35,600 nt of DNA from Deltaproteobacteria bacterium. Lineage in GTDB: Bacteria > Desulfobacterota > Desulfomonilia > Desulfomonilales > Desulfomonilaceae. A model generated the notes under the pieces. The model worked only from the letters and a program-made list of their open reading frames with translations. It was not told the origin of the DNA and made no database searches. Location: contig JAMCYH010000004.1 in assembly GCA_023474025.1 (NCBI GenBank), positions 1-35,600 of the forward strand. The letters run 5' to 3'. The position numbers and the translations under genes are program-made. Numbering within the stretch: position 1 is the stretch's first letter; each line of letters begins with the position of its first letter. Shown here piece by piece: positions 1-35,600 of this stretch.

Positions 1-127
1 GTCGCCGGCACGGACATAACCCTAGCCGGTAGGGAAATTACTGTGCAATTTTATGACAAGAAGACATCTCCGGAACAAATCAAAAAAGTTATAGAAAAAG
101 CTGGATATCCTGTGAAATCTGACGGTC
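1..127 (+). repeat. Exact direct repeat, copy 1 (window edge)
   Basis: Bases 1-127 are identical to 331-457. The copies first differ at 128 (a) versus 458 (t). The offset is 330 bases (110 codons), so the repeat is in frame and encodes the second half of an HMA domain. Because it starts at base 1, the true left limit of the repeat is unknown. Confidence 0.97.
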
Positions 128-1050
128 AAGACAAAGAGAAAAAGATAACTACGCGAAAACTATACCAAATACTGGCAGCATTTACCGTTCTCTCAGTTGC
201 TGCGACAGGTGGATATTTCGTTTATCGAATGCTTTCCGGCGATCTTGTAGCAACACGTTTTTCCGTGAACAACATGATTTGTCCCGCGTGTGCGATTACG
301 ATAAAGGAAGCGACGGAAAAGGCTCCCGGAGTCGCCGGCACGGACATAACCCTAGCCGGTAGGGAAATTACTGTGCAATTTTATGACAAGAAGACATCTC
401 CGGAACAAATCAAAAAAGTTATAGAAAAAGCTGGATATCCTGTGAAATCTGACGGTCTTTTCAAGCTAGCCTCAAGAGGGAAAAATGATGTTTTAATCGC
501 TAGAGTGAACGACCGCCCAATTTTGACGCCTGATCTAAAAACCCCTCTGAATGTCGATCTAAGATCCCCCGGATCCTCCAATTTACCTTCAGCGTTTTTC
601 TCTACGGTTGGAAAGGAAATCCTGCTACAGGCCGCTGACAAGGAGAATGTGATCATTCAACCCCAGGAAATTGAAGCTGAAATACGAAATATAATGGAAC
701 GACAGACTATGACCGAAGATGAGTTGAAACAGAAAGTCAAAGAACAATTCGGATCTTTCGAGAAGTTTTCACAGGTAGTTGGACAACGCCTTGGGATTCA
801 AAAGCTATTAGAAGAAAACATTCCTGAACAGATCCAGGATCCTGCTCAGCGAAGCCAAAAGACCATCGAATTGATTGGCGAACTTTTCAAAAACTCGAAC
901 GTAACAATTTTTGATCCGATCATCCGTGAGCAGGTCCATGCCGCAGCAGGACAAGATGACTGGAAAGTGTTCTGGCCACGCATGATAGCGGCTGACACTG
1001 ACCTTAATCGTCTAGTCAATCAATCCAATTCAGTCTTGCTATCAAAATAG
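1..1050 (+). CDS. HMA-TM-HMA-SurA-like chimeric metal-binding membrane protein (5' truncated)
   Basis: The frame is open from base 1 with no convincing start (the first GTG, at 43, lies inside a domain), so the gene begins upstream. The visible order is: the end of a heavy-metal-associated (HMA) domain; a basic stretch KEKKITTRK; a hydrophobic segment at about bases 166-235; a complete HMA domain with the metal motif MICPAC at about 276-293; then from about 478 a SurA-N-like region (VNDRPILTPDL, followed by charged helices) with no PPIase domain. By the positive-inside rule the first HMA would be cytoplasmic, and the second HMA plus the SurA-like part periplasmic. HMA domains bind Cu(I) or similar soft metals; SurA-N domains bind unfolded envelope proteins. 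A role in passing metal to periplasmic clients is inference. It leads the operon, with the DUF2318 gene 24 bases downstream. The two HMA copies are identical over 42 codons. Confidence 0.75.
   Translation, partial: VAGTDITLAGREITVQFYDKKTSPEQIKKVIEKAGYPVKSDGQDKEKKITTRKLYQILAAFTVLSVAATGGYFVYRMLSGDLVATRFSVNNMICPACAITIKEATEKAPGVAGTDITLAGREITVQFYDKKTSPEQIKKVIEKAGYPVKSDGLFKLASRGKNDVLIARVNDRPILTPDLKTPLNVDLRSPGSSNLPSAFFSTVGKEILLQAADKENVIIQPQEIEAEIRNIMERQTMTEDELKQKVKEQFGSFEKFSQVVGQRLGIQKLLEENIPEQIQDPAQRSQKTIELIGELFKNSNVTIFDPIIREQVHAAAGQDDWKVFWPRMIAADTDLNRLVNQSNSVLLSK
331..457 (+). repeat. Exact direct repeat, copy 2
   Basis: This is the second copy of the 127-base repeat, inside the complete HMA domain of the same gene. 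The perfect identity means either a very recent in-frame duplication or gene conversion, or a graph overlap left at a contig end by a k=127 assembler. Confidence 0.97.
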
Positions 1051-1074
1051 TTGTTTAAGAAAGGTAAATCTAAA

Positions 1075-1566
1075 ATGAAGAAAGTCAGTGATCTTACCAA
1101 AATCGCCTATGTGTTCATAGTTTCCACGCTAATCAGCCTGGCCGTTATTTCTTTAATTGCTGAAACAAACACGTACGCCGGAAACTTTACTGTCCCGGCC
1201 ATTGATGTCCAGCCCGGAAATGGTGTCTTTTCTTTCCCGGTTTCAGAGTTTCAGGACGGCAAAGCAAAACATTTCAGTTACAAAGTGTCACCGAATCAAT
1301 CGATCCGTTTTTTTGTAATCGAGAGTTCGGATGGTGTCATTAGGGCCGCATTTGACGCATGCGAAGTTTGTTATCGAGCGCAAAAGGGCTACGTGCAACA
1401 GGGTAATAATATGATCTGTATCAACTGTGGCCGCAAATTTAGGAGTGACAAGGTCAACGAAGTAACCGGCGGGTGCAATCCTTCCGCGTTGAAGAGAACT
1501 TTGAGAGATAACAAAGTGTTTATCACTGAGCAAGACGTCTTGGCCGGCGCAAAATACTTCAAGTAG
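1075..1566 (+). CDS. DUF2318 cysteine-rich membrane-anchored protein
   Basis: This 163-residue protein has an N-terminal hydrophobic segment (about residues 11-28) and a DUF2318 domain with CEVC (96-99), CINC (115-118) and GGC (132-134): five cysteines that could hold a metal or Fe-S cofactor. ATG 1075 is chosen over the in-frame TTG at 1051 because AGAAAGG lies about 10 bases before it. DUF2318 proteins sit beside MacB-like ABC permeases and ATPases in iron/copper acquisition loci such as the Campylobacter p19 cluster, and the next two genes here match that arrangement. The family's exact function is unsettled. In this operon a redox or metal-relay role on the periplasmic face is the reasonable inference. 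The stop is 13 bases before the permease start, so translation is probably coupled. Confidence 0.85.
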   Translation: MKKVSDLTKIAYVFIVSTLISLAVISLIAETNTYAGNFTVPAIDVQPGNGVFSFPVSEFQDGKAKHFSYKVSPNQSIRFFVIESSDGVIRAAFDACEVCYRAQKGYVQQGNNMICINCGRKFRSDKVNEVTGGCNPSALKRTLRDNKVFITEQDVLAGAKYFK

Positions 1567-1579
1567 AAAGGACTCACTA

Positions 1580-2737
1580 ATGAAGCTGCATAACATAGCG
1601 ATTAACAATCTGAGGCGCCGGAAAGCCAAAGTATGTTTTCTGGTTATGGGGTTACTTGTTGGTGTGGCCTCTGTTGTGGCGCTGCTATCGATAACACAAT
1701 CCCTGGCCGAAGATATGGTCCATAAAATGGACGAATTCGGAGCTAACATTCTGATTATACCGAAAGCTGAAGGGCTTTCACTGAACTATGGAGGCATTGA
1801 TCTTGGGGGTTTGTCTTTTGGCCAGAAGGAAATCTCACAAGAAGACCTGGCCAAGATAAAGACGATCGACAATGCGGCCAATATAAGGCTGGTAAGCCCT
1901 AAGGTTCTCGACGTCTTTGAAATGAATGGACAAAAAGCGCTTGCGGTTGGTGTTGATTTTCCTTCTGAACTTGCCTTGAAAAAGTGGTGGGTAATTAATG
2001 GAACCACCCCGAAGTCAGACTCCGAAGTGATTTTGGGCCGTGACGCCGCCGTAAAACTTGGGGTGAATGTTGGTTCAAGATTGGATATAAAAGGCTCCGA
2101 ATTATGGGTTTCGGGCGTCCTGGATACCACAGGATCGCAGGATGACAGTCTGGTTTTCATGCCGCTCCCGGTCTCCCAGAAGATCTTCGGGAAGGAAGGC
2201 AAGATTTCGATGGTTGAGATTGCGGCATTGTGCAAAAACTGCCCGATCTCTGACATTGTCAACCAAATTTCAGCCATTATTCCGAATGGTAAAGTAACTG
2301 CTGTCCAACAGGTGGTGGCAGGCAGGATGGACACCTTAAATCATTTTCAAAGATTCTCGCTCGGGATTTCGGGACTTGTGTTGCTCGTCGGCGCCATGGT
2401 CGTCTTCGTTACAATGATGGGGAGCGTTAATGAGCGGACACGAGAAATTGGGATATTTAGCGCAATTGGTTTCCGCAGCTCTCATATAATGAAAATAATA
2501 TTGCTCGAGGCCTTTGTGGTTTCCTTTTCAGCCGGACTGTTGGGGTATCTAGTGGGGATCGGGGTAACATATGGGACCTTGAGGGCCATTTCGGACCATG
2601 CTCCCAATTTAACGATCGATTACTCCATGGCGGCCGGATCGGTATTTCTTGCAGTTTTGGTGGGCTTGCTAGCCTCTTTCTACCCTGCCCGATCCGCTGC
2701 GGCTATGGACCCAAGCGAAGCGTTACGCACCCTTTAG
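1580..2737 (+). CDS. ABC transporter permease, FtsX/MacB type
   Basis: This 385-residue protein has the MacB/FtsX layout: an N-terminal membrane segment (about 20-42), a roughly 200-residue periplasmic MacB_PCD-like domain, and three C-terminal membrane segments (about 255-283, 305-335, 348-370) with the FtsX motif NERTREIGIFSAIGFRS. AAAGGA precedes the ATG. The periplasmic domain contains CKNC (near base 2230), uncommon in generic MacB permeases and possibly metal- or thiol-active. Such proteins use ATP for mechanotransmission rather than classical import. With the DUF2318 gene upstream and the ATPase 9 bases downstream it resembles the Cj1661-1663-type module of metal loci. LolC/E and macrolide exporters share the fold, but the neighbours argue for metal handling. 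The substrate is unknown. Confidence 0.85.
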   Translation: MKLHNIAINNLRRRKAKVCFLVMGLLVGVASVVALLSITQSLAEDMVHKMDEFGANILIIPKAEGLSLNYGGIDLGGLSFGQKEISQEDLAKIKTIDNAANIRLVSPKVLDVFEMNGQKALAVGVDFPSELALKKWWVINGTTPKSDSEVILGRDAAVKLGVNVGSRLDIKGSELWVSGVLDTTGSQDDSLVFMPLPVSQKIFGKEGKISMVEIAALCKNCPISDIVNQISAIIPNGKVTAVQQVVAGRMDTLNHFQRFSLGISGLVLLVGAMVVFVTMMGSVNERTREIGIFSAIGFRSSHIMKIILLEAFVVSFSAGLLGYLVGIGVTYGTLRAISDHAPNLTIDYSMAAGSVFLAVLVGLLASFYPARSAAAMDPSEALRTL

Positions 2738-2746
2738 GAGACAATC

Positions 2747-3442
2747 ATGAATTATATAGAAGCATTAAATGTCCGGAAAGAATTTGGAGAAAACGACTCT
2801 AAAATAGTCGCCGTGGACTCAGTTGATCTATCCATTGAACAGGGAGAATTCATTTCAATTATGGGAGAGTCCGGGTCCGGGAAAAGCACCTTGCTTTCGA
2901 TGTTGGGAGGCTTGCTCAGTCCAACTAGTGGATTCATAAAAATTGAAGGAATAGATATCTATTCCTTGAAACGAAACAAACTGGCGGACTTCAGACGCGA
3001 ATTCATGGGTTTCATTTTCCAATCATTTCAGTTAGTCCCGTACTTAAACGTAATTGAGAACGTACAATTGCCTTTGGCCATAACACATCACTCTGAAAAA
3101 GAGAAAAGGAGACTGGCTCGCTCAGCCCTCGAAAAAATAGGTCTCAAGGACAAAGCTTTCAGGCTCCCGAACCAGATCTCTGGAGGTGAACAGGAACGAG
3201 TCGCCATAGCGAGGGCGGTTGTAAACGAACCACCGATACTATTTGCAGATGAACCGACCGGCAACCTCGATTCTAGAAATTCTGCTGAAGTAATGAAGCT
3301 TTTGATGAAGCTGAATTCCGAAGGACAGACAATAGTAATGGTGACTCATAGCAGGACCAACGCTGAATACGCTCACAGAATAGTAGAAGTGGCGGATGGA
3401 CACCTTAAAACCGTAGAAGCTCCCATCAAACTGGCTGTATAG
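2747..3442 (+). CDS. ABC transporter ATP-binding protein (LolD/MacB type)
   Basis: This 231-residue nucleotide-binding subunit is the normal length for the LolD/MacB class. Visible motifs are Walker A GESGSGKST, a Q-loop in IFQSFQLVPYLNV, signature SGGEQERVAIARA, Walker B ILFADEPTGNLD and the switch histidine in VTHS. The signature has E where LSGGQQQR is usual, a conservative change. The gene starts 9 bases after the permease and ends 12 bases before the adaptor, so it should energise the upstream FtsX-like permease at the cytoplasmic face of the inner membrane. The family call is secure; the transported substrate is not known. Confidence 0.92.
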   Translation: MNYIEALNVRKEFGENDSKIVAVDSVDLSIEQGEFISIMGESGSGKSTLLSMLGGLLSPTSGFIKIEGIDIYSLKRNKLADFRREFMGFIFQSFQLVPYLNVIENVQLPLAITHHSEKEKRRLARSALEKIGLKDKAFRLPNQISGGEQERVAIARAVVNEPPILFADEPTGNLDSRNSAEVMKLLMKLNSEGQTIVMVTHSRTNAEYAHRIVEVADGHLKTVEAPIKLAV

Positions 3443-3454
3443 CACGGAGGGCCT

Positions 3455-5497
3455 ATGAACACGGTGGATTCGAAAACCAGTCAGAAAATGAGGAAAGTAT
3501 TGTTGGCAATAGGACTAATTTTGGTGTCTTTCCTGATCGGATATTTCTATTCCAGGATTTCGACGCCTGTAAATACTGCCAACACACCGGTAAGCCACGA
3601 CGTTCGAGTTGACCGTGAGGGGGGGACCCCGACGAATAGACAACATTCCCATAACCACGATCAAGGCACGGTGTGGACATGCTCGATGCATCCTCAGATT
3701 CGTATGCCCGGTCCCGGCAAGTGCCCTATTTGCGGTATGGACCTAATCCCAGTTGAAGACGACAATTCAGAATCGGCGAATGGATCGAACCTCACTACTC
3801 TGACGCTATCCGAGACCGCGAAGAAACTCGCAGAAATCGAAACCACGGAAGTGAAAAGGGGCAGGGCTAAAGCGCTAGTATCAATGGTCGGAATGGTCTT
3901 TGAGGATGAAACTCGCTCCGCCGTAATAACTTCACGCATCGATGGAAGGCTTGACGCCGTTTACGTCGACTATACAGGCGAAAAGGTTAACCAGGGTGAT
4001 CCCCTGGTCAAAATATGGAGTCCCACCCTGATCAAAGGTCAAGTCGAATTGTTTGAGACCATAAGAAGTGATCCAAATGACACGTCGCTTATCAAGGGGG
4101 CGGAAGAAAAGTTGATACAATATGGATTGGATCGTGAACAAATCGACAGGATTGAGGCTCAAAAGCGTCCTACCCTTTATGTCACGCTCAAAGCCCCAAT
4201 CAGTGGCATCGTGACAAAAAAGAACGCTCTCCTTGGACAGTTTGTAAAAGAGGGAACCGAAATGTTTGTCATTGATGACCTTTCTAACGTATGGGTCAAA
4301 ATGGACGCGTACGAAACCGATCTTCCATGGATACGGTACGGTCAGGACATCACATTCAGTACTCCCTCCGTCCCTGGCAAGACATTTAGAGGCAAGGTGC
4401 TCTTCATCGATCCGACTCTGGATAAGAAGACTCGGTCAGTAAAAATTAGGGTTGAGGCCCTCAATCCGGACTATCTTCTGAAACCTGGAATGTTCGTCAG
4501 CGCAGAACTGGAAGCTGAACTGGATGATCAAGGCAGGGTTGTCAAGCCAGAGTGGGCCGGAAAATATATTTGCCCTGTTCACCCCAGAGACGAAGCCAGT
4601 TCTCCCGGAGTATGTCCGGATAGTAAAATGCCATTGAGACCCGCTTCATCCTATGGCTATGCCGATGATAAGGATTCAAGACCACCCTTGCTAATTCCCA
4701 ATACTGCGCCCCTTATCACCGGGAAACGCTCGATAGTCTACGTGGAGGTCCCCGGGGCTTCCAGCCCTACTTATGAGTTGCGTGAGGTCACGCTGGGGCC
4801 GCGCGTTGGAGACCATTACATTGTGGACAAGGGACTGAAGGAAGGCGAGCGGGTTGTGACCAAAGGGGCGTTCAAGATTGACAGTACGATGCAGATCCTG
4901 GGGAAAGCTAGCATGATGGCTCCCATGGGAAATATTGCTTCTGCGGAAAACAAACCACCGCTTGATCAAAAGACTGAAGAAAAATCAGGTGAAGAGACTA
5001 TCGAAAAACTAACCGCTCCCAAGGGTTTTATCTCCCGGTTGAATCCCGTTTATAACGATTATCTCAAGATAAAGGACGCTATTAAGGAGAAAAAACCCGA
5101 CGCTGCAATATTGTCTGGAACAGATTTGATAAAAGACCTCAAAAATCTTGACAGCTCACTGCTTGACGCAAAACAAAAGAAGAAATGGAATCAGCTATCA
5201 AACAGCATTTTGGCTGCGGGCGCCAAAATTACAAATGCTCGGGACCCAATTGATCAACGCCGGTTTTTCAATTCTCTTTCTGAGGCGGCGGTCAAGACTC
5301 TGATGACCTTCGGCCAAATGACAGACTCCGATTTGACCGTTTTTTATTGCCCAAAAGCCTTTGATGGCGAAGGGTTTTACTGGATTGGCAAAGGAACAGA
5401 CGATACAAATCCGGTTTCTGAAACGACCGCTGAGACCGAAGAAAAAACGACTAATTGCGCCGAACTGGTCGAAAAGATTTCTCCTGACAAGCCTTGA
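3455..5497 (+). CDS. cusB: CusB-like RND periplasmic adaptor with several metal-binding modules
   Basis: This is a 680-residue membrane-fusion protein of a heavy-metal RND pump, linking the inner-membrane pump to an outer-membrane channel. It has a membrane anchor (14-31), a His-rich patch HSHNH (64-68), a heavy-metal-binding domain with CSMHP (76-80) and CPICGMDL (90-97), then barrel-sandwich and beta-barrel regions (about 150-350). A second, degenerate copy of that module follows, with CPVHP (373-377) and CPDSKMPL (387-394). The C-terminal region (about 528-655) looks like DUF3347, with YCPKAFDGEGFYWIGKG. CusB proteins without such fusions are near 400 residues, so this one is greatly extended. 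GGAGG precedes ATG 3455. The cusA-like gene starts 18 bases after its stop. The extra modules suggest metal capture or sensing in the periplasm; Cu(I) or Ag(I) is the likely substrate. Confidence 0.9.
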   Translation: MNTVDSKTSQKMRKVLLAIGLILVSFLIGYFYSRISTPVNTANTPVSHDVRVDREGGTPTNRQHSHNHDQGTVWTCSMHPQIRMPGPGKCPICGMDLIPVEDDNSESANGSNLTTLTLSETAKKLAEIETTEVKRGRAKALVSMVGMVFEDETRSAVITSRIDGRLDAVYVDYTGEKVNQGDPLVKIWSPTLIKGQVELFETIRSDPNDTSLIKGAEEKLIQYGLDREQIDRIEAQKRPTLYVTLKAPISGIVTKKNALLGQFVKEGTEMFVIDDLSNVWVKMDAYETDLPWIRYGQDITFSTPSVPGKTFRGKVLFIDPTLDKKTRSVKIRVEALNPDYLLKPGMFVSAELEAELDDQGRVVKPEWAGKYICPVHPRDEASSPGVCPDSKMPLRPASSYGYADDKDSRPPLLIPNTAPLITGKRSIVYVEVPGASSPTYELREVTLGPRVGDHYIVDKGLKEGERVVTKGAFKIDSTMQILGKASMMAPMGNIASAENKPPLDQKTEEKSGEETIEKLTAPKGFISRLNPVYNDYLKIKDAIKEKKPDAAILSGTDLIKDLKNLDSSLLDAKQKKKWNQLSNSILAAGAKITNARDPIDQRRFFNSLSEAAVKTLMTFGQMTDSDLTVFYCPKAFDGEGFYWIGKGTDDTNPVSETTAETEEKTTNCAELVEKISPDKP

Positions 5498-5515
5498 AGC
5501 GTATGGCGGTGAAAC

Positions 5516-8500
5516 ATGGATTCGATTACATCAAGATCTGAAAATCAGCATGAAAAACGCGAGGGGCTTTTCTCCAAATTCATGCGTTTCTGGATAGAAA
5601 ATAAGCTATTTATGGCTTTGGTCCTGGGCTTTACTCTTCTTGGCGGGATTTCGGTCGCGCCATTTGACTGGAATATTTCATGGCTTCCAAGGTTCCCTGT
5701 CCCGGTAGACGCAATTCCGGACATTGGAGAAAACCAGCAGATAGTATTTACCACATGGGAAGGAAGGTCCCCTAAAGACATTGAGGACCAGATAACCTAC
5801 CCGTTGACTGTCGCTTTACTGGGTGTGCCCGGTGTCAAGGTAATCAGAAGCGATTCTTTCTTCGGATTTTCCACGATTTACATAATCTTCAAAGAGAACA
5901 TAGACTTCTACTGGTCAAGGTCCAGAATTCTTGAGAAATTGAATTCGCTGCAGCCAGGCACATTGCCTGAAGGGGTCCAACCCGTTTTAGGTCCCGACGC
6001 AACCGCTCTAGGTCAGGTCTTTTGGTACACATTGGAGGGAGAGGGTTTCGGACTGGACGAATTGAGGACTATTCAGGATTACATCGTCAAATATTCCCTA
6101 CAATCCGCAGGTGGGGTGAGCGAAGTCGCTTCCGTAGGGGGATACGTCAAAGAGTACCAGGTTGACGTGAACCCGGACGCAATGAGGGCTCACAACGTAA
6201 CCTTACCGGAAGTCTATTCAGCGGTGCAAATGTCGAATATCGACGTCGGCGCCGGGGTTATTGAAGTAAATGGCGCGGAATACAGTATTAGGGGACTTGG
6301 ATTCATAAAGTCGGTTCAAGATCTTGAAAACAGTGTTGTTAAGGTCAACAACAACGTTCCTTTGTTCATAAAGGACGTGGCAACGGTTTCTCTAGGCCCT
6401 GCGATGAGGCGCGGGGCACTGGACAAAGAAGGCGCTGAAGCTGTGGGTGGTGTGGTTGTCGTCAGATTTTCTGAAAACCCTCTGCAGGTGATCAAAAATG
6501 TAAAGAAGAAAATCGCAGAAATTGGCCCGGGCCTTCCAACAAAAAAGCTTGCTGACGGAAGAATATCCCAGGTTAAAATTGTTCCATTCTACGACCGTAC
6601 CAATCTGATCTACGAAACACTGGACACACTTAACCGAGCGCTGCATGAAGAGATCCTGGTCTGTATAATCGTCGTCATCGTAATGATGAACAATATTGTT
6701 GGTTCATTGCTAATATCCTCGGTGCTACCTCTAGCGGTTCTTTTGACATTTGTTATCATGAAATTCGTGGGCGTGGATGCGAATATCATGGCCCTATCGG
6801 GCATTGCCATCGCAATTGGGGTAATGGTCGATATGGGGATAATTCTGTGTGAAAACATCCTGAGACGTATAGAAGAAGCCCCCAGTGATTCGAGCATGTT
6901 TGACATTGTTCACGCCTCGGCGGTAGAAGTTGGCGGCGCTGTTGTAACATCGTCTCTCACGACGATAATTTCGTTCTTGCCTGTTTTCACATTAACAGGG
7001 CCCGAGGGTAAACTATTCGGGCCTGTAGCCTACACCAAGACTTTTGCTGTAGCGGCGGCGTTAGTCCTGGCCCTGGCTCTGGTTCCGCCTCTGGCTCATC
7101 TAGCGTTTACGCGAAGGAACATCAGCAAACATATACGATATACGGTTTATTTGATTGTTGGTTTAGTGGGAATATGGCTGGGGCTATCGGTTTCATGGCT
7201 CATAGGCGTGCCACTTATATTTGTTTCAATTGTAAAAATCATCTCGCGAACCCTACCTGAAAGGATTCAAAGCAAGGTCCCAATCCTGTTCAACATAATC
7301 GCTCTGATTTTCGTAACTTATCTGTTAACGGCGCATTGGTTACCATTGGGGCTGGAGAAAGGGCTTGTCAGAAACTTCATATTCGCTTCTGGAATAATCT
7401 TCGGCCTTCTAGCGGTGCGAAAAATTTTCACCGCTAACTACAGGGTCATACTCTCGTGGAGTCTGACCCATAAACCGCTGTTCTTGTCCTTACCAATATC
7501 ACTAGTAATTTTTGGATGTGTGATCTGGCTTGGATTCGATCGAGTATTCGGATTCATTCCATGGACAGTGGACAAGGCTGTTTCGACATTTTCTGTCAAC
7601 TCGGTCGCGAAGCCTACCCCTGATTTGAATAAGGAAAGTCTGATCAGGTCTACGCGGCTATGGTCAAGCCTGGCGCACAAGTTTCCAGGATTGGGAAAGG
7701 AGTTCATGCCTGACCTTGATGAGGGATCATTTCTCTACATGCCGACAATGATGCCACACGCATCGATCGGTGAAGCTCTCAATATCCTCCAGAAACAGGA
7801 CGTCGCTATTCGATCCATCCCGGAAGTTGAGTCGGTTGTTGGGAAAATCGGCAGAGTAGAAAGCGCATTGGACCCAGCGCCGGTTTCTATGATTGAAACC
7901 GTTATCACCTATTTGCCGGAATATAAAATCGATCCTGCGACTGGACAACAAGAGATTGACCCGAAAACAGGCAAACCGATCCGAAACTGGCGACCTGAAA
8001 TCAAAACCCCCAATGACATCTGGAAACAAATTATCAAAGTATCTAAAGTCCCTGGAGTTACATCGGCGCCCAAGCTTCAACCTATAGCGGCTCGAATAGT
8101 TATGCTTCAGAGCGGTATGAGGGCAGCTATGGGCGTTAAGATAAAGGGGAAGGATATTCATGAAATTGAGAAACTGGGGTTCGAGATTGAAAAATATCTT
8201 AAAGAGGTCCCGTCGATAGATCCCTCCACCGTGGTAGCCGATAGGGTTGTAGGAAACCCATACCTTGAAATAGCTATCGATAGAAAGGCCATCGCCAGAT
8301 ATGGTTTAGCGATAAAGGATGTTCAGGATATTATAGAAACTGCTATCGGTGGCAAGAAAATCACTACAACCGTTGAGGGACGGGAACGATATCCGGTGCG
8401 GGTAAGATACCAGAGAGAACTTAGAGATTCACTGGAGTCGCTTAAGAAAATCCTCGTGACCAACAAGGAGGGAATTCAAGTTCCGTTATCTGAGGTAGCT

Positions 8501-9295
8501 ACAATCAACTACACTCCTGGTCCAATGTCTATAAAATCGGAAGACACATTTCTCACTAGTTATGTTCTATTTGATAAGAAACCGGGGTTTGCGGAAGTCA
8601 ACGTTGTTGAAGCCGCTGACAGTTTCCTTAAATACAAAATAAAGACTGGCGAATTAAAACTTCCCCCGGGGTCTTCAATAACTTTCGCGGGGTCATATGA
8701 AAACCAGGTCCGTTCGGAACAAACATTGAGAATTGTAATACCAATAGCCCTCTGCCTTATTTTTACAGTTCTCTATTTGCAGTTCCATTCCATTCCGACT
8801 TCGCTTAATGTTTTTTCCGGCATATTTGTTGCCTGGTCCGGCGGGTTCATGATGCTGTGGCTTTACTCTCAGCCCTGGTTCCTCGATTTCAGCGTGTTCG
8901 GGGTCAACATGAGGGAACTGTTTCAGGTACATCCCTACAACTTGAGCGTGGCGGTCTGGGTTGGGTTCCTTGCCCTGTTCGGTATAGCCACAAATGATGG
9001 GGTCATTTATTCAACTTACCTGGACCAGGTGTTTGCAAGACATTCGTTTCATTCCATTCATGAAATTAGAGAAGCGACAGTTGAGGCCGGCATGAGACGA
9101 GTTCGGCCTGCTCTGATGACCACAGCGACAACTATACTTGCGTTAATACCGGTGCTCACTTCCCAGGGAAAAGGCGCGGACGTAATGGTCCCCATGGCTC
9201 TTCCGAGTTTTGGCGGGATGTGTATTGATATAATTACCATATTTGTTGTCCCTAACATTTATTGTCTTGTCAAAGAGATTCAGTTCAGAAAATGA
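5516..9295 (+). CDS. cusA: CusA-like heavy-metal RND efflux pump, enlarged
   Basis: This 1259-residue inner-membrane proton-driven pump of the HME-RND family is about 200 residues longer than E. coli CusA. Family marks include DAIPDIGENQ near the N-terminus, GVMVDMGIILCEN in the TM4 region, FMPDLDEGSFLYMP and GIATNDGVIYSTYLDQ. Methionines occur in LYMPTMMP, SMIETVI and IVMLQSGM, at or near the positions of the CusA copper ladder, which supports Cu(I)/Ag(I) over divalent metals (CzcA type). Extra hydrophobic segments between about residues 540 and 660 account for much of the added length. The gene follows the cusB-like gene directly and precedes a NosL-like gene. No CusC/TolC-type outer-membrane factor is present in the window. 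Confidence 0.92.
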   Translation: MDSITSRSENQHEKREGLFSKFMRFWIENKLFMALVLGFTLLGGISVAPFDWNISWLPRFPVPVDAIPDIGENQQIVFTTWEGRSPKDIEDQITYPLTVALLGVPGVKVIRSDSFFGFSTIYIIFKENIDFYWSRSRILEKLNSLQPGTLPEGVQPVLGPDATALGQVFWYTLEGEGFGLDELRTIQDYIVKYSLQSAGGVSEVASVGGYVKEYQVDVNPDAMRAHNVTLPEVYSAVQMSNIDVGAGVIEVNGAEYSIRGLGFIKSVQDLENSVVKVNNNVPLFIKDVATVSLGPAMRRGALDKEGAEAVGGVVVVRFSENPLQVIKNVKKKIAEIGPGLPTKKLADGRISQVKIVPFYDRTNLIYETLDTLNRALHEEILVCIIVVIVMMNNIVGSLLISSVLPLAVLLTFVIMKFVGVDANIMALSGIAIAIGVMVDMGIILCENILRRIEEAPSDSSMFDIVHASAVEVGGAVVTSSLTTIISFLPVFTLTGPEGKLFGPVAYTKTFAVAAALVLALALVPPLAHLAFTRRNISKHIRYTVYLIVGLVGIWLGLSVSWLIGVPLIFVSIVKIISRTLPERIQSKVPILFNIIALIFVTYLLTAHWLPLGLEKGLVRNFIFASGIIFGLLAVRKIFTANYRVILSWSLTHKPLFLSLPISLVIFGCVIWLGFDRVFGFIPWTVDKAVSTFSVNSVAKPTPDLNKESLIRSTRLWSSLAHKFPGLGKEFMPDLDEGSFLYMPTMMPHASIGEALNILQKQDVAIRSIPEVESVVGKIGRVESALDPAPVSMIETVITYLPEYKIDPATGQQEIDPKTGKPIRNWRPEIKTPNDIWKQIIKVSKVPGVTSAPKLQPIAARIVMLQSGMRAAMGVKIKGKDIHEIEKLGFEIEKYLKEVPSIDPSTVVADRVVGNPYLEIAIDRKAIARYGLAIKDVQDIIETAIGGKKITTTVEGRERYPVRVRYQRELRDSLESLKKILVTNKEGIQVPLSEVATINYTPGPMSIKSEDTFLTSYVLFDKKPGFAEVNVVEAADSFLKYKIKTGELKLPPGSSITFAGSYENQVRSEQTLRIVIPIALCLIFTVLYLQFHSIPTSLNVFSGIFVAWSGGFMMLWLYSQPWFLDFSVFGVNMRELFQVHPYNLSVAVWVGFLALFGIATNDGVIYSTYLDQVFARHSFHSIHEIREATVEAGMRRVRPALMTTATTILALIPVLTSQGKGADVMVPMALPSFGGMCIDIITIFVVPNIYCLVKEIQFRK

Positions 9296-9328
9296 TTTAA
9301 TGATGAAGAAATGAAAGGAGAATGCATC

Positions 9329-9850
9329 ATGCAAAAGACTTGTAGAAGGTTCGTTTTGGTGATTGGCGTTCTAGTCGTAATGCTTTCAGCGCCCGTTTAC
9401 TCCAACGCGACCCAAAATGTAGAACTTCCAGATGGTTCCAAAATTCAACTTCCGTTTTCGTGCCCAATTTGTGAAATGAAGGTTGAAGCCAACATAGGTG
9501 TCCTTGGGGCGCTAGTTTTTGCCAATGGAAAAGTAGTCGCTTTTGATAATATTTCAGAACTTTTTCGCTATTTGTTGTCACCCGATACGTTCGGGTTCAC
9601 CCCGAAGGACCTTAAGAAAGCGTTCGTATTGGATCATGATTCCAAGAAATTCATCGAAGCCAAAGATGCTGTATACGTGATTGGTCCAGAAATGGCCCAC
9701 ATGATGGGACGGGAAATGGAAGCCTTTTCGAACAAGGCGGCCGCTGAGAAGTTCATTGGCGGAAACAATGATAAAAAGATACTTGCTTTTTCTGAAGTCT
9801 CTCTTAAAGATGTAGCTCCGAAAAAGAAGATGTTAAAGATGAAACATTAA
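9329..9850 (+). CDS. NosL-like periplasmic copper-binding protein
   Basis: This 173-residue exported protein has a signal-type N-terminus (about residues 6-27, no lipobox cysteine in place) and a NosL-like domain: CPICEM (45-50), NGKVVAFDNISELFRYL, an FVLDHDSKKFIEAKDAVYV-type core, then a Met/His cluster with M122, H124, M125, M126 and M130. NosL proteins bind Cu(I) and supply copper to nitrous oxide reductase, and many homologues occur without NosZ. ATG 9329 is preferred over 9311 because AAAGGAG at 9314-9320 sits 8 bases before it. Most NosL proteins are lipoproteins; this one appears to be cleaved and soluble, or anchored by its N-terminus. It is the last gene of the metal operon. A copper chaperone role is well supported by the motifs, but the client is unknown. 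Confidence 0.82.
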   Translation: MQKTCRRFVLVIGVLVVMLSAPVYSNATQNVELPDGSKIQLPFSCPICEMKVEANIGVLGALVFANGKVVAFDNISELFRYLLSPDTFGFTPKDLKKAFVLDHDSKKFIEAKDAVYVIGPEMAHMMGREMEAFSNKAAAEKFIGGNNDKKILAFSEVSLKDVAPKKKMLKMKH

Positions 9851-9965
9851 AAGACCTGATCAACTAGACCCAAAGGCTGGAATGGCAGGCGTTAGGATCA
9901 GAGCTTAGTGATTCTCTGAAACTTGGACGTTTGCCGTGATCAGATTAAATTACTGGAAGAACTGA

Positions 9966-11675
9966 ATGTCTCTGGAACGGCGATTTTTTATTTTTCTACT
10001 TGTCCCGGTTGCGATCATGGTCGCCGCTTTTGGTTTCTGGGGTTTTGTCTTTGCCAGAGGTTATCTTCTTGACCAGTGGCTCATCTCGATTCATCTCCAA
10101 TTGGAGAAAGCTGCCCACGAGATTAGCATGGCGCTCAATGAAAAACTTGAACTCGTCAATTTGATAGCCAGAGCGGAACATACTCCTGATAGGGACATCA
10201 CTCAGGCCTTCCTTATTCAGGAACTTACTGAAAAGCCTGGGGTACGTTTTGTAGACATAATTGCTCCACCATCCAGAGCGACCAAAGAACGCATGCCCCA
10301 GACAGAGGACTCCAACGGGGATAAACTTAGCGGTACTTATACCATGGAGATATGTGGAGATTTTGGTTTTTGCGCCCCCGTGATGGATCCAAACTCTCCA
10401 GACAAAACACTCAGGATAATAAGAAATTTGGATCCTGAAAACCCCGAAGGTTCTCGTAAGCTGCTTGTACGGATAAGTTTCGACTCATTCCTCGAACCAA
10501 TAAAAAAAATGAACTTTGTTGAAGGTGGATCTGCCTGGCTTGTAACAAGCACCGGCCAGTTTCTGGCCGTTACAGACAAATCGTACGCCGACAGGAAGAG
10601 GATCGCTGATAATGGTGATCCACTGGAGACGACAATTCTGGAGAACATCAGGAAAAAACCTTATGGTCACGTCTTTGGACCGGGAACCCCCCCAAAGGTG
10701 GTTGCAGGTTTTTATAAAATTCATTCCGTAAATTGGTACATAGTCTTAATTTCACAAGGCAGGATCATGTTGGAACCAATTATACAGTTTCGGTTCTACT
10801 ACACCGTGGCTGGCCTGATCGCCCTAACAATAATCCTGTCATTGATTAGGATCGTGACACGATCCGTCGTTACTTCAATTTCCGAAATATCGGACGCGGC
10901 TGTTCGAGTGCAGGAAGGTGATTATTCCTTAAAGTTACCTGAGTACCGAAGAGATGAAATAGGTCAACTGAATCGAAGTTTCAATCAAATGGTACAAGGT
11001 CTTAAGCAACGAGACCTTATTGAACAAACCTTTGGAAGGTATGTAGACAAAAAAGTCGCTCAAGATTTGATGAGCAGTCCGGAAGCTCTTAAACTCGGTG
11101 GTGAAAAAGCCGTAGTATCAATAATGATGTCCGATCTTCGTAATTTCACGGTAATATCAGAGCAATTAAATCCCGAGATCGTAATTACGATATTAAACAA
11201 TTATTTTTCCAGGATGATTTCCGTGATTGAGAGATATCGTGGAATTATCGTTGATTTCTACGGCGATTCAATACTCGTATTTTTTAACGGGGTCGATTCC
11301 AACATTACGGAAAGGGCTTATGACGCCTTGTGGTGCGCCTTGGAAATGCAAGATGAGATGGAGGTTTTTGTTAAGGAAAGTGTAGCAAAGGGGTTCCCTG
11401 AACTATCCATGGGAATCGGAATTAATACGGGTGAAGTTGTAATCGGTAATATCGGCGCTAAATCCAGAGCAAAATATGGCATAGTGGGAGCGGATGTTAA
11501 TCTTACGGACAGAATACAGGCCACAGCTAGTCCCGGAAAGGTAATCATTTCTGAAACAACTTATGAGTTGGTAAAAGACAGATTCGCGGCAATCAGGGAA
11601 TTTGAAGTCTGCTTAAAAGGGGTAATGGATGAGAAAAAACTGTATGAAATCGATTACACATCGTTAAAGAGGTAA
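9966..11675 (+). CDS. Membrane sensor class III adenylate/guanylate cyclase (HAMP-cyclase)
   Basis: This 569-residue protein has a membrane segment (8-30), an extracytoplasmic sensor region of about 240 residues (Cache-like, with C130 and C136 close together), a second membrane segment (278-296), a HAMP domain (297-350) and a class III cyclase domain (about 380-560). The metal-binding aspartates D390 (MMSDLRNFT) and D434 (YGDSILVFF) and the catalytic pair N512/R516 (VNLTDR) are present. The base-selecting positions are not canonical: the lysine position appears to be D430, and the Asp/Thr position of the YGIVG strand is a glycine, so ATP versus GTP preference cannot be read off. It starts 115 bases after the metal operon and is probably separate. 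The signal sensed is unknown. Confidence 0.88.
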   Translation: MSLERRFFIFLLVPVAIMVAAFGFWGFVFARGYLLDQWLISIHLQLEKAAHEISMALNEKLELVNLIARAEHTPDRDITQAFLIQELTEKPGVRFVDIIAPPSRATKERMPQTEDSNGDKLSGTYTMEICGDFGFCAPVMDPNSPDKTLRIIRNLDPENPEGSRKLLVRISFDSFLEPIKKMNFVEGGSAWLVTSTGQFLAVTDKSYADRKRIADNGDPLETTILENIRKKPYGHVFGPGTPPKVVAGFYKIHSVNWYIVLISQGRIMLEPIIQFRFYYTVAGLIALTIILSLIRIVTRSVVTSISEISDAAVRVQEGDYSLKLPEYRRDEIGQLNRSFNQMVQGLKQRDLIEQTFGRYVDKKVAQDLMSSPEALKLGGEKAVVSIMMSDLRNFTVISEQLNPEIVITILNNYFSRMISVIERYRGIIVDFYGDSILVFFNGVDSNITERAYDALWCALEMQDEMEVFVKESVAKGFPELSMGIGINTGEVVIGNIGAKSRAKYGIVGADVNLTDRIQATASPGKVIISETTYELVKDRFAAIREFEVCLKGVMDEKKLYEIDYTSLKR

Positions 11676-11780
11676 ACATCCTGGTCCATTAACTCCAAAA
11701 AAAACCCAGTTAAGATCAGAATTCTACAATTAGCCGAAGGCGTCCCTCAGATCAATTTTTTCCCTTTTTCAAAGAAACGG

Positions 11781-12617
11781 TCAATACACTATGGCAGCGT
11801 AACCGACAAAACTCGGCCCCGGAAGGATATCGTAACTCGTATAGTAGTCCAAAAGTCGTCCCAGATTTATTCCGTTGAGTCTTGCGATCTCAATCACTGA
11901 CGCGATAGGTCCGGCAGAGCAGGTATTTTGCCTTATAGCGGCATCTCTGATAAGCTCGACAGCCTCCATTTTAATAGCTTTTTCAATTAACGTTCTGTCA
12001 TTCTCTTCTTTGACCCATCTCAACGATGAAGCGCCTGTTCCTTTTGGAACAAAGCCATAATTCGGACCATAGTGAGTCAGATCGGCTGAACCTATAAACA
12101 CTGATTTTAATCCATTTTCATCCAAAAGACTTTTAACATTTCGAGCCAGGTCAAATGCCTTTTCAGAAGAGGGAGAATGTAAAGCTATTACTTTGGACTC
12201 CGGGAAAAAATATCGAACCATAGGCAGTTGAATTTCTACGGTGTTATCTGAGAAGCCTCGTTCAACAGGTGAAGCGTGCCCTCCATTTACCAGGCTGTAC
12301 GTGACGTGGGCGTCCAGAACCTGTGGGCCGAAAGGAGTTTCCCACGCTTCTTCCATATATGCTATCGGCCCATATCCGCCTGGTAGGTGTCCACCAAAAA
12401 TAACTACACGATCTACAGGGCCACCGGATGACAGCGTCCTGGTAACTTTTGCGGACGCTCTGCCGGAAAATCCCCAACCGGCGTGAGGCGCCACTCCAGC
12501 CACCCACTTCCCTTCAGGCGGCTCAAAACCTATTAGAAAATGTGATATCTCCCGTTCGCATTCTTTAGCTGTTCCCGGGTACCAGCCGATCGGCAACATC
12601 CTTCTTCTGACATTCAT
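11781..12617 (-). CDS. amrB: Memo-like protein (AmmeMemoRadiSam system protein B)
   Basis: This 278-residue protein is the normal length for a stand-alone Memo domain, a fold related to extradiol dioxygenases. Family marks are APHAGWGFSG (H45), FGGHLPGG (H77), SADLTHYG (H182) and NTCSAGP (C233). H45, H77 and C233 correspond to the metal-binding His/His/Cys set of human MEMO1. The usual EHSIEVQLP motif reads DNTVEIQLP, so that histidine is missing. In many prokaryotes the gene sits with AMMECR1 (A) and a radical SAM gene, but neither is nearby. It lies just downstream of carB on the same strand, with a 76-base gap. The biochemical role of the family in bacteria is unsettled. Confidence 0.8.
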   Translation of the reverse strand: MNVRRRMLPIGWYPGTAKECEREISHFLIGFEPPEGKWVAGVAPHAGWGFSGRASAKVTRTLSSGGPVDRVVIFGGHLPGGYGPIAYMEEAWETPFGPQVLDAHVTYSLVNGGHASPVERGFSDNTVEIQLPMVRYFFPESKVIALHSPSSEKAFDLARNVKSLLDENGLKSVFIGSADLTHYGPNYGFVPKGTGASSLRWVKEENDRTLIEKAIKMEAVELIRDAAIRQNTCSAGPIASVIEIARLNGINLGRLLDYYTSYDILPGPSFVGYAAIVY

Positions 12618-12693
12618 CGAAACACCTCTTTGAATTCATTCCGAAGGTCCCAGCAATATGTTTCTTTCAAAGCTGATTTACAAATAGCAACTT

Positions 12694-15600
12694 TTAGGAA
12701 TTATTGGAATAACAGCTCACCTGTCTGGCGGCCAAAGATAGTCTATGATACTCCTGTAACGACATTACTCTAAATTTATCCCCTCGACAAATGCTTTTAA
12801 GTCCTAAAGACAAAGCGTTGGCCCCAGCGAGTGTTGTAAAGTAAGGAACATTGTGATTTAACGCCGCCAAGCGAATATCGAGAGAATCCTTGAAAGATTT
12901 TTTGTCAGCGGCAGTGTTAATTACTAGAACAATTTCGTTTTTCTTGATCAGGTCAATGACATCCAGTTGACCTTCTTCATGCACCTTGGCCACCACCAGG
13001 CTAGGGATGCCCGCCGCTTCAAGCGCTGCCGCAGTGCCCTCGGTACATACAAAAGTAAATCCACATTGATGCATTCTTCTCGCAACAATAACGGCGGTGG
13101 CTTTGTCTCGGCCGGCCACGCTCAGGAAAACCCTTCCTCCTGACGGAATGGGGAAATCGGTACTATATTGGGCTTTCAAAAAAGCCTGACCAAATTCCAT
13201 GTCTATTCCCATGACTTCGCCTGTCGATTTCATCTCCGGCCCGAGCACAACATCAACCCCAGAAAATTTTATGAACGGGAAAACCGCTTCTTTAACGCTC
13301 ACGTGGTTCGGGATTATTTCATTTGTAAATCCAAGCGAGTCCAGCGTCTTGCCAGCCATTACGCGAGCGCCGATCTTTGCTAATGGGACTCCAATAGCTT
13401 TGGAAACAAAAGGAATAGTCCTCGATGCCCTCGGATTTACTTCGAGAACATATATTTCTCCGTCTTTTAAGGCCAGTTGAAGGTTCATCAAACCTTTTAC
13501 CTTCAATTCAATAGCCAGCATGCGTGTGATCCTGCGTATCTCATCAAGGTGGTACCTACCGAGACTATAGGGAGGAAGAGAACAGGAAGAATCACCAGAG
13601 TGCACACCGGCTTCCTCGATGTGTTCCATAATTCCACCGATAACTACCGCATTTCCATCTGCAACGGCGTCCACGTCGATTTCGAGCGCGCCTGTTAGAT
13701 ACCCATCTACTAGAATAGGATGTTCTGGGGAAGCTTTGACAACAGAAGTAAGATACTCTCTCAAGTCTTCCTCGTTATGCACGATTTGCATAGCGCGACC
13801 ACCGAGCACATATGACGGCCTAACGACCAGCGGATATCCAATTCGATCGGCCACCTCCATTACTTCGTCATAAGAATGGGCGATATCGTTAGGTGGCTGA
13901 TTCAACCCCAGAGTCAAGAGCATTTCTTTAAAACGTTTACGGTCTTCAGCTCGATCTATTGCGTCCGGTGACGTGCCAATTATTGGCACCCCTGCGTTCC
14001 ACAGTGCCACAGCTAGCTTTAGCGGCGTTTGTCCACCGAATTGAACTATCACACCATCGGGCTTTTCATGATCTACAATCTCCAGTACATCCTCAAAGGT
14101 TAGAGGCTCAAAATATAGTCGGTCCGAAGTATCATAGTCCGTGCTGACCGTTTCCGGATTACAATTAACCATTATGGTTTCAAAGCCATCTTCTTCAAGG
14201 GCAAACGCTCCGTGGACGCAGCAATAATCGAACTCTATACCTTGGCCTATCCTGTTTGGCCCTCCGCCTAGAATCATAATTTTCTTCCTATCGGTTACCC
14301 CGGATTCGTCTTCATCCTCGTAGGAAGAATAAAGATATGGTGTATGAGCCTCAAATTCGGCGGCACAGGTGTCGACTCTCTTGAAAACAGGTCGAACGTT
14401 TTTCCTTATCCTCAGATCACGGATCTCATCTTCAGTGGAATTCAGCAATTCAGCTAGCCGAATGTCTGAAAATCCCATTTTTTTAGCTTTTACGAGGTTG
14501 TCTAGCGCTAGCGATCCATCAAGCCAACCAGGCTCCTGTATCTGCGCTTCTGTTTCAATTATCTGGCGAATCTGATCTAAAAACCACGGATCAATCTTGG
14601 ACGCTGAATACAGATCAGGGATGCTGACACCGCTGCGCAATGCGTCACCGATCTGCCACAACCTGTCCGGAGTAGGCCGTTTGAGGCGATTCAGGATCTC
14701 TTCTTTTGTCAAACCAACAGGAAGCCGTGGTTCAAAACCATAAACATCTATTTCGAGCGAGCGAATAGCTTTTTGGAGGGATTCCTTGAAGTTGCGACCG
14801 ATAGCCATGACCTCACCAACAGATTTCATCTGCGTTCCAAGCGTATTGTCGGCGCCAGGAAATTTCTCGAAGGTGAAACGGGGTATCTTGGTCACAACGT
14901 AATCGATAGTAGGTTCAAAAGAAGCCGGCGTTTTAAGGGTAATGTCATTTGATATTTCATCAAGAGTATAACCCACCGCAAGTTTAGCGGCTATTTTTGC
15001 GATGGGAAAGCCTGTAGCTTTTGACGCAAGGGCGCTGGACCGGCTAACTCTGGGATTCATTTCAATTACCACGACCCGCCCATTTTCAGGGTGTACGCCG
15101 AACTGGATGTTAGAACCGCCCGTATCAACCCCTATCTCTCTAATGATCGCTACCGACTGATCGCGTAATATCTGGTACTCCTTGTCCGTAAGAGTCTGAG
15201 CCGGCGCCACGGTAATTGAGTCTCCAGTATGAACTCCCATGGGATCAAAGTTTTCGATTGAGCAAATAATGACAACATTGTCATTTCCATCTCTCATCAC
15301 TTCAAGTTCAAACTCTTTCCACCCAAGGACTGATTCTTCAATGAGTACCCTTCCTACCGGCGAAGCTTCGAGCCCCCACAGGGCCAGGCGTTCAAAACTT
15401 TCCTCAGTAAAGGCGATACTGCCGCCAGTTCCACCCAAGGTGTAAGAGGGCCTGATTACATTCGGGAAACCAATTTCCCTTGCAATTCTCCACGCATGAT
15501 CCAGAGAGTCGGCGTAACCGCTTCTGGGTAGGTCCAGTCCAATGTTGCTCATGGCTATTTTGAATTGATCCCTATCCTCAGCCTTGTTTATGGCTTCGAT

Positions 15601-15957
15601 TCCCGCGCCTATAAGTTCAACCCCGTATTTTTCAAGTATCCCCGCCTCGTGTAATTCGACAGAGCGGTTAAGCGCGGTCTGTCCACCCAATGTAGGCAAA
15701 AGCGCATCTGGGCGTTCTTTTGCGATAATGTTGGCAAGCACATCTATTTTTAAAGGTTCTATGTATGTAGCGTCTGAAAATTCGGGATCGGTCATAATGG
15801 TAGCAGGGTTGGAATTTACCAGCACTACCCTGAAGCCTTCTTCCTTCAGGGCTTTAAGCGCTTGAGTACCCGAGTAGTCGAACTCACACGCCTGGCCAAT
15901 AACTATTGGCCCCGAACCTATGAGCATTATTGTTTTGATGTCTTTTCTTTTAGGCAT
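12694..15957 (-). CDS. carB: Carbamoyl-phosphate synthase large subunit
   Basis: This full-length 1087-residue CarB makes carbamoyl phosphate from bicarbonate, ammonia and two ATP for pyrimidine and arginine synthesis, working with CarA in the cytoplasm. It has the two homologous ATP-grasp halves (each beginning with a glycine-rich motif: [17 protein letters not shown] near residue 13 and [16 protein letters not shown] in the second half), the oligomerisation region between them, and a C-terminal MGS-like allosteric domain (from about residue 940) that binds UMP or ornithine in other species. The start ATG has an upstream GGAAGAG element. carA is not adjacent. It diverges from the MATE gene across about 140 bases. 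Confidence 0.98.
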
Positions 15958-16099
15958 AAAAATATTCTCTTCCGCTACATGTGTATTTATAAATCAGGAT
16001 TTTCAGAACATGATATAAATCTTACAGACTATATGGCTGTTAGCTTAAAAATTCAAGATTAACTCTTTGCAGACGAAGCTCGAGTTTCCGGGACAACAA

Positions 16100-17551
16100 A
16101 TGTCGATTTTTGATTTCGGCGAAGTCAGGCTGCACTTGAAAGAATCATGGGCCATTGGGTGGCCCATGATGCTGGTCATGTTCTTCCAATTCTCAATTGG
16201 AATAGCTGATGTTTACGTGGCTGGGCTGCTTGGGTCGGATGTTCTGGCGTCTGTAGGATACGTAGGTCAACTGTATTGGACACTGATGATACTTGCCAAC
16301 GCGATATCTGTTGGCACCGTTTCAATGGTATCCCAGGCCTATGGAGCAAGATCTCGGATCGGAGTAGGTCATATCTCCGCCAACTCCATGACCATGGGAA
16401 TCGTGATCTCCGGAATAATAACTGTTGTTTCATGGCGATATGCACATGAGATTATAGAGCTTTCGGGAATGCCTGATTCTATAAGAGGAATCGCTGAGAA
16501 TTTTATCAAAATCTTTTCTCTCGTCCTAATGCCCACATATTTGATGATAATCACCAGTGGGATTCTGAGGGCTTCAGGTCGGGTAAAAATCGCGATGGTG
16601 TTTAGTTGCGCGGCATCGCTATCGAATGTGATTGGGGATTTTGTTCTGGTTTTCGGCTGGGGGCCCATACCATCATTCGGATATCAAGGCATAGCATGGT
16701 CAACGGCTTTCGCTACGACGTTAGGCATGTGTTTAAACCTTTCCATTATATTCACAGGTCCATACGGGATCACCCTGACCTCAATGGGCAGGCCATTGGG
16801 GAAATGTTTAAAAAACCTTGTAAGGCTGGGTGTTCCTACGGCTCTTCAGCAAACAGCCTGGAACGCCGGAACTTTGGTCGTCTATTTCCTGATTACGAGA
16901 TTGGAAGGTTCCCAGGTCACGGCCCTGGCGGCCATAACGGCAGGTGTTCGTGTAGAAGCGATAATATTTCTACCTATTTTCGCATTCAACATGGCAGCGG
17001 CAGTAGTTACCGGAAACCGACTAGGGGCAGGAGATTTTGCCCGGGCCAGGGCAGGAGCGAAAGTCACCGCCTTTTTATGCGTCTCGATCATTATGGTTCC
17101 CACTGCGGCTGTATTTGTGTTCGCTCCCAAGGTCTCGAGTTTTCTGACGACTGATCCGGCCGTTTTAGCGGAAATGACCAGATACTTGCGTATCAACATG
17201 TTGGCCGAGCCGTTTTTTGCTTTGGGCATCTCATTGGCCGGGGCTTTGCAAGGCGCTGGAGACACTTTTGGCACGATGCGTATAATATTTGCCAGTATGT
17301 GGTTATTCAGGATTCCTTTCATTGTGTTCGCCATTTATGTGCTGAAGATCAGCCCCACAGGAATCTGGTGGTGTATGGCAGTGTCTGTCGTGATAATGTG
17401 TGTCCTCCTGGTTCACAGATTTCGTGGTAACGAATGGATACACGCGTCAATGGACAAGGACAAAAAGACGATGCTTTGGGAATCATGTTTACCACTTCAG
17501 GCGCCCATACCGACTGTCGCAAGTCGGGATGACGACTTTCCAGGCACTTAA
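16100..17551 (+). CDS. MATE family efflux transporter
   Basis: This protein of about 483 residues has twelve hydrophobic segments and typical MATE motifs: an N-terminal SWAIGWPMMLVMFFQF helix, GSDVLASVGYVGQL, the SMVSQAYGARS motif, and AAVVTGNRLGAGDFARAR in the second half. MATE pumps export cationic drugs or metabolites in exchange for Na+ or H+. ATG 16100 is chosen because GGGA lies 6 bases before it; an in-frame TTG at 16067 has only a weak ribosome site. The gene stands between carB (divergent) and the autotransporter gene (same strand, about 180 bases on), so no operon partner suggests its substrate. Confidence 0.9.
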   Translation: MSIFDFGEVRLHLKESWAIGWPMMLVMFFQFSIGIADVYVAGLLGSDVLASVGYVGQLYWTLMILANAISVGTVSMVSQAYGARSRIGVGHISANSMTMGIVISGIITVVSWRYAHEIIELSGMPDSIRGIAENFIKIFSLVLMPTYLMIITSGILRASGRVKIAMVFSCAASLSNVIGDFVLVFGWGPIPSFGYQGIAWSTAFATTLGMCLNLSIIFTGPYGITLTSMGRPLGKCLKNLVRLGVPTALQQTAWNAGTLVVYFLITRLEGSQVTALAAITAGVRVEAIIFLPIFAFNMAAAVVTGNRLGAGDFARARAGAKVTAFLCVSIIMVPTAAVFVFAPKVSSFLTTDPAVLAEMTRYLRINMLAEPFFALGISLAGALQGAGDTFGTMRIIFASMWLFRIPFIVFAIYVLKISPTGIWWCMAVSVVIMCVLLVHRFRGNEWIHASMDKDKKTMLWESCLPLQAPIPTVASRDDDFPGT

Positions 17552-17730
17552 TACAGTCTCGAGGTCGATCTTGAAGGTGGCTGTCATTTGGAAAATTGCC
17601 ACATTTTTCGCCAGATCGGATTTCAGGATTAATATTTACACTCGAAATATGGTTTTTTTGTTGACTCTCCCTTTCGATTATCATTAATAGTTAGACTACA
17701 AAATTTTCCAAAGTGGTAGGTAGGGGTAAG

Positions 17731-19302
17731 ATGAAATCCGCAAGACAGGGATTTGTGGGGGTACTGTTCCCAAGATCAGGCAATTTCCTTATATATTGCC
17801 TCGTTTTGTTGGCGGTTGTTTTCTCCAACTCCGTAGCCGACTCTCAGGGCCTCAAATCGGCCCTTATTGCAGATTCCGCGCCATCAAAACCATATTTATT
17901 ACCGGGGACATCAGGTCCTCAATTTGGTGGATCTTCCGAAACTGTGCCGTTTTCAAGTGGAATGGTCAGGAACTGGCTGCCTATAATTCCCAATTTGCAG
18001 TTCGGGTTCAATTACCTGTTCGGTAGAAATCTCACCCAGTCATGGTGGACTGCAGACTATGTCCTGCCCGTGAACTTGACAACAAGCGATATTGTGTTCG
18101 GTGAGGCCCATGTTGATTCCGCCAATTCGGCCTCCACAGGCGGCTTTCCCTTTCTGAATAATTTCTGGCGCCAGGGAGCTGCCGGGCTGCAGAACCGAAT
18201 CGACCTTTCATTAGGATTAGGTTATCGCAAGCTGTTTGGGAATACCGCCTTGGTGGGAGTTTACGGGTTTTATGATTCTACACGCTTAACTGGCTCATGG
18301 AGATCAGCAGGAAGTGTCGGGGCGCAGGTAGCAGCAAATGGGCCTGGCGATTCTGCTGTTGACCTCAATTTCAACTACTATTCCGATTCTTATATTGGAT
18401 ACGATTCACGTGGGAGTGTCTTCCCGACTTACAACCTTTTTGGCGCGATAGCTCATGGGCAGGGAAACTACGATTTGGAGGCTGGGGTTTCTCAACCAAT
18501 TTTTGATCAAGCCTATGACTTGCGGATCAAATTGGCCGGGTATCGATATGACCTGGGAAACTCAAAAGTTCATGGACTACGCTCGGGCGCTGATATCACG
18601 ACTGCCGATGGAGTATTCAAGGTTTCCGCTGAATATGGCAATGACCGGCTGATAGGCCAGTATGGGCAGATCGGCGCGTATGTCAACATAGGTTTCCAGG
18701 TGGAAAATATCGTGAAGGGGGAAAGCCCGTTTACCAAGCCGGAACCAATATTCAAAAGCCCTCGCCACTTGAGGCAATTGGCGTCGCAGCCGGCTAAGCG
18801 CAATTGGCGCAAACCTTCGGCGGTGATAGCAAATGCATATTGCGAAGGATTGCCGGATGATTCCCAGTTTAGTGTGGGGTATAGCAAGTCTTGTTTCTAT
18901 ACCGGCTATCCCGTAGCTTCGGCTGAATGCGCAGCACAGGGGCGCCTCCTCGTGTCGGATACTCCGGGTGGTAAATGGGTAAATTCATACGATGCCGGTT
19001 ATCTAGCGAATCCACAAATCGGTGGCGGTAGTAATTACTATACAAATATTCAGCCAATGGATAAATGCCAGTCTGCAGCATATGCCAGGGCAGCTGAAGG
19101 CGACGTCTTGATATTTGTCAAATGTGGAAACGACCAAGAACATAACCCCGGTAGTGTGCTCTGGACCACTGAGCTGCCCACATTACTTCAAAATCCCAAC
19201 GTTACCAGCATCGAAGCGTATGATAATTGCGCCACCAAAACCGGTCCGTGTGTTACCGGACCAGGTGGTTCAGTTTGGTGTAATGAGGTGAAATATAAAT
19301 AG
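17731..19302 (+). CDS. Inverse-autotransporter-like outer-membrane barrel with an eight-cysteine C-terminal domain
   Basis: This 523-residue exported protein has a long signal peptide with a hydrophobic core at about 18-34. Residues about 86-327 look like an inverse autotransporter (intimin/invasin-type) beta-domain: RIDLSLGLGYRKLFGN, VGVYGFYDSTRLTG, DLEAGVSQPIFDQAYDLRI, then alternating strands. A basic, Pro-containing linker (about 328-366) leads to a C-terminal region of about 155 residues with cysteines at 371, 388, 400, 446, 465, 500, 507 and 517. In this family the C-terminal passenger is displayed outside the cell. Here it is short and is not the Ig-like repeats of intimins; I do not recognise it. 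ATG 17731 follows AGGGG, whereas GTG 17713 would add six residues. Confidence 0.72.
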   Translation: MKSARQGFVGVLFPRSGNFLIYCLVLLAVVFSNSVADSQGLKSALIADSAPSKPYLLPGTSGPQFGGSSETVPFSSGMVRNWLPIIPNLQFGFNYLFGRNLTQSWWTADYVLPVNLTTSDIVFGEAHVDSANSASTGGFPFLNNFWRQGAAGLQNRIDLSLGLGYRKLFGNTALVGVYGFYDSTRLTGSWRSAGSVGAQVAANGPGDSAVDLNFNYYSDSYIGYDSRGSVFPTYNLFGAIAHGQGNYDLEAGVSQPIFDQAYDLRIKLAGYRYDLGNSKVHGLRSGADITTADGVFKVSAEYGNDRLIGQYGQIGAYVNIGFQVENIVKGESPFTKPEPIFKSPRHLRQLASQPAKRNWRKPSAVIANAYCEGLPDDSQFSVGYSKSCFYTGYPVASAECAAQGRLLVSDTPGGKWVNSYDAGYLANPQIGGGSNYYTNIQPMDKCQSAAYARAAEGDVLIFVKCGNDQEHNPGSVLWTTELPTLLQNPNVTSIEAYDNCATKTGPCVTGPGGSVWCNEVKYK

Positions 19303-19524
19303 CTTTTTCATGTAATGTGTCTCCCATTGAAGCAAGTGATTTATTTTACTACGGGATCTCTAGTAAATGGTTTTAAAAGGGAATATATGTTGACCTTTGG
19401 TTTATTGGAGGTTATGTCAAGAGACCGTCCCATCCACTCCTTGAATTAGGGGGCGCATACCACATTACACTTAGTCAGGCCATGACAAAATACCTTGGAT
19501 GTATTGATTGAGGATTGTCTTCAT

Positions 19525-20823
19525 ATGCGTAATAATAGTGAAACAATTGACAAAATTTCAGAGCGTTCGGGTGAACGGACGCGGGTTTGTGGCTGGATAG
19601 CGAACAAGCGATCATCAGGCAAAATCAGATTCTTACAACTTAGAGACGGTACTGGAGTTATCCAGTGTGTCGTCATGGCTGATAGAGTCACCCCCGAAGT
19701 GTTCGAATTGGCGGATCATATTCCTTATGAGTCATCTGTGATCGTGACTGGACAAGTCCAAAAAGACCCCAGATCATCGATCGGTTTTGAGATTGCGGTC
19801 GACAACATCGAGGTGATATCGGAGGCATTACCCTACCCTATCTCGAAAAAGGACCATGGGGTAGCGTTCCTGATGGATCACCGCCACCTGTGGTTAAGAT
19901 CCTCGAGACAAAATGCGCTCATGAAGATACGCTCGGTCTTGACCCGATCAGCGCGATCCTATTTTGACGAACTCGGTTTTATCTCGGTCGAAGCTCCTAT
20001 CCTTACCCCAACAGCGTGCGAGGGGACAACTTCCCTTTTCGAGGTAGCCTACTTCGATCGATCCGCATACCTGACTCAATCAGGCCAGTTGTATGGTGAA
20101 GCGGCGGCCATGGCCCTCGGCAAAATATATGTTTACGGTCCAACCTTCAGGGCCGAGAAATCAAAAACACGACGGCATCTTACCGAATTCTGGATGATAG
20201 AACCTGAGATGGCTTTCTGCGAGCTGCCTGATGCAATCGACCTTGCTGAAGGCCTCATTTGCAGAATAGTGTCAGACACGCTTAATCAATGTTCGCCGCA
20301 GTTAAAAGTCCTGGAACGTGACTTGTCGAGGCTTGAACTTGTCAAGCCGCCTTTCCCGCGGCTCACATACACTGAAGCCATAGACATATTGAAACAAAAA
20401 GGTATGGACATTGAGTGGGGAGCCGACCTTGGAGGCGACGAGGAATCGGTCCTTTCAGGAGCTTTTGACAAGCCGGTTTTTGTCACCCATTATCCGGCGG
20501 ACATAAAAGCTTTCTATATGAAAAGGGACCCGACTAACGACAGACTGGCCCTTGCTGTTGACCTGCTTGCGCCCGAAGGGTATGGAGAGATTATTGGAGG
20601 TGGACAACGTGAGGATTCGCTTGAGGCTTTGGAACATCGTATCGATGAACACGGCCTGGATAAGGAGCCCCTCGAGTGGTACCTCGATCTAAGAAGATAT
20701 GGATCTGTCCCTCACGCTGGCTTTGGAATGGGAATCGAACGAGCCCTAGCCTGGATATCTGGGATACACCACGTGAGAGAGACTATAGCATTCCCCAGGC
20801 TACTGGATAGGCTATACCCATAA
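19525..20823 (+). CDS. asnS: Asparaginyl-tRNA synthetase
   Basis: This 432-residue class IIb synthetase charges tRNA-Asn with asparagine. It has an N-terminal OB-fold anticodon-binding domain (about 15-105; RVCGWIANKRSSGKIRFLQLRD), motif 2 (YVYGPTFRAEKSKTRRHLTEFW) and motif 3 (GFGMGIERALAWI). The TACEGTTSLFEV and TQSGQLYGEA signatures match AsnRS rather than AspRS. ATG 19525 is chosen because GAGG at 19510-19513 precedes it; the in-frame TTG at 19495 lacks this. E. coli AsnRS is 466 residues, so this is on the short side. It converges on infC, 74 bases away. Confidence 0.94.
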   Translation: MRNNSETIDKISERSGERTRVCGWIANKRSSGKIRFLQLRDGTGVIQCVVMADRVTPEVFELADHIPYESSVIVTGQVQKDPRSSIGFEIAVDNIEVISEALPYPISKKDHGVAFLMDHRHLWLRSSRQNALMKIRSVLTRSARSYFDELGFISVEAPILTPTACEGTTSLFEVAYFDRSAYLTQSGQLYGEAAAMALGKIYVYGPTFRAEKSKTRRHLTEFWMIEPEMAFCELPDAIDLAEGLICRIVSDTLNQCSPQLKVLERDLSRLELVKPPFPRLTYTEAIDILKQKGMDIEWGADLGGDEESVLSGAFDKPVFVTHYPADIKAFYMKRDPTNDRLALAVDLLAPEGYGEIIGGGQREDSLEALEHRIDEHGLDKEPLEWYLDLRRYGSVPHAGFGMGIERALAWISGIHHVRETIAFPRLLDRLYP

Positions 20824-20882
20824 TTTACGGTAAGGGCATAGCCCACTCCTGCTTTGAATAGCGCTTCGCTCCTGACTTTAGG

Positions 20883-20904
20883 GGAACAAATAGTTCCTTA
20901 TTTT
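20883..20904 (+). terminator. Weak hairpin after asnS, possible terminator
   Basis: GGAAC (20883-20887) and GTTCC (20893-20897) form a five-base stem with a five-base loop, followed by TTATTTT, about 60 bases after the asnS stop. The stem is short and the tail runs into the end of infC, so this is only suggestive. Confidence 0.25.
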
Positions 20905-21434
20905 GGCGCTAAGACCATGGTCATGTTTCGACCTTCAAGTTTTGGCGATTGCTCTATCTCAACGCTATCAATGACAAGTTCTTTCAGCTTGTTCATGAGA
21001 GCGTTAGCCAATTCAGGATGCGTAATTTCACGTCCGCGAAACATGATTGTCACTTTGACTTTGCAGGATTCCGAGACGAAACGCTTGATCTGTTTGACTT
21101 TGTGCTCAAGGTCGTGTTCCTCAGTTTTGGGGCGAAGCTTAACCTCTTTCAGGACGACAGTAGCCTGTTTTTTCTTGCGCTCATGGTCCTTCTTGGTCTC
21201 TTCAAACCGAAATTTACCGTAATCCATGATCTTACACACCGGCGGATCAACGTTCGACGCGACCTCAACAAGATCAAGACCATGTTCTTCTGCCTTTCGC
21301 AGAGCTTCGGCAATGTCCAGAATACCTAACTGCTCACCCTCGGGTGATATCGCTCGCACCTGAGCGGCGCGAATCTTTTGGTTAACCCTGACCTTGGGTT
21401 CCGCAACCACGGAGCCTCTTGGTCTTCCTTTCAT
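20898..21434 (-). CDS. infC: Translation initiation factor IF-3
   Basis: This 178-residue protein has both IF-3 domains: the N-terminal region with KVRVNQKIRAAQVRAISPEG and DLVEVASNVDPPVCKIMDYGK, a lysine-rich linker (KKDHERKKKQ), and the C-terminal domain with KVTIMFRGREITHPELA. IF-3 binds the 30S subunit, keeps it apart from 50S and checks start-codon pairing. ATG 21434 lies 8 bases after GGGGG; an in-frame TTG at 21440 is too close to that site. It follows thrS by about 57 bases on the same strand, as in the common thrS-infC-rpmI-rplT order, but the next gene is convergent asnS, so rpmI and rplT are not here. Confidence 0.96.
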   Translation of the reverse strand: MKGRPRGSVVAEPKVRVNQKIRAAQVRAISPEGEQLGILDIAEALRKAEEHGLDLVEVASNVDPPVCKIMDYGKFRFEETKKDHERKKKQATVVLKEVKLRPKTEEHDLEHKVKQIKRFVSESCKVKVTIMFRGREITHPELANALMNKLKELVIDSVEIEQSPKLEGRNMTMVLAPK

Positions 21435-21491
21435 GCGCAATGCCCCCTTGTAAGTGAAAAAGGAATCATTTTTCTTTCACCCTTCCTGAGC

Positions 21492-23405
21492 TCAGAAAGA
21501 GCGCATACTAATTTCTTGATTAAGCGCATTGATAAATTGCGCAAGATCCACGGTAACCGTAGAATCCTGCCCGCGTTTCCTGACAGCTATACTTTGGGTT
21601 TCCAGTTCCTTGTCACCAAGTATGACCATATAAGGAATTTTTTGATTACGGGCCTCTCGAATTTTAAATCCTATTTTTTCATTTCTTAAGTCTAAATCGA
21701 CGCGAATATCATGACTTCTCAGAGTTTCAGCAATTTCTGCCGCGTAGCTGTCCGTTCTGTCGGTAATGGTGAGTATCATGGCCTGGACAGGCGCCAGCCA
21801 CAAGGGAAACGCCCCTGCATAATGCTCAATCAAAACACCAAGAAACCGTTCTATTGCGCCCAGGACAACCCTGTGAATCATTACCGGTCTCTTTCGGGTA
21901 CCATCAGCATCCACGTATGTCAAACCAAAACGTTCCGGTAAAGTAAAATCACATTGAATCGTAGCGCATTGCCACGAACGAGACAAAGCGTCTGTAAGTT
22001 TAATGTCTATCTTGGGTCCGTAAAAGGCCCCATCCCCTTCGTTAATTTCGTATGGGAGGTCCAACGCCTGCAGGGCTTTTTCCAGAGCCGTAGTGGCCCG
22101 GTCCCAATCCTCATCGGAACCTATGGATTTCTCGGGTCTTGTGCTCAATTCCATGGTGTAATCGAACCCGAATATTCCCATGACATCTTTGACAAAATTT
22201 ATTATCCCAAGGATCTCATCGTTGAGTTGATCCGGTGTGCAAAGTATGTGTGCGTCATCCTGAGTGAATTGCCTGACTCTGAGCAAGCCGTGAAGCACAC
22301 CACTTTTTTCATGCCGATGAACAGTGCCCAGTTCGAAATACCGGATCGGTAGATCCCGATATGACCTGATCCTGGATTTGTAAATGATCATGTGTGAAAG
22401 GCAGTTCATCGGTTTAATACCGTAATCGATCTCGTCTACGGTAGTAAAATACATATTCTCGCGATAATTATCGAAATGACCCGACTTTTCCCATAGTTCC
22501 CTTTTCAGGATCTGAGGCCCAACTACCATTTGGTAACCTCGCCTTAGATGCTCTTTTCGTTCGAACTCCTCAATCAGGTATCTCAACATAGCGCCCTTGG
22601 GGTGCCAGATTACCATACCAGGGCCCGCTTCTTCAGATATGGAAAACAGGTCCAGCTCTTTGCCCAGTTTCCGATGATCCCGGCGTTTAGCTTCTTCAAG
22701 TAACTCCAGGTAGCGCTTCAACTCATCTTTTGAAGGAAAGGCGGTTCCGTAAATTCTCTGAAGCATGCGGTTTCGTTCATCACCCCGCCAATACGCGCCT
22801 GCCACTTTGGTAAGCTTGAAAGCTTTGACGGCCGAGGAAACGGGTATGTGGGGCCCTCTGCACAAGTCGGTAAAGTTACCCTGCGAATACAGATTTACTT
22901 CATCGGCATCTATCGCCTCAATTAACTCAATTTTGTAATTTTCTCCCAGTTCTTTGAAAAACTGGATGGCCTCTCCTCTCGGAAGGACCACTTTTCTGAA
23001 TGGTAGTTTACTCTTGACGATTTCCTTCATTCGGAGTTCGATTTTTTCGAGATCTTCAGGAGTAAATGGTCGGGGTGAATCAAAATCGTAATAAAATCCG
23101 TCTGCGATCGCAGGCCCTATGGCAACTTTTACTTCGGGAAAAAGCTCCTTAACCGCCTGCGCCATTATATGGGCGGTCGAATGTCTTAGGATTTCAAGCC
23201 CCTTGGGGGTATTGACAGATATAAAGTCCAGTTTGCCGGGTTCTGTGATGGGAGCGCTCAGATCAATCTGTTTTCCATTCAGTTCAGCAGCGAGAATTTC
23301 GGGCCTGCTTGCTGGAGAGACATCTTTCAGGATCTCAGCAGCAGTTATCCCTGGACTGTAAGCCTTTGATATGTCTTGGACAATAATTTCTAGGTAGGAA
23401 TTCAT
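21492..23405 (-). CDS. thrS: Threonyl-tRNA synthetase
   Basis: This full-length 637-residue bacterial ThrRS has the TGS domain (about 1-62), an editing domain with HSTAH and the CRGPH motif, a class II catalytic core with zinc ligands in [15 protein letters not shown] and [13 protein letters not shown], and a C-terminal anticodon-binding domain starting near PLWLAPVQ. It charges tRNA-Thr and removes mischarged serine. The ATG at 23405 is the natural start because the TGS domain begins immediately. tRNA-Val lies about 93 bases upstream on the same strand, and infC follows. I saw no T-box leader. Confidence 0.97.
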
Positions 23406-23497
23406 GCCTGGGAATGCTCTAACGCTTTAATAGTCCATTCCCGAAAGTTTAATAACATCTACCGAGCTTGCCTCCAATTGATACAAAATATGTCTGA

Positions 23498-23572
23498 TGG
23501 TAGGCGCGTGGGGATTTGAACCCCAGACCCTCACCGCGTCAAGGTGATGCTCTCCCCCTGAGCTACGCGCCT
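23498..23572 (-). tRNA. tRNA-Val (anticodon GAC)
   Basis: The minus strand folds as a complete tRNA: acceptor AGGCGCG/CGCGCCT, D-arm GCTC...GAGC, anticodon stem TCACC/GGTGA with loop TTGACGC, five-base variable loop GGGTC, T-arm TGGGG-TTCAAAT-CCCCA, and discriminator A. The anticodon at positions 34-36 is GAC, which reads GUC/GUU valine codons. CCA is encoded (23498-23500). A promoter-like TTGACA lies just upstream. Confidence 0.96.
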
Positions 23573-23587
23573 AGATTTAATCTAAAC

Positions 23588-23615
23588 GATTAACAAGCGT
23601 GGCGCTGCTTGTCAA
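23588..23615 (-). promoter_or_regulatory. Possible sigma-70 promoter for tRNA-Val
   Basis: On the minus strand a perfect -35 TTGACA (23610-23615) is followed after 16 bases by TTAATC (23588-23593). The -10 match is poor, but the placement gives a leader of only about 8 bases before the tRNA, which is typical of tRNA genes. Confidence 0.45.
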
Positions 23616-23647
23616 GACAAAACTCATCCGCACGATAATCAAGAAGA

Positions 23648-24316
23648 TCATCTCATCGAATATCTGCCGCTATCGACTTCACTTCTTTTCTGGGACACAC
23701 ATGTGCGACCGTCGGCCATTAGCTTCTGCAACATTGATTGAGCCGAGGAGTCATCCCACCTGGCCGGACCGACGCTGTAACCGACGGCGGAACCTCTGCA
23801 ATCGACTATATACGTTGTGGGGAAACCGGGAACCTCCAGTATCGCTTCATGTTTGGAATTTATAACGAAAGACGTCCTCTTTCCGGCCATCTCAACCACT
23901 TTCAGACTAAAACCTCTTCCACCATCGTATAGAATCGAAAAAGGATATCTGGCAGTGACTGCGTACTTCTGCACTGCAGACGGAGAGTCGACAAGATTGA
24001 CCCCCAATATTTCCAGTCCGGAACCACCGTAAGTTTTCTTGAGGTTTTCCAGGAGAGGTTCCTCCATCTTGCAGGCAGGACAAGTTATGGACCAGAAGTG
24101 CAACAATACAACCTTACCTCTGTAATCATTGAGCGAAACAGTCTGGCCGGTGGGGGTCCTGAGGACAAGGTCCGAGACTTTGTAAGGCTTCGGATAGAGA
24201 TAAATATTGGCTTGAGTCAGAGGGTCAGCGGCGTTTGAGATGCCAAGGCAGGGGCCACAGGCCAGAATAGTGAGTGATGTCAGAATCATAATTGAATAAC
24301 GCAGCGGGCGAGTCAT
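23648..24316 (-). CDS. TlpA-like exported thiol-disulfide protein
   Basis: This 222-residue thioredoxin-fold protein has a signal sequence (about 6-27) and the active-site motif CPAC at 79-82 in LLHFWSITCPACKMEEP. It also has the TlpA/AhpC-type start (LRTPTGQTVSLNDYRGKVVLL) and a late GFPTTYIVDCRG strand containing the cis-Pro loop. C20 could be a lipid-anchor site (ILAC), although cleavage after SNA is equally plausible. ATG 24316 follows GGAGG; an upstream TTG at 24379 lacks a ribosome site. Between the CXXC and the final strand there is an additional phrase, RTSFVINSKHEAILEV, unlike minimal TlpA. It is likely a periplasmic reductant for cytochrome or metalloprotein maturation, and it stands alone. 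Confidence 0.85.
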   Translation of the reverse strand: MTRPLRYSIMILTSLTILACGPCLGISNAADPLTQANIYLYPKPYKVSDLVLRTPTGQTVSLNDYRGKVVLLHFWSITCPACKMEEPLLENLKKTYGGSGLEILGVNLVDSPSAVQKYAVTARYPFSILYDGGRGFSLKVVEMAGKRTSFVINSKHEAILEVPGFPTTYIVDCRGSAVGYSVGPARWDDSSAQSMLQKLMADGRTCVSQKRSEVDSGRYSMR

Positions 24317-24386
24317 CGGACCTCCATCTTTATACAACATTTGAATATTCAATTTATAATATAGATTGAACAGTGTCAATGATTTT

Positions 24387-24416
24387 TTGACACATTATCG
24401 GCGTCTCTCGTATTTG
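24387..24416 (+). promoter_or_regulatory. Possible sigma-70 promoter for the hprK-rapZ-PTS cluster
   Basis: A perfect TTGACA (24387-24392) is followed after 18 bases by TATTTG (24411-24416), about 30 bases before the hprK start. This fits transcription of the plus-strand cluster; it has not been tested. Confidence 0.4.
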
Positions 24417-24447
24417 TCTATACCAATTCATCGTGGTATTATACGAT

Positions 24448-24921
24448 ATGATCGAGCAAAAGATGTTCCAGGGAACTCTCGTAAATGTCAATGGAGTCGG
24501 CGTGCTTATTGTGGGGCAACCAGGCTCCGGGAAGTCTCTGGCGGCTCTTAGTCTCATGAGATCCGGGCATCGACTGGTAGCCGACGATCTCATTTTAGTC
24601 ACAAAGCAAGGAACCGGCCAATTGGTAGGACACGCCGTTGAAGAGAATGTTCGGATCGAAATCCGGGGCTTGGGAATATTTCATGCCGCATCACTTTTCA
24701 AAGACGCGACCGAATCTTCATGTCCAATAGATGTTGTAGTAGAATTGGCGCCTTATCTCCCGGAAAGGGACTCGGGCCGAATAGACCCGGTTGTAACCGA
24801 AACTTCGATCATGGGCCGTTATTTGGATAAGGTTCTAGCTCCGGTATTAAAAGGCATGGACCCTGGTTTTTTGATAGAACTAGTTGTCCGCTCCAGGAGC
24901 GGATGGAGAAAGTTTGAGTAA
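24448..24921 (+). CDS. hprK: Short HPr kinase/phosphorylase-like protein (C-terminal domain only)
   Basis: This 157-residue protein corresponds to the C-terminal catalytic domain of HprK, like the short alphaproteobacterial forms, and lacks the N-terminal domain of the roughly 310-residue Firmicutes enzyme. It has Walker A GQPGSGKS (23-30), SGHRLVADDLI (39-49) and the EIRGLGIFHA signature (71-80). The usual C-terminal PVRPGRN motif is replaced by PVLKGMDPG, with no clear arginine, so activity may be altered. HprK phosphorylates a serine of HPr to control PTS-linked regulation. ATG 24448 best fits the family start (MI...); a GTG at 24433 is possible. Its last eight bases overlap rapZ. Confidence 0.8.
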   Translation: MIEQKMFQGTLVNVNGVGVLIVGQPGSGKSLAALSLMRSGHRLVADDLILVTKQGTGQLVGHAVEENVRIEIRGLGIFHAASLFKDATESSCPIDVVVELAPYLPERDSGRIDPVVTETSIMGRYLDKVLAPVLKGMDPGFLIELVVRSRSGWRKFE

Positions 24922-25798
24922 ACGTAAAATCGTCATAGTTACCGGTTTGTCGGGGTCAGGCAAATCAACTGTAGCACGCACACTTGAAGATTTGGGCTAT
25001 TTTTGTGTCGATAATCTTCCGGTTGATCTGGCCCCCAAACTTATAGAACTGATGGATACAGGCGAAACGGAACTCAGGAAGATCGCCCTTATTATCGACT
25101 TGCGCCAAAGAAAGTTCTTTCCTAGATATTCCGAGATCCTGGATTCACTGGAATTGCGTGATACATTTTTGGAAATCCTGTTCGTCGACGCGAGAGATGA
25201 AGTCCTTATAAGACGTTACAGTGAAACGAGGCGTCAGCATCCTCTGGCCTTAGAAGGTGACATAATTGAGGGTATAAAAAGGGAGCGCCAGGAGCTTAAA
25301 GAAATCAGGGACAGGGCCCAAAGAATAATTGACACATCCGACATAACAGTACATGAATTAAGAGATGATATAAAAAAAATATATGCCGAGCTCAGCGCAG
25401 GGGAATTACAAATACAGGTAAACGCGTTTGGTTTTGGCAAAGGCATTCCTCTTGAATCGGACCTGGTATTTGATGTTCGTTTTTTGCCAAATCCATTTTT
25501 CGTGGAATCACTCAAAGAAAAAGACGGCAGAAACAGCGAAGTCATTGAATGGATATTGGGGAAATCTGTCACAGGACTTTTTCTCGAAAAAATTTATGAC
25601 ATGCTGAATTTTCTTTTACCTCTTTACATAAAAGAAGGAAAACAGTACCTTACCGTCTCGGTTGGGTGTACCGGGGGCCGCCACAGGTCTGTAGTTGTCG
25701 CGTCCATGTTGGCAAACAGACTGGTTGCTCAAGGCTACCATAATGTTCGACTCAAGTTCCGGGAACTTGGCGTTGAATCGCGCTTAAAAGCTGATTGA
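24914..25798 (+). CDS. rapZ: RapZ-family nucleotide-binding RNase adapter
   Basis: This 294-residue protein of the RapZ/YvcJ (UPF0042) family has an N-terminal P-loop GLSGSGKST (11-19), LEDLGYFCVDNLPVDL, and the C-terminal conserved blocks FGFGKGIP, DVRFLPNPFF and VGCTGGRHRSV. In E. coli RapZ guides RNase E to GlmZ and so controls glucosamine-6-phosphate synthesis; in other bacteria the role is less clear. The start is taken as TTG 24914, which follows GGAG by 5 bases and overlaps the hprK stop (TTGAGTAA), indicating coupled translation. An upstream TTG at 24884 has no ribosome site. The hprK-rapZ-EIIA order is a common proteobacterial regulatory PTS arrangement. Confidence 0.94.
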   Translation: MSKRKIVIVTGLSGSGKSTVARTLEDLGYFCVDNLPVDLAPKLIELMDTGETELRKIALIIDLRQRKFFPRYSEILDSLELRDTFLEILFVDARDEVLIRRYSETRRQHPLALEGDIIEGIKRERQELKEIRDRAQRIIDTSDITVHELRDDIKKIYAELSAGELQIQVNAFGFGKGIPLESDLVFDVRFLPNPFFVESLKEKDGRNSEVIEWILGKSVTGLFLEKIYDMLNFLLPLYIKEGKQYLTVSVGCTGGRHRSVVVASMLANRLVAQGYHNVRLKFRELGVESRLKAD

Positions 25799-25879
25799 CC
25801 TCAACTTGTGAAGTCTGGCTCAAGGAATCTGAGATAGACTTTATGGGCGCGCGAAAGATAAAGTTTTTGAGGCAGGGGC

Positions 25880-26329
25880 ATGAAACCTCTGTCAATTCAC
25901 AGAAAGATCTTTACTATGATCGGAATTCTTGTATTGACCCACGGCGAGCTCGGGGTTAAATTTCTGGATACCGCGCGTCTCATTGGTTTAAAATCCGACG
26001 AAGGGGTCGTAGCATTATCCATTGATCCTAACGGTTCCCCCGATACGCTTAGGGAACAGGTTGCAAAGGCCATAGCCAAAACCAACTCGGGATCGGGAAT
26101 ACTCATACTGACAGACCTCTTTGGTGGAACACCAACAAATGTTTCATTGTCTTTTCTTGAAGAAGGACGCGTCGAAGTAGTTACCGGCTTGAATTTGCCT
26201 ATGCTGATCAAATCGGTTAACGGTCGCGACGATCATGATTTGACCGGACTTGCGCAACTTGCAGCGGACGCTGGAAAGGAAAATATCTACAGAGCTTCCG
26301 ATGTCCTTAGACAAAGACGCCCGCGCTGA
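25880..26329 (+). CDS. PTS mannose/fructose-type EIIA component
   Basis: This 149-residue protein has the fold-class motifs of EIIA-Man: MIGILVLTHGELG with the phosphoryl-accepting histidine (H21), LTDLFGGTPTN and the VVTGLNLPML strand. It would accept phosphate from HPr and pass it to EIIB. ATG 25880 has GAGG 7 bases upstream, but family members normally begin at the MIGI methionine (25916), so the first 12 residues may not be translated. It lies 81 bases after rapZ and 47 before EIIB. With no EI or HPr in view, a regulatory phosphorelay role is as likely as sugar uptake. Confidence 0.92.
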   Translation: MKPLSIHRKIFTMIGILVLTHGELGVKFLDTARLIGLKSDEGVVALSIDPNGSPDTLREQVAKAIAKTNSGSGILILTDLFGGTPTNVSLSFLEEGRVEVVTGLNLPMLIKSVNGRDDHDLTGLAQLAADAGKENIYRASDVLRQRRPR

Positions 26330-26376
26330 GGTTTATTAATAATGGTTATTTGTTGAGAAAATAGTGGTTTTGACCC

Positions 26377-26892
26377 ATGCCTATAGTGCTTTTAAGAGTT
26401 GATGATCGTTTTGTTCACGGCCAGATTTTACAGGGATGGCTGCCGTCGACCCGCGCCCAGGAACTTTACATAGCTAATGACAGCCTAGCCGAGGATGAAG
26501 TCCAAAAAATGATAATGGAATGCGCTATTCCTTACTCCGTAAAGATAGTGATAGACAACGTAGACACCATAGCGCGCTTGCTCAAGGAAGCAGACAATTC
26601 AGACGTCAGACGTATGGTGATAGTAGATACTCCTGTTGACGCTTTGAGGCTCGTTAAAGCTGGAGTAAAATTTGATCATCTAAACCTCGGCAACATGACA
26701 GCAAACGGAAAAGGGAAGCCCCTTTCTCGGTCTGTGGCGGTTGGAGAGGAATCGCTCGTCGCTCTCCGGGAAATACTTGACACAGGAATTGATATTAGCG
26801 TTCAGAGCGTCCCTTTTGAGAAACCGGTAAATTTCTGTGATTTGTGCAATTCTTCATCGTTTTGTCCGTCTCCCCAGGATGTCCTTATATAA
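26377..26892 (+). CDS. PTS mannose/fructose/sorbose-type EIIB component
   Basis: This 171-residue EIIB-Man family protein opens with the motif LLRVDDRFVHGQILQGW; H14 should be the phosphorylated histidine. It also has the FDHLNLGNM strand typical of the family. The C-terminus carries an unusual cysteine group, CDLC...C (154, 157, 163), after VPFEKPVNF. EIIB transfers phosphate from EIIA to sugar held by EIIC/EIID. No good ribosome site is visible upstream. EIIC starts 23 bases downstream. Confidence 0.92.
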   Translation: MPIVLLRVDDRFVHGQILQGWLPSTRAQELYIANDSLAEDEVQKMIMECAIPYSVKIVIDNVDTIARLLKEADNSDVRRMVIVDTPVDALRLVKAGVKFDHLNLGNMTANGKGKPLSRSVAVGEESLVALREILDTGIDISVQSVPFEKPVNFCDLCNSSSFCPSPQDVLI

Positions 26893-26915
26893 AGATCCGA
26901 AGGATTAGGGTATTG

Positions 26916-27605
26916 ATGTTTAAAGAGGCTTTTCTAGCTGGCCCTATTGGTAGCCTCCTCTGGTTGGATCGTTACCAGATCGGCCAGTTAATGATCTCAC
27001 GCCCTATTGTCGTCGGGTCCATTATTGGGGCTGTTCTCGGTGACATAGCTACAGGGTTGGCCGTCGGGGTTCTCTTTGAAGTTTTGTGGCTGAGACGACC
27101 GCCAATTGGCGGTTTCATCGCCCCTGATGTAACTTTCGCCTCAACGGTGTCAGCGTCTATAGCCGTAATCGTACGTAGTCAGCAACATTTTGATGTCCTC
27201 GCGTTAGCGCTGTTGAGCTTTATGCTGTGTATGCCATTAGCTTTTCTTGGAAGCAAGCTCGACCTCCTTGTGAGACTCTGCCTGGGTAAAATGGCAATTC
27301 CCTCTGCTGAAGCCATCGTTGAAAGGGATAGCCCCAAGGTGGCCCTGTTTTTTGCTTTATCCTTGATTACTGCTTTTTTAATCTGTTTTGTTACCCAGGT
27401 CCCTATCATAATCATAGGGGCTTTTGTTCTTAACAATTTTATCAAAATCTGGCCCCAAAGCCTTGTCGAAGGCCTCAAATTCGCTTACTTGGCCGTCCCT
27501 ACTCTCGGAGCTTTGGACATGTTGGCGGGTAATCTGGAAAGATCTTCCCTGACCTATTTTCTTATAGGTCTTGTGGCTACAATTTGTTGTTACCTCATTT
27601 TTTGA
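26916..27605 (+). CDS. PTS mannose/sorbose-type EIIC membrane component
   Basis: This strongly hydrophobic protein of about 229 residues has the EIIC-Man pattern: MISRPIVVGSIIGAVLGD, a helical core with GVLFEVLWLRRPPIGGFIAPD, and a final hydrophobic helix. ATG 26916 has AGGG 5 bases upstream, and the frame before it is not convincing. In this PTS family EIIC works with EIID to form the membrane channel. No EIID gene follows (the next gene is rimI), so transport may not operate unless EIID is elsewhere. Confidence 0.86.
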   Translation: MFKEAFLAGPIGSLLWLDRYQIGQLMISRPIVVGSIIGAVLGDIATGLAVGVLFEVLWLRRPPIGGFIAPDVTFASTVSASIAVIVRSQQHFDVLALALLSFMLCMPLAFLGSKLDLLVRLCLGKMAIPSAEAIVERDSPKVALFFALSLITAFLICFVTQVPIIIIGAFVLNNFIKIWPQSLVEGLKFAYLAVPTLGALDMLAGNLERSSLTYFLIGLVATICCYLIF

Positions 27606-27644
27606 TCAGGTTTCGTAAACCTTTTTAAAAGACATCAAACACTG

Positions 27645-28136
27645 ATGGACGATGAAACATCCCTTGATGCGGCTATAACATGGGAAGACCTTGTTACTGC
27701 CTTGCCTATGTCTTCAGAGGACCTGCCTGAAGCGATGGCAATAGAACGGACCACAATATATAGCCCATGGTCCGAATACATGTTCCAGACAGAAATCAAT
27801 CAAAAAAACCTCGGACTGATTACATTCAGGATAAAAGGCCAATTGGTAGGATATTTTTGTTTCTGGAAAGTGCTTGATGAGGCTCATTTACTAAATCTGA
27901 GCATACATGTTGATTTTCGGGGAAAAGGCCTGGGGACATTCCTAATGAAATACCTCGAACAGATCTGTATTAATATGGATATCAGTTCAATTTTACTGGA
28001 AGTAGCTAAAACAAATTATTCAGCTATTAATTTATATAATAAATGCGGATTTGTAAGAATAGGAATGAGAAATAAGTTTTATCCTGAGACAGGGGACGAC
28101 GCCATTGTAATGCGGAAAAGACTTAACAAATCGTGA
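27645..28136 (+). CDS. rimI: GNAT acetyltransferase, RimI-like
   Basis: This 163-residue GNAT protein has an N-terminal extension of about 20 residues before the RimI-like core. Marks are IYSPWSEYMFQTEI, VLDEAHLLNLSIHVDFRGKGLGTFLM (the acetyl-CoA loop RGKGLG), NYSAINLYNKCGFVRIGMRNKFY and the ETGDDAIVM ending. RimI acetylates the N-terminus of ribosomal protein S18. It starts 39 bases after EIIC and may be read with the PTS genes. A few family positions differ (EVAKTN for the usual EVRxSN), so another protein target is possible. Confidence 0.85.
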   Translation: MDDETSLDAAITWEDLVTALPMSSEDLPEAMAIERTTIYSPWSEYMFQTEINQKNLGLITFRIKGQLVGYFCFWKVLDEAHLLNLSIHVDFRGKGLGTFLMKYLEQICINMDISSILLEVAKTNYSAINLYNKCGFVRIGMRNKFYPETGDDAIVMRKRLNKS

Positions 28137-28141
28137 AGCTA

Positions 28142-28190
28142 AATAATTTATACATTATATGGAACAACATACTATAAATTATTATTTTTT
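28142..28190 (+). terminator. AT-rich inverted repeat with T-run after rimI
   Basis: AATAATTTATA (28142-28152) and TATAAATTATT (28173-28183) form a perfect 11-base stem with a 20-base loop, followed by ATTTTTT. The stem has only A-T pairs, so it is a weak candidate for the end of the hprK-rimI transcript. Confidence 0.35.
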
Positions 28191-28295
28191 AATTAATCAC
28201 ATTAATAAATCTTGATATTACAGATAATAATATGTATAAGCTCCGCTTTATGAGGTTTGAACGTATCAACCTACTGTCAAAGCGAGTGATTTGAT

Positions 28296-28547
28296 ATGAT
28301 AAAATTCTTTTGGATTATTTTTGGTGTCGCGTTCTATGTAGCTCTCCTATCATCCTGTTCGTCAGTACAGACTTCGGCCTTGCGGCCAGCTGGTTATGAA
28401 AACGAGAAAACCGGCTGGATCCAGAGAAACCTCCCCAGCCTCGAAAAATTGTCGAACATGATCCCACCCCCTACCGACGCCAGAAACAAATGGGACGAAA
28501 TGCAGAATAAGCAGAGAGGTAATAACCAGCCCGAAGAAAGGTTTTAA
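28296..28547 (+). CDS. Small predicted lipoprotein, unknown function
   Basis: This 83-residue protein has an N-terminal hydrophobic stretch ending in the lipobox LSSC (18-21), so it should be lipid-anchored after cleavage at C21. The mature part is about 63 residues, polar and rich in Asn, Gln, Pro and charged residues, with no cysteine beyond C21 and no domain I recognise. It stands alone between an AT-rich gap and convergent ubiE. The signal sequence makes it likely to be real despite its size. Confidence 0.65.
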   Translation: MIKFFWIIFGVAFYVALLSSCSSVQTSALRPAGYENEKTGWIQRNLPSLEKLSNMIPPPTDARNKWDEMQNKQRGNNQPEERF

Positions 28548-28625
28548 AACTCTTCACACTTATTGATTGTTAAGCACGCAGATCCTTCACCTGGCTGCAT
28601 TAGCCGAATATTTACAAAAGCCTGC

Positions 28626-29354
28626 TCAGGTTGCAATTCCCTCGTGGACATAGGTCAATCCAAATGTCAGGGGGAAAGCCTGAACTGACCTGAAACCACT
28701 GGATTCGAACAACTCACTTAACTGATCAGGTGTCAGGAAATCCTGGATTGATTCTGGCAGATAAGTATAAGCTTGCCTGTTGCCGGATATCAAGCCTCCC
28801 ACTAATGGGATTATATGGTTAAGATACCATTTGAAAAAACTCCTTAGACCAAGGTTTTTCGGGAAGGTCATTTCGAGTGTGATTACTTTACCACCGGGCT
28901 TCACAACCCTTTTCATTTCCTGCAAAGCTATCAATCTGTCCGGGATGTTTCTTAATCCAAAAGCAATGGTTACCACATCAAATTCGTGGGATTGAAACGG
29001 TAGTCGTGTCGCATCCGCAGCCACGTACTCGATACGTGAGGACAAACCTTTAGACCGGGTCTTTAATTGAGCCGGCCTCATCATTTTCACGACAAAGTCT
29101 GCCGCCGTGACCCGAGCTTGCGGCAATACACCGGCAATGGCGATGGCAAGGTCACCGGTGCCAGTGGCCAAATCCAGTACTTTCTCTGCATTAGCCGGTA
29201 TGCGTTTTACGACAAATCTCCGCCAAGCCACATCCCTTCGACCGGAGAGAATACGGTTGAGTAAATCGTAATTAGGTGAGATAGAGTTGAACATATCTTT
29301 CACCGCGGAAATCCGTTGTTCCGCGGTCCATTTTTTCAAAAGGCGTGATTCCAT
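28626..29354 (-). CDS. ubiE: Demethylmenaquinone/ubiquinone C-methyltransferase
   Basis: This 242-residue class I SAM methyltransferase has UbiE/MenG motifs: FNSISPNYDLLNRILSGRRD at the start, SAM motif DLATGTGDLAIAIA (61-74), DATRLPF, VTIAFGLRNIPDR and the PGGKVITLEMTFP strand. It methylates the quinone ring in the last steps of menaquinone (MenG) or ubiquinone synthesis. In an anaerobe menaquinone is the likely product. It is transcribed alone, convergent with the lipoprotein gene and divergent from glgP. Confidence 0.94.
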   Translation of the reverse strand: MESRLLKKWTAEQRISAVKDMFNSISPNYDLLNRILSGRRDVAWRRFVVKRIPANAEKVLDLATGTGDLAIAIAGVLPQARVTAADFVVKMMRPAQLKTRSKGLSSRIEYVAADATRLPFQSHEFDVVTIAFGLRNIPDRLIALQEMKRVVKPGGKVITLEMTFPKNLGLRSFFKWYLNHIIPLVGGLISGNRQAYTYLPESIQDFLTPDQLSELFESSGFRSVQAFPLTFGLTYVHEGIAT

Positions 29355-29468
29355 ATCATGGTCCGGTTCTCGAGGCTTTTATTCCAAGTTACAATTTTCA
29401 ATAATCGCATGATCGCCCCGGTAACTCAAGTCACCGTCGGACATCCGGTTTGAATGGCCCTAATCATC

Positions 29469-29496
29469 TTGACACATTGAAAGGCTTCCTGATAAG
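29469..29496 (+). promoter_or_regulatory. Possible sigma-70 promoter for glgP
   Basis: A perfect TTGACA (29469-29474) is followed after 16 bases by GATAAG (29491-29496, matching four of the six -10 bases), about 70 bases before the glgP start. Confidence 0.4.
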
Positions 29497-29568
29497 AACT
29501 TCGGAAGATTATCATCCTGGAATCCTCCTCTGAAGTCGTTTTCCCTGGATTTACAAGAGGTGAGACAC

Positions 29569-32130
29569 ATGAAACTCCGTCACCTGATCGTCAAACCCGA
29601 TCTGCCGGATGAACTTCAACCGCTACGAATCATAGGTATGAACATGTGGTTCACATGGAACCCGGAAGCGAGTCGTCTGTTTCAGGCTCTCGATCCTGAC
29701 CTCTGGGAGATATGTGGCCACAACCCGATAATGCTTTTGTCCCGGCTGAGCGAGTTCAGGATTCGGGAAATTCTGGAAGATAACATTCTAATAGACAGAA
29801 TTAGAGAGCTGGAAAGGCAGTTCGATAATTATGTGAGCAATATCGAGAATTATTCTTTTAACCTCGAAAGACCTATAGACTACCGTATAGCCTATTTCAG
29901 CATGGAATATGGAATCTCGGAATGCCTTCCAATCTACTCAGGCGGATTGGGCATATTGGCGGGTGATCATCTAAAAAGCGCCTCAAACCTCTGTTTCCCA
30001 TTAATCGGACTAGGCCTTCTATACCAAAAGGGCTATTTCAGACAATACCTTAATATCGATGGATGGCAACAGGAATCATATCCTGACAACGATTTTTATA
30101 ACATGCCAATTTCTCCGGTGGGAGACGGTTCCGGCGGACAGCTGTCATTCGACCTCGAACTCGACGGAGTATCTGTAAAGATACTTATATGGAAAGTGCA
30201 AGTCGGGCGCATCCCGTTGTATCTTCTGGATTCATCTCACCCATCGAACCCCGCTTCAAAAAGACTTATTACCGCTGAACTCTATGGCGGTGATCTGGAA
30301 ATGCGAATAATGCAGGAAATTGTTTTAGGCGTAGGGGGCGCGCGAGCTCTCCACCTTTTGGGCCTCTGGCCTTTTGTTTATCATCTGAATGAAGGCCATG
30401 CGGCGTTTGCTGCCCTGGAACGCATCCGCCAGACCATGATCACGTACAAGACATCATTCGAGATAGCCATGGAGGCCGTTACCGCTTCAACAGTCTTCAC
30501 TACCCATACACCTGTGCCGGCTGGAATAGATCTGTTTCCTCAGGATTTGATCTACAAATACTTTAGAAGATACATGGAATCCATGGGAATGACGGTTAAG
30601 GACCTATTGGACCTCGGATGCGCAAATCTGAATGACAAATCTTCTCCCTTTTCCATGGCCGTTCTAGCCCTCAGGCTTTCCCGGGGAGTAAACGCCGTAA
30701 GCAAGATCCACCATGACGTGTCAAAAAAAATGTGGGGCTATCTCTGGCCTCAGGTAGAACAAGATGACATTCCAATTGGTTACGTAACAAATGGAGTTCA
30801 CATACCGTCTTTCCATAACGAACGGATGTCCGACCTGTTCGACAGATATCTAGGCGAAGGGTGGATTGAAGAGCCTGACAATACTAAAATTTGGTCGAGA
30901 GTTTACAACATACCTCATGACCAGATCTGGACAGCTCATGAAACGCGTAGGGAGCGGCTGGTCAACTTTTGTCGAAGAAGACTAATGAAGCAGATGTCGG
31001 TGAGCGGTGGTTCGACTCTTGATCAAAAACGAGTCCGCGAATATCTGAATCCCGAAGCCCTCACGATAGGCTTTGCACGAAGGTTTGCCCCGTATAAGAG
31101 AGCCGATCTCGTCTTATCAGACCCTGACAGAATGCTCAGATTAATGTCGGATAAAAGACGACCGATCCAGTTCATATTTTCCGGCAAAGCTCATCCAAAA
31201 GACATGGCAGGAAAAGAAATCATTAAAAAAGTTGTCCACCAGTCAAGGTCCGAGGGCCTTCACAGAAATTTGGTCTTCATCGAGGACTACGACATTAATG
31301 TAGCCAGATACCTGTTACAGGGTTGCGACGTTTGGTTGAACACGCCAAAGAGACCGAAAGAAGCTTGCGGCACATCGGGGATGAAAGCTGCCGCTAATGG
31401 GGTGCTAAACCTCAGTATCCTCGACGGCTGGTGGCCTGAAGCGTTTGATGGAACGAATGGATGGGCAATAGGCTCGGATGAAGACTCTCCAGATTCTGAA
31501 GACCACGACAGACGTGACGCTGAACAAATATTTGACCTGCTGGAATATGAAATCATCCCACTCTTTTTCAACCGTGGTCCAGACGGGCTGCCTCATGCGT
31601 GGATCGAAAAGATGAAAAACAGCATGTCCAAAATCAGTGGGTATTTCAATTCGCACCGGATGATAGAACAATATATGGAAGAATATTACCTCCAGGCGGG
31701 CCTGGCCCATCAGATTCTTGGAGAAAACAAGCTGGTGAGGTCTGTAGAGCTTAGCGAATGGAAAAAGAAAGTCCGTTCGTTATGGAAAGACGTTAAAGTG
31801 GTTGACGTCTCCGCTCCTGCAGGCGAAAAAGTCTCTCTTGGGCAGACCCTTGAAGTGACTGCCTCTATTCAACTCGGTCAGTTACGTGACGAAGAAGTAA
31901 TAGTGGATCTCTGCCATGGAACAATCGGCCATGATGGAAATTCGGAGCGCCTTGTAGGTCGAAACGTTACACCTATGGTAAGTGAACAGCGGATCGCAGA
32001 CGGAGTGTGGCGTTTTAAAGGCTTGATTCACTGCGAGGAAACCGGAGTATACGCATATTATTTGCGAGTGCTCCCGTTTCACCCCTATCTGTTTAATCCA
32101 CTATCAATGAATCTGGTGGCATGGGGTTGA
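29569..32130 (+). CDS. glgP: Alpha-glucan (glycogen/maltodextrin) phosphorylase, GT35
   Basis: This 853-residue protein belongs to the short alpha-glucan phosphorylase group with an N-terminal DUF3417 domain (about 10-115; GMNMWFTWNPEASRLFQALD). The catalytic core has YFSMEYGISECLPIYSGGLG, TTHTPVPAGID, the FARRFAPYKRADL block and EACGTSGMKAAANGVLN, where K606 should hold pyridoxal phosphate. It releases glucose 1-phosphate from storage glucan in the cytoplasm. The ATG at 29569 is preferred over GTG 29560, since AAGAGGTG lies just before it. About 120 C-terminal residues form a beta-rich domain present in this subgroup. It converges on usp with an 8-base gap. Confidence 0.93.
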   Translation: MKLRHLIVKPDLPDELQPLRIIGMNMWFTWNPEASRLFQALDPDLWEICGHNPIMLLSRLSEFRIREILEDNILIDRIRELERQFDNYVSNIENYSFNLERPIDYRIAYFSMEYGISECLPIYSGGLGILAGDHLKSASNLCFPLIGLGLLYQKGYFRQYLNIDGWQQESYPDNDFYNMPISPVGDGSGGQLSFDLELDGVSVKILIWKVQVGRIPLYLLDSSHPSNPASKRLITAELYGGDLEMRIMQEIVLGVGGARALHLLGLWPFVYHLNEGHAAFAALERIRQTMITYKTSFEIAMEAVTASTVFTTHTPVPAGIDLFPQDLIYKYFRRYMESMGMTVKDLLDLGCANLNDKSSPFSMAVLALRLSRGVNAVSKIHHDVSKKMWGYLWPQVEQDDIPIGYVTNGVHIPSFHNERMSDLFDRYLGEGWIEEPDNTKIWSRVYNIPHDQIWTAHETRRERLVNFCRRRLMKQMSVSGGSTLDQKRVREYLNPEALTIGFARRFAPYKRADLVLSDPDRMLRLMSDKRRPIQFIFSGKAHPKDMAGKEIIKKVVHQSRSEGLHRNLVFIEDYDINVARYLLQGCDVWLNTPKRPKEACGTSGMKAAANGVLNLSILDGWWPEAFDGTNGWAIGSDEDSPDSEDHDRRDAEQIFDLLEYEIIPLFFNRGPDGLPHAWIEKMKNSMSKISGYFNSHRMIEQYMEEYYLQAGLAHQILGENKLVRSVELSEWKKKVRSLWKDVKVVDVSAPAGEKVSLGQTLEVTASIQLGQLRDEEVIVDLCHGTIGHDGNSERLVGRNVTPMVSEQRIADGVWRFKGLIHCEETGVYAYYLRVLPFHPYLFNPLSMNLVAWG

Positions 32131-32138
32131 TTTCACTT

Positions 32139-32531
32139 CTATTTCACGGTCACTACGGGACAGCGGGCATTCAGAATCACATATCTGGCGTTGGAACCAA
32201 AAACCATTTTACCGACTGGTGAAGTTTTCTTGAGTCCAACCACGATCTCCTCTACCTGGCGTTCCTGGGCAAACTCAACGAGATCTTCGCCGGGGGTAAA
32301 TCCGCGCACAAGGAGATGAGTTTCAACAGGAATCGTGTCAATGGAAAAAAATTGCTTCGTATATTCAAGCAATTTTTGCGCCTCTTCAATGTTACCAGGG
32401 GTCGTCTGCGAATCCTTTTTCATTGAATAAACCACAATAACAGCCGCGCCAAAAGCGAGAGCGTGTTTTTTTGCCAGATTCAAGGCGTTCTTGGCTGCAT
32501 TGGACCCATCATAACCTACTAGAATTTTCAT
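32139..32531 (-). CDS. Universal stress protein, UspA family
   Basis: This 130-residue single-domain Usp has the start MKILVGYDGSNAAKNAL and the C-terminal nucleotide-loop motif VGLKKTSPVGKMVFGSNARYV, a variant of the G2xG9xG(S/T) ATP-binding motif with lysine at the second glycine. GGAGG precedes the ATG. It lies 29 bases after livF on the same strand and is probably co-transcribed with the liv genes. Its role in stress or transport control is inferred only from the family and position. Confidence 0.9.
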   Translation of the reverse strand: MKILVGYDGSNAAKNALNLAKKHALAFGAAVIVVYSMKKDSQTTPGNIEEAQKLLEYTKQFFSIDTIPVETHLLVRGFTPGEDLVEFAQERQVEEIVVGLKKTSPVGKMVFGSNARYVILNARCPVVTVK

Positions 32532-32560
32532 GTGTCAACCTCCCGGCTGCGCCTTGAGTG

Positions 32561-33262
32561 TTAAAGTACAAGATAACGCTTTACAATATCCTCACTGGAC
32601 CAGATACCCTCCATGGTTCCACTATGAACAACTGTCCCTTTTTCAAGAATGTAGCCACGGTCACATACCTCTTTACAAAAACGTAAGTTCTGGTCCGCCA
32701 TTAAGATAGTAACCCCGTGTTTTTTTATATCCTGTATGGTTTCGAGCAACTTTCTCACAATTAACGGCGCAAGGCCCTCGGAGGGTTCATCAAGCAGAAC
32801 CAGGGTTGGATTCATCATGAGAGAGCGGGCAAGACTAAGCATTTTTTTTTCGCCGCCAGAAAAACTCGAACCTTTCTGCTTTCGCCTGTCAGCCAACAAA
32901 GGGAACAATGCCTCAACTCTTTCTGTTGTCCAATATCCTGACCGCTTGGATACCCGTCTGGCGATCTCCAGATTTTCTTCACATGTAAGATCAGGAAAAA
33001 TTCTCAAATCATCGGGAATATAACTGACTCCACGCTTTGCAATCGTATTTGGCGTCAATTTGCCAATTTCCTCCCCTTCGAACCGGATTGACCCGTTCGA
33101 TGGAGGAGTCAAGCCCATTATGGAACGCAGAGTTGTGGTCTTTCCCATACCATTTCGTCCCAACAACGCTACTGTCTCGCCCTGCCTAACTTCAAAAGAT
33201 ACACTTTGAAGCACATGAGCGCTACCGTAATATACGTCGATATCACTAACCTGCAGCACCAT
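32561..33262 (-). CDS. livF: Branched-chain amino-acid ABC transporter ATPase LivF
   Basis: This 233-residue ATPase has LivF marks: VYYGSAHVLQSVSFEV, Walker A GRNGMGKTT, signature FSGGEKKMLSLARSL, Walker B LVLLDEPSEGLAP and the tail VHSGTMEGIW. It pairs with LivG to power uptake of hydrophobic amino acids (or amides/urea in related systems). It overlaps the end of livG by 17 bases, showing coupled translation. Confidence 0.93.
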   Translation of the reverse strand: MVLQVSDIDVYYGSAHVLQSVSFEVRQGETVALLGRNGMGKTTTLRSIMGLTPPSNGSIRFEGEEIGKLTPNTIAKRGVSYIPDDLRIFPDLTCEENLEIARRVSKRSGYWTTERVEALFPLLADRRKQKGSSFSGGEKKMLSLARSLMMNPTLVLLDEPSEGLAPLIVRKLLETIQDIKKHGVTILMADQNLRFCKEVCDRGYILEKGTVVHSGTMEGIWSSEDIVKRYLVL

Positions 33263-34019
33263 GCCCGACCTCTTCCCCTAGATATACTTCACGGACCTGC
33301 GGATTCATTCTGATTTCCTCGGGAGACCCATCCCCAATGATTTGGCCCCTATGCAAAGCCATAACTCGTTCCGATAATGAAAAAACGATGTCCATATCGT
33401 GTTCAACAATCACAAAGGTAACTTCACCGGATTGTGAAAGGCGCCTTATGGTTTCCAGTATCCTGGTTCTCTCGACCGGATTCATACCTGCCGTAGGCTC
33501 ATCGAGAAAAAGGAGGCGAGGCTTCGTTGCTAGAGCTATGGCAACCTCTAGCAGACGTTGATCCCCATGTGAAAGAGATTGAGCGATCATATACGCCTGA
33601 TCGAGTAGCCCAACCTGATTGAGGACCTTTTCAACGTCTCCGTGGACGTCTCTCAGGCGGGCAACCGACCTGAAGATATTGCTCGTTTCACGTTTGAGAG
33701 CCAGCACGGGGATAGCGAGATTTTCAAACACCGTGAGATTCGCAAACACGTTTACGACTTGAAATGATCTCCCTAGTCCAAGTTTTACACGCTTGTAAAT
33801 CGGCTCACGCGTAACTTCACGTCCCTGAAACCAGATCTCCCCTGAATCCGCAGCCAACAATCCGGTCAATACGTTTATTAATGTGGATTTTCCCGCTCCG
33901 TTGGGGCCTATGATAGACGTAATGACCCCGCTATGAAGCGAGAAATTCAGGTCTTTGGCCGTAACTACTGTCCCGAACGCCTTGTTCAATAATCGAACAT
34001 CTAACAGACTCTCGCCCAT
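33246..34019 (-). CDS. livG: Branched-chain amino-acid ABC transporter ATPase LivG
   Basis: This 257-residue ATPase has Walker A GPNGAGKST, the LGRSFQVVNVFANLTVFENL Q-loop region, signature LSHGDQRLLEVAIAL, Walker B LLFLDEPTAGMNP and the C-terminal VMALHRGQIIGDGSPEEI block typical of LivG. It works with LivF on the cytoplasmic face of the LivH/LivM channel. A 101-base gap separates it from livM upstream, with no obvious gene or hairpin. Confidence 0.93.
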   Translation of the reverse strand: MGESLLDVRLLNKAFGTVVTAKDLNFSLHSGVITSIIGPNGAGKSTLINVLTGLLAADSGEIWFQGREVTREPIYKRVKLGLGRSFQVVNVFANLTVFENLAIPVLALKRETSNIFRSVARLRDVHGDVEKVLNQVGLLDQAYMIAQSLSHGDQRLLEVAIALATKPRLLFLDEPTAGMNPVERTRILETIRRLSQSGEVTFVIVEHDMDIVFSLSERVMALHRGQIIGDGSPEEIRMNPQVREVYLGEEVGHGAAG

Positions 34020-34120
34020 GTTATCCTTTCGTGCTCAGCGCAGTTGGACGTGTTTTGAAATTATTTTACGGTAATATGGCCGACCCCGACGCCGTAGCGC
34101 TTTTTACCTTTACCTGAATT

Positions 34121-35074
34121 TCACTGCCGAAAATATCGCCTGGAAGCCCCTGAAATCGATCCAACCACACCACCACGGAAGCCGAGTATGATTGCCAGTA
34201 ACAGTATCCCGAACCATAACATCCAGTTGTAGGTGAATCGCTGAAGGACCTCCCGCAGCGCGACAAAAATTATACTGCCCACAATCGGTCCCGAAAAAGT
34301 CTGTAACCCTCCGATGAGGCTTACGAGAACAGGCTCGGCCGAATGACTCCAGTGAGCGGAAAATGGAGCCACGTTGCTCTCCAACAGAGCCGACAATGCT
34401 CCGGCGAGACCTGCAAAAGCCCCTGATAACGTGAAGACCCCAAGGCGATACTTTTTTACCGATATACCGGCAAATTCAGTACGGATGTGGTTTTCTCGAA
34501 TACCAGCCAGCGCCAGTCCGAAAGGGGACAGGTAAATTCTATGGATAATGAAAACGCTTACCACGAATAGAGAGGCGACAAAAAAGTAAAACTGGTAGTC
34601 CTTTCTGATAGGAATATTCACAACACCTAACGAGATGGCTGCGCGTGAAATTCCGTAAAGACCATCGTCCCCGCCAGTGATGCTCCTCATGTTCCATATC
34701 AGAGCGAAGACCATCATTCCGAACGCGAGAGTAAGCATGGCAAAATATATTTCCGTATGTCTAACGCAGAAAAATCCTATGAACAACGCCAGGATCGCAG
34801 CAGCGGTTACACCGATAAAGATCCCCAAAAGTGGATGGACGCTTAGATGTATTGACGTTATAGCAAGGCCGTAAGCGCCGGTTGCAAAAAAGGCGGCATG
34901 GCCAAATGAAAGCAGGCCGGTTCGTCCCAGCAACAGATTGTATCCAAGAGCGAAAATTGAAAGGATCATGGTTCGTGTCGCCAGATACAGCGTAAAGGGA
35001 CCACCAACCAGACCAATGATGACCAGCGCCGCCAGGCAACCTAACACCAGGAGATATTTCGCGTAGTGGTTCAT
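34121..35074 (-). CDS. livM: Branched-chain amino-acid ABC transporter permease LivM
   Basis: This 317-residue polytopic membrane protein has about ten hydrophobic segments. LivM signatures are ALGYNLLLGRTGLLSFGHAAFFATGAYG near residues 42-69, FGLALAGIRENHIRTEFAGI and the late GGLQTFSGPIVGSIIF. It forms the inner-membrane channel with LivH. Its start lies 3 bases after the livH stop, so the two are translated together. Confidence 0.93.
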   Translation of the reverse strand: MNHYAKYLLVLGCLAALVIIGLVGGPFTLYLATRTMILSIFALGYNLLLGRTGLLSFGHAAFFATGAYGLAITSIHLSVHPLLGIFIGVTAAAILALFIGFFCVRHTEIYFAMLTLAFGMMVFALIWNMRSITGGDDGLYGISRAAISLGVVNIPIRKDYQFYFFVASLFVVSVFIIHRIYLSPFGLALAGIRENHIRTEFAGISVKKYRLGVFTLSGAFAGLAGALSALLESNVAPFSAHWSHSAEPVLVSLIGGLQTFSGPIVGSIIFVALREVLQRFTYNWMLWFGILLLAIILGFRGGVVGSISGASRRYFRQ

Positions 35075-35077
35075 AAA

Positions 35078-35593
35078 TCAGCCTTCTGCAAAGAAACCTT
35101 GAGGACGCCATAATAAAACAGCGGCCATAAGTCCGAATGTGAGAAACATATCGAGCATAGGCATGAATCTCGTGCCGAAAGAACTCAGGAGGCCCACTAT
35201 CAATGAACCTAAAAACGCTCCTTTCAGGCTGCCTAACCCACCTATGACCACAACAATAAACGCCGAAATAATGATAGCCTCCCCCATTCCGGTAGTCAGT
35301 AATCCAACGTACGGGACTGCCAAGGCGCCTCCAACAGCCGAGAGCCATGCTCCAAACATGAATACTCCCGTGTAAAGTTGAGGAACATTGATACCTATTG
35401 AAAGAGCCATTTCCCGGTCAGAAGCTGACGCTCGGACTATACGTCCCCACCACGTCTTTTCAAGCAGACCATAGAGACCAATCGCCACAAGAGGACCAAC
35501 CGCGATTATGAAAAGATTGTAAACAGGAAACTCACGACCCGATATGGAAACCGAACCCGCGAGACCACCAACGGCTGGAGAACAATCTCTTTT
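35078..35593 (-). CDS. livH: Branched-chain amino-acid ABC transporter permease LivH (partial, interrupted frame)
   Basis: The 136-residue stretch below 35488 and the codons above it up to 35593 match the C-terminal half of LivH: SVSISGREFPVYNLF, RIVRASASDREMALSIGINV, IVVVIGGLGSLKGAFLGSLIVG and the end WRPQGFFAEG. The full gene should be near 290 residues. A TGA at 35594-35596 stops this frame, with no start codon above GTG 35488. In another frame the last bases read DEKEIV, which would join well onto SPAVGGLAGS if one base were added near 35581. I infer a frameshift (real or sequencing error) plus truncation by the window edge. Confidence 0.8.
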   Translation of the reverse strand, partial: KRDCSPAVGGLAGSVSISGREFPVYNLFIIAVGPLVAIGLYGLLEKTWWGRIVRASASDREMALSIGINVPQLYTGVFMFGAWLSAVGGALAVPYVGLLTTGMGEAIIISAFIVVVIGGLGSLKGAFLGSLIVGLLSSFGTRFMPMLDMFLTFGLMAAVLLWRPQGFFAEG

Positions 35594-35600
35594 TCATCAG

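Follow-up and report, generated by a model that had tools for sequence, protein, structure and literature searches.

A conserved TM-HMA-SurA-like protein encoded ahead of DUF2318/ABC genes in Desulfobacterota, and the probable contig-end repeat that gave it an apparent second HMA domain

The best-studied DUF2318 system serves iron: Campylobacter jejuni requires the DUF2318 protein FetA, together with FetBCD, to grow normally when iron is low, and the biochemical role of FetA/FetBCD is unknown (PMC10783030, PMC6083913), as is the substrate of the ABC part of the module (PMC6083913). The CsoR copper regulon of gut Firmicutes has been inferred to include DUF2318 and HMA proteins (PMC4938975). The protein that we describe here, from a member of the Desulfomonilaceae, is encoded directly ahead of a DUF2318 gene and resembles described proteins in its parts. 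It shares with MerP and the periplasmic HMA carriers the HMA fold, the Cys pair and a predicted extracytoplasmic place, and MerP is its best NCBIfam match (TIGR02052); however, it is membrane-anchored and fused to a SurA-like domain, it scores below the curated cut-off (59.7 against 92.55) and so does not qualify as a MerP, and no mer genes were seen in its operon, where the neighbours are DUF2318/ABC/Cus genes. With SurA, PEB4 and Cj1289 it has the N-terminal SurA module in common, by profile and by fold, but it is without the PPIase and carries a TM anchor and an HMA domain in front. The copper chaperone for SOD1 (CCS) likewise combines, in one fusion, an HMA domain with a domain that binds its partner; this is an analogy only, the Foldseek matches to CCS covering its HMA part, and the CCS partner domain, unlike the one here, is SOD-like and cytosolic. 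We found no description of an HMA-SurA fusion in the literature searched (by title), and the TM-HMA-SurA combination is apparently undescribed, as far as could be found.

The window, meaning the whole stretch of 35,600 bases analysed, comprises bases 1-35600 of contig C191 of its genome, so that the window starts at contig base 1. Its first ORF (1-1050, + strand) is open at the 5' end, and the original prediction had read it as HMA-TM-HMA-SurA, with the two HMA domains facing opposite sides of the membrane and possibly relaying metal across it. It can be seen that the upstream HMA stretch is a repeat:

1..127, + strand: exact copy of 331..457 at the contig end, most likely an assembly repeat and not a separate HMA domain

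The identity of 1-127 with 331-457 is base for base, and the next bases differ (A against T). No more than the final ~42 residues of an HMA are encoded by the copy; it has no CxxC motif, and Pfam assigned it no HMA match of its own. We catalogued exact matches of at least 60 bases across 61 contigs (0.6 Mb) of this genome and found seven other contig ends with matches of exactly 126 bases (the copy in the window is 127 bases long), along with further contig-end copies of 87-122 bases. As a control, internal exact repeats were listed as well; 13 had both copies in one contig and two had them in different contigs, and apart from a single one of 752 bases none exceeded 116 bases. The 752-base exact direct repeat lies on contig C17 (6849-8350, locus L054 of genome G000), has an offset of 750 and is in frame within one long ORF. 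The repeat lengths at contig ends agree with assembly on a k-mer graph where k is close to 127 and contigs stop at shared k-mers.

The same trace, and a contig break at this place, would also be left by a genuine repeat that exceeds k. The 330-base TM+HMA unit could therefore have been duplicated in tandem and in frame, in the genome or in part of the population, giving TM-HMA-TM-HMA-SurA. The copy offset is divisible by three and the frame stays open, and other coding regions of the genome hold exact repeats, those inside one coding frame being in frame in all cases (C15, C17 and C43). However, an in-frame offset has a one-in-three chance anyway, exact 126-base copies also occur at unrelated contig ends, and the duplication is absent from every relative examined; moreover, it would leave the second HMA and the SurA-like domain in the cytoplasm unless the second TM failed to insert. 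We consider such a duplication, which would have to be very recent and peculiar to this genome, improbable; in all likelihood the 'first HMA' is a copied fragment at the broken contig end.

The start of the gene was found elsewhere in the assembly. When the genome was searched with window 1-460, the sole other place was the start of contig C211 (minus strand), which is identical to window 127-247, an overlap of 121 bases and not 126. The 5' end of the gene on C211 reads ATG, MSDERQMKKISLDTL, then QDKEKKITTRK; it is ortholog-like, is unlike window 1-127, and joins the window at base 127/128. A Cys-rich gene lies about 130 bases upstream on C211, at a distance equal to that in the relative L098. 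The true start of the gene is on C211, and the two pieces joined give 323 codons and a corrected protein of 323 residues, which runs from a cytoplasmic tail through one TM and one HMA (MICPAC) to the SurA-like domain:

Contig C211, start codon near C211 base 166, - strand: codons 1-15 of the gene (C211 reading)
127..1050, + strand: true part of the TM-HMA-SurA_N-like gene, codons 16-323 of 323 (C211 join, orthologs)
169..225, + strand: single transmembrane helix with positive residues on its N-terminal side, N-in and C-out (hydropathy/charge, structure model)
259..438, + strand: sole HMA domain, MerP-like, with CxxC (CPAC) at 280-291 (Pfam, structure, alignment)
490..912, + strand: SurA_N-like chaperone region, no PPIase detected (Pfam, profile, fold)

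Sixteen orthologs were identified in Desulfomonilaceae, the named relatives being Desulfomonile and other Desulfobacterota MAGs. All 15 that have complete 5' ends begin M(S/A)..(M/I)K..I and encode one TM followed by one HMA, and no HMA precedes the TM in any of these when frames are read stop to stop. Thus the membrane helix, the HMA domain after it and the SurA-like region of the original prediction stand, and the HMA domain in front of the helix does not. Read literally, window 1-1050 does translate into a protein with an HMA on either side of the membrane, but the one ahead of the TM is a CxxC-less copy at the contig end, C211 supplies a different 5' end and the arrangement is seen in no ortholog; with a full gene that holds one HMA, the relay falls for the family as a whole, and we regard its presence in this genome as extremely improbable. 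A false architecture arising from the contig end is thereby removed and a real, conserved one put in its place.

We examined the domains of the corrected protein individually. Residues 87-146 of the translated ORF 1-1050 (window 259-438) match Pfam HMA (PF00403) with 48.5 bits against a cut-off of 24.8, which places the domain in the HMA family; the CPAC motif with its Cys pair is invariant in the 15 family members aligned, and the fold matches MerP in Foldseek with a TM-score by target of 0.87-0.91. The structural model of window 127-1050 has a mean pLDDT of 81.7. For the C-terminal part, the Pfam SurA_N match of the window's own protein (residues 205-267) is weak and below the curated cut-off, and SurA_N_3 is at or over its cut-off in two members from other families. 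A profile of this part matches residues 6-131 of E. coli SurA (3.5e-5), and Foldseek matches it to SurA in BAM complexes (TM-score 0.64, E 8.3e-5). The C-terminal region is therefore a SurA N-terminal module by both profile and fold, and no PPIase family, parvulin included, was detected in Pfam scans, in agreement with the original prediction. Hydropathy and charge indicate one TM with the N-terminus inside, and therefore the HMA and SurA-like domains should both lie in the periplasm.

Downstream of the fusion gene, and upstream of it on C211, the following genes were found:

G000:C211 299-772, - strand: small protein of secreted type, rich in Cys, encoded ahead of the HMA-SurA gene
1075..1566, + strand: DUF2318/FtrD-like protein (PF10080), CxxC-x15-CxxC-x15-C
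1580..2737, + strand: FtsX/MacB-type ABC permease
2747..3442, + strand: LolD/MacB-type ABC ATPase
3455..5497, + strand: CusB-like adaptor with N-terminal HMBD and C-terminal DUF3347
5516..9295, + strand: CusA/CzcA-family RND pump (TIGR00914, above cut-off)
9311..9850, + strand: NosL-family protein (PF05573)

The Cys-rich protein, which has no Pfam match, is also encoded upstream in the relatives L098-L105, L111 and L015, and small, Cys-rich ORFs of a similar kind stand ahead of DUF2318 in other families (L151, L153, L158, L159, L160, L165 and L171). The DUF2318, permease and ATPase genes together make a Fet-like module, and the conserved set of Cys-rich secreted protein, TM-HMA-SurA, DUF2318/FtrD-like protein, FtsX-type permease and ATPase is related to the Campylobacter FetA-FetBC-FetD set and is followed here by CusB, CusA and NosL. 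In both, the DUF2318 protein has two CxxC motifs and a fifth Cys, and the ABC permease and ATPase genes are clustered with it (PMC10783030, PMC6083913). The sets differ in that there is one permease here and two in Campylobacter, the DUF2318 protein is short here and has eight TM there, and only here is there an HMA-SurA gene upstream and Cus and NosL genes downstream; in addition, no FetM, FetP or thioredoxin genes were seen adjoining the module here.

Given this relationship, the protein might serve iron uptake with the Fet-like DUF2318/ABC genes, CusA/CusB being merely adjacent, as would fit the need of C. jejuni for its DUF2318-ABC genes in normal low-iron growth (PMC10783030, PMC6083913). 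CusB/CusA directly follow the module in some relatives only, several others lacking them at that position. However, no homologue of fetM or p19 was noticed next to the genes (window 1-9850, C211 1-6000), NosL lies downstream here, and the Cys pair of an HMA domain suits soft metals. We therefore think a role in iron uptake rather unlikely. The metal is probably copper, as judged from the gene neighbourhood: we infer this link from CusA/CusB and NosL downstream, and from the DUF2318 and HMA proteins of the Firmicutes CsoR copper regulon.

Our best reading is that the protein would be a periplasmic chaperone of a soft metal, probably Cu(I), that is tethered to the membrane and serves the Fet-like DUF2318/ABC module. 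A short, positively charged cytoplasmic tail and one TM would tether it to the inner membrane; the HMA Cys pair would hold the metal in the periplasm and pass it to a neighbour, which may be the DUF2318 protein, NosL or CusB; and the SurA-like arm would dock onto this acceptor or keep it open. On balance we favour the explanation as a whole, namely a terminal repeat and a 323-residue, anchored periplasmic protein of soft-metal transfer, probably of Cu(I), within a Fet-like set. Metal delivery into folding cuproproteins, as originally proposed, is a putative role. A metal carrier and a holdase in front of the module would suggest metallation of a periplasmic acceptor, and the joining, within a single polypeptide, of predicted metal carriage to a foldase-like domain is a real and conserved feature. 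That the two are coupled, such that an acceptor in the DUF2318/ABC module would be loaded with metal and folded in one step across four Desulfobacterota families, is a speculative extension that we hold only tentatively.

A phylum-wide search recovered HMA-SurA fusions in three further families (f60, f83 and f100). The TM-HMA-SurA architecture is thus solidly real and conserved in four families of one phylum. Outside Desulfomonilaceae the fusions nearly always adjoin DUF2318/FtrD-like and FtsX-type permease genes, and each of the three families has members that do so: both matches are present in L117-L119 and L121-L123, and for L120 an ATPase-like match was all that was seen nearby. Among 29 DUF2318 loci, the fusion lies upstream in five, an HMA protein in five (L144, L147, L148, L150 and L154, where HMA alone fills the slot of the fusion) and a SurA-like protein without HMA in one (L166); a small Cys-rich protein is found upstream instead in several others. 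The repeated pairing of an HMA with a SurA-like domain in front of DUF2318/ABC sets, whether fused or not, offers a lead on the role of a poorly understood module.

It is plausible, though at somewhat less than even chances, that the SurA-like part is a dimerisation or docking arm with no chaperone activity, which would be compatible with either metal; the PPIase is lost and the match is limited to the N-terminal SurA module. However, the occurrence of a SurA-like protein without HMA in the same slot at L166 argues for some independent role of the domain.

We also noted that the fusions of L117, L119, L120, L121, L122 and L123 end in short Cys-containing tails (for example GCGGSCC or SGGCCG), which are absent from the Desulfomonilaceae fusions. 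The SurA-like protein encoded upstream of DUF2318 at L166 has N-terminal CxxC pairs, a TM and a Cys-rich tail (SSSCAGGCCG), and this tail resembles that of the f60 and f83 fusions.
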